Source: Maribellus maritimus (GTDB taxonomy: Bacteria; Bacteroidota; Bacteroidia; Bacteroidales; Prolixibacteraceae). Taken from it: 64,000 bases of DNA. The position numbers were made by a program, and so were the translations under genes. The notes under the pieces are model-generated. The model was not told the origin of the DNA and searched no databases. It saw nothing but the letters and a program-made list of their open reading frames with translations. Positions within the stretch are counted from its first letter, which is position 1, and every line of letters begins with the position of its first letter. Below are positions 1-64,000 of this stretch, piece by piece. The stretch lies in contig NZ_JAIKLE010000003.1 in the NCBI RefSeq assembly GCF_022267315.1, positions 186,001 to 250,000 on the forward strand, read 5' to 3'.

Positions 1-178
1 TTTTTGGACAGCTGAAGATATGCCGGTATTTGACAGTTACCTGGAAAAACATGCTTACAACTTTATAGCCTCGGCGCAGTCGGACAACCTAAAAAGCTAC
101 AATAAAATGACAGCTTCCGAAATCGTTGAACGTTTTATGCATGGCAACGCCTATCATTTTCTGAGAAAAAATTTCTAA
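1..178 (+). CDS. C-terminal fragment of an unidentified protein (possibly amidohydrolase-like)
   Basis: Open reading frame entering from the left edge (frame starting at base 2) and stopping with TAA at 176-178; 58 residues are visible. The sequence ends with an ASEIVERFMHGNAYHFLRKNF-like helix. A 'GNAxxFL' ending resembles the last helix of amidohydrolase/TIM-barrel metal hydrolases, but this is weak and no catalytic residue is in view. A strong terminator follows at 216-252, so this is the last gene of its transcript. Function not assigned. Confidence 0.6.
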   Translation, partial: FWTAEDMPVFDSYLEKHAYNFIASAQSDNLKSYNKMTASEIVERFMHGNAYHFLRKNF

Positions 179-215
179 ACACAACCATATTCCATAGTCT
201 AGATGTTAGCATATA

Positions 216-252
216 AAATGTAGAGTCGCAATCTTGTGGCTTTACATTTTTT
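216..252 (+). terminator. Rho-independent terminator
   Basis: Arms AAATGTAGAGTCGCAA (216-231) and TTGTGGCTTTACATTT (234-249) pair almost fully, with G-U wobbles and a short loop, and run into a T tract. It closes the transcript of the truncated gene at the left edge and insulates the FAD oxidoreductase downstream. Confidence 0.75.
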
Positions 253-310
253 GCATGGCTTAAACAGATTTTACTATTTTTAGGCAAAAATCTAATAAAT
301 CATCAACCAA

Positions 311-1654
311 ATGAAACGCCGAGACTTTGTTACCCGAATTATTGTTGCAGGAAGTGCCCTTTCCATGGGCGTTAGCTGCGGACGAAAAATTGAAGGAGAC
401 CAGCAGGAAACTCCTGCGCCGCTTTCTGAAGCAACGGAACCACAACGAACGATTACCGAACCAGCCCGTGAAATCCCGGTTATTGCAGAAACAGATGTAC
501 TGGTTATTGGCGGAGGGCCGGCCGGGGTAGCTGCCGCCATTGCGGCAAGCCGTGCCGGAGCTGAAACCTATCTGGTGGAACGTTATAATCACCTGGGCGG
601 TTTGTGGACAGGCGGGCTTGTTCTGCCGCTGTTGTCAACCCATGCAGTAGATAAACAAAAACGAAGGAAACAAGTCATTTACGGACTTGGAGGAGAAATG
701 GCGCAACGGCTTTTTGATATGGAAATGGCCATTCATGAGGTAAATCCGATAATTGATCCCGAGGCCGGCAAGTACATTCTGGATGAAATGATTGTTGAAT
801 CGGGTGTAAAGATGCTGTATCATTCCTGGGGTGTAAACGCCATTATGGAAGGGAATACCATAAAAGGCGTGTTTATTGAAAGTAAATCAGGAAGGCAGGC
901 TGTGTTGGCAAAGGTAGTGATTGACTGCACCGGCGACGGCGATGTTTTCCACTGGGCCGGTGATAGCTATGAAACCATGAACTATCATATTGGTCTGGTG
1001 CACCGTTTGGGAAATATCGACAGGATTGACAAAAACAAACCAGGCTACAAAAAAATGCCGCTCGGACAACCCACTCCAATCCCAAGTGTAAACTGGGTAA
1101 ATATGCACGGTCTGAATGATCAGGATGGAATTGACATGCAGAATCTTTCCCAATTGCAACTGCAATACCGGAAAGAAATCTGGGAAAGTGTGGAAAGAAT
1201 AAAAAAAGTACCGGGGCACGAGAACGTGTTTTTGCTCGACACTGCATCTCAAATGGGTGTTCGTATGTCGCGCATCGTGGAAGGAGAATACAAACTCACC
1301 CTTGAAGATACCATGACTTTCAAACAGTTTGACGATGTTATCGGAATCAGCGGCGCCTGGACTTCCATGTTATATAAGGGAAATAAAGTTCTGGCGTATG
1401 AACGTCCGCTCTGGCAAATTCCATATCGTTCGTTGTTACCGAAAAAAACGGAAAATTTACTGGTAGCAGGCCGCTGTTTTTGTTTTGAACAAGCTTTGGT
1501 TGAAGACACACGTATAATCGGGACCTGCCTGATTACCGGACATGGAGCGGGTGCCGCTGCAGCAATCGCCGCGAATGACCGTGTAACAGTACGCGAAATC
1601 GACCGGCAAAAACTAAGGAAAACACTTGAGGAGCAAAATGTGTGGTTTGGCTAA
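311..1654 (+). CDS. Exported FAD-dependent oxidoreductase (FAD_oxidored family), probable Tat lipoprotein
   Basis: 447 residues. The N-terminus MKRRDFVTR is a twin-arginine-like signal, and the following hydrophobic stretch ends in a lipobox-like MGVSC (Cys23), so the protein is probably folded before export and lipid anchored. Residues about 60-95 form a Rossmann FAD site with GGGPAGVAAA, an acidic strand end (VER) and HLGG. The C-terminal part has LLVAGRCF and a GTCLITGHGAGAAAA segment, typical of the second FAD contact in this family (Pfam FAD_oxidored). The family includes many uncharacterised exported oxidoreductases of Bacteroidota; the substrate cannot be read from sequence. The next gene (80 bp on, same strand) is an iron-sulfur membrane protein that could be its electron partner; that link is inference. 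Confidence 0.85.
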   Translation: MKRRDFVTRIIVAGSALSMGVSCGRKIEGDQQETPAPLSEATEPQRTITEPAREIPVIAETDVLVIGGGPAGVAAAIAASRAGAETYLVERYNHLGGLWTGGLVLPLLSTHAVDKQKRRKQVIYGLGGEMAQRLFDMEMAIHEVNPIIDPEAGKYILDEMIVESGVKMLYHSWGVNAIMEGNTIKGVFIESKSGRQAVLAKVVIDCTGDGDVFHWAGDSYETMNYHIGLVHRLGNIDRIDKNKPGYKKMPLGQPTPIPSVNWVNMHGLNDQDGIDMQNLSQLQLQYRKEIWESVERIKKVPGHENVFLLDTASQMGVRMSRIVEGEYKLTLEDTMTFKQFDDVIGISGAWTSMLYKGNKVLAYERPLWQIPYRSLLPKKTENLLVAGRCFCFEQALVEDTRIIGTCLITGHGAGAAAAIAANDRVTVREIDRQKLRKTLEEQNVWFG

Positions 1655-1733
1655 ACAGAAACCGGCAGCAAGCGGGTTTTAATTCTTCCTGCTAACTCAC
1701 TGCAATAGGGGCTAAAGATTTATAAAATCAAAA

Positions 1734-2948
1734 ATGAACCTAACAAAACCAAAATACATCCGCCGAGTTTCAACAGTAGTGGCTGTTTTGCTGGCTTTGC
1801 CCTTGCAGCTTGGCATTTTTACCGGACTTTATATGTGGCTGAGTCCCTTTGCAATGCTCAACTCTCTGTTTCTTTTAAAATCAATGGTTTGGCTTAATAT
1901 TTTGGGTTGGAGTATTCTGCTTGTTTCGTTTTTTCGAAACCGGTGGTTTTGTCGTTACATGTGCCCGGTAGGATTAGGCTGTGATTCGTTTTCAAAATGG
2001 GGGAAACACTCCCGGGCATTTGTAAAAAAAATTCCCCGGCTTGGCAGATGGCTCGCTTTACTTTCTCTGGCTGCCGCGCTAACAGGCATCCCATTTTTTA
2101 TCCTTCTGGATCCCCTGTCGGTTTTTAACGGTTTTTTTGCCGCTTTTGCATCAGACATTTCACTAGCTGTTATTGTCTCTTTTATTGGTCTGCCCGTTCT
2201 GTTGATTATTCATCTATTTCTCCCCGGCATTTGGTGCGGAAAACTTTGTCCGCTGGGTGGCCTTTTTGATGAACTCTCCACCTGGCGAAAATGGATAGCA
2301 AAAACACTTCTGAAAAAGAAAAATATAAGCACGGAGCAAAATGTTGGCCGGCGTATGTTTATTGCTTCAGGCACCGGATTGCTTGCCGGTGTTTTTATTC
2401 CTTCGCTGTTACATGCAGAGCGCAAACAATTTTTCAGACCTCCGGCTTCGCTCCGGGGCAACTTGTTTAACACCCTGTGTGTACGTTGCGGCAGTTGTAT
2501 AAAAGCATGCCCCTCCGATATCATCATTCATCACTCCGGAAAGAAGAACCTTACTGCCTGGATGACCCCGGAAATCAGCTTTGAAAATAAAGGATATTGT
2601 CTGGAAGATTGTAATTTATGCGGAACAGTCTGCCCCACGGGTTCAATTTCTCCTTTTACATTAAATGCCAAAAAGAAGTTGTTTATCGGAAGCATAAATA
2701 TCAGATTAGAAGATTGTTTGCTAAGCGATTTTAAAGAATGTGACCGTTGTAAATCAGTTTGCTCCTACGATGCCATTCAGATAGTCGCTAGCCAAAATAT
2801 AATGATGAAACCCCTTGCCGATTTGAACAAATGTGTTGGATGCGGTGCCTGTGCAGCTGTTTGTCCAACAGAAACCATTTCGATGATTCCCCTGAAAAAA
2901 ACAACATCGTCCGAAGAAGTTTCCCAAAACACTTATGAATTTTTTTGA
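1734..2948 (+). CDS. NapH/NapG-like fused membrane 4Fe-4S protein
   Basis: 404 residues in two halves. Residues 1-200 resemble NapH/MauN-type quinol-interacting membrane proteins: several hydrophobic helices and two cytoplasmic CxxxCP motifs (CRYMCPVG, CGKLCPLGG). Near residue 206 a second twin-arginine-like stretch (GRRMFIASGTG, hydrophobic, then HAER) starts a NapG-like ferredoxin half with four cysteine clusters: CVRCGSCIKACP, CLEDCNLCGTVCP, CLLSDFKECDRCKSVC and CVGCGACAAVCP. The protein thus looks like NapH joined to NapG. No nitrate reductase subunit is nearby, so it more likely passes electrons between quinol and an exported redox enzyme, perhaps the FAD protein upstream (inference). 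Its last 16 bases overlap the end of the convergent repeat-protein gene. Confidence 0.85.
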   Translation: MNLTKPKYIRRVSTVVAVLLALPLQLGIFTGLYMWLSPFAMLNSLFLLKSMVWLNILGWSILLVSFFRNRWFCRYMCPVGLGCDSFSKWGKHSRAFVKKIPRLGRWLALLSLAAALTGIPFFILLDPLSVFNGFFAAFASDISLAVIVSFIGLPVLLIIHLFLPGIWCGKLCPLGGLFDELSTWRKWIAKTLLKKKNISTEQNVGRRMFIASGTGLLAGVFIPSLLHAERKQFFRPPASLRGNLFNTLCVRCGSCIKACPSDIIIHHSGKKNLTAWMTPEISFENKGYCLEDCNLCGTVCPTGSISPFTLNAKKKLFIGSINIRLEDCLLSDFKECDRCKSVCSYDAIQIVASQNIMMKPLADLNKCVGCGACAAVCPTETISMIPLKKTTSSEEVSQNTYEFF

Positions 2949-5900
2949 GTCAACCCGGCCAACCCGGCTACAATAAAACCACCCAAAACATATCCAATCA
3001 TTTTCTGAATATAAAACCATGTCTTTATTCCGTTCGCTGAATTACTAAAAATAAACTCACTATATTCATCATTCAATTCAACAATCGGAAGCGTTGCATC
3101 CAGGCTTGCCCAGGCCATTTTGAAGTAGTCGGGGCCTGAACTCTGACAGGTAAAAAGCAAAACAAGAAAACCAATACAGGAAAATCCAAGCAACCAAATT
3201 AACACCCGGAAATACCTGCCTCCCAGCCCAAAACCAATTGTTGACTGCAGAAGAACCAGACCAAACCAACGCATGTATTCCCGTTTCTTTTTATCGTTTT
3301 GTTCCCAGGCTACTGTACGCGACCTTTTTCTTCCGGCGTGTAAAACAGCATTGGCTTTGGAAGGAAAACCCGATTCGTTTAACACTTTCGCCAGGTATTC
3401 GTAGGGTTGGGGTGAAAATGTTTTGTCACGTTCCAGCCAATTGATAAACTCCGATGATTTTCGTTTTGCCATATTTCCTTCACCTGTGGCTCCATATCCG
3501 CCTAATCCATGATAAGTAAACCCTTCCAGTTCCAACTTATCGGGCCATGAGTTAACCCCTTTATCCTGTATGGCACCAACAGTGGCGTTCCAGAGAATCA
3601 TTTCCGATGAACTGCTCCACACCGGGGGAACACTCCTTCCCGACCCTAAACGCAACTCAGAATTTATATTTGTTGAAGTTAATTCCAGGCTTCCCATTTG
3701 AGAACCTGAAAAATTTACGGTAGAACCAATATTTGAATAACACAAACTCAGCTTTTTATCTTTATTGAAGTAGGCGTACCGGGCAAGTAAGTTTTGTTCT
3801 ATAACAAGATTGTCAAAACTCAGGTCACCTTTAAAAGTACTGTAATTCAATTCCAGATTTCCGGCTATTTTCCCACTCACCAGGCTTACATCGTTAAATA
3901 CTGAATATCCGGACATAAAAACAGCTCCTTCGACTTTTACGGAGTTCATATCCAAAAAACCATTAAAATTACTTCCACTCATCACAATGGTATTCCCCAC
4001 GCAAGCCGCACCTAAATTTACTTCTTTAAAACTGGCTCCGGAGTCCATAAACAAAGAATTACCGATTTTTGAAGAATTCAGATTCAATTTTCCTAAAAAA
4101 ATAACGGACGGCATTTCGAGGTTTCCTCCAATTTCTGCATTTACCAGGTTTACCTCCTGAAATTGTGACTCCTGATCTATAAACACAGACCCTTTAATTT
4201 TCGCGGAGTTAATATTCACGAGGCCTCCAAAACTACACCCCGACATTTCAAGGTTACCGGCAATACATATATTTCCCATGTTTACCTTTTGAAATACCGA
4301 CTTTCCCCGCATAAAAACAAAACCTTCGGTAATCACAGAATTCATATTCAGGTCGCCGTTAAAGGTACTTCCCGAAACAGAAATCAGTCCGTTGATCCGG
4401 GCACTTCTCATTTCTACTGATTCAAAAACAGCACCGCCGTCCATATAAAGCGAACCACCAACTTTTATTGAATTTAACCCCAGTCTTTGAAAGAATCTGC
4501 TCCCAGTCAGTTCAAGGTTACCTGCAATCTCGCCACTGGTTATATTTACCTCCTGGTATTCTGATTTATCTCTTAAAAAACAATTTCCTCCTATTTTTAC
4601 AGAACTGATGTTTAAATATCCGGAAACGGTACTGTCTGTCAGTTCAAGATTTCCTGCAATCTCAGCGCTTCCAATATCTACTCTTTGAAATTTAGCTCCA
4701 TCACGCATAAAAACAGCACTTTCGCCTTTTAACGAATTCATATCAAGGAAATCGTGAAATTCACTGCCATTCATTGACACTGTTCCTCCTATGCGGGCAC
4801 TTCCCAATTTAAGCATTTCAAAACTGGCACCATCATCCAAAAAAAGTGATCCCGCGACATTTATGGAATTCATATTTACAGTATCTGAAAATTTGCTTCC
4901 ACTTAACTCCAAGTTTCCATCAATTTGAGCGCTGCCAAGATTTACCTTCTGAAATTGTGCATTTTTACGCATAAAAACAGAACCTTCCACCCTGATAGAA
5001 TTCATTTCCAGCGCACCATTAAAAGAGCTGCCAATCATCGATACCATACTTCCAATCTGGGCACTTCTCATTTCAACCAGGTTAAAAGTGGCCCCTCCAT
5101 CCATATACAAAAAACCACCAATTTTTACTGAACTCATTTTTAAGTCTCCGGTAAACGAGCTTCCCGTCATTATCACGTCACTTTCAACCCGGGCATTTCC
5201 GAGATAGATATCTCTAAACGAAGTTTTTCCACTCATATAAATTGTTCCTTCAACATGAACCGAGCTTACATCGAGAAAATCATTATACGTGCTCTCCATC
5301 AGAAAGAGATTACTGCCAATACGTGCGCTGTTCAAATCGATCTGGTTAAAAACCGCGTTGCCGGCCATGGAAAGATAACCGCCAATATTGGCCAGGTTCA
5401 TATCAAGTTTCCCGCTAAATGTACTCCCGCTCAATTCGACCATTCCTTCAACAAAAGCATTGGCCAGTTCAACGGCTGTAAAGCTGGCCTTATTCCGGAG
5501 ATACAAAGAACTTCCTATTTTAATGGAGTTCATATTTACCTTTTGGGTAAAATGGCCGCCATCCATTTCGAGGTTGGCACCAACCTTTGCACTTATCATA
5601 TCAACCGCCCCAAGAACAGTAATTTGCTTAAAAGAAACATAACTATGTAGTTGCGCTCCGTTTAAATCCAGGCCACCACCTACCCAGGAGTCTTCAAGCG
5701 AAAACCAATCATTTATTTCGAGGTTCATTAATTTTAGCGAGCCCTCAAAACGGCAAAACTCGAGCCATAACTGCCAGGATAGTTTTACATGCTGGAGATT
5801 AATATCTTCTTTAAATTGTGCACCTTCAATCCGGACACCTTTGAATTTGATTGCATTTTTAAAAAATTCTTCATTTAACAGTGTCTCCAAAAAAGCAGCT

Positions 5901-6073
5901 GATAAAATTCTTTTTTCATCCTCGTGGTTCCATTCTTCTTCTGCTTTCGGACTGGGATCTCTATTGAATTTTTTATTAAAGCTGGCAATACGTCCTGCAC
6001 GGATTTCGTCCCAAACCCAACATTCGGCATCCGACCACTCCTTTCTGAACCGGTTTTCAATTGAATCTGACAT
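2933..6073 (-). CDS. Giant membrane-anchored 22-residue-repeat (beta-helix) protein
   Basis: 1046 residues. Residues 1-80 form a non-repetitive cap (ECWVWDEIRAG, LSAAFLETLL), followed by GVRIEGAQF, a start seen in some pentapeptide-like repeat proteins. Residues about 85-850 are near-uniform 22-residue units following xGxLxMxGxxFxxxxxMxSxxI, for example AGNLEMSGCSFGGLVNINSAKI-type coils, in roughly thirty copies. One repeat per beta-helix turn is the natural reading. Two unit types tend to alternate, giving a 132-bp DNA period. The C-terminus has hydrophobic segments at about 956-975 and 1019-1041, the last (QKMIGYVLGGFIVAGLAGL) like the membrane tail of pentapeptide-repeat membrane proteins. 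Function unknown; a membrane-tethered scaffold is the most that can be inferred. It is transcribed alone and overlaps the preceding convergent gene by 16 bases. Confidence 0.85.
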   Translation of the reverse strand: MSDSIENRFRKEWSDAECWVWDEIRAGRIASFNKKFNRDPSPKAEEEWNHEDEKRILSAAFLETLLNEEFFKNAIKFKGVRIEGAQFKEDINLQHVKLSWQLWLEFCRFEGSLKLMNLEINDWFSLEDSWVGGGLDLNGAQLHSYVSFKQITVLGAVDMISAKVGANLEMDGGHFTQKVNMNSIKIGSSLYLRNKASFTAVELANAFVEGMVELSGSTFSGKLDMNLANIGGYLSMAGNAVFNQIDLNSARIGSNLFLMESTYNDFLDVSSVHVEGTIYMSGKTSFRDIYLGNARVESDVIMTGSSFTGDLKMSSVKIGGFLYMDGGATFNLVEMRSAQIGSMVSMIGSSFNGALEMNSIRVEGSVFMRKNAQFQKVNLGSAQIDGNLELSGSKFSDTVNMNSINVAGSLFLDDGASFEMLKLGSARIGGTVSMNGSEFHDFLDMNSLKGESAVFMRDGAKFQRVDIGSAEIAGNLELTDSTVSGYLNISSVKIGGNCFLRDKSEYQEVNITSGEIAGNLELTGSRFFQRLGLNSIKVGGSLYMDGGAVFESVEMRSARINGLISVSGSTFNGDLNMNSVITEGFVFMRGKSVFQKVNMGNICIAGNLEMSGCSFGGLVNINSAKIKGSVFIDQESQFQEVNLVNAEIGGNLEMPSVIFLGKLNLNSSKIGNSLFMDSGASFKEVNLGAACVGNTIVMSGSNFNGFLDMNSVKVEGAVFMSGYSVFNDVSLVSGKIAGNLELNYSTFKGDLSFDNLVIEQNLLARYAYFNKDKKLSLCYSNIGSTVNFSGSQMGSLELTSTNINSELRLGSGRSVPPVWSSSSEMILWNATVGAIQDKGVNSWPDKLELEGFTYHGLGGYGATGEGNMAKRKSSEFINWLERDKTFSPQPYEYLAKVLNESGFPSKANAVLHAGRKRSRTVAWEQNDKKKREYMRWFGLVLLQSTIGFGLGGRYFRVLIWLLGFSCIGFLVLLFTCQSSGPDYFKMAWASLDATLPIVELNDEYSEFIFSNSANGIKTWFYIQKMIGYVLGGFIVAGLAGLTQKNS

Positions 6074-6269
6074 TGCAGGTAATTTTATAACTTCAATAAA
6101 ATTAAGACATTAAGGTATTAAAAGCAATTTTAAAGATTATAAACCAATGCCAAGGAATACAATTGACGTGAAAACCCAGACGATACCCGAGGAAATTTAT
6201 TCTTTATGTCTGCTTGTCGTTTTCTTAAGTTTATTTTATATTGCTTTACATTTCTCTAATGTTAAATAG

Positions 6270-7187
6270 ATGAGGATTGCTGTTATCGACCTGGGAACCA
6301 ACACCTGTAATCTGCTTGTTGCCGAAATAAATTCAACAGAATACAGTATTCTGCACCAAAGTAAACAATTGGTACGTTTGGGCGATGATAAAATTAAAAC
6401 AAATGAAATCAGCCCCGATGCAACCCAAAGAGTTTTACAGTCTTTTTCAAAACACAAGGAAATAATTAAAAATTTTCAGGTTGACAAGGTACGAAGTATT
6501 GCCACATCGGCGGTACGTTCAGCGTTAAACAAGGTTTCTTTTTTGGAACAGATTGGAAACCAAACCGGTTATGTAGTAAAAGTTGTAAGCGGTGAAAAAG
6601 AAGCAGAATTAATCTTTAGCGGCGTTTTGCTGGCCTTTCAGGATTTTAACAAACCAGCGGTTATTCTGGATATTGGAGGGGGCAGCAACGAGTTGATTGT
6701 GATGAAAAACAAGCAGATGACATGGAAAGAGAGTCAACCAACCGGGATGGCACGTGTTATCAATCAGTTTCAAATTTCGGATCCTATTTTACCTTCAGAA
6801 ATGCAGGAACTTCAGAAATACTTTTCCGTCCAACACAAAAATGCCTTTGAACAGTGTTGTTCTCAACAAGTAAATACACTTATTGGTTGTTCCGGGGCAT
6901 TTGATACGATTGCCGACATTATCGATCAAGTGACCCCCGGTGAAAAACAACGGATAACCCAACCCATTTCGCTGGAAAACTTTGATAAAGTATATAAAAA
7001 AATCATTCAGTCAACGCGTGAAGAAAGACTTGCTATGAAAGGAATGGATATGGTGCGTGTTGATTTAATTGTTCCGGCGGTAATTCTTATCAATCAGCTG
7101 ATTTCCGATGCAAAACTTACACAGATTGTACAAACTGATTTTGCATTGCGTGAGGGAGTTTTGTTTGAAATGATGCAAAAGCCCTAA
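6270..7187 (+). CDS. ppx: Ppx/GppA-family phosphatase
   Basis: 305 residues, an ASKHA-fold enzyme hydrolysing polyphosphate or (p)ppGpp. Phosphate loop 1 is AVIDLGTNTCNLLVAEI near the N-terminus and loop 2 is ILDIGGGSNELIV near residue 135. The middle holds the usual GCSGAFDT segment, and the end (VPAVILINQLI...LREGVLFEMM) matches the short Bacteroidota form, which lacks the C-terminal HD-like domain of the roughly 500-residue E. coli enzymes. Whether polyphosphate or pppGpp is the main substrate cannot be decided. It ends 2 bp before the convergent ctaB stop. A VTC-type polyphosphate polymerase is encoded elsewhere in the window (34732-35439). Confidence 0.9.
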   Translation: MRIAVIDLGTNTCNLLVAEINSTEYSILHQSKQLVRLGDDKIKTNEISPDATQRVLQSFSKHKEIIKNFQVDKVRSIATSAVRSALNKVSFLEQIGNQTGYVVKVVSGEKEAELIFSGVLLAFQDFNKPAVILDIGGGSNELIVMKNKQMTWKESQPTGMARVINQFQISDPILPSEMQELQKYFSVQHKNAFEQCCSQQVNTLIGCSGAFDTIADIIDQVTPGEKQRITQPISLENFDKVYKKIIQSTREERLAMKGMDMVRVDLIVPAVILINQLISDAKLTQIVQTDFALREGVLFEMMQKP

Positions 7188-7189
7188 CT

Positions 7190-8059
7190 TTAAAAGGGCC
7201 CGGAACGAAGCAGCCCGTCGGTGACCAAAAAGATCATCATAAATAAATACAGAAAGTTAAGCTTGTAAAAAGCCGGCCGCACTTTAAACTCCTCTTTTAC
7301 AAACACCGCCATCGACAGCGACGACAACAGATAAAAAGTATAAAACAACAACACAAAAATTAACAAGCGGTTATTAAATACAAATAAAATAACCAGTAAT
7401 GCCGATGCAATGGTGGTAAGAATCCAGGTATAAGTAATTCTTTTTATTTGCATTTCATTAAAAATCTGATTTAAACTTGGCAGCTTGGCTTTTTTATACT
7501 GGTCTCCAAACATAAGCAGCAAAAGCCAGAAATGCGGAATCTGACCAATAAAAAAGAACACGGAAACCAACAGAATGACTTCGGAAGTTAAACTTCCTCC
7601 AGCTCCGGCCCAACCAATCATAGGGGGTAAGGCCCCAACAAAAGAACCGGGAATCACGGCAAAAGCCGTAACTTTTTTTAGTGGTGTATAAACGGCATTG
7701 TAAAAAAACAAGGTTATAAAACCAACAATCAAAGCAGCTGTTGGTGCGGTTAGCAGGAGTATCAGAGCGCCGATTACCACATACAAAATGGCAATAAGCA
7801 AACCGTTAGCTGCCCTAACTCTTCCGGCTGGAATCGGGCGGTTTTGAGTGCGTGGCATCAAAGCATCGGTTTTCCGTTCCTGCCAATGGTTAAGTGCCGA
7901 AGATCCACACGACAAAAAAAACACACCTGCCGTAATTGCCCACCCCAAACTGTCTAATACACCGGTATACAAAACATAACCCGTTAAAGCCGATAAAGCG
8001 ACAGAAAACGAAATTCTTGCTTTTCCCAGTTCCAGTATGTCTTTGAAATATGTTTTCAA
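7190..8059 (-). CDS. ctaB: Protohaem IX farnesyltransferase (haem O synthase)
   Basis: 289 residues of a UbiA-family prenyltransferase with about eight or nine hydrophobic helices. The prenyl-diphosphate/Mg site is visible as NHWQERKTDALMPRTQNRPI (residues about 57-76), the CtaB/CyoE form of NxxxDxxxD. It converts haem B to haem O for the haem-copper oxidase encoded just upstream in the same operon. It is the last gene of the minus-strand caa3 operon and starts 1 bp after the coxB stop. No ctaA (haem A synthase) is seen in the window, so whether the oxidase carries haem A or O is open. Confidence 0.95.
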   Translation of the reverse strand: MKTYFKDILELGKARISFSVALSALTGYVLYTGVLDSLGWAITAGVFFLSCGSSALNHWQERKTDALMPRTQNRPIPAGRVRAANGLLIAILYVVIGALILLLTAPTAALIVGFITLFFYNAVYTPLKKVTAFAVIPGSFVGALPPMIGWAGAGGSLTSEVILLVSVFFFIGQIPHFWLLLLMFGDQYKKAKLPSLNQIFNEMQIKRITYTWILTTIASALLVILFVFNNRLLIFVLLFYTFYLLSSLSMAVFVKEEFKVRPAFYKLNFLYLFMMIFLVTDGLLRSGPF

Positions 8060-8060
8060 T

Positions 8061-9008
8061 CTATTTTAAGGTTTTGAGGTATTCGATAATATTTGTTATA
8101 TCATCTTCTGAAAGTTGGCCTTCATAAGATAACATCAATCCTTTGTTAAAACCGTCAACCACATCGGCATTTGGATCATAAATTGACCGCCTTATATATT
8201 CTTCGTCAACCACTATTTCCCTTTCGTCGCCGCCTGTAACAACGGTTTGTTCTTCTCCCCAAATTCCTTTAAAACTTGGGCCCACCAGTTTCGAACCATC
8301 AATGGAATGACAGGCAAAACAACCAATACTTTGCATAATTCTTCTTCCGGTAGCGGTTGGCGATTCAACCTCAGCAGCAGAAGCAACCATGGTTGTATCT
8401 GTCAACCAGTTGGTAAAAGTACTGTCTTCCATAACTTTTACTGAAGTGTACATATACGAGTGCTGTAATCCGCAGTATTCAGCGCAAAACAATTCATATT
8501 CTCCTTCTTTCTGAGGCTCAAACCACATAAAATTGTCTTTTTTCCCCGGAACCATATCCTGTTTAACCCTGAATGCCGGGATGTATAAACTGTGCAGTAC
8601 ATCCATTGCCACGAGGTTTAACTTCACCGCTTTATCTTTGGGAAGATAAAGCGTATCAGTCCGTTTCCCGTTTTCGTACTCAAAACTAAAATTCCACATT
8701 CTTCCGTAAACGGTTACTTCCATTGCATCCTTTGGAGGATTGTGCATGGGTTTCCACCCGGCCCAACCAATGTAAAACATCAGCATCGTCAATGCAAACG
8801 GAATAATTGTCCACAATAATTCCAGTTTGACACTGCCTTCTATCTGAGTTGGTTTCGGATGCCGCTTTTTATTGTATTTATATACAAAAACCAACATTAC
8901 AACGGTTAGCCCGATGAGGAAGAAAAACGAAATTCCAAGGATGATCAGGAACGCCTGGTCTACTCCCTGAACAAAATTTGATGCTTGTGTTGCTTCTGAA
9001 CTATACAT
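8061..9008 (-). CDS. coxB: Cytochrome c oxidase subunit II with fused cytochrome c domain (caa3 type)
   Basis: 315 residues. Two transmembrane helices (about 18-42 and 62-84) are followed by a cupredoxin CuA domain with His139 (VLHSLYIP) and the CAEYCGLQHSYM motif (Cys175, Cys179, His183, Met186). The C-terminal domain is a class I cytochrome c with CFACH (Cys230, Cys233, His234) and a likely methionine ligand in GLMLSYEGQL. This makes the complex a caa3-type oxidase able to take electrons from a membrane-bound or soluble cytochrome c. It has no obvious cleavable lipobox. It lies between the subunit IV gene and ctaB. Confidence 0.96.
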   Translation of the reverse strand: MYSSEATQASNFVQGVDQAFLIILGISFFFLIGLTVVMLVFVYKYNKKRHPKPTQIEGSVKLELLWTIIPFALTMLMFYIGWAGWKPMHNPPKDAMEVTVYGRMWNFSFEYENGKRTDTLYLPKDKAVKLNLVAMDVLHSLYIPAFRVKQDMVPGKKDNFMWFEPQKEGEYELFCAEYCGLQHSYMYTSVKVMEDSTFTNWLTDTTMVASAAEVESPTATGRRIMQSIGCFACHSIDGSKLVGPSFKGIWGEEQTVVTGGDEREIVVDEEYIRRSIYDPNADVVDGFNKGLMLSYEGQLSEDDITNIIEYLKTLK

Positions 9009-9018
9009 AACTTTAATA

Positions 9019-9303
9019 CTATCGGTATAAGTAATCTAATAGAGTTATTACAATGGTGACTACAAATACTGCAAAGACAAATCCCACCATGATTTTTATA
9101 TAGGGTTTATCAAACTTTAGATGCATAAAATAAGTCAACACGAGATACGATTTTACAACCGCAAAAAGCAAAGCTCCGGCTACCGTATATTTTCCCAACT
9201 CAATGCTGGTGATTTCCACCGAAGAAAACGTCAAAGCCAGCAAAACCAAAAGGATTATAACATAAAATTTGTAGGATACAATATGGTGTTTTTCTTCTGA
9301 CAT
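9019..9303 (-). CDS. Cytochrome c oxidase subunit IV (prokaryotic type)
   Basis: 94 residues with three hydrophobic helices (about 10-30, 37-60, 68-92). The motif KSYLVLTYFMHLKFD in the second helix region is characteristic of the prokaryotic subunit IV family (CtaF/CyoD-like). It stabilises the haem-copper oxidase and has no cofactor. Gene position between coxC and coxB supports the call. Confidence 0.88.
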   Translation of the reverse strand: MSEEKHHIVSYKFYVIILLVLLALTFSSVEITSIELGKYTVAGALLFAVVKSYLVLTYFMHLKFDKPYIKIMVGFVFAVFVVTIVITLLDYLYR

Positions 9304-9317
9304 AGCAATAAATTTAA

Positions 9318-9938
9318 TTAGGTTATTAAATAGAACAAGGGGAACAGAAAAATCCAGATAAGATCAACAAGATGCCAGTATAAACCCGCATTTTCAAGCA
9401 AAGAAGGTCGGTTGGAGTTTACTTTTCCTTTGTTTACACCAACCATGGCAAATCCAATAATCACCAGTCCAATAATAATATGAAGCGCATGCAGGCCGGT
9501 CATGATAAAATAGAGACCAAAAAAAAGAATTTCGCCCTGGCTCATTGTTTCAATCATGTGTTCCGAGCCGGGCCAAATGCCGTGGCTGAATTTTAATCCC
9601 CACTCAAAATACTTGTTAACAAGAAAAACAATTCCGAGTAAAACCGTTACAGAAGAGAGTAATAAAGTAAGTTTTTTATTCTTTTTCTGCAGTGCGGTTG
9701 TCGCCATTGCAATCGTCATACTACTTATCAGCAGCAGAACGGTATTTAAAGTTCCGATAAATCGATCCAGTTCCTCTGCGGCCAAATGAAAAGCATCGGT
9801 ATTCATATATCTGTACACCGCATATATAATAAAGAGGACACCAAAAAGCAGAAGTTCGGTAAAAATAAACAACCACATTCCTATTTTCGATGCTTCCGCA
9901 TCGTAATGGTCGTGAGTAATTTGTGTTGATTTTTCCAT
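9318..9938 (-). CDS. coxC: Cytochrome c oxidase subunit III
   Basis: 206 residues with five hydrophobic helices, the short form lacking the first two helices of the mitochondrial protein. Diagnostic segments are KIGMWLFIFTELLLFG near the N-terminus, the EHMIETMSQGEILFFGLYFIMTGLHALHI stretch (family motif GLHxxHV) in the middle, and YWHLVDLIWIFLFPLFYL at the end (family motif YWHFVDxVW). It sits 12 bp after coxA and 15 bp before the subunit IV gene. Confidence 0.95.
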   Translation of the reverse strand: MEKSTQITHDHYDAEASKIGMWLFIFTELLLFGVLFIIYAVYRYMNTDAFHLAAEELDRFIGTLNTVLLLISSMTIAMATTALQKKNKKLTLLLSSVTVLLGIVFLVNKYFEWGLKFSHGIWPGSEHMIETMSQGEILFFGLYFIMTGLHALHIIIGLVIIGFAMVGVNKGKVNSNRPSLLENAGLYWHLVDLIWIFLFPLFYLIT

Positions 9939-9949
9939 ATCTGGTTTAG

Positions 9950-11563
9950 TTATTTGTAGTTGTAAGGTCCGTCGTCTTCGGCAATAACCGGAATTTCATC
10001 AAAGTTTTCAAGCGGCGGAGGCGAAGGTACTGCCCACTCCAGTGTTTTCCCGTGCCATGGATTACTTTCAGCTTTGGGGCCTTTTCGGGCAGAGCGAACC
10101 AGGTTGGTAATGATAATAATTAAACCTGTCGCCAAAATCCACGACCCAAATGTACTCAGTATATTTCCGCCATGAAATTCTTCAAGATAATCGTAATAGC
10201 GTCGCGGCATTCCCATTAAACCCAGATAAAACATTGGGGTATACAGGGCCAGAAAACCGATGAAAAATACCAGCCAGCCAATGTTTGCCCACGCTTTGTC
10301 GTACATTCTGCCAAATATTTTCGGGAACCAGTAATGAATAGCGGCAAAAAATGAAAATCCGGTTCCTCCAAAAACGATGTAATGGAAATGGCCCACTACA
10401 AAAGCGGTATCATGAACATACACATTGGTTGAAAGCGCACCTAAAACCAAACCGCTTAAACCGCCAATCATAAACACAAATATGAATGAAACAGCCCAGT
10501 AAAATGGGGTTTGTATATTTATTGAGCCTTTATACATAGTTGAAATCCAGTTAAATACTTTTATTGCACTGGGAATGGCTACAATAAATGTCAACAATGA
10601 AAAATAGTATTGTGCCGTACCGCTCATTCCGGCGGTATACATATGATGCCCCCATACCAGCCAACCTACAAATGCAATTGCCATTGTTGAGGCGATAATG
10701 GCCTTATATCCAAATACATGTTTTTGTGAAAAAGTCGGAATAATTTCGGAAATCGCACCCATTGCCGGCAATATCATAATGTATACTGCAGGGTGTGAGT
10801 AAATCCAGAAAAGATGCTGATAAAGAATTGGGTCTCCACCCAGCGCCGGGTCAAAAATACCAACACCAAATACTCTCTCCAGTGCAATAAGCACCAAAGT
10901 AATACCAACCACCGGTGTGGCCAGCAACTGAATCCACGCTGTGCCGTACAGTGTCCATACAAACAGCGGCAGTTTTGTCCATTTTAAGCCCGGACATCGT
11001 AATCGATGAATCGTAACCAAAAAGTTTAGTCCGGTTAATATGGAAGAAAAACCGAGTACAAAAGCACCAAAAACGGCAGGTAACAGATTTGTACCTGTTT
11101 TAAAACTATAGGGGGCGTAAAATGTCCAGCCCGTATCGGGTGTTCCAGACCCAAACAATAACGCGGAAAGCACCAAAAATACGCCTGCCACATAAAGATA
11201 CCATGACAATAAATTTAATTTCGGAAATGCCACGTCCTTTGCGCCAATCATTATCGGCATAAGAAAATTACCAAAAACGGCAGGCAATCCGGGCACAACT
11301 ATCATAAAAATCATAATCACGCCGTGTACCGTAAACGTTGCATTATAAGTTTGCGCGTTCATAATCGTTTTTCCGGGAGCCAGCAATTCAAATTTCATTG
11401 CTAAGCCGAGCAATGCCCCCACAATAAACATTGTTCCAATGGAATAAAGATACAGCAAACCAATTCGTTTATGGTCGGTCGATAAAATCCACCCCAGCAA
11501 ACCTTTGTATTTCCCTTTGTATTTCAGGTAGTTTGCTTCATTTTCAGCATGTGTTGTATGCAT
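9950..11563 (-). CDS. coxA: Cytochrome c oxidase subunit I, A2-type haem-copper oxidase
   Basis: 537 residues, twelve helices expected. Haem and copper ligands are visible: His80 (TFTVHGVIMIF), His257 with the cross-linked-type tyrosine at Tyr261 (YSHPAVYIMILP), His306/His307 (WGHHMYT), and His392/His394 (GHFHYIVFGG). Residues Tyr255-Ser256 with Ala259 replace the glutamate of A1 oxidases (HPEVY), which is the signature of the A2 subfamily known from Rhodothermus and Thermus caa3 enzymes. It reduces O2 to water and pumps protons. Second gene of the operon, 13 bp after the SCO gene. Confidence 0.97.
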   Translation of the reverse strand: MHTTHAENEANYLKYKGKYKGLLGWILSTDHKRIGLLYLYSIGTMFIVGALLGLAMKFELLAPGKTIMNAQTYNATFTVHGVIMIFMIVVPGLPAVFGNFLMPIMIGAKDVAFPKLNLLSWYLYVAGVFLVLSALLFGSGTPDTGWTFYAPYSFKTGTNLLPAVFGAFVLGFSSILTGLNFLVTIHRLRCPGLKWTKLPLFVWTLYGTAWIQLLATPVVGITLVLIALERVFGVGIFDPALGGDPILYQHLFWIYSHPAVYIMILPAMGAISEIIPTFSQKHVFGYKAIIASTMAIAFVGWLVWGHHMYTAGMSGTAQYYFSLLTFIVAIPSAIKVFNWISTMYKGSINIQTPFYWAVSFIFVFMIGGLSGLVLGALSTNVYVHDTAFVVGHFHYIVFGGTGFSFFAAIHYWFPKIFGRMYDKAWANIGWLVFFIGFLALYTPMFYLGLMGMPRRYYDYLEEFHGGNILSTFGSWILATGLIIIITNLVRSARKGPKAESNPWHGKTLEWAVPSPPPLENFDEIPVIAEDDGPYNYK

Positions 11564-11576
11564 ATAAGTTTATAGT

Positions 11577-12410
11577 TTAATTTATCGTTTTCCTTTTGGG
11601 TTTTACTACAAGATACAACATAAAAATGAAAGCGATAAACATTATTAGCGTTGCACTTATTTTTGTAACATTTAAAACATATGTTTGTCCTTCCGGATCG
11701 TAGGAATAACAAAACCGGAGTACTTTGTTTATGGTTGGACCTGATTGTCCTTTCGAAGCTTCCACAATAGCAAGCTTCCATTCCAGCGGAAGGAAATACA
11801 ATCCATTCAGATATCTTGTAATTTTTTCATCAGGGCTAACAACGGTCAGGGATGCTGCATGCAGAAAATCATTTCCGGTTTTTTTGTACTTAAATCCCGT
11901 TGCATTTGTAGCCCGAACAATACTTGCACTGTCACTTACAAAAAATTTCCAGCCTTCTTTGGCTGCTTCAACTTTATCTGCATTGTTCATCAAATTCAGG
12001 TAATTTGTTTTTTTGCGTATCCCAAGGTCGATGGTTTCCGAAGGATCAAAACTTATGGTTAATACCTGATATTCATCGCCGGGTGTTAAATCTGACTTAT
12101 CCATTACACCGGCAACAGCTTCCATAAGGGGACTGCATATTCCGGGACACCGATAATATACAAAGTTCAGAATGGTTGGTTTGTCGATCAAATCGGACAA
12201 CCACACTTGTTCACCTTTTTCATTTATTAAGGAAATACTGTCGGGTAAAAATTCATCCAGATGCTCTACAATTCCAATTTCTACGTCCTTATCTGTTGCA
12301 GCGGGATCAATCACCGCTTGTCCATTAACCTTTAGTAAACCAAAAAACAAAAAAATAAATATACCTGCCAAACTGAAATTCCTTTTCGAATCTCTCATTT
12401 TAAACACCAT
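11577..12410 (-). CDS. SCO1/SenC copper chaperone with extra C-terminal membrane helix
   Basis: 277 residues. An N-terminal signal segment (about 15-30) is followed by a thioredoxin-like SCO fold with the copper-binding RCPGICSPLM (CxxxC) motif and the distal histidine in NDFLHAASL. It delivers copper to CuA of the subunit II encoded in the same operon. A second hydrophobic helix near residues 248-268 (SATLIMFIAFIFMLYLVV) ends in basic residues, so the protein is membrane tethered at the C-terminus too. An internal Met at 12398 (MRDSKRN) is an alternative start. First gene of the caa3 operon. Confidence 0.92.
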   Translation of the reverse strand: MVFKMRDSKRNFSLAGIFIFLFFGLLKVNGQAVIDPAATDKDVEIGIVEHLDEFLPDSISLINEKGEQVWLSDLIDKPTILNFVYYRCPGICSPLMEAVAGVMDKSDLTPGDEYQVLTISFDPSETIDLGIRKKTNYLNLMNNADKVEAAKEGWKFFVSDSASIVRATNATGFKYKKTGNDFLHAASLTVVSPDEKITRYLNGLYFLPLEWKLAIVEASKGQSGPTINKVLRFCYSYDPEGQTYVLNVTKISATLIMFIAFIFMLYLVVKPKRKTIN

Positions 12411-12949
12411 ATTACTTTAAAAAAATTTATTACAGGTTTAGTTTTTCAAAGTATTGAAACGGCTAAGCCTGATTAATGTTTAAGAAGTTAGTGAGAAATT
12501 GGGATTTTTTTCACATTTTCTTTCGAATTCGGTAAAAAAATGATTTCACCTTACATTTTAGCCCAAAGACACAAAATCAGTCCGATTAAAAATAACACAC
12601 CTTTGCATGTTATAAAACATGCTTTCCGATGTGAGTTGAATTAAGTTATGTAAAATAAAATCACAAAAAATAAACTAATGACAACAATCAAAATATATAA
12701 ATGTTTATATGTGAAACAATTTTTTTCTCCCTGAAAATCTACACATTCATTATCAACGAATTAATATATTTATCTTTCTGTAAATGGCTGCAATTTTCAC
12801 TTAACATATTCATAGCCAGACAATAAAACCCTTTTTTGTCTTTTATTATCAGAACTTAAGGCCTGCTTGCAACTTTGGGTTTAATGGTTATTTTCGTGTT
12901 ACAAATTCTAAATCAAAAGGAAAATTCAACAAGCAGTAAAAACCATTTT
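12411..12949. other. Divergent intergenic region between the caa3 and cbb3 operons
   Basis: 539 bp of very AT-rich sequence separating two oxidase operons transcribed in opposite directions, so promoters and oxygen-responsive control sites for both should lie here. I could not find a perfect TAnnTTTG box at convincing spacing on either strand (closest on the plus strand: CACCTTTG near 12593-12600), nor a clear FNR/CRP palindrome. No gene was recognised; only very short ORFs occur. Confidence 0.5.
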
Positions 12950-13867
12950 ATGGAAAGAAATACGCGTAGAAATTTTATTCGAAAATTGGGAGCGACCGTT
13001 GGTGCGGCAGGTGTTGTTGGGGGCACCAGTATTTTGAGTTCCTGTAACAGTGTTGAAACATCAAGTGGTGATAAAATAAAACTGTTAACGTCAAGTGGCG
13101 AACTGGTTGAAGTTGACAAATCGCAGCTCACACCTGCTGAAATGCCTAACCTTTCGGAAAACCAAAAACGTGGTCGGGAAGGACTCCCCGGAAGAAGCTG
13201 GGTGATGGTGATTGATTTATCAAAATGCCGGAATGCAAGAGAGTGTATGAAAGCATGCCAAAACCACCATCAGTTAAGACCAGAGCAACATCACATCAAT
13301 GTTTTGCAAATGCAGGATGCCGAACATACTGCTCCGTATTACATGCCCAAACCATGTCAGCACTGCGACAACCCGCCCTGTACAAAAGTTTGCCCGGTAA
13401 ATGCAACTTTTAAAAGAAACGATGGTATTGTTTTGATCGACAATGAACGCTGTATCGGGTGCCGTTTCTGTATTGCTGCATGTCCCTATTCTGCCCGCGT
13501 TTTCAATTGGTTTGAACCACGCGATGCAGAAAAATACAAAGGCGTAACCTATAATATAGAAGCCAATGTTCCGCAGAAAAAAGGTACTATTTCAAAATGT
13601 TTGTTTAGTGCCGATCGTTTGCGCGACGGCAAGTTACCGTCCTGTGTCTCCGCCTGTCCGAATGGCGTTTACTGGTTTGGCGACAGAAACGAAGATGCAG
13701 TGACCAACGGAACAACAAAAGAAACGGTTAGTTTCAGTAAACTGATAAAGGACAACGCGGCATATACCTTAATGGAGGAACTTGGTACCAAACCACGCGT
13801 ATATTACCTGCCTCCAAAAGACCGAGCCTTTCCGTTTGAAGGCGATTTAATTGAACATCATTCCTAA
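12950..13867 (+). CDS. Exported 4Fe-4S lipoprotein (PsrB/NrfC/ActB-C-like) of a quinol:cytochrome c module
   Basis: 306 residues from the ATG at 12950. The longer frame from 12875 was rejected because the twin-arginine signal TRRNFIRK lies right after Met-1 here, followed by a lipobox-like ILSSC (Cys32). Four ferredoxin motifs of the PsrB/NrfC type are present. Motifs II (CQHCDNPPCTKVCP) and III (CIGCRFCIAACP) are complete. Motif I is CRNARECMKAC (second Cys replaced by Ala) and motif IV is CLFSADRLRDGKLPSCVSAC (second Cys replaced by Ser), so two clusters lack one ligand. The following genes encode an NrfD membrane subunit and a cytochrome c, arguing for quinol oxidation with electrons passing to cytochrome c. 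No molybdopterin subunit is fused or adjacent, unlike ActB of alternative complex III. Confidence 0.88.
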   Translation: MERNTRRNFIRKLGATVGAAGVVGGTSILSSCNSVETSSGDKIKLLTSSGELVEVDKSQLTPAEMPNLSENQKRGREGLPGRSWVMVIDLSKCRNARECMKACQNHHQLRPEQHHINVLQMQDAEHTAPYYMPKPCQHCDNPPCTKVCPVNATFKRNDGIVLIDNERCIGCRFCIAACPYSARVFNWFEPRDAEKYKGVTYNIEANVPQKKGTISKCLFSADRLRDGKLPSCVSACPNGVYWFGDRNEDAVTNGTTKETVSFSKLIKDNAAYTLMEELGTKPRVYYLPPKDRAFPFEGDLIEHHS

Positions 13868-13885
13868 CCGACAAAAGAATAATTT

Positions 13886-15247
13886 ATGAATACTATAAAG
13901 TCTCCGGAAGAATCGAGAAAAGTGTTGGATACGATATTTTCCGACCTGACACGTTCGATTACCCACAAGGATGAACTCACACGCTTTTGGTTTTTTATAC
14001 TAATTATGTTTGCCGGCGTTGGTTTGTGGGGATGGATCATACAAATCGACCAAGGACTTGGCGTAACCGGAATGCGGGATTATGTTTCATGGGGAATGTA
14101 CATTGCCAACTTTGTATTTTTTGTGGCGATAAGTTTAATCGGTTTTCTAATCAGCTCAGCACTTCACCTGTTAAAAATTTCATGGTCAAAACCTATCTCC
14201 CGGGTAGCTGAGCAAATAGCAATTGCCGGAGTTGCCCTTGCCGGAATCATTATTGTTATGGATATGGGGCGCCCCGACAGATTTCTGAATGTTTTTTTGC
14301 ATGGCAGATTTGCCTCTCCCATTATTTGGGACGTAACCGTTGTAACTACCTACTTAACCATTTCGGCGCTTTTGTTTTACCTGCCTTTAATTCCCGATCT
14401 GGCACTTCTTCGTGACAGGATGACCGGAAAAGTCCCTGCCTGGAAATTAAAAATATACACCATTTTAGCATTGGGATGGAAGGGTAATCCAGAACAATAC
14501 AAAACCGTTTACCATGCCATGCGGATACTAATGATCCTGATTATTCCGGTTGGCTTGTCAATTCATACCGTTACATCGTGGTTATTTGCAGCAACATTGC
14601 GTTCGGGATGGGATACTACAATTATGGGACCTTACTTTGTAGCCGGAGCATTTGTGGCCGGAGCCGCAGCAGTTGTTATTCTAATGTATATTTACCGCCT
14701 CCGTTATGGTTTAAAAAACTATTTTGAAGATTTTCATTTTGATTATATGGGGAAATTACTGGTCTTTGTGAGTCTGGTTTACCTGTATTTTAACATCAAC
14801 GAATTTCTGGTTCCGGGTTATAAAATGAAAACCGCTGAAGGTGTTCATTTACAAAATTTATTTACCGGAGCATTTGCTTCCATGTTCTGGCTGGTACAGG
14901 TCGCAGGATTGATAATTCCCATCCTGCTGATGTTAATTAAGTTTTTCAGAAAACCCTTACCATTAACCATCATTTCAGTAGTTGTGCTGATAGCTGCCTG
15001 GTTTAAACGATATCTTATTGTAATTCCAACCATGGAGCATCCGTTTCTACCGGTTCAGAATGTTCCCGACTATTTTAAAAGTTATGCTCCTACAAGTATC
15101 GAAATAATGATCACATTATTCTCTGTATTTGCTGCACTTTTGATTATTACAATCCTTGCCAAACTGTTTCCGGTGATAACCATTTGGGAATATGCAGAAG
15201 AAAAGGGAGTGGATAAAAAATATTTTTCAGAACAACCAAAAAACTAA
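13886..15247 (+). CDS. NrfD/PsrC/ActC-like quinone-interacting membrane subunit
   Basis: 453 residues with about ten hydrophobic helices. The N-terminal cytosolic stretch leads to RFWFFILIMFAGVGLWGW and YVSWGMYIANFVFFVAIS, typical of the larger NrfD members (ActC, HmcC, DsrP-like) rather than the roughly 310-residue PsrC type. GRPDRFLNVFLHGRFASPIIWD is the conserved loop region. These proteins bind menaquinol and pass electrons to the partner Fe-S protein, here the gene 18 bp upstream. With the cytochrome c 6 bp downstream it forms a three-gene unit. Confidence 0.92.
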   Translation: MNTIKSPEESRKVLDTIFSDLTRSITHKDELTRFWFFILIMFAGVGLWGWIIQIDQGLGVTGMRDYVSWGMYIANFVFFVAISLIGFLISSALHLLKISWSKPISRVAEQIAIAGVALAGIIIVMDMGRPDRFLNVFLHGRFASPIIWDVTVVTTYLTISALLFYLPLIPDLALLRDRMTGKVPAWKLKIYTILALGWKGNPEQYKTVYHAMRILMILIIPVGLSIHTVTSWLFAATLRSGWDTTIMGPYFVAGAFVAGAAAVVILMYIYRLRYGLKNYFEDFHFDYMGKLLVFVSLVYLYFNINEFLVPGYKMKTAEGVHLQNLFTGAFASMFWLVQVAGLIIPILLMLIKFFRKPLPLTIISVVVLIAAWFKRYLIVIPTMEHPFLPVQNVPDYFKSYAPTSIEIMITLFSVFAALLIITILAKLFPVITIWEYAEEKGVDKKYFSEQPKN

Positions 15248-15253
15248 AAGGAT

Positions 15254-16135
15254 ATGAAAACAAAAGTAAATCGTTTGATGATTGGCATCCTGATGTTTTT
15301 GGCGCTTCCCGGAATGGGTCAGGATTGGCAGGTTCCGGCGGATCAGTTAAATATTGAAAATCCATCTTCGTATAATCTCGAAAATGTAAAAAAGGGGAAA
15401 GACCTGTATTTACAAAACTGTAAATCGTGCCACGGAGACCCGGGAAAAAACAACCATCTTCCGCTTGTTCCTCCGCCGCCGGATATTACTTCGGAGCAAA
15501 TGCAGGCAAATACCGATGGTGGTCTTTTTTATAAAATTACAAAGGGACGCGGAGGAATGCCTCAGTTTGAAACCACCATTTCGGCAGACGACCGCTGGCG
15601 TTTGATTAATTTTATCAGAAACTACAATTCCGAAAAAGAACAGCTTCTTATTGATGCGCCGCCGGTAAACGCAAAAATCCTGGCCTCGGTAAATGAAGCA
15701 GAGAAAAAAGTAGAGATATTAGCTGAATATGAAGACAAATCAGGCAGTTATCAGCAACTGGAAAATGCCCCGGTTTTTATCAGCGCAAAAAAAGCTTTTG
15801 GCAACCTTTTGTTGGGACAGGCTTTAACCGATAAAAATGGCCGCTCCGTTTTTTCTGTTCCGGAAACGGTTATCGGCGATGAAGAAGGGAATGTAACGAT
15901 TGTTGTTACACTTGATGAAAATTACAAAGCAGAGCAGGTTGTTCTGGAAGAGGCTAAAGTTGGAAAACCCAAAGAAGTGCCTCAACTCATACGAAAAGAA
16001 GTGCTGTGGTCGACCAACGAAAATGTACAAATCTGGTTGCTTCTCTCCTACCTTGGAGCTGCCGGTGCCGCATGGATTGCCATTGGTTATGTTATCTTTC
16101 AGTTGATAAAAATTAAAAGATTCAGCAAACAATAA
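15254..16135 (+). CDS. Exported monohaem cytochrome c with C-terminal membrane anchor
   Basis: 293 residues. A signal peptide (cleavage near GMG/Q, residues 23-24) precedes a class I cytochrome c domain with CKSCH (Cys56, Cys59, His60) and a probable Met ligand in RGGMPQFE. Residues about 145-240 form a second, Ig-like or carbohydrate-binding-like domain without cofactors (ISAKKAFGNLLLGQALTDKNG). A single helix near 258-285 anchors it. It probably accepts electrons from the Fe-S/NrfD pair upstream and hands them to the cbb3 oxidase encoded immediately downstream (context inference). Confidence 0.87.
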   Translation: MKTKVNRLMIGILMFLALPGMGQDWQVPADQLNIENPSSYNLENVKKGKDLYLQNCKSCHGDPGKNNHLPLVPPPPDITSEQMQANTDGGLFYKITKGRGGMPQFETTISADDRWRLINFIRNYNSEKEQLLIDAPPVNAKILASVNEAEKKVEILAEYEDKSGSYQQLENAPVFISAKKAFGNLLLGQALTDKNGRSVFSVPETVIGDEEGNVTIVVTLDENYKAEQVVLEEAKVGKPKEVPQLIRKEVLWSTNENVQIWLLLSYLGAAGAAWIAIGYVIFQLIKIKRFSKQ

Positions 16136-16150
16136 TTCAAATCGCATCGC

Positions 16151-16342
16151 ATGAACATTTTTTATTTATTGATAGGCGTAAGTTTGTTTGCTGCACTTAT
16201 TTTTTTAGGTGCGTTCATCTGGGCGGTTCGCGACGGTCAGTTTGACGATAACGAGACTCCGGCTATCAGAATTTTGTTCGACGATGATTCTCCTTCCGGA
16301 GAAGAAGAAAAAAAAGAGGAAAGTAAAAAACAAACGAGTTAA
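16151..16342 (+). CDS. ccoS: cbb3 oxidase assembly protein CcoS
   Basis: 63 residues: one N-terminal helix, then the family signature FIWAVRDGQFDDNETPAIRILFDDD, followed by an acidic and lysine-rich tail. CcoS is needed for haem and copper insertion into cbb3 oxidase. It directly precedes ccoNO by 8 bp, which supports the call despite the small size. Confidence 0.92.
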   Translation: MNIFYLLIGVSLFAALIFLGAFIWAVRDGQFDDNETPAIRILFDDDSPSGEEEKKEESKKQTS

Positions 16343-16350
16343 ATTATATT

Positions 16351-18807
16351 ATGGAAAATCAGAAGTTTTATTACGACAACAAAACAGTAAAGTTGTTTAT
16401 CCTCGCTACCATTATTTGGGGAGTAGTTGGGATACTTGTCGGGATATTGGCGGCATTGCAGCTGGCCTTTCCAGCTTTTAATTTCGGATTGGAATATACC
16501 ACTTTTGGCCGGATAAGACCACTTCATACCAACGCGATTATTTTTGCATTTGTTGGAAATGCCATTTTTGCGGGGGTATATTATTCCATGCAAAAGCTGC
16601 TAAAAACAAGAATGTTTAGTGACCGGCTTAGTAAGATTAACTTCTGGGGATGGCAGTTGATTATTGTTTTGGCTGCGGTAACGTTTGTTTTGGGTATTTC
16701 AACAGCAAAAGAATACGCGGAACTCGAATGGCCGATCGACATATTAATTGCAGTGGTTTGGGTTATTTTTGGCTGGAATATGATTGGAACCATTCTGAAA
16801 AGACGTGTCCAGCATATTTACGCAGCTATCTGGTGGTACATCGCCACTTTTATTGGGGTTGCCATATTACACGTGGTTAACTCTTTCGAACTGCCAATCT
16901 CACTTACCAAAAGTTATTCAATTTACGCAGGCGCACAGGATGCTGTTGTTCAGTGGTGGTACGGCCATAACGCTGTAGCCTTTTTCCTGACAACCCCTTT
17001 TCTTGGCTTGATGTACTACTATCTGCCCAAAGCAGCCAACCGGCCAATTTATTCATATAAACTTTCCATTATTCATTTTTGGTCACTCATTTTCCTGTAC
17101 ATGTGGGCAGGGCCTCATCATCTTTTGTATCAGGCACTACCTGAATGGGCACAGGCACTGGGTGTTACCTTCTCCATCATGTTGATCGCACCTTCGTGGG
17201 GCGGTATGATAAATGGTTTGCTTACGCTCCGGGGAGCATGGGATAAAGTTCGCGACAGTGCTGCATTAAAATTCTTTGTAGTTGCCGTTACCGCTTACGG
17301 CATGTCTACATTTGAAGGCCCGATGATGTCATTAAAAAGTGTAAACCAAATCACCCATTTTACCGATTGGACTATCGCTCACGTTCATATCGGCGGAATG
17401 GGATGGAACGGCGGATTGGTTTTTGGGATGCTCTACTGGCTGATTCCAAAACTATTCAAAACCAAACTTTTCTCTGAAAAGCTTGCCAACATTCACTTCT
17501 GGATGTCGACGCTTGCCATTTTAATTTATGCAATACCATTGTACTGGTCGGCAGTAACACAGTGGTTAATGTGGCGCGAATATACACCGGAAGGCTACCT
17601 GGCTTACCCCAACTTTCTGGAAACACTAACGCAAATCCTCCCGATGTACACGGTACGAATTCTTGCAGGTGTGCTTTTCCTTGGCGGGTTTCTGGTCATG
17701 TCATTTAACCTTTTCAAAACGATGACAACCGGCAAAGTTGAGGACAATGAAGCGGCCGAAGCACCGGCTCTTGTTCCTGCCGGCCCAAGGAATCCGGTGC
17801 AGGAAACTGTTCACCGTTGGATGGAACGTAAAGGAGTACGTTTTTCTGTCTGGGTATTTATAGCCCTGGTTATTGGTGGCGCAGTGGAAATTATTCCTAT
17901 GATTTTTATCAAATCAAATGTTCCCACCATCGACTCGGTAAAACCCTATACGCCGCTGGAACTGGAAGGACGTGATATTTATATTTCGGAAGGATGCTAT
18001 GTATGTCATTCACAAATGGTTCGTCCTTTCCGCTGGGAAACCGACCGTTATGGTGAATATTCCAAAATTGGTGAATTTGTATACGATCACCCTTACCAGT
18101 GGGGTTCGCGCCGCACAGGCCCCGACCTGGGACGTGCTGGAGTAGTGGGAGGACCGATGTATAAAAATGCCGCCTGGCATTACAATCACTTTTTGGATCC
18201 GCAAAAAATGAATGAACAATCAATAATGCCCAATTATGCCTGGTTTGCCGAAAAAGATGTTAATCTGGAAATGACTCCTAAAAAAATCAGGGCAATGCAA
18301 ACCCTTGGAGTCCCTTACGAAGAGGGTTACGATCAGAAAGCCATTGACGACTATATGATCCAGGCAAAACTTATTGTTGATGATTTAAAAGCATCGGGAA
18401 TTGAAATTGAACCAACCAAACAGATGGTAGCCATGATTGCTTATATGCATAAACTGGGGAAAGATATTTCAGTGCCGGGTGACTCGGAAACGACAACTTC
18501 CGGGGAAGCAATAAAAGAAAATGTTGAACTTTTATCGTCACAAGCTGATCTGGATGCGGCAAAACAAATTTTTCAAACCACCTGTATCGTTTGCCACGGC
18601 TCCGATGGGAAAGGGATAGCTACTTTCCCCAGTCTGGTCGACGATGAATGGATAAACGGAAATCAGCCGGAGCAGGTTTATACTTCCATTGCAAACGGGA
18701 ATGTTGCCAAAGGAATGATTGCCTACAAAAACCAGTACAACGAGGAGCAGATAACACAACTGGCAAGTTACATTTTATTAGTACTAAACAATGAAAATAG
18801 TAAGTAA
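16351..18807 (+). CDS. ccoN: Fused cbb3 oxidase subunits I and II with an extra C-terminal cytochrome c domain (CcoNO)
   Basis: 818 residues. Residues 1 to about 475 are CcoN: twelve helices with the haem/CuB segments YGHNAVAFFLTTPFLG, GPHHLLYQALPEW and AHVHIGGMGWNGG. Residues about 490-710 are CcoO, a membrane-anchored cytochrome c with CYVCHSQMVRPFRWE (Cys549, Cys552, His553) and the CcoO signatures RYGEYSKIGEFVYDHPYQWGS and GPDLGR. Residues about 725-818 add a second class I cytochrome c domain with CIVCH (Cys745, Cys748, His749) and a likely Met ligand in AKGMIAYKNQ; this resembles one of the two domains usually found in CcoP. The catalytic and first electron-entry subunits are therefore one polypeptide with two c haems. 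Confidence 0.95.
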   Translation: MENQKFYYDNKTVKLFILATIIWGVVGILVGILAALQLAFPAFNFGLEYTTFGRIRPLHTNAIIFAFVGNAIFAGVYYSMQKLLKTRMFSDRLSKINFWGWQLIIVLAAVTFVLGISTAKEYAELEWPIDILIAVVWVIFGWNMIGTILKRRVQHIYAAIWWYIATFIGVAILHVVNSFELPISLTKSYSIYAGAQDAVVQWWYGHNAVAFFLTTPFLGLMYYYLPKAANRPIYSYKLSIIHFWSLIFLYMWAGPHHLLYQALPEWAQALGVTFSIMLIAPSWGGMINGLLTLRGAWDKVRDSAALKFFVVAVTAYGMSTFEGPMMSLKSVNQITHFTDWTIAHVHIGGMGWNGGLVFGMLYWLIPKLFKTKLFSEKLANIHFWMSTLAILIYAIPLYWSAVTQWLMWREYTPEGYLAYPNFLETLTQILPMYTVRILAGVLFLGGFLVMSFNLFKTMTTGKVEDNEAAEAPALVPAGPRNPVQETVHRWMERKGVRFSVWVFIALVIGGAVEIIPMIFIKSNVPTIDSVKPYTPLELEGRDIYISEGCYVCHSQMVRPFRWETDRYGEYSKIGEFVYDHPYQWGSRRTGPDLGRAGVVGGPMYKNAAWHYNHFLDPQKMNEQSIMPNYAWFAEKDVNLEMTPKKIRAMQTLGVPYEEGYDQKAIDDYMIQAKLIVDDLKASGIEIEPTKQMVAMIAYMHKLGKDISVPGDSETTTSGEAIKENVELLSSQADLDAAKQIFQTTCIVCHGSDGKGIATFPSLVDDEWINGNQPEQVYTSIANGNVAKGMIAYKNQYNEEQITQLASYILLVLNNENSK

Positions 18808-18985
18808 CCTACTTGAAAACATTGAAGGAATCCGGATCTATTATATCATTGGATTACTGATTTTTGTGATCCTTTTTATTGTAATTTTTATTCGAACGAT
18901 GAAAAGATCAAATACTGAAATGGAGGACATTAAAAATTCGATCCTTCATGATAATACAACAGAAAAAACGTTACATCATAATTAA
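18791..18985 (+). CDS. ccoQ: CcoQ-like small cbb3 subunit
   Basis: 64 residues with one hydrophobic helix (about 18-37) followed by a basic and then acidic cytosolic tail. Sequence similarity to CcoQ/FixQ is too low to be decisive; the assignment rests on size, topology and position between ccoNO and ccoP. The start ATG lies inside ccoNO, overlapping it by 17 bp, which implies translational coupling. CcoQ stabilises CcoP association in other bacteria. Confidence 0.7.
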   Translation: MKIVSNLLENIEGIRIYYIIGLLIFVILFIVIFIRTMKRSNTEMEDIKNSILHDNTTEKTLHHN

Positions 18986-18996
18986 AAAACAAAGAG

Positions 18997-19569
18997 ATGG
19001 CAAAAGAAAATTACCAAATCGACAAGCATGAAGACAACATTACGGAGCATGATTATGATGGGATTAAAGAACTCGACAATCCGCCGCCACGATGGATAAT
19101 GGCTCTTTTTTATATTACAATTGGTTTTTCAATCATTTACGGAGCATATTATTTCTGGCTTGGAGTAGGAGATCATCAGGATGCTGAATATGCAAAAAAA
19201 TCGCAACGCCACGATGAAAAATACCAAATGGTAAGTCTTTCAGCTGCTGATTTGGCCTGGTTAACCGACGACACTTCCCTTCAGGAAGGAAAAACCATTT
19301 ACAACGAAATGAATTGTTTTGCCTGTCATGGAATGAATGGAGAAGGAAATGCCATCGGACCAAATTTAACCGATAAATACTGGTTAAACGGCTGTGATTT
19401 TGAGAGTATTTTCAACATTATAAAAAACGGAAACCCGGCAAAAGGGATGACCGCTTTTAAGGGCCAGATTAGTGATGAAAAAATTCAAAAGGTGGCCAGC
19501 TATGTGCATACATTAAAAGGAACTTCGCCTGCAAATGCAAAAGAAGCACAAGGTGAAGCCTGTGAATAA
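18997..19569 (+). CDS. ccoP: cbb3 oxidase subunit III (CcoP) with a single haem c
   Basis: 190 residues. The N-terminus has the CcoP signature DGIKELDNPPPRWIMALFYITIGF with one helix (about 33-53). One cytochrome c domain follows with CFACH (Cys107, Cys110, His111), GPNLTDKYWLNG and the Met-ligand segment NPAKGMTAFKG. Canonical CcoP is around 300 residues with two haems; here the second haem domain is missing, and a CcoP-like domain is found at the end of CcoNO instead. A terminator-like hairpin follows at 19581-19604. Confidence 0.93.
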   Translation: MAKENYQIDKHEDNITEHDYDGIKELDNPPPRWIMALFYITIGFSIIYGAYYFWLGVGDHQDAEYAKKSQRHDEKYQMVSLSAADLAWLTDDTSLQEGKTIYNEMNCFACHGMNGEGNAIGPNLTDKYWLNGCDFESIFNIIKNGNPAKGMTAFKGQISDEKIQKVASYVHTLKGTSPANAKEAQGEACE

Positions 19570-19580
19570 AATATAAAAAC

Positions 19581-19604
19581 AGGGAATTTATTTTCCCTTT
19601 TTTT
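19581..19604 (+). terminator. Hairpin plus T tract between ccoP and ccoG
   Basis: AGGGAA (19581-19586), loop of six, TTCCCT (19593-19598), followed by further T residues to 19604. It is short, so termination may be partial. That would lower expression of the accessory genes ccoG-ccoI relative to the structural genes. Confidence 0.6.
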
Positions 19605-19621
19605 GATCGCAAATCGAACAT

Positions 19622-20986
19622 ATGTCAATTACCGAACTTTCATTCCGCGACCGCCCCATAAACATGGACGCAAAAGGCAGCCGAAAATGGGTATACGCAA
19701 AAAAGCCATCGGGGAAATGGTACGGACGACGTACACTTTTTAGCTGGTTTCTTTTGCTTTTTTGGATTGCAATACCATGGATTCGCGTAAACGAAAATCC
19801 TTTCATTCTGTTGGATATTGCCAACCGGAAGTTTATCATTTTTGGAGCAATATTCTGGGCACAAGACACCTTTATCCTGGCTCTTCTTATGCTTTCCTTT
19901 GTGCTGTTTATTGTTCTCTTTACGGTTACATTTGGCAGAATCTGGTGCGGCTGGGCATGCCCGCAAACCGTTTTCCTCGAAATGATTTTCCGGAAAATTG
20001 AATACCTCATCGAAGGAGATTATAAAAAAAGATACAAACTCGACCAGGGCCCCTGGACAAGCGAAAAAGTATTAAAAAAAACACTAAAACACGGCCTGTT
20101 TATTTTTATCGCCATTGCGATGACCAATGTTTTTCTGATGTGGTTTACCGGTAGCGAAAGATGGTTGGAATTGGTAAGGGAACCCTTCCGGCAGAACCTT
20201 TCCGGATTTATCGTTATGATCGTTGTTTCAGGCATTTTTTACTGGATATATTCTTTTTTCAGGGAACAGGTTTGCACAATGGTCTGCCCCTATGGCAGAA
20301 TGCAGGGAGTGCTACTCGATTCCAATTCCATTGCAGTTTCTTATGACTACAAGCGGGGAGAACCACGGGGAACCAAAAATGAAGGCGATTGTATCGACTG
20401 TCACCAGTGTGTGTCGGTATGCCCCACCGGTATCGATATCAGAAATGGGACGCAGCTGGAATGTATTAATTGTACCGCATGTATCGACCAGTGCAACAAA
20501 ATAATGCACATTACCAACAAAGCTCCCGGTTTAATCCGTTACGCTTCTGAAAAAACCATCAAAGAAGGACATACTTCTGTATGGAATGCCAGAAACCGGG
20601 CTTACTCCGTTGTTCTGCTGGTTATCTTCTCGTTTTTTATTTATACACTTGTATCTCGCCCGGTTATTGAAACAACCATTTTACGCACGCCCGGATTATT
20701 GTTTCAGGAAAACGGGGACAATACAATTTCAAATGTTTACAACCTTACAATCGTTAATAAAACACACGAGGAGATGCCGCTCGAAATCCGGCTTCTGTCA
20801 CACAAAGGAAGAATACAAATGGCAGGAAACTCGATGATTGTAAAAGATCAGGGCCGGTTCGAGTCAACATTTATTTTGTTTATTCCAAAAGAAGAACTAA
20901 ATAGCGACAAAACCGAAGTTGAATTCGGTGTTTTTAACAATAACGAATTAATTGAGACATACAAAGCTACATTTGTCAGTCCGTAA
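19622..20986 (+). CDS. ccoG: cbb3 oxidase accessory ferredoxin-like membrane protein CcoG
   Basis: 454 residues. N-terminal helices, then CGWACPQTVFLEM and CTMVCPYGRMQG, then a dicluster ferredoxin domain (CIDCHQCVSVCPTGIDIR and CINCTACIDQCNKIM), another helix near 325-343, and a C-terminal Ig-like FixG domain. CcoG/FixG/RdxA is implicated in copper reduction and delivery during cbb3 assembly. It is the first gene after the hairpin at 19581-19604 and begins the accessory set ccoG-ccoH-ccoI. Confidence 0.95.
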   Translation: MSITELSFRDRPINMDAKGSRKWVYAKKPSGKWYGRRTLFSWFLLLFWIAIPWIRVNENPFILLDIANRKFIIFGAIFWAQDTFILALLMLSFVLFIVLFTVTFGRIWCGWACPQTVFLEMIFRKIEYLIEGDYKKRYKLDQGPWTSEKVLKKTLKHGLFIFIAIAMTNVFLMWFTGSERWLELVREPFRQNLSGFIVMIVVSGIFYWIYSFFREQVCTMVCPYGRMQGVLLDSNSIAVSYDYKRGEPRGTKNEGDCIDCHQCVSVCPTGIDIRNGTQLECINCTACIDQCNKIMHITNKAPGLIRYASEKTIKEGHTSVWNARNRAYSVVLLVIFSFFIYTLVSRPVIETTILRTPGLLFQENGDNTISNVYNLTIVNKTHEEMPLEIRLLSHKGRIQMAGNSMIVKDQGRFESTFILFIPKEELNSDKTEVEFGVFNNNELIETYKATFVSP

Positions 20987-21004
20987 ACTTAAAAATAGTG
21001 TGAG

Positions 21005-21445
21005 ATGAAATGGAATTGGGGAACGGGAATTTTTATTTTTTTGACTTTGTTTTTAATGGCTTCTGCCGGTTTTATCATTTTCGCAATGAATCAGGATGTA
21101 AACCTTGTTCACAGGGATTATTATGAAAAAGGTGTGGATTATACTGAACAGATGAATGTAAATGCCCGATCGGTGCCCTACAAAAATGCGCTTAACGTTA
21201 ATTTACAAAACGATGTTTTTCAAATTGATATTGATGATCTGCTGGCTGCTAAAATCGATTCCGGAAATGTACTTCTGTTCCGGCCATCGAGCAGCAAAAA
21301 CGATGTTTTAATTTCTTTAAACAAACAGGCAAAAACGATTCAAATATCAAAAGACGAACTCATCAACGGGAGATACATTTTAAAATTTTCCTGGTATTCC
21401 GAAGGATTAAGATACGAACTGGACCGACCAGTAAATATTCAATAA
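21005..21445 (+). CDS. ccoH: CcoH/FixH family cbb3 assembly protein
   Basis: 146 residues: an N-terminal membrane helix (about 5-28) followed by a periplasmic beta-rich domain with the FixH landmarks NLVHRDYYEKGVDYTEQMN and, at the end, WYSEGLRYELDRPVNI. It is required for stable cbb3 assembly in other bacteria, often acting with CcoI. Located 18 bp after ccoG. Confidence 0.9.
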   Translation: MKWNWGTGIFIFLTLFLMASAGFIIFAMNQDVNLVHRDYYEKGVDYTEQMNVNARSVPYKNALNVNLQNDVFQIDIDDLLAAKIDSGNVLLFRPSSSKNDVLISLNKQAKTIQISKDELINGRYILKFSWYSEGLRYELDRPVNIQ

Positions 21446-21470
21446 AAAATTTTTTAGCAATTCAGAACAA

Positions 21471-22232
21471 ATGACAATTTTACTTTCAGCTTTTTTACTT
21501 GGCTTAATGGGAAGCTTCCACTGTGCCGGAATGTGTGGCCCGATTGCAATAGCTCTTCCGCTGCACGGAAACACCGTTTCTCAAAAAATATTTGGCGGGG
21601 CCTTGTATAATATCGGAAGAACACTCACTTACGGAATTATGGGTGCTGTTTTTGGCCTGCTTGGCCAGGGAATTCAAATGATTGGCTTTCAGCAAAAAGT
21701 ATCGGTACTGATGGGTGGAGTAATGATAGTCTCAGTACTTTTCCCGGCCTTATTTCGTAATCAGTATTCTCTCGATAAAAGTTGGTTTTCAGTTGTTGGA
21801 AAACTTAAAAAATCCATTGGTCAGCTATTTACTATCCGCTCGTTTTCAAGCCTGTTTTTTATTGGATTGTTAAACGGCCTGCTTCCCTGCGGCTTGGTTT
21901 ATATGGCTATTGCAGGAGCCATCGGAGTAGGAAATGTAGGCGAAGGTTCATTGTACATGATTCTTTTCGGGCTGGGCACAATTCCCATGTTGCTGGCAAT
22001 TTCTCTGGCCGGTAATGTAATGAGCCTGACTGTTCGAAAAAGAATCAATCGACTTATTCCGGTTTTGGTGGTGGTGGTTGGACTGCTTTTTATCCTGCGT
22101 GGGCTGAGTCTGGGAATTCCGTATTTAAGTCCGCCCAAACAAAAAATAGAACAAAAATTTGAAAAAAGCCTTGAAAAAAATTCAGCAAACCTGCATTGGG
22201 ATTCCAAACCGGAGTGCTGTTCAATAAAATGA
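21471..22232 (+). CDS. DsbD_2/TauE-SafE-like membrane protein of the cbb3 assembly cluster
   Basis: 253 residues, about six helices. The N-terminal GSFHCAGMCGPIAIALPL and the central GLLNGLLPCGLVYMAIAGA are hallmarks of the DsbD-transmembrane-like family often labelled sulfite exporter TauE/SafE. In cbb3 clusters of Bacteroidota and Epsilonproteobacteria it accompanies ccoI, and a role in copper or thiol handling during oxidase assembly is likely (inference). The stop overlaps the ccoI start as ATGA, so the two are translationally coupled. Confidence 0.85.
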   Translation: MTILLSAFLLGLMGSFHCAGMCGPIAIALPLHGNTVSQKIFGGALYNIGRTLTYGIMGAVFGLLGQGIQMIGFQQKVSVLMGGVMIVSVLFPALFRNQYSLDKSWFSVVGKLKKSIGQLFTIRSFSSLFFIGLLNGLLPCGLVYMAIAGAIGVGNVGEGSLYMILFGLGTIPMLLAISLAGNVMSLTVRKRINRLIPVLVVVVGLLFILRGLSLGIPYLSPPKQKIEQKFEKSLEKNSANLHWDSKPECCSIK

Positions 22233-24619
22233 ATCCAGAAACAAACAATAACTGTATACACTGCGGAGCCGACTGCGGGAAAACTCCGGTAACCTGGAAC
22301 GACAAAAAATTTTGTTGCAACGGTTGTAAAACGGTTTACCAGTTACTGAACGAAAACAAACTTTATAATTACTATCAGCTTGAAGAAAGCCCGGGTATAA
22401 AAGTTGAGACCACCGAATTTGGGAATAAATATGCATTTTTGGATAATGAAGAGGTAAAGCAAAAACTCATTTCATTTTCTGAAAGCGGAATTTCAAAAGT
22501 AAAATTCTTTATTCCTGTTATTCATTGTGCCTCATGCATCTGGCTTTTGGAAAACCTAAAAACCCTGCACAAAGGAATCAAATATTCCTTTGTAAATTTC
22601 ACCCGCAAGGAAGTAGATGTTACTTTTGACGAATCCGTGATTTCATTACGTCAGGTAGTGGAATTGTTAAGTTCCATTCACTACATTCCTGACCTTTCGC
22701 AAAATCCTTCTGAGAAAAATCAGGAAAAACATTCCTATAAAAAACTGCTGTATAAAATAGGCCTGGCCGGCTTTGTTTTTATTAACGTGATGACCTATAG
22801 TTTGCCGGCTTATTTTAACGGAGAGCCGCTAAGTGACAAGCTACAGCATCTCTTTAATATTTTAAGCTATATTCTTGTAATTCCTGTAGCTTTTTACAGT
22901 GGCAGCGATTATTACATTTCCGCGTTCAAAAACCTATTGAAAAAAAACATCAGTATCGATCTGCCCATCGCATTGGGAATAATTGTCCTTTTTCTTGTAA
23001 CCAGTTACGAAGTCTTTTTCACCGGCGGTCCCGGGTATTGCGACAGCCTTTCAGGACTTATCTTTTTTCTTTTGGTAGGAAAATGGTACCAGGGAAAAAC
23101 TTATCAAGCACTATCGTTTGAACGAAACTACAAATCATACTTCCCTATTGCCGTCACAAAAATCAATAAACAAATTGAAGAAAGTATTCTGCTCGAAAAA
23201 ATAGAAGTTGGCGATGAGTTGATTATCCGTAACAAAGAGTTGATTCCTGCTGACTCAGAACTGACAGATGGCGAAGGACAAATCGACTACAGCTTTGTAA
23301 CCGGCGAATCGAGCCCGGTGGTGAAAAAGTCGGGTGACTTTATTTATGCCGGCGGAAGACAAATGGGCGGAATCATAAAAGTAAAAGTAAAAAAAGAGGT
23401 GAACCAAAGCCACCTTACCAAACTGTGGAATCAGGACAAAACCGTTGAAAAACCTTCAGATTCGTTAAAATCACTCTCCGATAAAATCAGCCGGTACTTT
23501 ACACTTATTGTTATTACCATCGCTATAAGCGGATTTGCCTATTGGATGTTCAAGGGTGAAACACATACTGCTATTTTTGTATTTACTGCCGTTTTAATTG
23601 TGGCGTGCCCTTGTGCTCTGGCATTATCTATTCCCTTTACTTTTGGAAATACGATGCGCATTTTTGGCAAATCGGGCTTCTATATAAAAAACACGGATGT
23701 AATTGAAAAACTATCTCACATTACAGCCATTGTTTTTGATAAAACCGGAACACTTACTCAGCCAAATAAAAATAAAACTGAATTTACAGGGAGCAAACTT
23801 TCAAAATCTGAAACGGATGCGGTCTTCTCGCTTGCAAAACAATCGACTCACCCGCTGAGTAATGCAGTTGCAAACTCGCTTGAACACGCCGAATACATAA
23901 AACCGGAACATTTTGTTGAAGTTGCCGGTCGGGGAATTTTTGGAAAGGTAAACAAACTGGAAATAAAGATCGGTTCGGAAGAATATGTAAGTAGCCGGGC
24001 TCCGGCAGAAAAGGTTGAATCATCAATGGTTTATGTTTCAATAAACAACAAAATTGCAGGGTATTTTACAATAAGTAATCTTTACAGGAATGGAATCGAT
24101 TCCGTATTAAAATCGTTACAAAAACAATTTAAGTTGTTTCTTATATCGGGCGATAACAATGCAGAAGCCCAAAATCTTTCAGAATATTTCGAGGGAGATA
24201 AAATGCATTTTAATCAAAAACCGGGAGACAAAGCAGAACTTATTCAGCAATTGCAGCAACAAGGTGAAACGATATTAATGACCGGCGACGGATTAAACGA
24301 TGCGGGGGCACTAATGCAAAGCGATGTTGCGCTTACTGTTGCCGACAAAGTGTACCATTTTGCTCCTGCCAGCGATGCCGTTATGGAAGCCGGCCAATTC
24401 CAACGCCTGGCAAAATTTATCAGTTTTACGAAAACTTCACTCAACATTGTTAAACTTAGTTTTACCATTTCTTTTTTCTACAACATTATTGGAATTGCTT
24501 TTGCCATCACCGGAAACTTATCTCCTATCGTGGCTGCTATTCTTATGCCCATCAGTTCGGTTTCAGTAGTTGCTTTTGCAACATTTGCCACCCGTTTGGC
24601 CGGCCGGGTAAAATTGTAA
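22229..24619 (+). CDS. ccoI: Copper-transporting P1B-type ATPase CcoI
   Basis: 796 residues from ATG 22229, chosen over the upstream in-frame 22196 because it gives the ATGA overlap with the preceding gene and begins at MNPETNNNC. An N-terminal cysteine-rich domain (CIHCGADCGK, FCCNGCKTVYQLL) is followed by a heavy-metal domain with HCASCIW (Cys100, Cys103). The ATPase core has a TGES-type actuator motif (VTGESSPV), the metal site CPC (Cys460, Cys462), the phosphorylated Asp504 in DKTGTLT, and TGDGLNDAGAL. CcoI/FixI exports Cu for cbb3 assembly rather than for resistance. Last gene of the cco cluster. Confidence 0.95.
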   Translation: MNPETNNNCIHCGADCGKTPVTWNDKKFCCNGCKTVYQLLNENKLYNYYQLEESPGIKVETTEFGNKYAFLDNEEVKQKLISFSESGISKVKFFIPVIHCASCIWLLENLKTLHKGIKYSFVNFTRKEVDVTFDESVISLRQVVELLSSIHYIPDLSQNPSEKNQEKHSYKKLLYKIGLAGFVFINVMTYSLPAYFNGEPLSDKLQHLFNILSYILVIPVAFYSGSDYYISAFKNLLKKNISIDLPIALGIIVLFLVTSYEVFFTGGPGYCDSLSGLIFFLLVGKWYQGKTYQALSFERNYKSYFPIAVTKINKQIEESILLEKIEVGDELIIRNKELIPADSELTDGEGQIDYSFVTGESSPVVKKSGDFIYAGGRQMGGIIKVKVKKEVNQSHLTKLWNQDKTVEKPSDSLKSLSDKISRYFTLIVITIAISGFAYWMFKGETHTAIFVFTAVLIVACPCALALSIPFTFGNTMRIFGKSGFYIKNTDVIEKLSHITAIVFDKTGTLTQPNKNKTEFTGSKLSKSETDAVFSLAKQSTHPLSNAVANSLEHAEYIKPEHFVEVAGRGIFGKVNKLEIKIGSEEYVSSRAPAEKVESSMVYVSINNKIAGYFTISNLYRNGIDSVLKSLQKQFKLFLISGDNNAEAQNLSEYFEGDKMHFNQKPGDKAELIQQLQQQGETILMTGDGLNDAGALMQSDVALTVADKVYHFAPASDAVMEAGQFQRLAKFISFTKTSLNIVKLSFTISFFYNIIGIAFAITGNLSPIVAAILMPISSVSVVAFATFATRLAGRVKL

Positions 24620-24912
24620 AAAACATTCGTTCCAATATTTCAGCTTTTCCCCGACACAAAAAAGCAGTTAAAAAACTACCTGTCAAAAACTTAATACAAC
24701 AAATACCTTTTTCATTTAAAACATAAAATACATTCCCACAAAAGAATTGGTTTAATTTGCAATAAAAACACATTTTTGTCCTTTTTTAATCTCAATATTA
24801 ATACCTAATTTAGAATAATTCTAAGAACTTTTCTATCAAACATATGTTAAAAAATACATAGTAAAAAAACCATCGTGTGCTTCAAATAAGGTATTTTTAA
24901 AGGGAATTAAGC
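24620..24912. other. Intergenic region upstream of the cytochrome bd genes
   Basis: 293 bp of AT-rich sequence with no recognisable gene, hairpin terminator or perfect TAnnTTTG box. It should hold the cyd promoter. Confidence 0.4.
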
Positions 24913-25137
24913 ATGAACAGGCAAAATATTCTTTTAAGGATTTGGAAGTTTTATATCAGTGGATTTAAAAACATGAGTAATTGGGGGCGACAAGTTTGGC
25001 TAATTATCCTGATTAAACTGTTTATCATGTTTGTAATCCTTCGAATTTTCTTTTTCCCTGATTTTCTGAAATCAAACTTTGAAACCGACAAAGAAAGAAG
25101 TGAACATGTACTTGATGTTTTGACTAAATCAAAATGA
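24913..25137 (+). CDS. DUF4492 protein associated with cytochrome bd
   Basis: 74 residues with one hydrophobic helix (about 29-49). The pattern LLRIWKFYISGFKNM...QVWLIILIKLFIMFVILRIFFFPDF...DKERSEHV matches DUF4492, a small family almost always found in front of cydA in Bacteroidota. Role unknown; assembly or stabilisation of the bd oxidase is a reasonable inference. It ends 7 bp before cydA. Confidence 0.88.
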   Translation: MNRQNILLRIWKFYISGFKNMSNWGRQVWLIILIKLFIMFVILRIFFFPDFLKSNFETDKERSEHVLDVLTKSK

Positions 25138-25144
25138 AAAAATA

Positions 25145-26701
25145 ATGATTGAAATTGCTGATGTATCTTTAGTTGACTGGTCGAGGGCACAATTTGCGCT
25201 CACGGCCATGTATCACTGGATTTTTGTTCCGCTAACCCTTGGTATTACTTTCATTATTGCGTTTATGGAAACGCTTTATGTTAAAACCGGAAAGGAGGAG
25301 TGGAAAAAAATTACCAAGTTTTGGATGACTCTGTTTGGAATAAACTTTGCCATTGGGGTTGCTACCGGAATTATTCTTGAATTTGAATTTGGAACCAACT
25401 GGTCGAACTACTCCTGGTTTGTTGGAGACATTTTTGGAGCACCGCTGGCAATTGAAGGAATTCTGGCGTTTTTTATGGAATCAACCTTTATTGCCATCAT
25501 GTTTTTTGGGTGGAATAAAGTGAGTAAAAAAACTCACTTGCTGGCTACCTGGCTCACCGCAATCGGCGCCAACCTTTCTGCACTCTGGATTCTGGTTGCC
25601 AACGGCTGGATGCAAAAACCGGTGGGAATGATTTTTAACCCTGAAACTGCGCGTAATGAGATGAATAATTTCTGGGAGGTACTCTTTTCTCAAACCGCTG
25701 TAGACAAGTGGTTACATGCTACTTCATCCGGGTTTGTGCTTGCCTCAGTTTTTGTGATTGGCATCTCAGCATGGTATCTCTTAAAAAAGAGAGAAATTAT
25801 GCTTGCCAAAAAGAGCATCCTCGTTGCAGCTGTTTTTGGATTAATTTCGTCGGTATACCTGGTTATGACCGGAGACAATTCCACGAGAACCATTGCCAAC
25901 GACCAGAATATGAAATTTGCCGCTCTTGAAGGATTGTACAATGGAAGCGAAGGAGCCGGCCTGGTTGCAATTGGCGTTTTTACCGAGTCGGAAACGGATC
26001 CGCAAAATGAAAACCTAAAGGACTTCAGTATGAAACTTGAAATCCCAAATTTTCTTTCTTACATGGCCTTTCTCGACTGGAATGCCTTTGTACCGGGAAT
26101 AAACGACCTGATAAACGGAAATGAAAAATATGGTTACATGCCGGCAACCGAAAAGATTGAACGCGGTAAAGTTGCCATTCAAAAGCTTGGCGAATTTAAA
26201 AATGCAAAAAAAGCCGGAAATGGACAGTTGGCCAACGCTCTAAAAACGGAATTAACCAGCGCCGGTTTTCAGGAAGACTATTTTAAATACTTTGGCTATG
26301 GCTATTTTGACGACCCGCAGGATTTAGTTCCCAATGTTCCGCTAACGTTCTACAGTTTTCATGTAATGGTATTACTCGGGTTCTTTTTTATACTTCTGTT
26401 TGTTCTGTCGCTCTTTTATATCGTAAAGGGAACATTCGACAAAAAACGGTGGTTTATGCGACTGGCCATTATTGCCATACCGCTTGCATACATTGCCGGA
26501 CAGGCAGGCTGGATTGTTGCCGAAGTAGGACGTCAACCATGGGTAGTACAGGATTTGATGCCAACAATGGCCGCAGTTACCAGAATTAGTGCGGGCTCAG
26601 TTCAAACAACATTCTGGTTATTTGCTGTTCTCTTTACTGTTCTGCTGATTGCTGAGCTGAAAATTATGTTCCGTCAGATTAAAATTGGACCAAAACATTA
26701 A
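25145..26701 (+). CDS. cydA: Cytochrome bd ubiquinol/menaquinol oxidase subunit I
   Basis: 518 residues. Opening WSRAQFALTAMYHWIFVPLTLG contains the haem-ligand histidine; the family segments FGINFAIGVATGIILEFEFGTNWSNYS and the quinol-site GQAGWIVAEVGRQPW are present. The region between the sixth and seventh helices is long (about residues 275-390, with charged AIQKLGEFKNAKKAGNG), like the long Q-loop class of E. coli CydA. It oxidises quinol and reduces O2 with high affinity and does not pump protons. Confidence 0.97.
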   Translation: MIEIADVSLVDWSRAQFALTAMYHWIFVPLTLGITFIIAFMETLYVKTGKEEWKKITKFWMTLFGINFAIGVATGIILEFEFGTNWSNYSWFVGDIFGAPLAIEGILAFFMESTFIAIMFFGWNKVSKKTHLLATWLTAIGANLSALWILVANGWMQKPVGMIFNPETARNEMNNFWEVLFSQTAVDKWLHATSSGFVLASVFVIGISAWYLLKKREIMLAKKSILVAAVFGLISSVYLVMTGDNSTRTIANDQNMKFAALEGLYNGSEGAGLVAIGVFTESETDPQNENLKDFSMKLEIPNFLSYMAFLDWNAFVPGINDLINGNEKYGYMPATEKIERGKVAIQKLGEFKNAKKAGNGQLANALKTELTSAGFQEDYFKYFGYGYFDDPQDLVPNVPLTFYSFHVMVLLGFFFILLFVLSLFYIVKGTFDKKRWFMRLAIIAIPLAYIAGQAGWIVAEVGRQPWVVQDLMPTMAAVTRISAGSVQTTFWLFAVLFTVLLIAELKIMFRQIKIGPKH

Positions 26702-26702
26702 T

Positions 26703-26708
26703 AGGAGG
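26703..26708 (+). promoter_or_regulatory. Strong Shine-Dalgarno AGGAGG before cydB
   Basis: AGGAGG, 7 bp before the cydB ATG at 26716. Canonical Shine-Dalgarno sequences are rare in this window, so this site fixes the cydB start with confidence. Confidence 0.7.
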
Positions 26709-26715
26709 AAAAATC

Positions 26716-27846
26716 ATGTTTGAAAATATATCACATTTAGGATTACAACAATATTGGTGGGTACTGGTTTCTGTACTCGGGGCACTTTTTGTTTTCCTCA
26801 CCTTTGTTCAGGGTGGTCAGACTCTTCTTTATTCCGTTGGAAAAACAGAAGGAGAAAAAACGATTATCTTAAATACTTTGGGAAGAAAATGGGAATTTAC
26901 ATTTACTACGCTGGTAACGTTCGGAGGCGCATTTTTTGCCTCATTCCCTCTTTTCTACTCCACGAGTTTTGGCGGTGCTTACTGGGTTTGGCTGGCGATT
27001 CTGGCGGCGTTTGTAATCCAGGCAGTAGCATATGAATACCGAAAAAAACCGGCAAATTTACTTGGGTCCAAAACTTTTGAAATTTTTCTGGTTTTAAACG
27101 GATTACTCGGAACTATTCTCATTGGAACAGCGGTAGGCACATTTTTTAACGGAGCGATGTTTTCGCTAAACGACATGAACCAGGTGGATTGGCAAACCCC
27201 ATTCCGTGGCTTGGAAGCTGTCCTTACTTTTCATAACGTAGCACTTGGCCTTTCGGTATTTTTCCTTTCGCGTGTATTGGGAGCATTGTACTTTATTTTT
27301 ACTGTCGACCACGAAACTATAGTAACACGCGCAAAAAAGCAGTTACTATACAATACGGTTCCCTTCCTCGTATTCTTTCTTTATTTTCTGATTTGGCTTC
27401 TTTTAAAAGAAGGATTTGCTGTTAATCCCAACACAGGCGAAGTGTTTATGGAAAAATACAAATACCTGCACAACGTTTTGCAAATGCCATTCAATACGAT
27501 AATTCTGTTGCTTGGAGTTGTTGGCGTACTTTGGGGAATCATATCCACGCTGTTTATGAAAAGTGAAAAAGGTTTTTGGTTTGCCGGCACAGGAACTGTT
27601 CTCACTGTATTTGCGCTGTTTTTAATTGCCGGATTGAACAATACTTCATTTTATCCGTCGATTTATGATTTACAATCTTCTCTTACGATTCAAAATGCTT
27701 CATCCAGCAAATTTACGCTAACAACCATGAGTTATGTTTCACTTTTAATTCCGTTTGTTTTGGCTTACATCGTCTATTTCTGGAGAATTATGAACCGGAA
27801 GAAAATTTCCGAAGAAGAGATGAACAAAGAATCGCACGCTTACTAG
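26716..27846 (+). CDS. cydB: Cytochrome bd oxidase subunit II
   Basis: 376 residues, about nine helices. Starts at LGLQQYWWVLVSVLGALFVFLTFVQGGQTLL, the Bacteroidota version of the CydB opening helix; continues with FFLSRVLGALYFI and ends with a hydrophobic helix and the charged tail NRKKISEEEMNKES. Lacks cofactors of its own and pairs with CydA. The start is set by the AGGAGG site. Confidence 0.95.
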   Translation: MFENISHLGLQQYWWVLVSVLGALFVFLTFVQGGQTLLYSVGKTEGEKTIILNTLGRKWEFTFTTLVTFGGAFFASFPLFYSTSFGGAYWVWLAILAAFVIQAVAYEYRKKPANLLGSKTFEIFLVLNGLLGTILIGTAVGTFFNGAMFSLNDMNQVDWQTPFRGLEAVLTFHNVALGLSVFFLSRVLGALYFIFTVDHETIVTRAKKQLLYNTVPFLVFFLYFLIWLLLKEGFAVNPNTGEVFMEKYKYLHNVLQMPFNTIILLLGVVGVLWGIISTLFMKSEKGFWFAGTGTVLTVFALFLIAGLNNTSFYPSIYDLQSSLTIQNASSSKFTLTTMSYVSLLIPFVLAYIVYFWRIMNRKKISEEEMNKESHAY

Positions 27847-27918
27847 TACAAATACCAAATCTTAAAAAGATTGAGCATTAATATCGTTTGAAATTTGAAC
27901 ATTGAAATCTGAAAAACT

Positions 27919-28044
27919 ATGCATACAGAAGCCATATTATGGATGTTAAGCTGGCCAGTCTTAATCATCATATCCTACCAAATCGTAAAACTGGTTGTAA
28001 AAAAATATGAAAGTAAATTAGAATCAGGGGACGACTCAGAATAA
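27919..28044 (+). CDS. 41-residue single-helix peptide, CydX-like
   Basis: ATG at 27919, TAA at 28042. The product begins MHTEAILWMLSWPVLIIISY, continues with QIVKLVVKKYE and ends in an acidic tail; one transmembrane helix near residues 6-26. Small single-helix proteins (CydX, CydS) following cydB bind cytochrome bd and are needed for activity in other phyla. Position 72 bp after cydB, topology and size suggest an analogous subunit. Sequence identity to known CydX cannot be claimed. Found by direct reading; it is below usual ORF cut-offs. Confidence 0.6.
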   Translation: MHTEAILWMLSWPVLIIISYQIVKLVVKKYESKLESGDDSE

Positions 28045-28078
28045 ATTTAAAAAGTTGTTTCAGAATTCAGGAAAGTTT

Positions 28079-28136
28079 GGATCTTAATTTATTTCAAAAT
28101 CCAAAATTGGAAATACAATTTAAAAAATTAAGATCC
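28079..28136. repeat. Inverted repeat downstream of the cyd operon
   Basis: GGATCTTAATTT (28079-28090) and AAATTAAGATCC (28125-28136) are perfect 12-bp inverted arms with a 34-base loop. There is no T tract, so this is not a classical terminator; it could act as a 3' end stabiliser or a protein site. Confidence 0.55.
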
Positions 28137-28258
28137 TGAATCCGGTTCAGAAGAATGAGTAAGCATTTTGGAACAACTTTTTCTTTTCCTTTTTCAGGAA
28201 AAATAATGCTTATACCTTTTATTTTCTTGCTATTTTTACCCCCCTAAATTCAGAACAG

Positions 28259-29005
28259 ATGGTTAACGGGAAAAAGGTAATTGTTGTTCTTCCGGCATAC
28301 AATGCTTCTAAAACACTAAAAATCACATACAACGAAATTGATTTTTCAATTGTTGATGACGTCATTCTTGTTGACGATTTAAGCAAGGATGATACGGTTG
28401 AAGTAGGCAAAAAGCTGGGGATTAAACATATTGTTGTTCATGAACAAAACAAAGGATACGGTGGCAACCAGAAATCGTGTTACAACAAAGCACTTGAACT
28501 GGGTGCCGATATCGTGATTATGCTCCATCCTGATTATCAATATACTCCGAAACTGATTCCAGCAATGACACATCTGCTGGCCAGCGGATTATACCATGTG
28601 GTTTTAGGCTCCCGAATTCTGGGAAAAGGTGCCTTAAAAGGAGGCATGCCGCTTGTAAAATGGATTGCCAACCGCGGACTTACGCTTTTCCAGAATATTT
28701 TGATGAACGCTAAACTTTCGGAATACCACACCGGTTACCGTGCTTTTACACGTGAAGTACTCGAGAGTGTAAACTACAATGCCAACTCTGATAATTTTGT
28801 GTTTGACAACCAGATGCTGGCTCAAATTTGGTATGCTGGTTACGAAATCTCCGAAATCACCTGCCCCACCAAGTATTTCGATGATGCTTCGAGCATCAAC
28901 TTTAAAAACAGCAGCGTTTACGGGATCGGTGTTTTGAAGACTTCGCTCCAGTATCGGCTACAAAAGTGGGGAGTAGCAAAAAATAAAATTTTCCAAGCCC
29001 GGTAA
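28259..29005 (+). CDS. GT2 family glycosyltransferase (dolichyl-phosphate sugar synthase-like)
   Basis: 248 residues, soluble. GT-A fold landmarks: VIVVLPAYNASKTL, acidic VDDLSKDDTVE, KGYGGNQKSCYNKALELGADIVIMLHPDYQYTP (the DxD region replaced by HPDYQ) and GSRILGKGALKGGMPLVKW, a stretch common in polyprenyl-phosphate glucose/mannose synthases. It probably makes the polyprenyl-phosphate sugar donor used by the GT-C membrane enzymes in the genes that follow (context inference). First gene of the plus-strand envelope-glycan block. Confidence 0.9.
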   Translation: MVNGKKVIVVLPAYNASKTLKITYNEIDFSIVDDVILVDDLSKDDTVEVGKKLGIKHIVVHEQNKGYGGNQKSCYNKALELGADIVIMLHPDYQYTPKLIPAMTHLLASGLYHVVLGSRILGKGALKGGMPLVKWIANRGLTLFQNILMNAKLSEYHTGYRAFTREVLESVNYNANSDNFVFDNQMLAQIWYAGYEISEITCPTKYFDDASSINFKNSSVYGIGVLKTSLQYRLQKWGVAKNKIFQAR

Positions 29006-29010
29006 CAGCT

Positions 29011-31080
29011 ATGTTCTCAAACAAGTATTGGCGATATAGTTTACTTGTTCTTCCCATACTGTTTTTGTGGGGAGGGCTAAGCATACATATCGCAAAATAT
29101 GGGAATGATCCCAACTATGTTTATCTCGCAAATTCTGTCGCAATTGCGAATGGGGAAAGTGTAGGCTATCACGATCATCCGGGGACAACCGTTATGCAAA
29201 TAGGAGCTGTTAGCATTGCGGTGAAAAACTGGTTTTCAAATTCAACCGACGAAAAAATTGTTACACATGTATTAAAAGAGCCACTGCTTTTTATGGATGC
29301 CATCCAACATGTTTTGGTTGTGATGAATTTTTTGATTCTACTGTTTCTTGGCTTTTTTGTTTTGAAAAAAACAAATTCTGTCTGGACTGCACTTCTTTTT
29401 CAAATTACCGGCTTTTTAAGTGCGAACACACTTGATCATATTTGGACAAAAGTGGAACCTGAACCGGTTTTGTTTTTTATCACCTGTATTTATGTTATTA
29501 CAATTCTCTATTTCTATTTTTCAGAAAATAAAAATAAGTTCCAATATGTGATTGTATTTTCGCTGATAATTGGAGCGGGATTGGCAACCAAGGCAACCTT
29601 TCTCCCTCTAATCGCCCTCCCGTTGATAATTATTCCGTCCACGAAGAGGAAACTGATTTTCATAGCTGGTGTTATTATTTCTTTTGTACTTTTTACCATT
29701 CCTGCCATTCCTGAGTACAAACACATGTATTACTGGTTTCGCGATTTAACAAATCATACCGGGAAATACGGACAGGGGGAAAAAGGATTTATCGATATTT
29801 CCACGTATTTACCAAACATGCTCGAACTTCTGAAAAATAATCCGGTATTTGGTATTGTAACAGGACTGGGGATTTTGACCGTGGCGCTGTGTTTTTTTCT
29901 GAAAATTCACAAAAAAAATGAAAGATCAAACACATGGGATTTAAAAATACTGGCAGGTTTGATTGCTGCGAATATTATGGGAGTTTTGGTTGTCTCAAAG
30001 CATTATATCGTTCATCCCGACCATTATCTTATACCTGAACTTCTTTTAACCGGAATCACCATCTTTTTTATCCTGAAAATTTTACTAAAATCGCATAAAA
30101 TTGTTTTGCCTGCTATTGTTATTGGCTTAGCTGCTTTTCTGGCTTTTACGCAACCTCAAAAACTCAAATATGCCGACTACGGATATAAAATTACCAACGA
30201 AGAGCTGGATTCAACGGAACTGATGCTGGAAAGAAATTACGCGGAGTATACAAAAATTTACTATTATCCTAATTCTCTTAACAAATATTCTGCGTTGAAA
30301 TTTGGCGATGTCTATTCAAAAAACAGGTTGTTACCTTATTTAAAAAATTTGTATCCCAACACTTATCTCTACAATCATAACCACGGAATGTTTCAAAACT
30401 GGAATGCAAAGGTTTCTTTGGAGGATATCGTTGAATTCAATGGAAACAAAATCCTTCTGGTAGGCGGGCCAAAAGATAAAAATGCATTAAATGAGTTGGA
30501 AAACAAAGGAATACCGTTAAACGAAATTTATAAAGGGCGCGTTCAGGTAGTTTATGAACTCGATACATTAAGACTTTTAAATACCGCATCTGTAAAAGAT
30601 ACAGAAGTTGTTGATTCCTGCGATTTTGAGACTACAACAAAAGATGGCCGTCTTTTTCTGGGGACAAACGGGAAACCTTTTGGCAACGCCTCCACCCGCA
30701 CGGAAGAAGTATTTAAGTCGGGAAAACACGCAGTTAAAGTGGATTCGCATACAGAATTTGCCATAGAATATTTTCTTGATGGTTTAAAGAACGGGGAGCC
30801 TTATGAAGTGACTATCTGGCGAAAAACCGATAACAACAGTGCCCGTTTGGTGGTTGGCTCTGTTGAGCCTAATCTTTTTTACGACGCCCAAAATGATTAT
30901 CTTACTACCGATGAAAACGGGTGGGAATTTTTGCGGCTGGAATTCCGGGTAACACCGGAAATGGAAAATAAAACATTAAAGGTTTATATTTGGAATAAAG
31001 ATAAAAAACAAGCGTATTTTGATGATTTGACCATTCGAAAAATCTCAGATAAGCAGGACTTTGACACAGCAGCAAAGTGA
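29011..31080 (+). CDS. GT-C-like membrane protein with C-terminal jelly-roll domain
   Basis: 689 residues. Residues 1 to about 385 hold roughly ten hydrophobic helices, with a first periplasmic loop containing GNDPNYVYLANSVAIANG and HDHPGTTVMQ, placed like the acidic first loop of GT-C glycosyltransferases. After a soluble linker, residues about 530-685 form a beta-rich domain: CDFETTTKDG, EPYEVTIWRKT, ENGWEFLRLEF, LKVYIWNKDKKQAYFDDL. The same domain is seen in the proteins at 36137-39106 and 40494-42479. It starts 5 bp after the GT2 gene and overlaps the next gene by 4 bp. The transferred sugar is unknown. Confidence 0.75.
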   Translation: MFSNKYWRYSLLVLPILFLWGGLSIHIAKYGNDPNYVYLANSVAIANGESVGYHDHPGTTVMQIGAVSIAVKNWFSNSTDEKIVTHVLKEPLLFMDAIQHVLVVMNFLILLFLGFFVLKKTNSVWTALLFQITGFLSANTLDHIWTKVEPEPVLFFITCIYVITILYFYFSENKNKFQYVIVFSLIIGAGLATKATFLPLIALPLIIIPSTKRKLIFIAGVIISFVLFTIPAIPEYKHMYYWFRDLTNHTGKYGQGEKGFIDISTYLPNMLELLKNNPVFGIVTGLGILTVALCFFLKIHKKNERSNTWDLKILAGLIAANIMGVLVVSKHYIVHPDHYLIPELLLTGITIFFILKILLKSHKIVLPAIVIGLAAFLAFTQPQKLKYADYGYKITNEELDSTELMLERNYAEYTKIYYYPNSLNKYSALKFGDVYSKNRLLPYLKNLYPNTYLYNHNHGMFQNWNAKVSLEDIVEFNGNKILLVGGPKDKNALNELENKGIPLNEIYKGRVQVVYELDTLRLLNTASVKDTEVVDSCDFETTTKDGRLFLGTNGKPFGNASTRTEEVFKSGKHAVKVDSHTEFAIEYFLDGLKNGEPYEVTIWRKTDNNSARLVVGSVEPNLFYDAQNDYLTTDENGWEFLRLEFRVTPEMENKTLKVYIWNKDKKQAYFDDLTIRKISDKQDFDTAAK

Positions 31081-32495
31081 AAAACAAAATCAAAAAAATA
31101 GAAAACTGGTTGTTCACCATCCCTTTGCTTTTTGTAGCGATAGTAAAATTCCCGCATTTAAGCCTGCCCTACTTTTGGGACGAAGCCTGGTCATATTTTC
31201 CTGCTGTTTACAAAATGTACGAAACCGGTCCGGGGCTACTTCCGGGAGCTTTGCCCTTATGGGATGCAAAGGGACATCCGCTGTTTTTTTTCTTTTTATC
31301 GTCGTCGTGGATGCAATTGGTTGGAACTTCTGTTTTTGGGGTACACGTTTTACCTTTCCTTATTTCACTGGCTACTTTAACAGCTCTTTTTTTCGTGGTA
31401 AAAAAACATACCAACCTGTGGGCTGCAAATATTGCCGTATTGTTATTTAGTGTGCAGTCGCTGTTTTTGGCGCAGGTAACCATGCTTCTTCCTGAAATGT
31501 TAATTACACTGCTACTTTTGCTTGCTATCAATTCCTATTTAAATCAAAAATATCTGGCATTTGCAATTTGGTCATCAATAATGGTTTTAACCAAAGAAAC
31601 CAGCATCGTTTTTGTTGGTGGATTTTTACTTTACCACCTGGCTGTTTACCTGAAACCCGGAAAAGAGTCACGAAAATATATTCTTGAAAGTCTTCTTATT
31701 CTGCTGCCAATTCTTGTATATGGCAGCTTCCTTATTCTTCACAAAAAAGAATTTGGTTCTTTCTTTTTCCAGGAACACACAGGTTATATTCAGTTAAGTT
31801 TTGCTTCCATTATGAATAAGTTAAAAATTGCCACCGGGATTATTTTCACACGTTACGGAAGAAATATTATTTTGCTGGCGGTAGTGGTGGCGCTTGTTTA
31901 TCTCTTGCTCAAAAAGAAAAAACTGAAAAACAAAAATTTACTGGGCCTTCTGGTTTTTCAAACTGTTATTTTTCTTCTTTTCTCAGCACTTAATTTTTAC
32001 ACACAGCGGTATATGCTGGTACTACTGGCTCTTTTTGTGATTATAGCCGGTGTTTTACTGGAGCAGGTGAGGTTCAAAAAAATGATTGTAAATGGCTCAA
32101 TACTTGCCTTAATTATAGCTGTTCCCCTCTTTTATACTTTTACAAAAAAGTCGAGTGCCGACAGTGATTTGGGATATGTTCAGGTAGTAAAAGTACACCA
32201 GGAAATGGTAAAATACTGCGAGGAGCAGGCCTGGCAAGATGAACCGATTGCAGCCAGTTTTAACCTTATTTTTTGTTTGAGGAACCCACATCTTGGTTAT
32301 GTATCCAACGGGAAGGGCTTTTCAAATGTAGTGAATCTTGATAAGTTTAAGGACGCCGGCATTTTTATAAATGAATGTACATCTTATGGAGCCGAATCTC
32401 AACTGGATTCCATAAAATCTGAAAATAAAATGGTAAAGGAATTCCGGCTAAAACATGCCTGGGGTGAGATTTATACAAATCAAACCGTAAAGTAA
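31077..32495 (+). CDS. GT39/ArnT-like membrane glycosyltransferase
   Basis: 472 residues starting at GTG 31077 in a GTGA overlap with the previous stop. About ten helices. The first loop LPYFWDEAWSYFPAVYKMYETG has the Asp-Glu typical of PMT/ArnT-family GT-C enzymes, and KGHPLFFFFLSSSWMQLVG is the matching second motif of the loop. A soluble tail of about 110 residues follows. It probably moves a sugar from a polyprenyl-phosphate donor to an envelope acceptor. Confidence 0.8.
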   Translation: MKNKIKKIENWLFTIPLLFVAIVKFPHLSLPYFWDEAWSYFPAVYKMYETGPGLLPGALPLWDAKGHPLFFFFLSSSWMQLVGTSVFGVHVLPFLISLATLTALFFVVKKHTNLWAANIAVLLFSVQSLFLAQVTMLLPEMLITLLLLLAINSYLNQKYLAFAIWSSIMVLTKETSIVFVGGFLLYHLAVYLKPGKESRKYILESLLILLPILVYGSFLILHKKEFGSFFFQEHTGYIQLSFASIMNKLKIATGIIFTRYGRNIILLAVVVALVYLLLKKKKLKNKNLLGLLVFQTVIFLLFSALNFYTQRYMLVLLALFVIIAGVLLEQVRFKKMIVNGSILALIIAVPLFYTFTKKSSADSDLGYVQVVKVHQEMVKYCEEQAWQDEPIAASFNLIFCLRNPHLGYVSNGKGFSNVVNLDKFKDAGIFINECTSYGAESQLDSIKSENKMVKEFRLKHAWGEIYTNQTVK

Positions 32496-32527
32496 TAATT
32501 TTTAGGATTAACGGCTAAACACCCAAA

Positions 32528-33286
32528 TTAAACTTTCCTGATTACTATGGTGACAAACATTGACATTTGTTTTGAAATTCCGGAGAGGCATTTATCCATA
32601 AGTTTAAAAAAACCATAAGAAAATCCAGGCACCAGCGATTTGAAGGAAACACCTCCGCTAAGCAAATATCTGAAAGGCGTGTGATAATTTAAATATTGTA
32701 ATTTCAGGTTGGGAAATTTTGAGTTAAAAACGTCACTATCCCTTTCAAAAACAATCCAGGGCAGCGCTCCGTTTGCACCACTCAGGGGACCCGATGACGG
32801 GATGGTCCAGTTCCCTTCAACATCAAAAGGTTCATGGTGAAAATTTTTGTAGATAAATCGCCCCCACAAACTATTGGCGGGTTCTATCATTATAAGCAAT
32901 CCGTCTTTTTTCAGCACCCTGTTTACTTCGGATAAAAACCGGCCGGCATCCGGAATATGATGAAAAGTATCAATCATAAAGATGGAACTGATTTCGTTGT
33001 TATCAAACGGCATGTCGAGGGCAGAGAAAGTAAGATCGTTTGAAGGCAAATCCAGAACGTCGGCGCACAAAACATCAGGATCAAGTTCTTTCAAAAAACC
33101 TCCTCCCGAACCGATTTCAATCACCTTTCCGGTTGGCAATTGCGGCTTTCGTTTTAACAATACGTCATACCACTCCCGGTATAACCGCCGAAGAAAAACC
33201 TTTTCCCAAATAATTTTACCGTGAAAAACCGTTCTTTCCGGAGAATCCAATTCATATGGAATATCATATTTCAAAAAACTCAACAC
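32528..33286 (-). CDS. SAM-dependent methyltransferase
   Basis: 252 residues from a GTG start (33284-33286) that shares one base with the stop of the upstream gene. Class I Rossmann methyltransferase: GKVIEIGSGGGFLKELDP is the SAM motif I, CADVLDLPS the acidic second strand, FSALDMPFDNNEISSIFMIDTFHHI the motif IV/V region, and VLKKDGLLIMIEPANS the post-V strand. Probably modifies a surface sugar or a glycan end, given the glycosyltransferase neighbours. Downstream member of a minus-strand set that runs from the CotH gene. Confidence 0.85.
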   Translation of the reverse strand: MLSFLKYDIPYELDSPERTVFHGKIIWEKVFLRRLYREWYDVLLKRKPQLPTGKVIEIGSGGGFLKELDPDVLCADVLDLPSNDLTFSALDMPFDNNEISSIFMIDTFHHIPDAGRFLSEVNRVLKKDGLLIMIEPANSLWGRFIYKNFHHEPFDVEGNWTIPSSGPLSGANGALPWIVFERDSDVFNSKFPNLKLQYLNYHTPFRYLLSGGVSFKSLVPGFSYGFFKLMDKCLSGISKQMSMFVTIVIRKV

Positions 33287-34722
33287 TATTTGAATTTAAT
33301 TTTTAAAAGCGCGAACCACCACATTTTTAGAAGAAGCAAACCGTGTTTAAACCTTGAAATATTGGTATCTCCATACTTTCTTTCCTGGTATCTTATGGGC
33401 ATATCAACTATTTTAAGATTGAGTTTAAAGGCCCCAAAAAGTAAATCAAAATCGCCAAAGGGGTCAAAATCACCAAAATAAGACCGGTTAGCCGCGAGCT
33501 TTTCGTAATCTTTTCGAAACATCACCTTTGTCCCACACAATGTATCTTTTACAGGTTGCTCAAGTAACCAGCTAAAAGCAGCGCTAAAAAATTTATTACC
33601 AAGCGTATTCAGAAAACGCATTGCATTTTTTTCCAAAGGATAAATAAGACGGGTTCCATTAATAAATCCTCCCTTGTTTTGTGCAAGCGCATTATAAAAC
33701 TTTGGCAACTGTTCAGGGGGGACAGTCAAATCCGCATCCAGAATCATCAAAATATCACCTTTTGCAATACTGTAACCTGCTCTTACTGCATCGCCTTTTC
33801 CCTTACCGGGCTGCTGTAATATTTTAATATCGTGTGTTTCTTTATATTTTTCCTTTATCTCCTGAATTTTCGCCCAGGTATCGTCGGTGGAGTTTCCTTC
33901 AACAAAAACAATTTCCAGGTGCTTGCCAAACCGGGGCAGTCGTAAAATGGCATTTTCAATATTCCCACTTTCGTTTCTTGCCGGAATAAGCACGGAAGTA
34001 GAATATTTGTCACTTACTTCTTCCTGTTTTACATCCACAATGGGGCGGGCAAAAGTGTATTGATTCAGGGCAAACCAGTTAAAAAAAGGAAGACGGGAAA
34101 CAAATTTATTTAAAAAGGCCGACAAAAGCGGGATATAAAACGGGAAAAGCATTGACGAATTCTGTTTGTAAGTTTCAAAGCCCGACAAAAACAAAAGGTT
34201 CGACAAATCTTTAGCCGATATCCAACTCTGCTTTGGTCCTTTCTTTTTTATTCCTATAAATTCGGCAAACTTTATAAACGGCTCCCAAAAACTATTATAG
34301 TAAGTAACGATTATTTTGGTTTCGTTGTGGCAAATGTTATGCAGTCCCTGAAACACTTCCTGTATATCTACCAGGTAACCAATTAAATTTGACAAAATAA
34401 CAACATCAAATTTTTTCTCCAGTTGAATGTCCTCTGCCGGCGCACAAATAAAATCAATTGATGGAAATTGTTTTTTTGCCTCTTCAATCATTTTCTCACT
34501 GAAATCAATCCCCGTTTTTTCCTTTCCGTCTATTTTTCCAAGCAATTCTCCGGTTCCGCAACCAATTTCAACAACAGAAGCGCTTTTGTGAACAAAAAAG
34601 CTGACATATTCGGTTATACTGTCCCAATAATAACTTCTACTTTTCCGGTATTTGATTCTTGACGCTGCGATTTTATCAAAATACGCTCTGAGTTCCTGTT
34701 TCTTCTCTTTATAAATATCCAT
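33286..34722 (-). CDS. Methyltransferase-glycosyltransferase 2 fusion protein
   Basis: 478 residues with two domains. Residues 1 to about 220 are a class I methyltransferase (VVEIGCGTGELLGKIDG, TGIDFSEKMIEEAKKQFP, FDVVILSNLIGYL). Residues about 235-470 are a GT2 domain like dolichyl-phosphate glucose synthases: TSVLIPARNESGNIENAIL, FVEGNSTDDTW, GKGKGDAVRAGYSIAKGD, ILMILDADLTVPPEQL and RYQERKYGDTNISRF. No membrane segment is evident. The pairing suggests synthesis of a lipid-linked sugar and a methylation in one pathway. Shares one base with the following methyltransferase gene. Confidence 0.88.
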   Translation of the reverse strand: MDIYKEKKQELRAYFDKIAASRIKYRKSRSYYWDSITEYVSFFVHKSASVVEIGCGTGELLGKIDGKEKTGIDFSEKMIEEAKKQFPSIDFICAPAEDIQLEKKFDVVILSNLIGYLVDIQEVFQGLHNICHNETKIIVTYYNSFWEPFIKFAEFIGIKKKGPKQSWISAKDLSNLLFLSGFETYKQNSSMLFPFYIPLLSAFLNKFVSRLPFFNWFALNQYTFARPIVDVKQEEVSDKYSTSVLIPARNESGNIENAILRLPRFGKHLEIVFVEGNSTDDTWAKIQEIKEKYKETHDIKILQQPGKGKGDAVRAGYSIAKGDILMILDADLTVPPEQLPKFYNALAQNKGGFINGTRLIYPLEKNAMRFLNTLGNKFFSAAFSWLLEQPVKDTLCGTKVMFRKDYEKLAANRSYFGDFDPFGDFDLLFGAFKLNLKIVDMPIRYQERKYGDTNISRFKHGLLLLKMWWFALLKIKFK

Positions 34723-34731
34723 TCTGTTTTC

Positions 34732-35439
34732 TTACAAGGCAATTTCATTTTTAAAATGGCTCATGCCGGCTACAAATTTCGAATTTTTATCTAAACGAAA
34801 AGGAAACTGGTTGCTTATTTTTTCTGCCTCCCGGTCAAATTCCTGATCGTACTTTAACTCAATCACTGTTTTTAATCTTTCTGTGTAGGAATGCTGCAAA
34901 TGATTCCAGGTTGGCCTAAGATTGTAGTATTCCATTTCAGTATCTAATGTAATTCTGAATTTTTTATTGAGTGTTGTAAAATAGTTTCTGAAATAGGAAT
35001 TAAACAAAACCGGTTGCAAGCCCTTAAGTTTTTCAGAGATTTCAACTGGCAAACCAGCTTCGGAGAACAGTTGTTTCAATGTACTGGAGTCAAAAAATCG
35101 TTCATCAAAAAGAAAAGAAGGTACAGGATATGATTTTTTTGTTCCGGTTAATCCCTTTTTTATTTTAAACTCAAGAATTGGAGAAGCAATCTCTCCAAAC
35201 TGATTGTCATACCACCGCAAACGAACTTTCCAGCGGTCACCGTGTCCAAAAAGATTATCAAAATAACAATCCAGGCCCGGCGTATCAAAATAAATATTAT
35301 TCACCCGGCGCGGCACAAAAGCAGGAACAAAAAAAGCACTGTTACGCTTAACAACAGCTTCAGCTGCTGGCCCTGAATACCCTTCTGCTATAAATTTTCT
35401 TTCGTATCTGTACGTTGTTAATTCGGTATACCCGTTCAT
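34732..35439 (-). CDS. VTC domain polyphosphate polymerase-like protein
   Basis: 235 residues, all VTC/triphosphate-tunnel fold. Tunnel residues occur in the expected order: YRYERKF (Arg11, Glu13, Lys15), NNIYFDTPGLDCY, WKVRLRWYD, ILEFKIKKG, TLDTEMEYY, VIELKYD and the final SKFVAGM. The family includes the catalytic domain of yeast Vtc4, which makes polyphosphate from ATP. Bacterial members usually sit beside DUF4956 and CotH genes, exactly as here (5 bp after the DUF4956 gene). Whether this copy makes polyphosphate is untested. Confidence 0.9.
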   Translation of the reverse strand: MNGYTELTTYRYERKFIAEGYSGPAAEAVVKRNSAFFVPAFVPRRVNNIYFDTPGLDCYFDNLFGHGDRWKVRLRWYDNQFGEIASPILEFKIKKGLTGTKKSYPVPSFLFDERFFDSSTLKQLFSEAGLPVEISEKLKGLQPVLFNSYFRNYFTTLNKKFRITLDTEMEYYNLRPTWNHLQHSYTERLKTVIELKYDQEFDREAEKISNQFPFRLDKNSKFVAGMSHFKNEIAL

Positions 35440-35444
35440 AACGC

Positions 35445-36125
35445 TTAAAACGAATTATTGTCAACAAACGAAATCCGAATTTCAGGGTTTATTTCGTTCA
35501 GCCGTATTTTGAATTGCTGAAGGTCGTCGGTCTTTTTAATTTCAATCCAGAAAGCCGCTTCAATTAAATCAGCGGTTTCGTCGTAACGCACCAGTTTAGA
35601 AGCTTTAAAAATATCCCGTACAACGAAGTCAATATTTTCAAGGCCGGGTTTTCTTTGGCCTGTACTGCTTACCGTTAGATATAAATTTTGTTTGCGAGTT
35701 TTTGATGAAGTCAGATATCGAACCCAAATAATAGCCAGTAAAACAATTGCTCCAACTACCGTAACAATTCGTTGGTTGGCCCCCATTCCCAAACCAATGG
35801 CAATGGTAAAAAAGAGGTAAGCCAATTCTTCGGGCTCTTTTATGGCCGAACGAAAACGAACAATGGATAACGCACCTACCAATCCCAGCGAAAGAGCAAG
35901 TGAAGATTTTACGATGGAAATTATAAGCATCGTTGTAAATGCAATCAAAAAGAAATTCGCCCCAAATGCTTTTCTCCCCGATAAGCTTTTGGCACAACGC
36001 GAATAGGTAAATTCCAGGATGAGTGATAATACAAGAATAATGATTGCATTAATTACAAAATCCCCTATAGAAATTTGTGCATTTTCGGTAATCAGAAACC
36101 GCTGAAATAGATTCCACTTGTCCAT
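35445..36125 (-). CDS. DUF4956 membrane protein
   Basis: 226 residues with about four N-terminal helices and a soluble C-terminal domain. The segment SLALSLGLVGALSIVRFRSAIKEPEELAYLFFTIAIGLGMGANQ is diagnostic of DUF4956. The conserved positive and acidic loop RFRxxIKEPEE lies between helices. Function unknown; consistent pairing with VTC polymerases suggests it is the membrane partner, perhaps a channel for polyphosphate (inference). Lies between the VTC and CotH genes, 11 bp after the latter. Confidence 0.9.
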   Translation of the reverse strand: MDKWNLFQRFLITENAQISIGDFVINAIIILVLSLILEFTYSRCAKSLSGRKAFGANFFLIAFTTMLIISIVKSSLALSLGLVGALSIVRFRSAIKEPEELAYLFFTIAIGLGMGANQRIVTVVGAIVLLAIIWVRYLTSSKTRKQNLYLTVSSTGQRKPGLENIDFVVRDIFKASKLVRYDETADLIEAAFWIEIKKTDDLQQFKIRLNEINPEIRISFVDNNSF

Positions 36126-36136
36126 TTTAGATATTT

Positions 36137-39106
36137 TTATTGATATAGTTTTTCTACTAACTTTTTTTCTTTTCCGTAAATGGTTTTTCCGTTTAATATA
36201 AGAACCGATCCCTCTTCAATTTGATGAAAAATCATGTTCCTTTTTAATTTTAAATTCTCAATCACAATCTTTCCCGGGCCATATTCCGCTTTCTTTACAA
36301 AAGCAACCAGCCCGTAAACTGTTTGATTCATTTCAATTTTATCCAGCACCAGTTCTGACAAATCCTTTGACGCTACACCAATATTGGCTTTATCAATTTT
36401 ACAATCGGTAACGGTTAAAAAGGAATGCTCTCCACCCGAAATGGCTTTGTCGCTGATTTTATACATCTCGCATCCGGAAATTTTGATCTGACTGCCTGAA
36501 AAATCGATGGCATCATTTCCCGTATTTTTAAACAAACAATTTTTTACTTCGCCTGTACAAAAATCAGAATCAAATGCATCGGCAAATGTATTTTCAAAGC
36601 GACAATTTTCCACATAAAAATCAGAACGAACAACATTCAGGGCATCGTCGCAATTAACATTGGAGGCAAAAACAGAGTTTTTGATCTCAACATCAGCTTC
36701 ATAAAACGAAACAGCTGCGGGCGTTTGCCAGCCTCCTTTTTGCAGGTTACTCAAGTTCTGAAACTCGGCAAAATTCAATACTGATTTTCCGTTGGGCTGA
36801 ATGATATTAAATCCTTGTGCCGATTTATCGCTTGAAAATATTTTCACAGGCTCAGTAGAGGTACCCTGCATTTTCACGGGGACAAATGAAAAGAATCCGG
36901 CTCCATTTGTCAAATTTATCTTTGTGCCAGGCATAAACACAACTTCTTTTACTGCTGAAGGGATCACAACATCCGAACTGAAGGTATAACTTCCCTCAAA
37001 AATTATTCTCCCGTCAGTTACAGGAAAATTCGATGCCGCTCTCTTTTCTGCAATTTGTCTGGTCGTTAATTCAGATGAATACTTCCAGGGATGTACCTCT
37101 GTTTCATACATCTTATTATCAATAGAAAACAGAATTTTTGCCGGAACAGCTTCTACTGAAATTGAAACTTGATTGGCCCGGATACCTTTAAATGGTTCCA
37201 GTAAGGGCGTAGGATCAAAACTCTCCGGTAATCTGTCACTCATTAATGCACCCAACAATTTCACCTCTCCGTTGTGAAAATTAAGGACATCAATTTGTTT
37301 TTTATCCCGGTTATAATAAGCTTGAACCATTAATGGGATCAAGTTCGGATTTACATCCGTTGTATACTCCTTTCGAAATTTTCCAAAATCAATTTTTTTG
37401 ATTTCACTCCCCAGTTCGAATGCATTTTTTTCAATGTCATCCAGATTATCCTGTATCCATTTTGCTTGTTCCTCAATATATTTGAAATCAAAAGAATAAT
37501 AAGGAAATTCTTTATAGATTTCTGCTGAAATTGAGTCTGCTTCTTCTCTGTATGATAAATTAAGTTCGCTCATAAATTCGGGAGAGCTGTATTGGCTGAG
37601 ATAAGCAATGTATTTTTGAATAAATAAACTATCAGCGAATGGATGGAAGAGCATTAACTCGTCCTTAACGTAATCTGCCAGCTTGAAAGGAGGAACCATT
37701 CCAGTAACACGTTGATCGAAACGTTTGTAAATTCCATTTTCAATATACCCATCAAAAGCAATAGGTTCCAGCAAACAGGTAACCGGGTTGTAATAAAATC
37801 GTTGGTTATGCCATGTAAAACCATGGTAAGCCTGAGTTAAATCAATCAACGAGTAATATCTTGCGAGTTTATCAACATCGAAAATTTTTGAAACCGGTTG
37901 GGTCTGATTCTTATATTGTAGCATTAATTTCTGACCTTCCTCCAGTAGGTATATTTTCATGGAATCGGCCACAAGCTGCCCCTGTTTAAAAGGGATTACA
38001 GGTGTAGCGTTAAAATAATCGATGTCCCATTGTCGACCTGTTGTTCTGCCCTCCAGCATCTGTTGCCAGAATATGCTCTCATCGAAACGCAAAATCGGTC
38101 CTTCCCTACGGTTTTTGCTTTCTACCAACTGTTTTTCAAAATGTTCTTCCCATGCATAAATTCCCAGCGATTTATTATTTAACCGGAGCGGGACAAATCC
38201 ATATCGTGTTGTCAGCACCCCCTCCTGTTCAAAAATTTTGTGAGCCAGCCACTCGTGCACGAAATTACGGGTTGAGGGGTTCTGAACAGAAAAGGTTCGC
38301 ATATGCTTCCACGCAAAATCCTTTTTCAATTTAACCCTTAACGACCACTTATCACCCTGGATATGGTCGAGCCAGTCGCCTTTTAACCTACACTTACCAT
38401 TTAAAAAGTAATCCCCATCAAAAAAAACGAGATTTGTATAGTCCTCGTCGGAGCTGACAAGCATCGTTTTTTCAAATGCTGTTATCCGTTTTTGCTGTAA
38501 CTTGTCCAAGCCATTCGAATCTATATACAAATTTACCGACTCTTCATCTTTGTATTCAGGATAATCTTTTTTATTCTGAAGAAGAATCTCCATGTCGTCA
38601 AAATATACGGTATCCGGGCTGTTGTTCCAGACAAATATTTTCACCTTCCCCGAATAAAAATTAGGAGGGACAAAGTATTCAACAAAAATCTTTTGCCAAC
38701 CATTCTGTTCTTCCAGTACATGTTTCCCGGCCTGATAAAAACCGTTTCCTCCGTCGATTACGACAACCCCGCCATCGTTTTTACTTTTTCTCCAGGCGGT
38801 CACCTGTATATAATCATCCGCCTTCACATTTTCAATATCCACGGTTAATCCATAAGGTCTGCCGGGGAACAGTTTCGAAGAATATTTTCCAGAATAGGCA
38901 AAATCATCGGACTGAGTTTCCACATTTTGAAAGTAGATATCTTTGTCCAAAGCTTCAGAAAACAGTCTTTTCTCCGGATTAACTTTTTCAACGTCACACA
39001 AAAATACCGTTTTCCTGTCTTTTCCTTCTTCTGTTTTTGCGGGAGAACACGAAAAAAATATCAGAAATGAAAAAGCAAATATTGCCAGATATATAAAAAT
39101 TCTCAT
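36137..39106 (-). CDS. CotH kinase family lipoprotein with jelly-roll and beta-helix domains
   Basis: 989 residues. A lipoprotein signal (LIFFSC, Cys20) puts it at the cell surface or periplasm. Residues about 30-180 form a jelly-roll-like domain ending NGWQKIFVEYFVP...VKIFVWNNSPDTVYFDDMEI, shared with two other island proteins. Residues about 195-560 are CotH-like: CRLKGDWLDHIQGDKWSLRVKLKK, HEWLAHKIFEQEGVLTTRYGFV, LGIYAWEEHFEKQLVE, and YYNPVTCLLEPIAFDGY. Residues about 720-950 are parallel beta-helix repeats (NCRFENTFADAFDS, NCLFKNTGNDAIDFSG). CotH proteins are atypical protein kinases. With DUF4956 and VTC it forms the widespread CotH-DUF4956-VTC operon. Surface protein phosphorylation is inferred. 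Confidence 0.85.
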   Translation of the reverse strand: MRIFIYLAIFAFSFLIFFSCSPAKTEEGKDRKTVFLCDVEKVNPEKRLFSEALDKDIYFQNVETQSDDFAYSGKYSSKLFPGRPYGLTVDIENVKADDYIQVTAWRKSKNDGGVVVIDGGNGFYQAGKHVLEEQNGWQKIFVEYFVPPNFYSGKVKIFVWNNSPDTVYFDDMEILLQNKKDYPEYKDEESVNLYIDSNGLDKLQQKRITAFEKTMLVSSDEDYTNLVFFDGDYFLNGKCRLKGDWLDHIQGDKWSLRVKLKKDFAWKHMRTFSVQNPSTRNFVHEWLAHKIFEQEGVLTTRYGFVPLRLNNKSLGIYAWEEHFEKQLVESKNRREGPILRFDESIFWQQMLEGRTTGRQWDIDYFNATPVIPFKQGQLVADSMKIYLLEEGQKLMLQYKNQTQPVSKIFDVDKLARYYSLIDLTQAYHGFTWHNQRFYYNPVTCLLEPIAFDGYIENGIYKRFDQRVTGMVPPFKLADYVKDELMLFHPFADSLFIQKYIAYLSQYSSPEFMSELNLSYREEADSISAEIYKEFPYYSFDFKYIEEQAKWIQDNLDDIEKNAFELGSEIKKIDFGKFRKEYTTDVNPNLIPLMVQAYYNRDKKQIDVLNFHNGEVKLLGALMSDRLPESFDPTPLLEPFKGIRANQVSISVEAVPAKILFSIDNKMYETEVHPWKYSSELTTRQIAEKRAASNFPVTDGRIIFEGSYTFSSDVVIPSAVKEVVFMPGTKINLTNGAGFFSFVPVKMQGTSTEPVKIFSSDKSAQGFNIIQPNGKSVLNFAEFQNLSNLQKGGWQTPAAVSFYEADVEIKNSVFASNVNCDDALNVVRSDFYVENCRFENTFADAFDSDFCTGEVKNCLFKNTGNDAIDFSGSQIKISGCEMYKISDKAISGGEHSFLTVTDCKIDKANIGVASKDLSELVLDKIEMNQTVYGLVAFVKKAEYGPGKIVIENLKLKRNMIFHQIEEGSVLILNGKTIYGKEKKLVEKLYQ

Positions 39107-39234
39107 TAATAAACCGTATGAGGCAAATGTAATAATTCATTAATGTTTTTTTCATTATTTTGTAATACTTTTACTTTCAAAGCACCAATTAATAGTTATT
39201 GACTAAGCCTTAAAAAACAATAGGAACAAGCTAA

Positions 39235-40359
39235 ATGATACGTTATATTATTCTCACTTTATTTATTCTTTTTATTCTTGATGCTGATGCCCAAACCGAT
39301 TCTGTTAAGTACTCATTTTTTGTTGCTGGTCATACTTACGGAAAACCGGGTGTAAACAACATTGGATTACATCCCCCTTTTAAACAAAAATTTGGATACA
39401 TAAAAGAACGCCCGGAAATAAAGTTCGGTATTTTAACCGGAGACATTGTTTACCCCAACCCGGTTGCCCAAGATTGGGACGAAGTTGATGCAGATATCGA
39501 TTCTCTGGGGCTGCCTGTTTATTTTGCGGTAGGAAACCATGATATGGAAAACAGGGAGCTTTTTGAAAGCAGGTATGGCAGCACCTATTATTCGTTTACG
39601 TTTGAAAATGACTTATTTATCTTTTTAGATCCCAACATCGATGCCTGGAATATTTCGGGCGATCAACTGTCTTTTTTGAAAAATGCAGTAGAAGAACACA
39701 AGGAAGATGTGGATAATATCTTTGTCTTTTTTCATCAAATGTTATGGCGGGAAAACAATAACAAGTATTCAGTTATTTACCCGAATTCTTTTGCAGGAAG
39801 AGCCGGGTCCATCAATTTCTGGTCTGAGATAGCCCCGTTGTTCCTGTCGTTGGAGAACAATGTATTTATGTTTGCCGGTGATTTTGGGGCAGCCGACTGG
39901 AGCGATGATTTTATGTATGATAGTTATAGCAATATTAGCCTCATTGGGAGCGGAATGGGTGAAGGCCCCGGTGATAACTTTGTGGTAACAAACATCCACA
40001 CAGACAAAACAGTAACTTATGACCTTATTTGTTTAAACGATAGTTCACTTCACTGTTTTGGCGAATTGACAGATTATCGTTTGACGCCGCAAAAAACAAC
40101 GTCGGTTGGAGACGCAACGGAAAACATTAAAGTATATCCCAATCCAACACATCAAAATTTTACAGTAGATTTTACATCTCCTTTTGGAAAAACTGTCACT
40201 TTTTTACTATTTAATCCACAAGGAAGTAAAGTATTTGAAAAAAAAGTAGCAGCAAATTCAAAAGTAAGTTTCGCTCCCGTGATAAAAAGTGGAATTTACT
40301 TTTTCAGAGCTGAAGAAAACGGAGAAATTATAAAATCTGGAAAACTGGTTATTCAATAG
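39235..40359 (+). CDS. Type IX-secreted calcineurin-like phosphoesterase
   Basis: 374 residues. Signal peptide (residues 1-20, cleavage near ADA/Q). Metallophosphoesterase landmarks are LTGDIVYPN, FAVGNHDMEN (GNHD), FVFFHQMLW and FMFAGDFG; the first motif is AGHTYG and the last GHxH is degenerate (GDFGAADW), so activity may be altered. Residues about 300-374 are a type A T9SS sorting domain: VYPNPTHQNFTVDF, VTFLLFNPQGSKVF, SGIYFFRAEENG, KLVIQ. This predicts export to the cell surface or medium. It is divergent from the CotH gene with 128 bp between. Confidence 0.88.
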   Translation: MIRYIILTLFILFILDADAQTDSVKYSFFVAGHTYGKPGVNNIGLHPPFKQKFGYIKERPEIKFGILTGDIVYPNPVAQDWDEVDADIDSLGLPVYFAVGNHDMENRELFESRYGSTYYSFTFENDLFIFLDPNIDAWNISGDQLSFLKNAVEEHKEDVDNIFVFFHQMLWRENNNKYSVIYPNSFAGRAGSINFWSEIAPLFLSLENNVFMFAGDFGAADWSDDFMYDSYSNISLIGSGMGEGPGDNFVVTNIHTDKTVTYDLICLNDSSLHCFGELTDYRLTPQKTTSVGDATENIKVYPNPTHQNFTVDFTSPFGKTVTFLLFNPQGSKVFEKKVAANSKVSFAPVIKSGIYFFRAEENGEIIKSGKLVIQ

Positions 40360-40457
40360 CTAATTTCTTTCCAACCAACGATTATTCAGAAAAAGAATCT
40401 AAACAACAAATGATTAAAACTCCCAGAGAAGCATACATTTTACTCCGCATTATTTTT

Positions 40458-40465
40458 TAAGTTTG
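40458..40465 (+). promoter_or_regulatory. Possible -7 promoter box upstream of the DUF2079 gene
   Basis: TAAGTTTG fits the Bacteroidota TAnnTTTG -7 element and would start transcription roughly 20 bp before the ATG at 40494. No clear TTG at -33 was found, so it remains tentative. Confidence 0.3.
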
Positions 40466-40493
40466 CAAACGAAATTTGAAGTAATCTCTAACA

Positions 40494-42479
40494 ATGAAGA
40501 TTGGGTTCCGTCAAAAGCACATTCCGTATTTTATCCTCGTTTTTTTTGGCATTCTCCTTTTCACAATGGGAATTACCAATCACTACCTGTTTCGCACCGT
40601 AACGTTTGATTATGGCAACTATAATTTTGCTTTCTGGGACTATTCCCATTTCAAAATAAGCCCCATCCCCTATTTCCGAAGCAATTTTTTACAAGATCAT
40701 TTTTCTTTCACGCTCATGTATTTTGTTCCGGTATTTTGGTTGCTAAACTGGCTAACACACTCCTATACTTTAATAATTATTCAAAACGCCTTAATTTTAA
40801 TTGCTGCCTGGTACACTTATAAAACCATAAAACTTAAAACCGATAATGTATGGCTCGGTGCTGGTGTTCTGCTTTATTATTTTTTACTTTTGGGAAGGTA
40901 CACTTCATTTTCTGCAGATGTAAATCTGGCCATTATTTCATCGTGTTTTATCCCGATATTCATTTATTATTTTGTGACAAAAAAATATGTCACTGCATTA
41001 GTTATTTTGATTCTTTCACTTTTCTCGCGTGAAAATATTCCACTGTGGTTTATTTTTATTTTTATCGTCCTGATTTTGGAAAACAGAAAAGATAAAAAGG
41101 CCGTGAAATACTGTTTTTCAGGAATTTTTATTTCCATCATTTATTTTATCCTTTTGTTTAAAGTCTTTATTCCTTCAATAGAAACAAAAAATGTTGGTTA
41201 TACTTTGTTTAATTATTCAGCGTTAGGGGCCACGCCCGGCGAAGCAATTTTATATATTTTCCGCCACCCTGTGGAATCAATCAAACTGTTTTTTGTAAAT
41301 CATCTGGACGATCCGGCCCATAACGGAGTTAAAGCTGAATTTTATCTCGTTTATCTTATTTCGGGCGGATTTGTTCTTCTGGCAAAACCAAAATATTTAA
41401 TTTGGTTTATCCCCATAATTGCGCAAAAAGTATTAAATGATGTTCCTACACGCTGGGGAATTGCCACCTACTATTCCATTGAAGTGGTAACCCTGCTGCC
41501 ATTGTCTGTTTTTCTGACATTGTCTTCTGTTAAATCGCATTCATTTCAAAAAATTCTTACCATACTTGTGTGCACAGCTACTGTTTCAGTAACAATACAT
41601 AAACTGGAGCGCTCCAACAACAGGATTCCCTATACGTTAAACCCCTTGAAAGTAAAAATTTATGACAAACACTTCTTCGAGGCTCCGTTCAATGTAAAAA
41701 AAGTCAACCGTTTGTTGAAACAAATCCCGTCGCAAGCCAGCGTAAGTGCGTCAAATACTATTTTGCCCCATTTGGCACAGCGACAAAAAATTTATTTCTT
41801 CCCGGTTATAAAAGATGCCGGGTATATTGTTTTTTCTGTTTACGACAATAATTACCTGCATTCTCAAATGGGGAATGAAAAAATAAGGAACAATTATCTC
41901 TCCAGCCCGGATTGGAAAATTGTTGCCAAAGAATTTCCGGTATTTCTTTTAAAAAGAGACACCACATCATCTCAAAGAAAAGATTCTGCAAATATCATTT
42001 TTAACAAGACCGATACCTTAACTTGCGATTTTGAAAAAACGGACACAATTTCCGGTTATACACTTTTTTCTGATGGTGAAAAGGCTGAAATGGCAAAATA
42101 CCTCACAAACGAAAAATCGTTAAGCGGGAGCCACAGTATAAAACTTTCTCAAGAGAACAGATACGGTACCAGGATATGGCTCCGCAACCTAAGTCAATAT
42201 GATTACCTCGAGATAAGTCTCTGGGGTTGTAGCCAGGAGAAAAACCAGGTGCATATTGTAGCAGAATATCTAAAAGATTTTGATTTCTATTCAAACGAAA
42301 GCGACACTACAAATGCGTCGGGTTGGCAAAAATATGTGTTAAGGTTCTGGATTCCAAAACAAACAGATCGAAAGGATTGTGCTTTCTTTTTCAGGGGAAG
42401 CGGAGACGGCCCTGTTTACATAGATGATTTGAAAGTGGTTAAAAGAGTGTTAGCCTCAAGCCCTATTGCAAAAGAATAA
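40494..42479 (+). CDS. DUF2079 membrane protein with C-terminal jelly-roll domain
   Basis: 661 residues. Residues 1 to about 390 have around ten helices; the opening loop YGNYNFAFWDYSH and SNFLQDHFSFTLMYFVPVFWL match DUF2079, a GT-C-like family of presumed glycosyltransferases. A soluble region follows, with SVSASNTILPHLAQRQKIYFFP typical of DUF2079. Residues about 505-655 form the island's shared beta domain: CDFEKTDTISGYTLFSDG, YLEISLWGCSQ, ASGWQKYVLRFWIP, GPVYIDDLKVV. Likely part of envelope glycan assembly; no substrate can be named. Confidence 0.75.
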   Translation: MKIGFRQKHIPYFILVFFGILLFTMGITNHYLFRTVTFDYGNYNFAFWDYSHFKISPIPYFRSNFLQDHFSFTLMYFVPVFWLLNWLTHSYTLIIIQNALILIAAWYTYKTIKLKTDNVWLGAGVLLYYFLLLGRYTSFSADVNLAIISSCFIPIFIYYFVTKKYVTALVILILSLFSRENIPLWFIFIFIVLILENRKDKKAVKYCFSGIFISIIYFILLFKVFIPSIETKNVGYTLFNYSALGATPGEAILYIFRHPVESIKLFFVNHLDDPAHNGVKAEFYLVYLISGGFVLLAKPKYLIWFIPIIAQKVLNDVPTRWGIATYYSIEVVTLLPLSVFLTLSSVKSHSFQKILTILVCTATVSVTIHKLERSNNRIPYTLNPLKVKIYDKHFFEAPFNVKKVNRLLKQIPSQASVSASNTILPHLAQRQKIYFFPVIKDAGYIVFSVYDNNYLHSQMGNEKIRNNYLSSPDWKIVAKEFPVFLLKRDTTSSQRKDSANIIFNKTDTLTCDFEKTDTISGYTLFSDGEKAEMAKYLTNEKSLSGSHSIKLSQENRYGTRIWLRNLSQYDYLEISLWGCSQEKNQVHIVAEYLKDFDFYSNESDTTNASGWQKYVLRFWIPKQTDRKDCAFFFRGSGDGPVYIDDLKVVKRVLASSPIAKE

Positions 42480-42613
42480 ACACAACTTATATTTTGACAT
42501 ATATTATTGATACAATAATTCATATACTATTGAACCACTGAGAAATAAAAACAGTATCAAGATTATTCAAACTACAGGAGTAATATTCTCCAAAATTCTT
42601 TTCTTTTCCCTGT

Positions 42614-44245
42614 TTATTTTCTGTAAACCAAATAGTTTGTTTCAAGCGAATGCTCTCTTGTCAATGGATTTAAAAATTCGAGACCAATCCGATTCATTCT
42701 CCGCAGCCGGATAGGGATAACTATATCGAAAGTTTTTATTTCTTTTTTAAGATTATTATAACCAGCTTCAGTTGTATAAATCCAAACACCACTCTGTTTC
42801 ATCATATTCCGGTAATCGTTGTCTGTAAGAATTTGGATTACCGGCTCATCAGCATAAAAAAACACTTCATATTCCTGCCAATGATGTTTATATAATTTAT
42901 CGCCCTCTTTTCTTTCTTTATTAAAGACAGCCAAAGCTTTCCTTGCCCCCTGGTAGTCATACAAATGGGGAATAACAGAAACATTCAGAAACAAACTTAA
43001 AGTTCCGGCCAGAACAAATGAAACCAAAGTGACACGTAATGATTTCTTGTTTTGAAATCGGAAAGCAAAAATTACAACAATTAAAAAAAACAGTATCAAC
43101 ACGATTGGCAACCAGCCATTATTTCCCTGATTGATGAATAGAGCAACGCCAAATACCAGAAGTATTATTCCAATGACAGCCCATTGAAAGCCCTGAACCG
43201 TTTTTTCTGTCTTTATCGAAAATGAAACGTTTTGTGCCATCCATCTGCCGGTCAACACAGCAATGGGGAAAACGGCCATTAAAAAATAGTTCGGCGATTT
43301 CCCTTTGGCAATGCTTAAAATGACTGTAAAAATCAAAACACTTCCCAATAACGCAATTCCCCAAACATCGCTCTTCTTTTCTGAGAACCAACTTTTTATT
43401 TCAGAAAAAACTGCAAATACCACAAATACCGTCCAGGGAAGAAAAATCCACAAAGAATTGTACAGGTAAAAAAACGGATCGTTACTCGAACCGGCATATT
43501 CACCCGAAATACGACCAAAATTGTTGGTGATAAAAAAGAAACGAATTCCTTCCGTTCCAAAACTTTTATATAAATGAACAAGTGATGGTGAAACTACAAT
43601 GAATGCGATTATAATTCCCAAAAACCATTTTGGATGAAAAATGTGACGATAATCTTTCCTGGCAATCAAATAAATAAAAACCATAAAAAAAGGGATTACC
43701 GCCCCCACCGGTCCTTTGGAAAGCATTGCCAGTCCCACACCAACAAAACCCAAAACAAAATGAATCGGGGTGCCTGATTTCAGGAAAGCAGTAAGTTGCC
43801 AAAGTGCCAGAACCACACCGGTTTGTAAAACAGTGTCTGTATGAATATCCAAAAGATACAGTACAAATACCTGCGACGTTCCGGCAATTAAAGCAGCATA
43901 TTTCCCAGCAGTTTTTGAATACAATAATTTACCCAAACGATAAGTAAAATATACTCCGGCCAGTGCCCAGAGCGTAGGAAATATTTTAAAAGCAAAGTTT
44001 GTATTTCCAAAGATTTTAATCCCCAGTCCGGCCAGCCAAAAAAGAAGGTGTGGTTTCTGATCATATAACTCTTTGTTGATTTTAAGTGTCAGCCAATCAT
44101 GCGACTCAACCATTTGCCTGGCAATTGCTGCATACAATCCGGAATCGCCCGTTAAATCAATAAAAAGTCCAAAAATATAGGCCAGCACAAGAAGTAAAAA
44201 AGCATAGCCCCACAAAATATTTTTATACGATTTCTTCACAGGCAT
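42614..44245 (-). CDS. ArnT-like (GT39/PMT_2) glycosyltransferase
   Basis: 543 residues with about eleven helices and a soluble C-terminal domain of about 130 residues. The catalytic first loop is clear: LFIDLTGDSGLYAAIARQMVESHDWLTL, with KPHLLFWLAGLGIKIFGNTNFAFKI after it, matching ArnT/PMT_2 enzymes that use polyprenyl-phosphate sugars. In this genome it may glycosylate lipid A or a surface polymer; which one is not evident. Transcribed alone toward the DUF2079 gene. Confidence 0.88.
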   Translation of the reverse strand: MPVKKSYKNILWGYAFLLLVLAYIFGLFIDLTGDSGLYAAIARQMVESHDWLTLKINKELYDQKPHLLFWLAGLGIKIFGNTNFAFKIFPTLWALAGVYFTYRLGKLLYSKTAGKYAALIAGTSQVFVLYLLDIHTDTVLQTGVVLALWQLTAFLKSGTPIHFVLGFVGVGLAMLSKGPVGAVIPFFMVFIYLIARKDYRHIFHPKWFLGIIIAFIVVSPSLVHLYKSFGTEGIRFFFITNNFGRISGEYAGSSNDPFFYLYNSLWIFLPWTVFVVFAVFSEIKSWFSEKKSDVWGIALLGSVLIFTVILSIAKGKSPNYFLMAVFPIAVLTGRWMAQNVSFSIKTEKTVQGFQWAVIGIILLVFGVALFINQGNNGWLPIVLILFFLIVVIFAFRFQNKKSLRVTLVSFVLAGTLSLFLNVSVIPHLYDYQGARKALAVFNKERKEGDKLYKHHWQEYEVFFYADEPVIQILTDNDYRNMMKQSGVWIYTTEAGYNNLKKEIKTFDIVIPIRLRRMNRIGLEFLNPLTREHSLETNYLVYRK

Positions 44246-44396
44246 CCGGCAAAATTAGTCTTTTGAACAAAATAACGATTAAAGTTGACAGGTAGTTTGT
44301 GTGGTAAAATAAAAATAGTTTTAGAGGAATATTTTGATAATCGATTTGTTTTTTCAGATTTTTACTCCAATTTTAAAATTATAAAACGATCAACTT

Positions 44397-46616
44397 ATGG
44401 CTAAATCGCTGGTAAATACCAATGCAAAATTTGGCACAATGCCAGTTTTTCTTACTGCTCTGTCAACTATTCTTGGAGCTATTTTATTTCTTCGTTTTGG
44501 CTGGGCCGTTGGCCAGGTGGGTTTTTTTGGTGTAATCGGAATCATTTTGCTGGGGCATGTGGTAACCATTCCAACAGCCTTTGCTGTTGCAGAAATTGCC
44601 ACCAATCAACGTGTACAGGGTGGAGGAGCCTATTACATCATCAGCCGGTCTTTTGGATTAAATATTGGAGGAGCGATTGGCATTGCACTTTATCTGTCGC
44701 AGGCTATTAGCGTTGCTTTTTATGTCATTGCTTTTGGAGAAGCTTTTGAGCCAGTGATTGAATGGATAGCCCAAAACTATGGTTTTTATATCCCCGACCG
44801 TCGCTGGATTTCTATCCCCACCATGTCCCTTCTTTCTTTGCTCATCCTTTTTAAAGGAGCCAACGTTGGGATGAAAGCATTGTATGTTGTTGTTGCGGTC
44901 CTTCTAACCTCATTGGTTATGTTTTTCCTTGGAGACTCTCCTATAAAACCAGAGGAAATAAATTTTCATGCACATATTTCAAATAACCTCAATTTCTTTT
45001 TTGTTTTTACCATCATTTTCCCTGCTTTCACAGGCTTGGCTGCCGGTTTGGGTTTATCGGGAGATTTGAAAGATCCCAAAAAATCAATCCCCAGAGGAAC
45101 ACTTTGGGCGACTGTTGTTGGCATGTTGGTTTATGTTGCCATTGCATACAAATTTGCAATTTCAGCATCACCTTACGATTTAGTAAGCGACCAGTTGATA
45201 ATGAGTAAAATTGCTGTTTGGGGGCCGATTATACCAATCGGGCTGGCTGCAGCTTCACTGAGTTCAGCGCTTGGTTCGATTATGGTTGCACCACGAACAT
45301 TACAGGCTTTGGGATTTGATGATATTTTTCCCCAGAAAGGACTAAATCGTTGGTTTGCCAGAGGGAAGAAAAAAGACAACGAACCGGTAAATGGTTCGTT
45401 GATTACCATAATCATAGCATTTGTTTTTGTAGTTGTAGGTGATGTCGACTTTGTGGCTCAAATCATATCTATGTTTTTTATGGTGACCTATGGTGCCATT
45501 TGTCTTATATCTTTCCTTGAACATTTTGCCGCCGATCCTGCATACCGTCCAACATTCCGCTCCAACTGGTATGTCTCACTAATAGGTGCACTTTTTTCCT
45601 TTTGGCTGATGTTCCAGATGAACGCTCCCTATGCAGCCACCTCTCTGGTTATCATGTCAATTATCTACTATATTATCATGCTCAACAACGAGGAAAATCA
45701 AGGCCTGAACAAACTTTTCAAAGGCGTTATTTTTCAATTGAGCCGGCAACTTCAAATTATGCTACAGCGCGCCGACAGCAGCGAAAAAGAAACCAGTTGG
45801 CGCCCGTTTGGAGTTTGTATCTCACACGATACGTTTAAGCGACGTTCGGCCTTTGATATTATGCGGTGGTTGTCCTATAAATATGGCTTCGGAACATACA
45901 TTCATTTTATAAAAGGCTATCTCAACGAAAAAACAACAGAAGAATCAAAAAAAGTACTTGACCGCTTAATCCTACTTTCAGCGGGAAGTAAAAACAGGGT
46001 TTACCTCGACACCATAATTTCACCTTCGTACACATCGGCAATAGCTCAGGTTGTGCAGCTCTCCGGTATTTCCGGCAAAGGGAATAACCTTATCCTTTTT
46101 GAATTTTCGAGAACAGATCCGGGAAATCTAAAAGAAATTACGGCCAATTACGGACTGGTCGAATCTGCTGGTTTTGATATTTGTATTTTGAATACATCGT
46201 ATAAAAGTTTTGGTTACAAAAACGAAATTCATATTTGGATTAGCCCGGAAGATTACCGGAATGCAAACCTGATGATTTTGCTGGGGTATATTATTTTGGG
46301 GCACCCCGACTGGAAAAAAGGCAAAATAAAAATATTCGCGCTTTATCCGGAAGAACTAATGGATGAAAAACGGAAACAATTGATGGAGCTTATAAAAGCC
46401 GGTCGTTTGCCCATAAGCCCTTCAAATATTTCGATGGTTCCGTTTGATACTCAAAACAGAAAAGAAGTGATCACTAAATACTCGGCTGATGCAGATTTAA
46501 CCCTCATCGGATTTACTTCCGAAATGTTGACAAAAATTGAGGAACTTTCTGAAGGATATCAGGATTTAGGTAACATTTTGTTTGTGAGTGCAAACCGGGC
46601 AAAAGCAATAAATTAA
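44397..46616 (+). CDS. SLC12-like (Na-K-Cl cotransporter family) APC transporter
   Basis: 739 residues. Residues 1 to about 430 are a twelve-helix APC-fold domain: KFGTMPVFLTALSTILGAILFLRFGWAVGQVG is the first helix with the SLC12 signature, QGGGAYYIISRSFGLNIGGAIGIALYLSQAISVAFYVIAFG continues it, and FPAFTGLAAGLGLSGDLKDPKKSIPRGT is a very characteristic cation-chloride-cotransporter segment. Residues about 450-739 form a cytosolic domain resembling the SLC12 C-terminal domain. The ion set is not deducible. The gene stands alone, with about 150 bp upstream. Confidence 0.88.
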   Translation: MAKSLVNTNAKFGTMPVFLTALSTILGAILFLRFGWAVGQVGFFGVIGIILLGHVVTIPTAFAVAEIATNQRVQGGGAYYIISRSFGLNIGGAIGIALYLSQAISVAFYVIAFGEAFEPVIEWIAQNYGFYIPDRRWISIPTMSLLSLLILFKGANVGMKALYVVVAVLLTSLVMFFLGDSPIKPEEINFHAHISNNLNFFFVFTIIFPAFTGLAAGLGLSGDLKDPKKSIPRGTLWATVVGMLVYVAIAYKFAISASPYDLVSDQLIMSKIAVWGPIIPIGLAAASLSSALGSIMVAPRTLQALGFDDIFPQKGLNRWFARGKKKDNEPVNGSLITIIIAFVFVVVGDVDFVAQIISMFFMVTYGAICLISFLEHFAADPAYRPTFRSNWYVSLIGALFSFWLMFQMNAPYAATSLVIMSIIYYIIMLNNEENQGLNKLFKGVIFQLSRQLQIMLQRADSSEKETSWRPFGVCISHDTFKRRSAFDIMRWLSYKYGFGTYIHFIKGYLNEKTTEESKKVLDRLILLSAGSKNRVYLDTIISPSYTSAIAQVVQLSGISGKGNNLILFEFSRTDPGNLKEITANYGLVESAGFDICILNTSYKSFGYKNEIHIWISPEDYRNANLMILLGYIILGHPDWKKGKIKIFALYPEELMDEKRKQLMELIKAGRLPISPSNISMVPFDTQNRKEVITKYSADADLTLIGFTSEMLTKIEELSEGYQDLGNILFVSANRAKAIN

Positions 46617-46675
46617 TTTACATGGCGTTTTTTCAAAACAGTTTTAAAGCTTATTTTAGAAGCAAAATTTGAAAG

Positions 46676-47161
46676 ATGGATAAGATAGCCATATTCCCCG
46701 GATCATTCGATCCTTTTACTGTTGGACATGAATCGATCGTTAGAAGAGCAGTCTCGATGTTTGACAAAATTATTGTAATGATAGGTTTTAATGCCAACAA
46801 AAAATCTTTCTATTCCGTTGAAAAAAGGTTACGATGGATTAATCAGGTATTTGATAAAGAAGACAAAATTGAGGTTCGTATCCACGAAGGATTGACCATC
46901 GATTTTTGTAAAGAAGTGGGGGCAAAATATATTTTAAGAGGTTTGCGAACTTCGTCTGATTTTGAATACGAACGAGCCATTGCGCAAATAAACAAGAAAA
47001 TGCATCCCGAAATTGAAACAGTGTTTCTGCTTACCCTACCGGAGCATACTCCTGTTAATGCATCAATTATACGTGATATTGTTTTACATGGCGGAGATGC
47101 CAGTATGTTTCTTCCTAAAGGATTAAACATGGATGAATTCAAAATGGAAAACAAAGACTAA
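46676..47161 (+). CDS. coaD: Phosphopantetheine adenylyltransferase
   Basis: 161 residues, normal for CoaD. Nucleotidyltransferase motif FPGSFDPFTVGHESIVRRA near the N-terminus, GLTIDFCKEVGAKYILRGLRTSSDFEYERAIAQIN in the middle, and the SSxxR-type VNASIIRDIVLHGGD near the end. Catalyses the fourth step of coenzyme A synthesis. Followed at 11 bp by a thioredoxin-fold protein gene. Confidence 0.97.
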   Translation: MDKIAIFPGSFDPFTVGHESIVRRAVSMFDKIIVMIGFNANKKSFYSVEKRLRWINQVFDKEDKIEVRIHEGLTIDFCKEVGAKYILRGLRTSSDFEYERAIAQINKKMHPEIETVFLLTLPEHTPVNASIIRDIVLHGGDASMFLPKGLNMDEFKMENKD

Positions 47162-47171
47162 ACTTCTGTTC

Positions 47172-48590
47172 ATGAACAAGTTATATGTTCTGACCATTAT
47201 CCTGCTTTTATTTGGTAAAGTATCTTTTTCAACTGTTCTGGAAGGTCAAAACCGGGAATATGCAGGAAAAAGAATTGCTTTTTACACTTATTCCGACCCG
47301 ATTGCGAAAAACGAACTGGAACTGTTTTCGATTGAGTTTGACAGTGAAGGACATTTCAGGACAGAAGTTCAGCTTACTAAAACAACATTTGCTTTTTGTT
47401 ATTTTGGAATTTACAGAGGCGAATTTTTCCTCGAACCGGATAAAACGATTCAACCCGTTTTCCCTCCTTCCCGGGAAAAATCGTTTGCCGATCAAAAAAA
47501 TCCCTTTTTTGAGCCTGTTCTTTTTTGGTTTAAACTAAAAGACCCTCAAGGTTTAAATCAAAATATACTCGACTTTGAAGCCCGTTTTAGCCAACTTACC
47601 AATAGCGAAAAATATTTTAACCGGCTCTATTTTAAACAATCACGCGAAGTTTACGACTCAATTGTTTTCTTTCTCAACAACGATTTTTCAAAATCCAATA
47701 ATCCTGTTTTTGAAAATCATAAAAAACTCAAAATAAAATTTTTAGAATCTGAAGTTTTCAGACAAAACCCGGAGGACGGCTCTGCAATTCTCTCAACTGT
47801 TCCCCCCGATTACTGGCAACATCCCGCATTTATAAGTTACTTCGAAAGAATTTTCACCAACAGGCTCAGTTTTGATGCGAAATCGAAAGATGGCGATAAA
47901 ATCAAAAATGCCATCGCCCGGCTTGATGTTGACTATCTGACCGGTTTTGTAAAAAATAAATACAATTTAACCGGTCATGTTACACAACTGGCAATATTAA
48001 AAATGCTTTACGATGCTTTTTATTCCGGTGAATTTTCCCGTTCAGCTATTATTCAGCTGCTGGAGTCAGAACAATGGAAAAAAAATTCGTCGGAGACAAT
48101 TAATACCTATACAAAAAATGTAATCGAAAAACTTACATTTTTACTCCCCGGCATAAAGGCTCCGGTAATTTGTTTAAAGGACATAAATGGACACCACAAA
48201 TGTTCAGACGAGAACAAAGACAAATTTAAATATTTGATTTTTGCCGATGCTGAGATGATAGTTTGTCAGGAACATTTAAAATATTTGACCAAAATTGAAG
48301 AACAGTTTCAGCAACATCTGGAAATTATTCCGGTAATGCGGAAAACGGATATTATTGAAATGAAAATGTTTCTTGATAAAAACCAGATTCCGGGAATGCA
48401 ACTCGTTGACGAGACAGGCGAATTTATTCGCAAATATAAAGTAAAGGCCTTTCCCAGCTGTTTTCTTCTTGATGAAAATCATAAAATCGTTTTTGAAAAT
48501 ACCAAAGCTCCTCTCGACGGGTTTGAGCAACAGTTTGGATCCTTTTTACAACAAGAACTTTTCAAACGACAAAGAAATCAAACCCGGTAA
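47172..48590 (+). CDS. Exported thioredoxin-fold protein lacking the CxxC motif
   Basis: 472 residues from ATG 47172, preferred over the in-frame 47133 because it starts a clear signal peptide (MNKLYVLTIILLLFGKVSFS) and avoids overlapping coaD. A helical middle of about 250 residues precedes a TlpA-like thioredoxin fold (about 340-470) with VKAFPSCFLLDENHKIVF (cis-Pro region). Where CxxC would be, the sequence reads ADAEMIVCQEHL, so there is no redox dithiol. Similar large exported TlpA-like proteins are common in Bacteroidota; role unknown. Overlaps the convergent nudix gene by 13 bp. Confidence 0.75.
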   Translation: MNKLYVLTIILLLFGKVSFSTVLEGQNREYAGKRIAFYTYSDPIAKNELELFSIEFDSEGHFRTEVQLTKTTFAFCYFGIYRGEFFLEPDKTIQPVFPPSREKSFADQKNPFFEPVLFWFKLKDPQGLNQNILDFEARFSQLTNSEKYFNRLYFKQSREVYDSIVFFLNNDFSKSNNPVFENHKKLKIKFLESEVFRQNPEDGSAILSTVPPDYWQHPAFISYFERIFTNRLSFDAKSKDGDKIKNAIARLDVDYLTGFVKNKYNLTGHVTQLAILKMLYDAFYSGEFSRSAIIQLLESEQWKKNSSETINTYTKNVIEKLTFLLPGIKAPVICLKDINGHHKCSDENKDKFKYLIFADAEMIVCQEHLKYLTKIEEQFQQHLEIIPVMRKTDIIEMKMFLDKNQIPGMQLVDETGEFIRKYKVKAFPSCFLLDENHKIVFENTKAPLDGFEQQFGSFLQQELFKRQRNQTR

Positions 48591-49201
48591 AGGTTGATTA
48601 TTTGTCTTAGATTTTCGTAAGTATTTTCCAAAACCTCGCCAAGTTCAGCAGGTGCAAACCATTTTATTTTTGTAATGCCTTCTTCTTGTTGAGGGACACC
48701 TGTTTTTGCTCCGCTGTAATTCATCTCATACCAAAATGTCTCTTTAAAAATCCACTCACCTTTGCTTTTTTTGTAGGGCGATTGGTAAATATGATAAGTT
48801 GAAGGTAATTCTCTGGCAATTTGTAATCCTGTTATTCCACATTCTTCCTCCACCTCCCGAATGGCTGCGTCTCTTGTTGTCTCACCTTTTTCCACTTTAC
48901 CTTTTGGTAAATCCCACACCCCATTTCTTAGTATAAATAACTGCTTCCCTTCACCGTTAAAAACGACTCCGCCGGCAGCATCAATTTGTATAAAAGCCGA
49001 TTTAAATACTTCAAAAAAATCAACAGGAGATGAATGAGTTAAAACAGCCTCCGCTACATTATTCAGAATAAAATTCTGAAACCACCTCCGGACATCAAAA
49101 ACATTAAATGAATCGGTTCCCTGAATGGTTGTTTTATTTAATGTTATATTCTCCCGGGTGGAAATGTTTATCAATTTTTGATTAAAAAAAACTTTATACA
49201 T
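48578..49201 (-). CDS. NUDIX hydrolase
   Basis: 207 residues. Nudix box GKVEKGETTRDAAIREVEEECGI (Gx5Ex7REVxEExG) is complete, preceded by NGVWDLPK. The first 65 residues form a separate N-terminal segment of unknown fold. Substrate unknown; the WDLPKGK type often acts on diadenosine polyphosphates or similar nucleoside diphosphate derivatives. It is divergent from pyrE with only 31 bp between starts, an arrangement common in Bacteroidota. Confidence 0.92.
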   Translation of the reverse strand: MYKVFFNQKLINISTRENITLNKTTIQGTDSFNVFDVRRWFQNFILNNVAEAVLTHSSPVDFFEVFKSAFIQIDAAGGVVFNGEGKQLFILRNGVWDLPKGKVEKGETTRDAAIREVEEECGITGLQIARELPSTYHIYQSPYKKSKGEWIFKETFWYEMNYSGAKTGVPQQEEGITKIKWFAPAELGEVLENTYENLRQIINLYRV

Positions 49202-49204
49202 TTG
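49178..49204 (+). promoter_or_regulatory. Probable pyrE promoter
   Basis: A -7 element TACATTTG at 49197-49204 fits TAnnTTTG; TTG at 49178-49180 lies 16 bp upstream, slightly short of the usual spacing. Predicted start of transcription near 49211, before the ATG at 49233. The box overlaps the start codon of the divergent nudix gene. Confidence 0.45.
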
Positions 49205-49232
49205 CTCTTAATTAAAAAATTACTGCAAAATT

Positions 49233-49865
49233 ATGGAATCAACTCAAATTGAAGTAACAAAAAAATTACTTGAAATAAATACAATAAAAATACAACCGTC
49301 AAGCCCTTTTACCTGGGCATCGGGATGGAAGTCGCCGATATATTGCGATAACCGAAAGATACTTTCTTATCCGGAAACCCGTACATTTATCTGCGATAAA
49401 TTTGTGGAATTAATCCGCGAAAAATACCCCGATGCAGAAGTAATTGCAGGGGTTGCAACCGGTGCAATTGCACACGGTGTGCTGGTAGCTGACAAACTTG
49501 GATTACCATTTATTTATGTTCGTTCGAAGCCCAAAGGACACGGACTGGAAAACCTGATTGAGGGAGACCTGAAACCCGGACAAAAAGTGGTAATTGTTGA
49601 AGATTTGGTATCAACCGGTGTAAGTAGCCTGAAAGCAGCGGAAGCTGTGAGCAATTTTGGAGGAGAAGTAGTTGGAATGGTGGCAATTTTTACCTATAAT
49701 TTTCCACATGCAAAAGAAAACTTCAAAAAAGCAAAAGTTGAACTGACAACATTAAGCCGGTACCAGATTTTAATCGACCTCGCTCTGGCAGAGGGTGAAA
49801 TTACCAAGGAAGAAGTTGAATCGCTGATGGAATGGCGCGAAGACCCGGCAAACTGGGGTAAATAG
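49233..49865 (+). CDS. pyrE: Orotate phosphoribosyltransferase
   Basis: 210 residues. PRPP-binding motif VVIVEDLVSTGVSSLKAAEAV is the type I phosphoribosyltransferase signature; FTWASGWKSPIYCDNR and the flexible-loop YVRSKPKGHGLENLIEG are OPRTase specific. Makes OMP in pyrimidine synthesis. Followed by a strong terminator at 49893-49917. Confidence 0.97.
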   Translation: MESTQIEVTKKLLEINTIKIQPSSPFTWASGWKSPIYCDNRKILSYPETRTFICDKFVELIREKYPDAEVIAGVATGAIAHGVLVADKLGLPFIYVRSKPKGHGLENLIEGDLKPGQKVVIVEDLVSTGVSSLKAAEAVSNFGGEVVGMVAIFTYNFPHAKENFKKAKVELTTLSRYQILIDLALAEGEITKEEVESLMEWREDPANWGK

Positions 49866-49892
49866 TAGAATTTTCGGAAACCTAGGATAGAG

Positions 49893-49917
49893 ATCCCGCT
49901 TATGCGGGATTTTTTTT
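49893..49917 (+). terminator. Rho-independent terminator after pyrE
   Basis: ATCCCGC (49893-49899), loop TTAT, GCGGGAT (49904-49910), then a run of eight T. Perfect GC-rich stem. It lies only 18 bp before the SRPBCC gene ATG, so that gene must rely on read-through or on its own promoter. Confidence 0.9.
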
Positions 49918-49935
49918 CATTACAAAAAGAAAGTT

Positions 49936-50385
49936 ATGAGTTTACACAAATATGTAAGTGACGTAAAAGTAATTAACCAAAACGAACAGGTTGTTTTTAA
50001 TTACCTTTCCAATTTTGAAAATCTGGCGGCTTATCTCAATTCAGGATTGATTGAAAAAATAACCAAACAAGTACCGCAGGTTAAAATTACCGATTTTCAG
50101 TCCAATCGTGATTCCTGCAAATTTAAAATTACCGGGATGGGAGTTGCTGAAATTAAAATTGTAAACCGCGATCCTTTTAAAACCATTAAAGTTGAAAGTT
50201 CGGGGAGCCTTCCGCTAAGTTTTACTTTCTGGATTCAACTGTTACCTGCCGATGCCTTTAAAACAAAAATGAGGCTCACATTACACGCAGAAATGAGCAT
50301 GATGATAAAAATGATGGCAGGAAACAAACTGGAGGAAGGCATTAACCAATTGGCTGATACACTGTCGAAACTTCCTTATAAATAA
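49936..50385 (+). CDS. SRPBCC-family (START/polyketide cyclase-like) protein
   Basis: 149 residues. Pattern begins SDVKVINQNEQVVFNYLSNFENLAAYL, typical of the helix-grip SRPBCC fold, with a middle SSGSLPLSFTFWIQLLP and the long C-terminal helix LEEGINQLADTLSKLPY. A ligand-binding or lipid-binding role is the family norm, but no substrate is known. Conserved beside pyrE and birA in Bacteroidota, which supports a real gene. Convergent with birA. Confidence 0.85.
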   Translation: MSLHKYVSDVKVINQNEQVVFNYLSNFENLAAYLNSGLIEKITKQVPQVKITDFQSNRDSCKFKITGMGVAEIKIVNRDPFKTIKVESSGSLPLSFTFWIQLLPADAFKTKMRLTLHAEMSMMIKMMAGNKLEEGINQLADTLSKLPYK

Positions 50386-50406
50386 ATTTTGACTCCTCCG
50401 CTGAAA

Positions 50407-51150
50407 TCAAAAAATATACTCAACTTCCTTAAACATATACTCAGAAAGTTTTCCATTTTGCCTCTTTAAAATTAATTGGCCGAATTCACCAATTCCAATA
50501 ATCTTTGCTTCAAATTCACCATCTCCGTCTTTAAAAGTACTCCATATATTCTTTCGAAAAAGCCGATCAAGGTACATGAAATCAATATACTCAAAGTCTC
50601 CCTCCTCCAATTTCTGATACCACTTAAAAATCAGTTCCACGACTTCATCCAACACCTCATGAATATTGTATTCTTCGCCTGTGATTTGTTGTAATGAAAC
50701 CGGATTTTGAGCATCGGAAACAAACTCTTTTTGGTTGAGGTTTAAGCCAATTCCCAAAACCGATGAAAAAATATTTCTTCCTTTTACACCATTTTCTATT
50801 AAAATACCGGCAATCTTTCTACTTCCCAGATACAAATCGTTGGGCCATTTTATCGATACATCCGAAGTTTCGCTATTAAGGAAGTCATACAAAGCAAGGC
50901 TAACAATCTTTGATATAGCAAATTGTCTTTCAGCAGGTAAAAACCCGGGGAACAAAATTATGCTGGTCAGCAGATTCTTTCCTCTTTCACTTTCCCAGTA
51001 ATTGCCACGTTGTCCTCTGCCTTTCTCCTGAAAATATGTCAAAACGACAGTGCCTTCTACTGCCTGTTTCGACATAATTAGCTGGTTGGCATAGTTGTTG
51101 GTAGATTCAACTGCGTTCAAAACAATATAATTTTTGTCTGAAAAATTCAT
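50407..51150 (-). CDS. birA: Biotin-[acetyl-CoA-carboxylase] ligase
   Basis: 247 residues, the short form without the DNA-binding domain of E. coli BirA, so it is unlikely to be a repressor. Motifs: VESTNNYANQLI, FQEKGRGQRGNYWESERGKNLLTSI (family GRGRRGRxW), IKWPNDLYLGSRKIAGILIE and SVLGIGLNLNQ. Attaches biotin to carboxylase carrier proteins. Divergent from rsfS with 145 bp between. Confidence 0.96.
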   Translation of the reverse strand: MNFSDKNYIVLNAVESTNNYANQLIMSKQAVEGTVVLTYFQEKGRGQRGNYWESERGKNLLTSIILFPGFLPAERQFAISKIVSLALYDFLNSETSDVSIKWPNDLYLGSRKIAGILIENGVKGRNIFSSVLGIGLNLNQKEFVSDAQNPVSLQQITGEEYNIHEVLDEVVELIFKWYQKLEEGDFEYIDFMYLDRLFRKNIWSTFKDGDGEFEAKIIGIGEFGQLILKRQNGKLSEYMFKEVEYIF

Positions 51151-51268
51151 ACATTTTTACTTTAACTCGTCAACTTTTTATTGATGAAATGGTTTTTTAC
51201 ATCACAGCATGGTTGGATGCACTAAAACAGAAATGAAAGTACAAAAAATGGGAATAAGGCAAAAAGAT

Positions 51269-51276
51269 TATCTTTG
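51269..51276 (+). promoter_or_regulatory. Probable -7 promoter box of rsfS-ftsH transcript
   Basis: TATCTTTG is a perfect TAnnTTTG match 20 bp before the rsfS ATG at 51296. No clear -33 TTG upstream. Would drive the rsfS-ftsH-LUD-DUF2007-cdsA-psd-pssA string. Confidence 0.45.
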
Positions 51277-51295
51277 TATGGTACAATAAAAATAT

Positions 51296-51667
51296 ATGAC
51301 AGGGAAAAAGGAAGAAACAGACAAAACAATTGAAGCAATTCTGGAAGGAATTAACCGAATTAAAGGAAAGGAAATAACAATAATTGATTTAAATACAATA
51401 CATCATACTGAATGTGGATACTTTGTAATATGCCATGGAAACTCAAATACGCAGGTAAATGCGATATCACAATCAGTTGAAGAAGTTGTTGAAAAACATA
51501 CAGGAGAAAAAGCCTGGCACCGCGACGGATACAAAAACGCAATATGGATTTTAATTGATTACGGAGAGATTATGGTTCATGTTTTTCAAAAAGACGCAAG
51601 AGAATTTTATAACCTTGAAGGCCTTTGGGCTGACGCAAAAATTACAAAAATAGAAGCAGAAAATTGA
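51296..51667 (+). CDS. rsfS: Ribosome silencing factor RsfS
   Basis: 123 residues. Family signatures: GKEITIIDLNTIHHTECGYFVICHGNSNTQVNAISQSVEE and KAWHRDGYKNAIWILIDYGEIMVHVFQKDAREFYNLEGLWADA. Binds ribosomal protein L14 and blocks subunit joining. Its stop lies 8 bp before the ftsH ATG. Confidence 0.97.
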   Translation: MTGKKEETDKTIEAILEGINRIKGKEITIIDLNTIHHTECGYFVICHGNSNTQVNAISQSVEEVVEKHTGEKAWHRDGYKNAIWILIDYGEIMVHVFQKDAREFYNLEGLWADAKITKIEAEN

Positions 51668-51675
51668 AATTAATT

Positions 51676-53730
51676 ATGGCAGACGATAAAAATAAACAAA
51701 ATAAGCCAACCAATCCATTTGGCTCATTTAACTCTAACAAAAAGAATGATGGGAAAGGGCCAAAATTCAATGCCTATTGGATCTATGGGATAATTGCCAT
51801 TGTTTTCATTATTGTTCAGTTTTACTTTAGCAATTCACGAGGCCCGGTTGAAACCAACTGGAGTGAAGTAAAATCAACGATGCTGGCTAACCAGGATATC
51901 GAAAGGATTGTTGTTGTAAATGAAAAGCACGCCAACATTTACATAAAAAAAGACAGGCTCGATAAATACGAATCTGAATTTAGCGGCAACTTTTCAAAGC
52001 CTTCAGAGAGCGGACCTCACTTTACGTTTAATATTGGTTCGGTGGAAACATTCGAACGCAATTTACGTGAAGCCCAGGAAGGAACGGATTATGAAGTGCT
52101 TCCCGAGTATAAGGAAGAACGTAACTGGGCAGGAGAAATTTTATGGACCATCGGCCCGTTTGTACTAATCATTTTACTTTGGTGGTGGATTTTTAGAAGA
52201 ATGAGCCGAGGAGGAGCCGGTGGAGGAGCCGGTGGTATTTTTAATGTTGGAAAATCACAGGCAAAAATATTTGATAAAGACCAGAAAGTTTCAACTAATT
52301 TTAAAGATGTTGCCGGGCTGGCAGAAGCGAAACAGGAAGTGGAAGAAATTGTGGAATTCCTTAAAAGCCCGGCGAAATATACCAAATTAGGTGGAAAGAT
52401 TCCTAAAGGGGCGCTTTTAGTAGGGCCTCCCGGAACCGGAAAAACATTATTGGCAAAAGCTGTGGCAGGGGAAGCAAACGTACCGTTTTTCTCTATGTCT
52501 GGTTCCGACTTTGTTGAAATGTTTGTTGGTGTAGGTGCTTCGCGTGTGCGTGACCTGTTCAAACAAGCAAAAGAAAAGGCACCTTGTATTGTATTTATTG
52601 ATGAGATTGATGCAATTGGGAGAGCACGTGGAAGAAACCCCAATTTTGGTTCAAATGATGAAAGAGAAAACACCTTAAATCAATTATTGACCGAAATGGA
52701 TGGGTTTGACACCAACAGTGGTGTTATTATTCTTGCTGCTACAAACCGTGCTGATGTTCTTGACCGGGCACTGATGCGTGCCGGACGTTTTGACCGGCAG
52801 ATACACGTTGAGCTGCCCGATTTGAACGAACGAGGAGCAATATTCAATGTTCATCTCCGCCCACTCAAATTGGATCAAAGTGTAAATGTTGAATTTCTGG
52901 CGAAACAAACACCGGGTTTTTCAGGTGCCGATATTGCCAACGTTTGTAACGAAGCTGCATTAATAGCAGCGCGTAAAAACAGGGAAGCAGTTACCAAACA
53001 AGACTTTCTGGATGCTGTTGATCGTATTATTGGTGGTCTGGAAAAGAAAAATAAAATCATTTCACAGGAAGAAAAGAAAACCATTGCCTACCACGAAGCC
53101 GGCCACGCTACCATTAGTTGGCTGCTGGAACATGCTCATCCGCTGGTAAAAGTAACAATCGTACCCCGTGGAAAAGCTTTAGGTGCGGCCTGGTATTTAC
53201 CTGAAGAACGCTCTATCACGACCAAAGAACAACTGCTCGACGAAATGTGTTCGGCATTAGGAGGACGAGCTGCAGAAGAAATAATCTTCGGAAAAATCTC
53301 TTCCGGTGCACAGAACGATTTGGAAAAAATTACCAAACAAGCTTATGCAATGGTTAGCATTTTTGGCATGAGCGAAAAGGTAGGTAATGTAAGTTTTTAC
53401 GACTCAAGCGGACAGAACGATTACACATTTACAAAACCATACAGCGAAAAAACAGCAGAGTTAATCGATGAAGAAGTAAAGATTCTTATCGATGCACAGT
53501 ATGTAAGAGCACTAAAAGTTCTGAAAGACAACGCTGAGGGACACAAAAAGCTGGCAGATCGTCTCTTGGTAAAAGAGGTTATTTTCAGTGAAGATCTGGA
53601 AGAAATTTTTGGAAAACGTCCCTGGAACAAGGAAACCGGTGTAGCAGAAAAACAACGCCAAAATGTTTCTGAAAATAAGGAAATTGAAGAAAAATCGGAA
53701 GATTCTGAAAGCCAGGTAATATCTGCATAA
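51676..53730 (+). CDS. ftsH: ATP-dependent zinc metalloprotease FtsH
   Basis: 684 residues from ATG 51676; the TTG at 51664 is a possible but less likely start. Two helices (about 30-47 and 155-175) flank a periplasmic domain. Walker A GPPGTGKT begins at Gly250, Walker B is [11 protein letters not shown], second region of homology [21 protein letters not shown], and the zinc site is HEAGH (473-477). Ends in a polar acidic tail. Degrades misfolded membrane proteins and often LpxC; membrane bound, active on the cytosolic side. Confidence 0.97.
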
Positions 53731-54345
53731 ATGAAATCGGCAAGGCAGGAGATATTAGAGAAATTAAAAAACACCCAACATTTCTTGCCTGAAAAGCCGG
53801 ATTTTGACACTCCCGTTTATCATTCCATTGAAGAGCCGCTGGATGTGGCTTTTAAAAAAAATCTGGAAAAGGTAAACGGGAGTGTTTATTTGTTTGATAC
53901 CAAAAACGAACTTTGTTCTGAACTTCAGCTTTTGCTGAAAAAATATTCAGCAGAAAATATTGGTTGTAAAGAACCTGAACTCCAAAAACTTTTAGAAGAA
54001 TATAACATCCAATTTTCAACCAGTGACCATTTTAATGAGAATATTGAAGCGGGAATAACCGGCTGCGAATTTCTTATTGCCCACACGGGGTCAGTAATGA
54101 TAAGTTCTATACAAGCCGGCGGGCGCCAAATGTTTGTTTATCCGCCTGTTCATATTGTAATAGCCCAAAAGAAACAGGTCGTTGATTATCTTGAAAGTGC
54201 CTATTCAGGTATTGTTAAAAAATACAAAAACAATTTGCCTTCGGCGGTTACAATTATTACAGGTCCCAGCAGGACTGCCGACATCGAAAAAACACTAATT
54301 CTTGGAGCACACGGCCCCAAAGAGCTTCATGTATTTTTAGTCTGA
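53731..54345 (+). CDS. LUD domain protein (LutC/YkgG family)
   Basis: 204 residues starting at the ATG directly after the ftsH stop. LUD landmarks: ITGCEFLIAHTGSVMISS, HIVIAQKKQVVDYL and the C-terminal ITGPSRTADIEKTLILGAHGPKELHVFLV. LutC-type proteins take part in lactate utilisation with LutA and LutB, but neither is present here; the ftsH-linked Bacteroidota member is of unknown role. Confidence 0.88.
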   Translation: MKSARQEILEKLKNTQHFLPEKPDFDTPVYHSIEEPLDVAFKKNLEKVNGSVYLFDTKNELCSELQLLLKKYSAENIGCKEPELQKLLEEYNIQFSTSDHFNENIEAGITGCEFLIAHTGSVMISSIQAGGRQMFVYPPVHIVIAQKKQVVDYLESAYSGIVKKYKNNLPSAVTIITGPSRTADIEKTLILGAHGPKELHVFLV

Positions 54346-54375
54346 AAAATAATTCAATTTATTTACCTTTGTAAA

Positions 54376-54582
54376 ATGGAAGAAGGTTGGAAAGAAGTGT
54401 ACATGACTGCCCATGAGTATAAAGCTGAGATGGCACGGGAAATTCTGGAAAATAGCGGTATCAAAGCAGTTGTTATGAACCAGCAGGATACAGCATATAA
54501 AGTTTTGGGAGAGTATCTGGTTTACGTGGCTGATGCGGACTATACACGCTCTGTTGAACTACTTAAAAATTTAAAAAATTGA
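54376..54582 (+). CDS. DUF2007-type small protein
   Basis: 68 residues. Pattern WKEVYMTAHEYKAEMAREILENSGIKAVVMNQ...YLVYVADADYTRSVELLK matches DUF2007 (putative signal transducing protein, ferredoxin-like alpha/beta fold). Overlaps the cdsA TTG start by 4 bp. No activity known. Confidence 0.82.
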   Translation: MEEGWKEVYMTAHEYKAEMAREILENSGIKAVVMNQQDTAYKVLGEYLVYVADADYTRSVELLKNLKN

Positions 54583-55409
54583 ACAACCTCCTAAAACGTT
54601 CATTAACCGGGATTATTTACGTGGCCGTAATTCTGACAGGAACAATGATTCACCCGATTATTTTTGCTCTTGTTTTTTTGCCACTTATGGTTGTGACACA
54701 GCTTGAATTTTACATTCTGATGAAAAACGGTGATTTTAATCCTCAAAAAATTATTGGTTTGGTTACAGGAGGACTGTTGTTTGTTGCTTGTTATTTTGCT
54801 GCCCGAAAAATCATTCCCTTTCAATTTTGCCTACTTATTTTTCCTTTTTTAATAATCATCCTACTTTCAGAGGTCTTGCGCAAAAAAGAAAATTCCCTGC
54901 AAAATAACTTTATCACAATAGGTGGCTTTATCTATGTGTCCATACCATTTGCTTTACTAAATTTTATTGTCTTTCCCGGTTTTCCGGAAAACAGTCAGTT
55001 TTATCCCTGGATTTTGGCCGGACTATTTTTTATCATATGGATTTACGATTCAATGGCATACTTAATAGGTTCAAAATTTGGCAAACATAAAATGTGTGAA
55101 AGAATATCACCCAATAAATCGTGGGAAGGACTGATTGGAGGTGCCGTTTTTGCAATTATTATGGGAATACTAAATGCAGTAATCTTTCAGTCGCTTTCGG
55201 TAACCGTATGGATTGTAACTGCAGCATTGGTTGTTCTGTTCGGAACATTTGGAGATCTTTTTGAATCAAAAATAAAACGCGAACTAAAAATTAAAGACTC
55301 AGGGAATATATTGCCCGGGCATGGTGGCTTTCTTGACCGCTTAGACAGTTTATTATTTGTGATTCCGGTTATTTACGTCTGGTTAATATTAGGAGGAAAT
55401 ATTTCATGA
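54579..55409 (+). CDS. cdsA: Phosphatidate cytidylyltransferase
   Basis: 276 residues from a TTG start (54579), overlapping the previous stop. About eight helices. Signature SPNKSWEGLIGGAVFA and FGDLFESKIKRELKIKDSGNILPGHGGFLDRLDSL (CdsA motif SxxKRxxxxKDxxxxxPGHGGxxDRxD). Makes CDP-diacylglycerol. First step of the cdsA-psd-pssA phosphatidylethanolamine set. Confidence 0.96.
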   Translation: MNNLLKRSLTGIIYVAVILTGTMIHPIIFALVFLPLMVVTQLEFYILMKNGDFNPQKIIGLVTGGLLFVACYFAARKIIPFQFCLLIFPFLIIILLSEVLRKKENSLQNNFITIGGFIYVSIPFALLNFIVFPGFPENSQFYPWILAGLFFIIWIYDSMAYLIGSKFGKHKMCERISPNKSWEGLIGGAVFAIIMGILNAVIFQSLSVTVWIVTAALVVLFGTFGDLFESKIKRELKIKDSGNILPGHGGFLDRLDSLLFVIPVIYVWLILGGNIS

Positions 55410-56059
55410 GAATTCACAGAGAAGGTATAAAAATAATCCCCATCGCTTTTTTCTTTTTGGCGGTATTAGATGCGTTGGTCTATTTTTTTCTGAAAGAATA
55501 CTTAATTTTCTATTTTTTAATGGTTGCGTCATTGGTATTGGCGGCACTTATTGTTTTCTTTTTCAGAGTTCCAAACCGCAAAATTGAGCTAAACGAAACA
55601 CATGTGCTTGCTCCCGCCGATGGAGATATTGTGGCCATTGAACCGCTTTATGAAAAAGACTATTTTAAGGATGAGCGTATCCAGGTTTCCATTTTCATGT
55701 CGCCGCTGAATGTACACCAGAACCGGGCTCCGGTTTCGGGAGAAGTAGTTTATGTACATCATAAAAACGGGCGCTTTTACCCTGCATTTATAGCGAAATC
55801 GTCAGAAGAAAACGAACGTTGTTCAACCGTTTTTAAAATGAAAGACGGGACACAAATTTTGTCTCGGCAAATTGCCGGAGCAGTGGCCCGACGAATTGCA
55901 AACTATAAAAAACCGGGAGATTTTGTAGTTCAGGGACAGGAGTACGGATTTATCAGATTTGGATCACGTGTTGACGTTTTTCTTCCGGCAGATGCTAAAA
56001 TAAACGTTTCGCTGCATCAAAAATCCATAGGTGGAAAAACCATTCTTGCAACACTTTAA
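55406..56059 (+). CDS. psd: Phosphatidylserine decarboxylase (short type)
   Basis: 217 residues, the short archaetidylserine-decarboxylase-like form. Two helices near 10-50, then VLAPADGDIVAIEPL, VSIFMSPLNVHQNRAPVSG and the pyruvoyl-forming FGSRVDVFLP near residue 192, where cleavage between Gly and Ser creates the cofactor. Overlaps cdsA as ATGA. Turns phosphatidylserine, made by the next gene, into phosphatidylethanolamine. Confidence 0.96.
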   Translation: MRIHREGIKIIPIAFFFLAVLDALVYFFLKEYLIFYFLMVASLVLAALIVFFFRVPNRKIELNETHVLAPADGDIVAIEPLYEKDYFKDERIQVSIFMSPLNVHQNRAPVSGEVVYVHHKNGRFYPAFIAKSSEENERCSTVFKMKDGTQILSRQIAGAVARRIANYKKPGDFVVQGQEYGFIRFGSRVDVFLPADAKINVSLHQKSIGGKTILATL

Positions 56060-56068
56060 TTTAAAGAA

Positions 56069-56815
56069 ATGAAAAAAATTGTTGGGCAAATACCCAATTT
56101 TATTACTTCTTTAAACCTCTTATCAGGTTCTTTGGCTGTAATCTTTGCCATCGACGGGCATTTAATATGGGCTGGTGTATTTATCTGTTTTGCTGCTGTT
56201 TTTGATTTTATGGACGGTTTGGCAGCTCGTCTTCTCCACGCATATTCCGAAGTCGGCAAACAACTGGATTCTCTTGCCGACGTGGTTTCGTTTGGTCTTG
56301 CCCCCGGAGCTATTCTTTTTACCCTTTTTGAATTTTCTCTGTTTGACAAAAATTTACCTGTTTATGAAATCTCGGGGCAATGGTATGAATGGTTAATTCT
56401 TTTCTCTGCTTTTTTAATTCCGGTTTTTGGAGCTATCCGCCTTGCCCGGTTTAACTCTTCTTTTTCTGAGGAACCATTTTTCCGGGGGCTTCCCATTCCT
56501 GCAAATGCTTTGCTTTGGGCATCACTGGGTTTAATTCTCCAATTTCCGGGAAATGAAAAACTGTTTCAACTTGTTTTTACCACCAAAAATTTATTATTCC
56601 TCGGTGTTTTCACATCAGGAATGATGGTCATCAATCTGCCAATGTTTTCACTAAAAGTTAAATCATTATCGGTAAAAGAAAATTGGTATCGCTACTTGTT
56701 TCTTCTCATTTCGGGGGCGATGATAATTATTTTCAAAGCTTACGGATTGGCTTTCTCTATCTTTCTGTATATTATTCTGAATGTTATCTTTTATCTGGCA
56801 AAGGTGGATCTTTAA
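56069..56815 (+). CDS. pssA: CDP-diacylglycerol--serine O-phosphatidyltransferase
   Basis: 248 residues. CDP-alcohol phosphotransferase motif DGLAARLLHAYSEVGKQLDSLAD (DGx2ARx8Gx3Dx3D) is complete, preceded by NFITSLNLLSGSLAVIFA. About seven helices. Supplies phosphatidylserine to the decarboxylase encoded upstream. Last gene of the string, convergent with the response regulator with 234 bp between, which shows no clear terminator. Confidence 0.97.
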   Translation: MKKIVGQIPNFITSLNLLSGSLAVIFAIDGHLIWAGVFICFAAVFDFMDGLAARLLHAYSEVGKQLDSLADVVSFGLAPGAILFTLFEFSLFDKNLPVYEISGQWYEWLILFSAFLIPVFGAIRLARFNSSFSEEPFFRGLPIPANALLWASLGLILQFPGNEKLFQLVFTTKNLLFLGVFTSGMMVINLPMFSLKVKSLSVKENWYRYLFLLISGAMIIIFKAYGLAFSIFLYIILNVIFYLAKVDL

Positions 56816-57049
56816 ATTAAAGATTTCCCGGATTTTCAAGCCAGTAATACAAAAGAAAAGCCCCTGGTAAACCGAAGATAATTTTTTCCCGAGGGAAAGA
56901 TTAATAATACGCCATGACAAATTGTACTCTTCCGTTTCCAGAGGCTTCTTAAAAAACACGCAATAATTAAAAATGTTCTCTTTCAGGAACATTTGTATCA
57001 ACTGTAACAATAAAAAAGACAAGTTGTTCTTAATTTTGGGAAAGAAGTT

Positions 57050-58213
57050 TTATTTTAAAGGTGCAGCAAAACGTAAAACATCGTCATCGGTTATTTTTTT
57101 ATCACACAAAATAATTAACCTTTCAATCACATTTCTAAATTCACGTATGTTCCCGGTCCACTTTATTTTCTGCAACTCAGCTATAGCTTCATCTGTAATT
57201 TCTTTTTCCGGCATTCCATATTCTCCGCAAATCTGTTTGATAAAATAGCAGGCCAATAATGGAATATCTTCCAGCCTTTCATTTAAAGAAGGAACATGGA
57301 TTAAAATTACACTTAAACGATGATATAAATCCTCACGGAATTTATTATCTGCAATTTCGTTGGAAAGATTTTTATTGGTTGCCGCCACCACCCGAACGTC
57401 GACTTTTATTTGTTTGTCGCCGCCAACCCTTGAAATGATATTCTCTTGCAAAGCACGCAGAACTTTTGCTTGCGCCGACAAACTCATATCACCGATCTCA
57501 TCAAGAAAAAGAGTACCACCGTTTGCCTGTTCAAATTTTCCTTTTCGCTGTTTAACAGCCGAAGTAAATGCACCTTTTTCATGACCAAAAAGTTCACTTT
57601 CTATCAGTTCAGAAGGAATGGCAGCACAATTTACCTCTACAAACGGACCGGATGTCCGGTTACTTTGCTCATGAATCCGGCGGGCTACCAATTCTTTTCC
57701 TGTACCGTTTGAGCCTGTTATCAACACCCTTGCATCAGTTGGAGCAACCCTGTCTGCCATTTCCACAACTGCGCCAATGGCTTTTGATTCGCCAACTATC
57801 TCGTATTTTTTACTAACCTTCTTTTTTAAATTTTTAGTTTCTGTCACCAGATTCGACTTGTCCATCGCATTACGGATTGTAATCAGCAAGCGATTCAAAT
57901 CAAGGGGCTTTTCAATGTAGTCAAATGCGCCTTTTTTTATCGACTCAACAGCGGTATCAATATTGCCATGCCCCGATATCATAACCACAGGGGTATCAGG
58001 CGCCAAAACATTCATTCTTTCCAAAACCTCTATCCCATCCAGTCCAGGCATTTTAATATCGCAAAGAACTATGTCATATTCTGTATTTCTTACTTTTTCA
58101 ATACCTTTATTTCCGTCTTCAGCCAAATCCACTTCGTATTTTTCATACTCCAGGATATCTTTCAGTGTATTTCGGATACTTCGTTCATCATCAATTACCA
58201 GAATCTTTGACAT
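57050..58213 (-). CDS. NtrC-type response regulator lacking a DNA-binding domain
   Basis: 387 residues. Receiver domain 1-120 with phosphoacceptor Asp52 (DIVLCDIKMPG) and Lys102 (EKPLDLN). AAA+ domain about 138-370 with Walker A GSNGTGKE (167-174), Walker B GGTLFLDEIGDM and an R-finger-like REFRNVIERL segment. The sigma-54 contact loop is GAFTSA (214-219) instead of GAFTGA. The protein ends at FAAPLK, right after the AAA+ domain, so the Fis-type helix-turn-helix is absent. No histidine kinase is adjacent. Transcribed away from the rhodanese operon, which ends in its own terminator at 58278-58306. Confidence 0.9.
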   Translation of the reverse strand: MSKILVIDDERSIRNTLKDILEYEKYEVDLAEDGNKGIEKVRNTEYDIVLCDIKMPGLDGIEVLERMNVLAPDTPVVMISGHGNIDTAVESIKKGAFDYIEKPLDLNRLLITIRNAMDKSNLVTETKNLKKKVSKKYEIVGESKAIGAVVEMADRVAPTDARVLITGSNGTGKELVARRIHEQSNRTSGPFVEVNCAAIPSELIESELFGHEKGAFTSAVKQRKGKFEQANGGTLFLDEIGDMSLSAQAKVLRALQENIISRVGGDKQIKVDVRVVAATNKNLSNEIADNKFREDLYHRLSVILIHVPSLNERLEDIPLLACYFIKQICGEYGMPEKEITDEAIAELQKIKWTGNIREFRNVIERLIILCDKKITDDDVLRFAAPLK

Positions 58214-58277
58214 GTGTTTAATTTTTGCAATTTAGAATGTAAAAATAGTTGTAGTTGCTGGAATAAAAAACTGAAAT

Positions 58278-58306
58278 AAAAAAATCCCAAAGAATTTTCT
58301 CCGGGA
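58278..58306 (-). terminator. Rho-independent terminator of the sulfur operon
   Basis: Read on the minus strand, TCCCGGAGAA pairs with TTCTTTGGGA (two G-U pairs) and is followed by seven T. It lies 55 bp after the stop of the last rhodanese gene and ends the psr/YedE/rhodanese transcript. Confidence 0.75.
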
Positions 58307-58361
58307 CCTTGTCAAACTATTTTAAAACAAAAATCTTTTCCGTTGTTGCAAATTTTACTTG

Positions 58362-58997
58362 TTAGCAACCTCCAGCTGCAACAGTACTTTTTTGTCTTCG
58401 CTGCACCTGAACAGGCTTTTTTGCCGTTGTTGAAACAGCAGCTCCATCTTTTGGGGCAGCTTTTTCCGCAAAATCATATCTTGGAATTCCTTTTTTGAAA
58501 GAGTTGTTGTCTTTTGCAGCCAACAAGTTTTCTTTATTTTCTGCATAATATTGATACCCGCCAGCCAAAATCTTTACGTTGTCGAAACCGACCTGCCGAA
58601 ACAACATCCACGGGCCGTTAGCCTGTAGTTGATTTTCGCCATACAAAACAACCGTGACGCCCATTTCATTTAATTTCTCCAGCCGTTCAACATTATCTTC
58701 CTGAGTCAAATCATTGGCTGATATGTTTTCTGCTCCGGGAATATGCCCTTGCCCAAAAATAAAATTGTCGCGGATATCAAAAAGAACTACATTTTGAGCT
58801 TCCTTTTTTATAAAACCATCCAGTTCCCATGGATAAAAATAAGCATTTTCATCACTAAGTTGTTGTATACTTTCATTCATATCCAAATGATAAGTTAGCA
58901 AAGGCTTTGTCATCGTAACAAAACCAGCAAGCAAAATCACAACAAAAATTACGACTGCAATTAATGTTCTCCAAGGATTTAATTCGTGTATATGCAT
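58362..58997 (-). CDS. Membrane-anchored rhodanese-like protein with C-terminal Gly-Gly-Cys tail (1)
   Basis: 211 residues. One N-terminal helix (about 12-30) places the rest in the periplasm. The rhodanese domain (about 50-155) has VVLFDIRDNFIFGQGHIPGA and ILAGGYQYY, but the catalytic loop reads VLYGENQLQANG, with Gly where the active-site Cys should be. The only cysteine in the whole protein is its last residue: the tail is VQVQRRQKSTVAAGGC. The neighbouring paralogue has the same tail. A sulfur-carrying role with the cysteine moved to a flexible arm is inferred. Last gene of the operon, 25 bp after its paralogue. Confidence 0.88.
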   Translation of the reverse strand: MHIHELNPWRTLIAVVIFVVILLAGFVTMTKPLLTYHLDMNESIQQLSDENAYFYPWELDGFIKKEAQNVVLFDIRDNFIFGQGHIPGAENISANDLTQEDNVERLEKLNEMGVTVVLYGENQLQANGPWMLFRQVGFDNVKILAGGYQYYAENKENLLAAKDNNSFKKGIPRYDFAEKAAPKDGAAVSTTAKKPVQVQRRQKSTVAAGGC

Positions 58998-59022
58998 GAT
59001 ATTCTTCTTATCAGATTTAACT

Positions 59023-59634
59023 TTAACAACCTCCTGAAGCTACTGATGTTTTCTCTTTACGGCGCACCTGAACCTCAACTTTTGAGTCGTTGAAATCGTC
59101 AACCTGTGCTCCTGTAAAATACATTTGAGCTCCTTTTCTAAAAGAATAAGTTTTGAATTCAGTTTCTTCTGCATCCGGGCTTGGCTCAACAGGATCGATA
59201 ATCGTTTCCATCCAGCAATTTAAACCACCCTTCATTACATAGGTACTGTTAAATCCAAGCCGTTTGGTAAGTACCCAGGTCTGATCGGCTTTAATATCGT
59301 CGTTGGAAACAAAAACCACTTTTGTTCCCGGTACTCCGAAATATGATAAGTTGTCATCGGCCATTAGTTTTTCAGTTGGTATATTTAATGAACGCGGCAG
59401 CGAATATTTCTCGAATTCCGCTTCACTTCTTACATCAACCAGTAACAAAGACGGATCGCCCTGAATGAGCCTTTTTGCGACTTCATCCGTTGAAATATAC
59501 CTTGTTGGTTGAACAATTTCTTTTAGAAGTGTTTCCGGTTCAATTTGTTTCAACTGTTTTGCAGGTTTCAGCATTAAAGTGCCAACTGCCAATACAATCA
59601 TGAGTATGGTTAGAAATATATAATTTCGATTCAT
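59023..59634 (-). CDS. Membrane-anchored rhodanese-like protein with C-terminal Gly-Gly-Cys tail (2)
   Basis: 203 residues. One N-terminal helix (about 5-22), then a periplasmic rhodanese domain (about 48-150) with LLLVDVRSEAEFEKYSLPRSLN and VMKGGLNCWMETI. The active-site loop is VFVSNDDIKADQ, with Ser replacing the catalytic Cys. Cysteines are only in GGLNCW and at the C-terminus, where the tail is VQVRRKEKTSVASGGC. The tail matches that of the next gene (VQVxRR...SVA[AS]GGC), although the domains have diverged. It starts 4 bp after the YeeE/YedE gene. Likely sulfur trafficking between transporter and reductase (inference). Confidence 0.88.
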   Translation of the reverse strand: MNRNYIFLTILMIVLAVGTLMLKPAKQLKQIEPETLLKEIVQPTRYISTDEVAKRLIQGDPSLLLVDVRSEAEFEKYSLPRSLNIPTEKLMADDNLSYFGVPGTKVVFVSNDDIKADQTWVLTKRLGFNSTYVMKGGLNCWMETIIDPVEPSPDAEETEFKTYSFRKGAQMYFTGAQVDDFNDSKVEVQVRRKEKTSVASGGC

Positions 59635-59638
59635 CAGA

Positions 59639-60241
59639 TTAGAATTTATATTCTTTCATATTTTTTCGAACACGCTTTTCAATTATCATCGTTCCCCAGA
59701 AAGCTGCAAGCGCAACCACTGTAAACGCCAGAGCAAACCAGGCTGCAGGAATTCCGGTCACATCAGTTAATGTAACATTCCCTAGATTTCCACTGTTGTA
59801 AAAACCTTCAATAAGCGGATATCCAAGAGAAAAGATAAAAATACCAATGTACAATCCGATGGTAAAAAGCAGTGCATCCAGTTTACCAATTGCGATGGCT
59901 GTAAAACTTGTTCCGGGGCAAAATCCACCCAGGATAAATCCCAGTCCCATTACTACTCCACCAAAAATCATTGGGGTTACATAGGTTGGAAGAATAAATA
60001 TTTTGGAAAGATCAAGCCAGCCAAAATAGTCGAAATACATCAGGCCAACCATTGCAACAATTAATGCGGTGAAAAACACGCGGAGCACAACAAAATTGTA
60101 TCCGTAAAATACACCGGTAATATTTCTGGAAGATGAAAAGCCGGAAGCTTCAAGAATAAAGCCAAAAGCTACTCCCAACAAAATGGCGATTACAAAATCC
60201 CAGCCTCCACCGATTATACCATTTGGAATTAAAGGTCCCAT
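59639..60241 (-). CDS. YeeE/YedE-family half transporter (B)
   Basis: 200 residues, about five or six helices. GFILEASGFSSSRNITGVFYGY and the cysteine motif GLGFILGGFCPGTSFTAIAIGKLDAL are family hallmarks. Full-length YeeE (about 350 residues) moves thiosulfate using conserved membrane cysteines; this protein has one such site. With the next upstream gene it likely forms a two-subunit transporter for thiosulfate or another sulfur species. Confidence 0.9.
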   Translation of the reverse strand: MGPLIPNGIIGGGWDFVIAILLGVAFGFILEASGFSSSRNITGVFYGYNFVVLRVFFTALIVAMVGLMYFDYFGWLDLSKIFILPTYVTPMIFGGVVMGLGFILGGFCPGTSFTAIAIGKLDALLFTIGLYIGIFIFSLGYPLIEGFYNSGNLGNVTLTDVTGIPAAWFALAFTVVALAAFWGTMIIEKRVRKNMKEYKF

Positions 60242-60266
60242 GTTTACTATCTTTTAATTTGTTTTT

Positions 60267-60797
60267 CTAAATCCATAATTTTCTAAAGAAATACGCCAGG
60301 ATGTAACCTGTTCCAAAAATGGAGAACATAACGATTACACCGCCCAAAGCAAAAGTTGCACTTCCACTCAACGCAGCACCACTGGTACATCCTCGACCAA
60401 ACTGACTGCCAATTCCAAATAGCGCTCCACCAATCAAAGCAAAAATCAAACGTTTTCTTGATGTGATTTTAGGGCCATGATCTGTACGAAATTTTTTCAC
60501 GCGGCCAAAAATTATTCCTGATAACAATCCTCCCAGAAAAACTCCCAGAGATTCAAAAACCAACCATGTATACATTGGCGAATGGTCGTCACTCACAAAT
60601 TGCCCCATATAAGCATTTTCCTTTGTACCCTCGGGGGAAATTGTATTTGCCGTTGTCACCACCGAACTTTTGATTGCCCCGCTGGCTCCAAGCCCCCTTC
60701 CTGTAATAAAAACAGTGGCTATAATAAGCAGTCCGAGTAATACTCCTCCCAGATAAGGATTTATATATTTGGGTTGATTATCCATTGTATTTTTCAT
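60267..60797 (-). CDS. YeeE/YedE-family half transporter (A)
   Basis: 176 residues, about four helices. The cysteine motif GIGSQFGRGCTSGAALSGSATFALGG is the YeeE/YedE counterpart of GGFCPGTS in its partner. The ATG at 60797 is preceded closely by AGGA; a second in-frame Met lies at 60785. Located 11 bp after the NrfD gene and 25 bp before the partner half transporter. Its large loop (about 30-75) faces the periplasm. Confidence 0.9.
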   Translation of the reverse strand: MKNTMDNQPKYINPYLGGVLLGLLIIATVFITGRGLGASGAIKSSVVTTANTISPEGTKENAYMGQFVSDDHSPMYTWLVFESLGVFLGGLLSGIIFGRVKKFRTDHGPKITSRKRLIFALIGGALFGIGSQFGRGCTSGAALSGSATFALGGVIVMFSIFGTGYILAYFFRKLWI

Positions 60798-60808
60798 AAT
60801 CCTGAATT

Positions 60809-61750
60809 TTAATATAAATATCTTGTTATCTGACCGGCTTCAACCATAATAAAGCGGAACATAAATCCACCAAACAAAATTAATGCTGAAGGTAGCCATT
60901 TGGGAACATGATAACCCCACAGTTCAAGTGTCTCCAAGGTTGCCGGAAAAATCAGTCCAAGCAAAACAACAAATACCCAGAAACTAACCGTAAATTGTCC
61001 GCCAAGAAACAGTCTGGCTGCCTCAATCGCTGTTTCCGAACCAGCAAGGAACCCCATGAATAAATGGACAATCAGAAATAATTCAACAAAAATAAAGATC
61101 AGATCTATCCGACTTAAAATCTTTCGTTCCTTTTCATCCTTGCTTATCCAGATTGTAGCGGCCAATCCCGTTGAAAAACCGGATACAAGAAAAAGTGGCC
61201 CGAGTATAGAAGTATTCCAAAGTGGCCGGGCATTAAATGCTGACAATAAAATGCCGGTGTAAACCCCAAGAATAATGGAATAAATCATCATTACCCACGC
61301 CAGGTAAACACGGTACTTGATTACAAATGCCTCAAATTTATCGAGAAACTTAAATTTCCAGTCCCACCAGGGAAAGATTTCCTTCATATAACTTGCTACC
61401 CACACAAATGATATTGGCGTGATTATCATTAATGTCCAGGCACCCCAGCCCATTGGTGATTCAAGGCGAATAGTTGTATACAATTGCCAGAAATACAATT
61501 TATGTTTTAAGTCCCAGAATAGTGCTCCAAGACCAAGAACAAGTGCAATGGGAGCAATAATCGGTGCCCATTTTACAGTAGCCTGCATCTTTTTTTCTTT
61601 TCCCCGAACAACAAAATATCCGGCAAAAAACAATACTCCGGCAGCCAAGCCTCCCAAAAACAAATAGAGAGGAATCTGCCAGTGCCAGATATTCAGGTAG
61701 GGATCAATGTTGGGTATATTTCGTCCGCTTACAAAAAGTTCTTCTTTCAT
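60809..61750 (-). CDS. NrfD/PsrC-type quinone-binding membrane subunit
   Basis: 313 residues with eight helices, the size of PsrC. IWHWQIPLYLFLGGLAAGVLFFAGY is the standard first helix with the quinol-site region, and SAFNARPLWNTSILGPLFLVSGFSTG is the conserved loop. Passes electrons from menaquinol to the PsrB-like protein encoded 18 bp upstream. Confidence 0.95.
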   Translation of the reverse strand: MKEELFVSGRNIPNIDPYLNIWHWQIPLYLFLGGLAAGVLFFAGYFVVRGKEKKMQATVKWAPIIAPIALVLGLGALFWDLKHKLYFWQLYTTIRLESPMGWGAWTLMIITPISFVWVASYMKEIFPWWDWKFKFLDKFEAFVIKYRVYLAWVMMIYSIILGVYTGILLSAFNARPLWNTSILGPLFLVSGFSTGLAATIWISKDEKERKILSRIDLIFIFVELFLIVHLFMGFLAGSETAIEAARLFLGGQFTVSFWVFVVLLGLIFPATLETLELWGYHVPKWLPSALILFGGFMFRFIMVEAGQITRYLY

Positions 61751-61768
61751 CTTGCAAAATTTTACGGG

Positions 61769-62302
61769 TTATGTAAGAAAATACAATTGAGGTTTTGTTC
61801 CGGCTTCAGGAGCTAAAACTTTCCATTTCCGGTCTTTTATTGCCAGAGAAACATCACTGTTCGGGTCATCCAAATCTCCAAAGTGAAGACACTTGGTTGG
61901 ACAAACCTCAACACAAGCCGGGTTTTGGCCTTTTTTGACACGGTGGATACAAAAAGTACATTTATCAACATACCCTTCCGGATGCGAATACCTTGCATCG
62001 TAAGGACAGGATTGGATACAGGCTCCACAACCAATACACTTGTTGTGTTCCACCAAAACAATACCACCATCCTCAATATGACTGGCTCCGGTTGGGCAGC
62101 ATCTTACGCATGGAGAATTATCGCAGTGATTACAACGCTCTGAGCGAAATTCCAAATCAAGACTTGGATAGGTTCCGTCAACGCGTTCCACAATCCAGTC
62201 GCGGCAATAGCCGTGCGGAACATTATTTTCTGTTTGGCAGGCTACCACACAGTCGCCACATCCGACACACTTTTTGGTGTCAATTGCCATTGCGTATCTC
62301 AT
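61769..62302 (-). CDS. PsrB-type 4Fe-4S electron-transfer subunit
   Basis: 177 residues, with all four cluster motifs complete: CVGCGDCVVAC, CNHCDNSPCVRCCP, CIGCGACIQSCP and CTFCIHRVKKGQNPACVEVCP. No signal peptide; PsrB-type proteins are exported together with the Tat-dependent catalytic subunit. Overlaps the catalytic-subunit gene as ATGA. Its complete motifs contrast with the degenerate set in the Fe-S protein at 12950. Confidence 0.95.
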   Translation of the reverse strand: MRYAMAIDTKKCVGCGDCVVACQTENNVPHGYCRDWIVERVDGTYPSLDLEFRSERCNHCDNSPCVRCCPTGASHIEDGGIVLVEHNKCIGCGACIQSCPYDARYSHPEGYVDKCTFCIHRVKKGQNPACVEVCPTKCLHFGDLDDPNSDVSLAIKDRKWKVLAPEAGTKPQLYFLT

Positions 62303-64000
62303 GCTTTAACCTCCTTTCCTTCCAAAGCTGGATCTTCAGTTAAAAATGTAATAAAGTTTCCTCTCATTCCGGTTCCTCCCATAATCGGGTCAACGGCAAC
62401 ATTGGTAATCATTTCTGTATCGCTCGCTCCACGGCCAAAAGCGCGTGAAAGTTTTTTATTGTTATGACCAAATCCGTGTACCATATAAACAGAATCCCAG
62501 CGAATTCTCTCGGTTACCCTGACTTTCACGGGGAAAGAAGTTATTGCGCCATCCTGGTTTTTCAGCCAAACTTCCTGATCTCGTTTTAATCCCCACAAAT
62601 CAGCCACTTTGGGATTTACCCAAACACTGTTTTCACTCATCAAATCTGATAAATTTGGATTGTTTGAAGTACGGCTAAACGTATGCATTGGAGCACGTCC
62701 GTAAATAAGTCGGTAAAAATTTGCCGGTGGTTCCGGGTGTTTTGTATATTTCGGAATCGGATCAAATCCATGGTCGGCGAAATCGACAGAATATAATTCT
62801 ATCTTTCCTGTACTTGTGTTAAACTCAAAATCTTCTCCATCACCAAGATATAGAGGACCACTTTTTCTCGGATATTTTTTTACTCCGATTTTTTTCATTT
62901 CCTCCAGCGAAGTCCCCAACTGTTTTAACTGCCAATCAATAACTTCAGAATAGTCTTCAAAATTAAAATAATCATGAAGTCCTAATCTTTCACCAATTTG
63001 TTTTGCGATCCACCAGCCGGGTTTTGTATTGTATTTCGGCTCAATTGCCGGCATTCGTAAAGCGATATTGGGCTCACGATTCGCAGCAGAGCGGATTACA
63101 TCGTATCTTTCCAAATAAGTTGCTTCCGGCAGAACAACATCGGCGTAACCAGTAATATCCATTGGCATAGTATCCATCACCGCAATAAATTCAACGGCAT
63201 CAGCAGCCTCCTTAAATAATCGTTTATCCGGCATTGAAAGCGGAAGATTTGTTCCGGCTACCAGCCAGGCTTTTACCTGGTGTTTGTAATTGTATTTTGG
63301 AACCGAAGCTTTTAATAATTCGGTAGTAATTCCCATTGTTGCGAGCGGATATCTTCCTGCATTCCAATCTTTCCATGTCCATTCTGGTTCATGAAAATGC
63401 GGATGCGGATAAGCAGGAACAGAAACTCCTTCGGGGAAATAAAGCCCGCCTCGTTTTCCCCAGGCGCCAAGCAGAGCTGTTAGAATCGCCATTGCTCTTC
63501 CCCTTTGGGTATCGTCACCGTACCAAACCACGTGGCGTCCGGGATGAATAACCACCGCAGGAGCAGCTCCGGCCATCGCCCTTGCAGTTTTCCTAATTTG
63601 TTCCGGTTCAATGGTAGTAATTCCATACGCCCATTCCGGAGTCATATTTTTTACGTGATCCTTCAGGTATTCCAGCCCAAAAGTGTATTTTTCAACATAA
63701 TCTTTATCGTACAGTCCTTCATAGATCAATACATGAATCCACGCCATAAGAAGCGCAATATCTGTTGCCGGTTTTATGGGTAGCCAGAAACTGGAATGAG
63801 CCGCCGCCGTTGAATATCGTGGGTCAACAGTAATAATTGTCGCCCCTTTATCGATAGCGTCAGACATTTCCTGCACCTGTGAATTGTGCATGTTTTCACC
63901 AATATGTGAACCGATTAAAACCAAACAATTGGTGTCGCGAATATCGGTACTTTCCGGCGAGCCAACATAAGCTCCGAATGTGGAAAAATAAGCAGATGAA
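62299..64000 (-). CDS. Molybdopterin oxidoreductase catalytic subunit (PsrA/PhsA-like), N-terminus cut off
   Basis: The frame stays open to the right edge, so about 567 C-terminal residues are seen; the N-terminal Fe-S and Tat signal lie outside. Visible parts of the DMSO-reductase fold: DTNCLVLIGSHIGENMHNSQ, ATIITVDPRYSTAAAHSSFWLPIKPATDIALLMAW, VVLPEATYLERYD, IYGRAPMHTFSRTSNNPNL and ITNVAVDPIMGGTGMRGNFI near the C-terminus. With PsrB/PsrC-type partners and sulfur transport genes it is most likely a polysulfide or thiosulfate reductase, but tetrathionate or arsenic substrates cannot be excluded. Confidence 0.93.
   Translation of the reverse strand, partial: SSAYFSTFGAYVGSPESTDIRDTNCLVLIGSHIGENMHNSQVQEMSDAIDKGATIITVDPRYSTAAAHSSFWLPIKPATDIALLMAWIHVLIYEGLYDKDYVEKYTFGLEYLKDHVKNMTPEWAYGITTIEPEQIRKTARAMAGAAPAVVIHPGRHVVWYGDDTQRGRAMAILTALLGAWGKRGGLYFPEGVSVPAYPHPHFHEPEWTWKDWNAGRYPLATMGITTELLKASVPKYNYKHQVKAWLVAGTNLPLSMPDKRLFKEAADAVEFIAVMDTMPMDITGYADVVLPEATYLERYDVIRSAANREPNIALRMPAIEPKYNTKPGWWIAKQIGERLGLHDYFNFEDYSEVIDWQLKQLGTSLEEMKKIGVKKYPRKSGPLYLGDGEDFEFNTSTGKIELYSVDFADHGFDPIPKYTKHPEPPANFYRLIYGRAPMHTFSRTSNNPNLSDLMSENSVWVNPKVADLWGLKRDQEVWLKNQDGAITSFPVKVRVTERIRWDSVYMVHGFGHNNKKLSRAFGRGASDTEMITNVAVDPIMGGTGMRGNFITFLTEDPALEGKEVKA

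Follow-up and report, generated by a model that had tools for sequence, protein, structure and literature searches.

Rhodanese-fold proteins with a C-terminal Gly-Gly-Cys arm beside YedE halves and a putative sulfur reductase in Maribellus maritimus: candidate carriers of sulfane sulfur

The stretch of DNA considered here, referred to as the window, covers 64,000 nucleotides of Maribellus maritimus (contig NZ_JAIKLE010000003.1, positions 186,001 to 250,000). At its right end, the minus strand carries an operon-like run with the gene order psrA-psrB-psrC-yedE1-yedE2-rhB-rhA. The molybdopterin, 4Fe-4S and NrfD subunits of a putative polysulfide/thiosulfate reductase (PsrABC) are all present in this run, together with two half-size YedE proteins and two rhodanese-fold proteins, RhB and RhA. 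Counted from the first letter of the window, the features are as follows.

58362..58997, minus strand: RhA, rhodanese-fold protein with an N-terminal helix, 211 residues, single Cys (Cys211); open reading frame, Pfam and structure model
58365..58373, minus strand: Gly-Gly-Cys end of RhA, residues 209-211; alignment
58365..58496, minus strand: C-terminal arm of RhA, residues 168-211, pLDDT below 50, probably flexible; structure model
58542..58802, minus strand: rhodanese domain of RhA, residues 66-152; Pfam
58638..58640, minus strand: codon of RhA Gly120, at the catalytic-Cys position; alignment
59023..59634, minus strand: RhB, rhodanese-fold protein with an N-terminal helix, 203 residues (Cys140, Cys203); open reading frame, Pfam and structure model
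59026..59034, minus strand: Gly-Gly-Cys end of RhB, residues 201-203; alignment
59026..59112, minus strand: C-terminal arm of RhB, residues 175-203, pLDDT below 50; structure model
59206..59490, minus strand: rhodanese domain of RhB, residues 49-143; Pfam
59305..59307, minus strand: codon of RhB Ser110, at the catalytic-Cys position; alignment and phmmer
59639..60241, minus strand: YedE2 half-channel (PF04143), with an invariant Cys108 aligned weakly to TsuA Cys91
60267..60797, minus strand: YedE1 half-channel (PF04143), with an invariant Cys137 aligned to TsuA Cys293
60809..61750, minus strand: PsrC, NrfD-type subunit; Pfam
61769..62302, minus strand: PsrB, 4Fe-4S subunit; Pfam
62299..64000, minus strand: PsrA, molybdopterin subunit with a twin-Arg N-terminus; extends beyond the window end

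The whole psrA gene is found at L009:8300-10555. The best solved match of PsrA is chain A of 2vpw (residues 4-737, E 3.8e-184), and its score of 435.6 bits lies below the PhsA equivalog cut-off of 694. A divergent neighbour in the window matches ExtM and ExtP, cytochromes of the selenite/tellurite ext operon.

The first-pass annotation had described RhA and RhB as proteins that keep the rhodanese fold and an N-terminal anchor, have Gly in one and Ser in the other at the position of the catalytic-loop Cys, and share the same style of GGC end, which in RhA would hold the only Cys; each of these points bears out. PF00581 is the sole family matched by either protein at E ≤0.01 (56.5 bits in RhA and 50.6 bits in RhB, against a cut-off of 22.2), the SoxY domain PF13501 being absent from both. 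The best Foldseek matches are rhodanese-fold proteins, with E 3.6e-7 for RhA and 6.3e-4 for RhB, the latter being the sole RhB match below 0.001. In the MAFFT column of the catalytic Cys, RhA has Gly120 and RhB has Ser110, and phmmer pairs the loop Ser of RhB with the Cys of PDB 3d1p. Going by these alignments, neither protein would count as a catalytic rhodanese, which carries a Cys in the active-site loop. The tails read TVAAGGC and SVASGGC, and Cys211 is indeed the only Cys of RhA, with RhB having Cys140 as well. The structure models, which are modest (mean pLDDT 65 and 72), place an N-terminal helix at residues 8-28 of RhA and 3-20 of RhB, and give a pLDDT below 50 to C-terminal stretches of 44 and 29 residues, respectively; the arms are probably flexible. 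The arm linker is rich in basic residues, with approximately 6 Lys/Arg per 20 residues. Finally, an alignment of 40 RhB sequences has nine invariant columns, including G202 and C203 of the tail, and an alignment of 39 RhA sequences has six, of which one is the start Met and two are G210 and C211.

Relatives were gathered at several levels. Of 295 genomes in the order, 124 have a match at E ≤0.001 in a protein search with RhA, ordinary rhodaneses included, and gene context was taken for 60 of those 124. In addition, 16 named contigs with 42-67% identity were included, with Maribellus, Draconibacterium, Mangrovibacterium, Prolixibacteraceae, Marinilabiliales and Lentimicrobiaceae among their titles. 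The gene order seen in the window recurs in most of the order-level and named-contig loci. The best 29 new loci of a profile search across 395 genomes of the phylum were added to the alignment, giving an aligned set that draws on 106 loci, the window included, and comprises 89 RhB, 60 RhA and 17 fusions of YedE2 with a rhodanese. RhA and RhB are best-hit labels here (a 169-residue copy of L114 ending GGCGD is counted as RhB and belongs with the second arrangement), and several of the sampled loci are short or lie on contigs of metagenome-assembled genomes.

With a GC tail taken as one in which no more than two residues follow the Cys, all 89 RhB, 58/60 RhA and 15/17 fusions have one. Read from one MAFFT column, the loop Cys is kept in 1/89 RhB, 3/60 RhA and 0/17 fusions, i.e., in four of the 166 aligned copies, which have it in addition to the tail. 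The residue in its place varies between Ser, Gly, Ala, His, Tyr and Thr, most copies having one of the first three. No Cys other than that of the tail is present in 51/89 RhB and in 27 of the 58 tailed RhA. Another 34 phylum profile matches, reaching down to 59 bits and including three second loci of sampled genomes, end in GC followed by at most one residue in 32 cases (GGC, EGC, DGC, MGC); one of the remaining two ends in FQC and the other is a truncated open reading frame. Hence, the tail is found in 61 of 63 phylum profile loci, made up of the 29/29 already in the aligned counts and the 32/34 further ones. A loop-type Cys motif is absent from these 34, except for one pattern match in a 311-residue open reading frame with an extended start. 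The Cys persists through the tail variants GGCS, GGCG, GGCE, GCGG, EGC, RMGC and FQC. The tail pattern is phylum-wide, and outside the phylum, where plasmid records were searched, one Gemmatirosa plasmid carries a rhodanese reading frame ending RRRGC that adjoins YedE-like reading frames; these plasmid-record searches gave no further armed rhodanese.

The earlier claims that the tail is retained by diverged domains and is under selection agree with these counts and with the invariant Gly and Cys columns. Two kinds of homologue had been named as evidence against that reading, namely untailed ones in this gene setting and those with an ordinary catalytic Cys, and both occur in small numbers. Untailed copies amount to 0/89 RhB, 2/60 RhA, 2/17 fusions (one ending GGLCS, the other DGGVKR) and 2/34 further loci. 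A frameshift behind the two untailed RhA, in L059 and L112, was considered and rejected; they remain exceptions because the coding strand just downstream holds no GGC stretch in either. As for the loop Cys, beyond the four aligned copies that keep it, untailed two-domain or loop-Cys sulfurtransferases share the stretch in L186, L239 and L255. A third type of relative, a two-domain sulfurtransferase, combines a loop-type Cys with a GC-type tail. Among 3659 closed reading frames of at least 60 residues from 77 loci, GGC falls within the last five residues in only seven beyond the initial list of rhodanese-like proteins; the Cys motifs of six of these are like those of two-domain sulfurtransferases, and the seventh, of 71 residues, looks spurious. 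GGC ends are almost confined to sulfurtransferase-like proteins.

The tails of RhA and RhB resemble each other within a genome. This was assessed over the 13 residues before GGC in 32 non-redundant loci out of the 51 with both proteins, drawn from the order-level and named-contig sets. Tail identity between the two proteins of one genome is 0.560, against 0.241 for permuted pairs (sd 0.021), a value reached by none of 10,000 permutations, whereas the identity of their domains is 0.256 against 0.243, reached by 29 of 10,000. In 25/32 loci, no tail matches better than that of the own partner, and in 1/32 the partner's domain is the best domain match. Under stricter redundancy filters, tail identity is 54.2% versus 23.8% (25 loci) and 49.7% versus 21.9% (11 loci). 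The two-domain sulfurtransferases follow the same pattern, with their tails matching the RhB or fusion of their own genome at 0.385 against 0.187 (13 loci, 0/20,000 permutations). There are loci with little matching, i.e., L066 (0.08) and L078 (0.15) for RhA/RhB, and L114 (0.00) and L051 (0.08) for the two-domain proteins. A Lys-rich composition does not explain the likeness, as shuffled partner tails give an identity of 0.17. Codons agree at 46% of the 328 identical tail residues with a choice of codon, where 46% is expected, and at 43% of 1147 domain residues. Since codon sharing stays at the expected level, the likeness appears to be held at the protein level and not through recent copying of DNA. 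Paralogy or recent gene conversion is rejected as the cause by this codon result and by the contrast between domains and tails, although a conversion old enough for its synonymous sites to be saturated could have left the same pattern. At the level of sequence, the matching tails suggest that a shared partner selects for them and that they were not copied recently, and the simplest reading is that one receptor reads all tails of a cell, which would impose a shared need for docking.

The genomic context claimed for the two proteins, a YedE pair and psr genes, is borne out. A YedE pair stands beside 62 of the 63 phylum profile loci (28/29 of the first and 34/34 of the further ones). The exception is L121 of genome G588, where neither YedE half is found at the locus and the gene order is psrA-psrB-psrC-rhB-rhA, with the tails PVKKVKVEVEEGGC on both proteins. 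A search of G588, which is 99% complete, gives no PF04143 match, and the same search is positive in 6/14 control genomes. As G588 has psrABC and both tails without a PF04143 match, the YedE channel is dispensable and cannot serve for docking in that genome, which speaks against YedE as an indispensable partner; the reductase can be the sole companion of the arms. The reductase also varies. PsrC is absent from 24/87 neighbourhoods, some of which are cut by contig ends, and many of these have an octaheme cytochrome of the tetrathionate-reductase family (TIGR04315, 567.7 bits in L216) instead. This cytochrome is found in 16 neighbourhoods, together with psrC only in L093, and 12 neighbourhoods have a cytochrome b akin to the b subunit of thiosulfate reductase. 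By sequence, the reductases that accompany the arms match polysulfide/thiosulfate and tetrathionate-reductase families, and taking the psrABC and octaheme loci together, the arms travel with two kinds of sulfur reductase and nearly always with YedE. The transfer of sulfur between reductase and YedE pair that had been proposed is compatible with this context; as neither partner is universal, it is not the whole story everywhere.

The linkage to YedE is seen from the other side as well. A YedE family search gives 30 loci, of which 18 are split pairs, many in genomes already counted. The end of the neighbouring protein is readable for 16 of these 18, and all 16 have a Cys within the last two residues (14 GGC and 2 GGLC). 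At seven single-chain YeeE loci, no rhodanese-like reading frame is found within the 1.5 kb examined, and five YedE loci of 404 residues are followed by a rhodanese with a loop-type Cys that ends in GCGG, in four of them GGCGG. Searching 31 genomes for the rhodanese family adds 29 new loci to four from the own genome; here, closed rhodanese reading frames carry the tail in 10/11 cases near a YedE gene versus 1/29 elsewhere, and the contig of the lone tailed one away from YedE (L184) also bears an octaheme cytochrome gene. Furthermore, in some lineages the rhodanese is fused to YedE2, in the order YedE2, hydrophobic segment, rhodanese and GGC, and this natural fusion argues for YedE as a partner of the arm. 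Some loci have an SQR nearby that matches a family whose name refers to a selenoprotein subtype.

The two YedE neighbours score 54.2 and 67.8 bits with PF04143 (cut-off 27). Cys137 of YedE1 is invariant in 27 sequences and Cys108 of YedE2 in 26. In profile alignments, YedE1 Cys137 corresponds to TsuA Cys293 (E 4.3e-9), and YedE2 Cys108 to TsuA Cys91 in a weak alignment (E 0.087), within which the column of TsuA Cys22 is Ser in YedE2. As single sequences compared with PDB sequences, YedE2 has no match and YedE1 has weak matches only, TsuA being at E 0.8. The same pairing of half-size YedE Cys residues with TsuA Cys91 and Cys293 appears in the available part of a published account (PMC11582611). 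YedE1 and YedE2 correspond to the two halves of the YeeE/TsuA channel, which works with YeeD/TsuB, and are related to half-size PmpA/PmpB. They differ from TsuA systems in that the usual neighbour here is an arm-bearing rhodanese, most likely periplasmic, and in that the genome of the window gives no TusA match in a search that is positive in 11/14 control genomes, so that the cytosolic acceptor of TsuA-type uptake would be missing or different. Relatives of these YedE proteins include selenium-linked families, according to NCBIfam matches.

Carriers of sulfur with a rhodanese fold are familiar. In the periplasm of Wolinella, Sud supplies sulfur to polysulfide reductase, and Sud and single-domain rhodaneses transfer sulfur on a loop Cys. 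PDB 1qxn, which is named sulfide dehydrogenase and which we take to be Sud, matches RhB weakly (E 0.015). RhA and RhB have the fold in common with these proteins, but their Cys is at the C-terminus instead of in the loop. In this respect, they recall SoxY. The first-pass annotation had not recognised the mechanism from known rhodaneses, and on this point it needs correcting, as SoxY is a precedent: judging from the accessible portions of the sources, binding of sulfur substrate to the Cys of its C-terminal GGCGG is a well-established function (PMC6067878), and transfer from the SoxY Cys to SoxT, a YeeE-type channel, is called conceivable (PMC11582611). In this literature (PMC6067878, PMC11237559 and PMC11582611), the C-terminal segment goes by the name of a peptide swinging arm. 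The likeness lies in the glycine-flanked C-terminal Cys, with mobility of the RhA and RhB arms being predicted from pLDDT below 50, and some lipoprotein-like rhodaneses among the loci end in GGCGG, the motif of SoxY itself. Unlike SoxY, RhA and RhB have a rhodanese body (PF00581), a Lys/Arg-rich arm, an N-terminal helix and reductase neighbours. A PF13501 profile search gives no match in the own genome and equally none in any control genome, so that SoxY may still be encoded elsewhere in the own genome.

Taken together, it is fairly probable that RhA and RhB act as SoxY-like arms that carry sulfane sulfur to or from the reductase and, in loci that have one, the YedE channel. They would be sulfane-sulfur carriers, most likely on the periplasmic side, whose rhodanese domain gave up its catalytic Cys and whose working thiol would sit at the tip of the Lys/Arg-rich arm. 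The terminal Cys may bind sulfane sulfur, in persulfide or polysulfane form, and the arm may present it to a docking site common to all arms of the cell. Candidates for this site are the accompanying reductase, which is PsrA in the window, and the mouth of YedE1/YedE2, available at almost every locus, from where a route past Cys137 and then Cys108 can be envisaged. Sulfur might flow to the YedE mouth or be taken from it, and the Lys/Arg-rich linker may have a role in steering either polysulfide, which is anionic, or the docking site. A wider version of this idea is more speculative and we hold it as a tentative possibility, namely a thiol relay in the periplasm that is modular and uses an arm code, in which the genome-specific tails of RhA/RhB, loop-Cys two-domain sulfurtransferases and YedE2 fusions are all read by one receptor, i.e., the reductase, YedE or both. 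Porins with a loop that is rich in glycine and contains GGCG may feed such a relay, which would lead from the outer membrane to the reductase without free polysulfide.

Other explanations have to be weighed against the carrier reading. RhA and RhB could form a split rhodanese, where the tail Cys docks in the anion-binding loop left empty in its own domain or in that of the partner and restores the active site as a detachable catalytic thiol. Retention of the domain despite the lost Cys, with invariant Asp, Arg and Gly positions, would be accounted for in this way, as would the frequent pairing of RhA and RhB with matching tails, and in the YedE-less G588 the partner domain could still offer a dock. 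We nevertheless regard a split rhodanese as rather unlikely, as the loop residue is so variable, single-rhodanese loci and fusions occur, tailed two-domain relatives retain a loop-type Cys, and the arm is modelled as disordered. It is likewise improbable that the GGC end is a signal for processing, anchoring or assembly, leading for instance to cleavage, to lipidation or to a disulfide bond with a scaffold. Sorting signals do look like this, being short and conserved, set off by a variable linker and shared by several proteins in a form typical of the genome, but the motif is at the very end with no hydrophobic segment after it, and among the families recurring in at least 8 of the 87 neighbourhoods, inspected by eye in their annotated part, no protease, sortase or lipid-transfer family is seen. 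Moreover, the tail hardly occurs outside sulfur loci, and the variants listed above retain the Cys and not its context.

An arm that carries or chelates selenium or a thiophilic metal, or serves as a disulfide redox switch, is quite improbable. The selenium-linked relatives of YedE, the SQR of a selenoprotein-subtype family near some loci and the divergent neighbour resembling the selenite/tellurite ext cytochromes would all fit selenium or a metal, but the accompanying reductases match sulfur-reductase families, and one Cys per arm, often the only one of the protein, is ill-suited to chelation or an internal disulfide. Finally, the tails could be without function and alike merely through the paralogy of RhA and RhB or exchange of DNA. 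Both rhodaneses lie in one operon and their domains are slightly more alike within genomes, as this would predict; yet the tail identity of 0.560 against 0.241, set beside 0.256 against 0.243 for the domains, the absence of codon sharing beyond expectation and the 0.17 identity of shuffled partner tails make absence of function very improbable indeed.

Under the carrier reading, the two window proteins, which are without the usual reactive Cys, carry a Cys at the tip of the tail and probably hand sulfur to the reductase and the channel. Their relatives across the phylum appear to use a tethered Cys on a catalytically emptied rhodanese, like the SoxY arm on an unrelated body. A description of GC-tailed rhodaneses was not found in the open-licence full-text literature, and in the part of PMC11582611 available, sulfur from periplasmic carriers is said to reach the cytoplasm 'by unknown means'. 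For annotation, caution is advisable, as these 'rhodaneses' are probably not loop-Cys enzymes. A GC-tailed rhodanese beside psr or YedE is suggested as a sequence marker for users of sulfur intermediates, and the tail Cys offers a one-residue handle on function.

DsrC also has an arm with a reactive Cys near the C-terminus. LbpA is another carrier with such a Cys and takes part in a sulfur relay, as described in the portion of PMC6067878 available. DsrC/TusE and LbpA are like RhA and RhB in having a reactive Cys in the C-terminal region and belong to different protein families. In the Geobacter ext operon, the accessible part of PMC5877670 places the rhodanese ExtH, the porin ExtI and ExtM/O/P together with Rieske, cytochrome b and multihaem genes; a GC tail is unmentioned in that text, where the term GGC does not appear. 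The likeness to this operon lies in the grouping of rhodanese, porin and Rieske/cytochrome b/multihaem genes and in the divergent neighbour of the window, which matches ExtM and ExtP. A separate gene of the DsrC family is seen near some of the loci.

Two loci depart from the usual arrangement of the tailed rhodaneses RhA and RhB, whose C-terminal arm ends in GGC.

L259:2465-3163, YedE-linked rhodanese ending LRFQC
L260:7-5148 (genome G588), psrABC-rhB-rhA

The rhodanese of L259 has lost the tail glycines and kept the terminal Cys, which suggests that the tail thiol matters more than the glycines. While psrABC-rhB-rhA is present in G588, no YedE gene was found when one was sought in that genome. 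The GGC tails of its RhB and RhA are near-identical, and the locus offers a natural test for which partner the arms require. A two-domain sulfurtransferase of about 360-380 aa was also observed as a third tailed relative, besides RhA and RhB (L083, L084, L093, L095, L099, L103, L105, L110, L114, L075 and L081). Most copies carry loop-type Cys motifs and a lipobox-like start, and in most loci the tail matches those of the rhodaneses in the same operon.

A second arrangement, seen in L206-L210, combines YedE with paired short rhodaneses bearing lipoprotein-like N-termini. The YedE is 404 aa long in L206 and L208, and was placed by YedE match in L207, L209 and L210. These short rhodaneses end in GGCGG, with a single exception (SGCGG), so that the motif of the Sox-pathway carrier SoxY is here borne on a rhodanese. 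Outside Bacteroidota, YedE-like ORFs adjoin a rhodanese ORF ending RLRRRGC on plasmid 1 of Gemmatirosa kalamazoonensis (L146).

L206:8524-9015 and 9926-10423, short GGCGG-type rhodanese pair
G000:C135:292958-293863, separate single-chain YeeE in the window's genome

A TusA-family search of the window's genome gave no match, while 11 of 14 control genomes were positive in the same search.

Cysteines are unusual in porins. All five porin matches among the 87 neighbourhoods share Cys sites.

L055:2-1060, porin
L207:7220-8260, porin
L210:6978-8093, porin
L114:16757-17776, porin
L221:4597-5649, porin

One is a QGC close to the N-terminus, where the likely signal peptide has just ended; another resembles N-T-P-C, and the third is GGCG in a glycine-rich loop. 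PF07396 matched all three of the five that were scanned, plus a sixth porin in L044.

Genes for SQR, DUF1641, DsrC/TusE-family and DsrE2-like proteins, named from the copies in L055, adjoin the psr-yedE-rhodanese genes in L051, L052, L053, L055, L060 and L107 (partly in L087). The SQR, again by its L055 copy, matches the NCBIfam type III selenoprotein-subtype family, and five of these seven loci also hold a TatC gene. A further neighbour resembles ExtM/ExtP and lies just past the window's right end.

L009:11069-14158, + strand, divergent Rieske and cytochrome b/multihaem fusion

ORFs of this kind occur repeatedly, in 17 and 18 of the 87 neighbourhoods.
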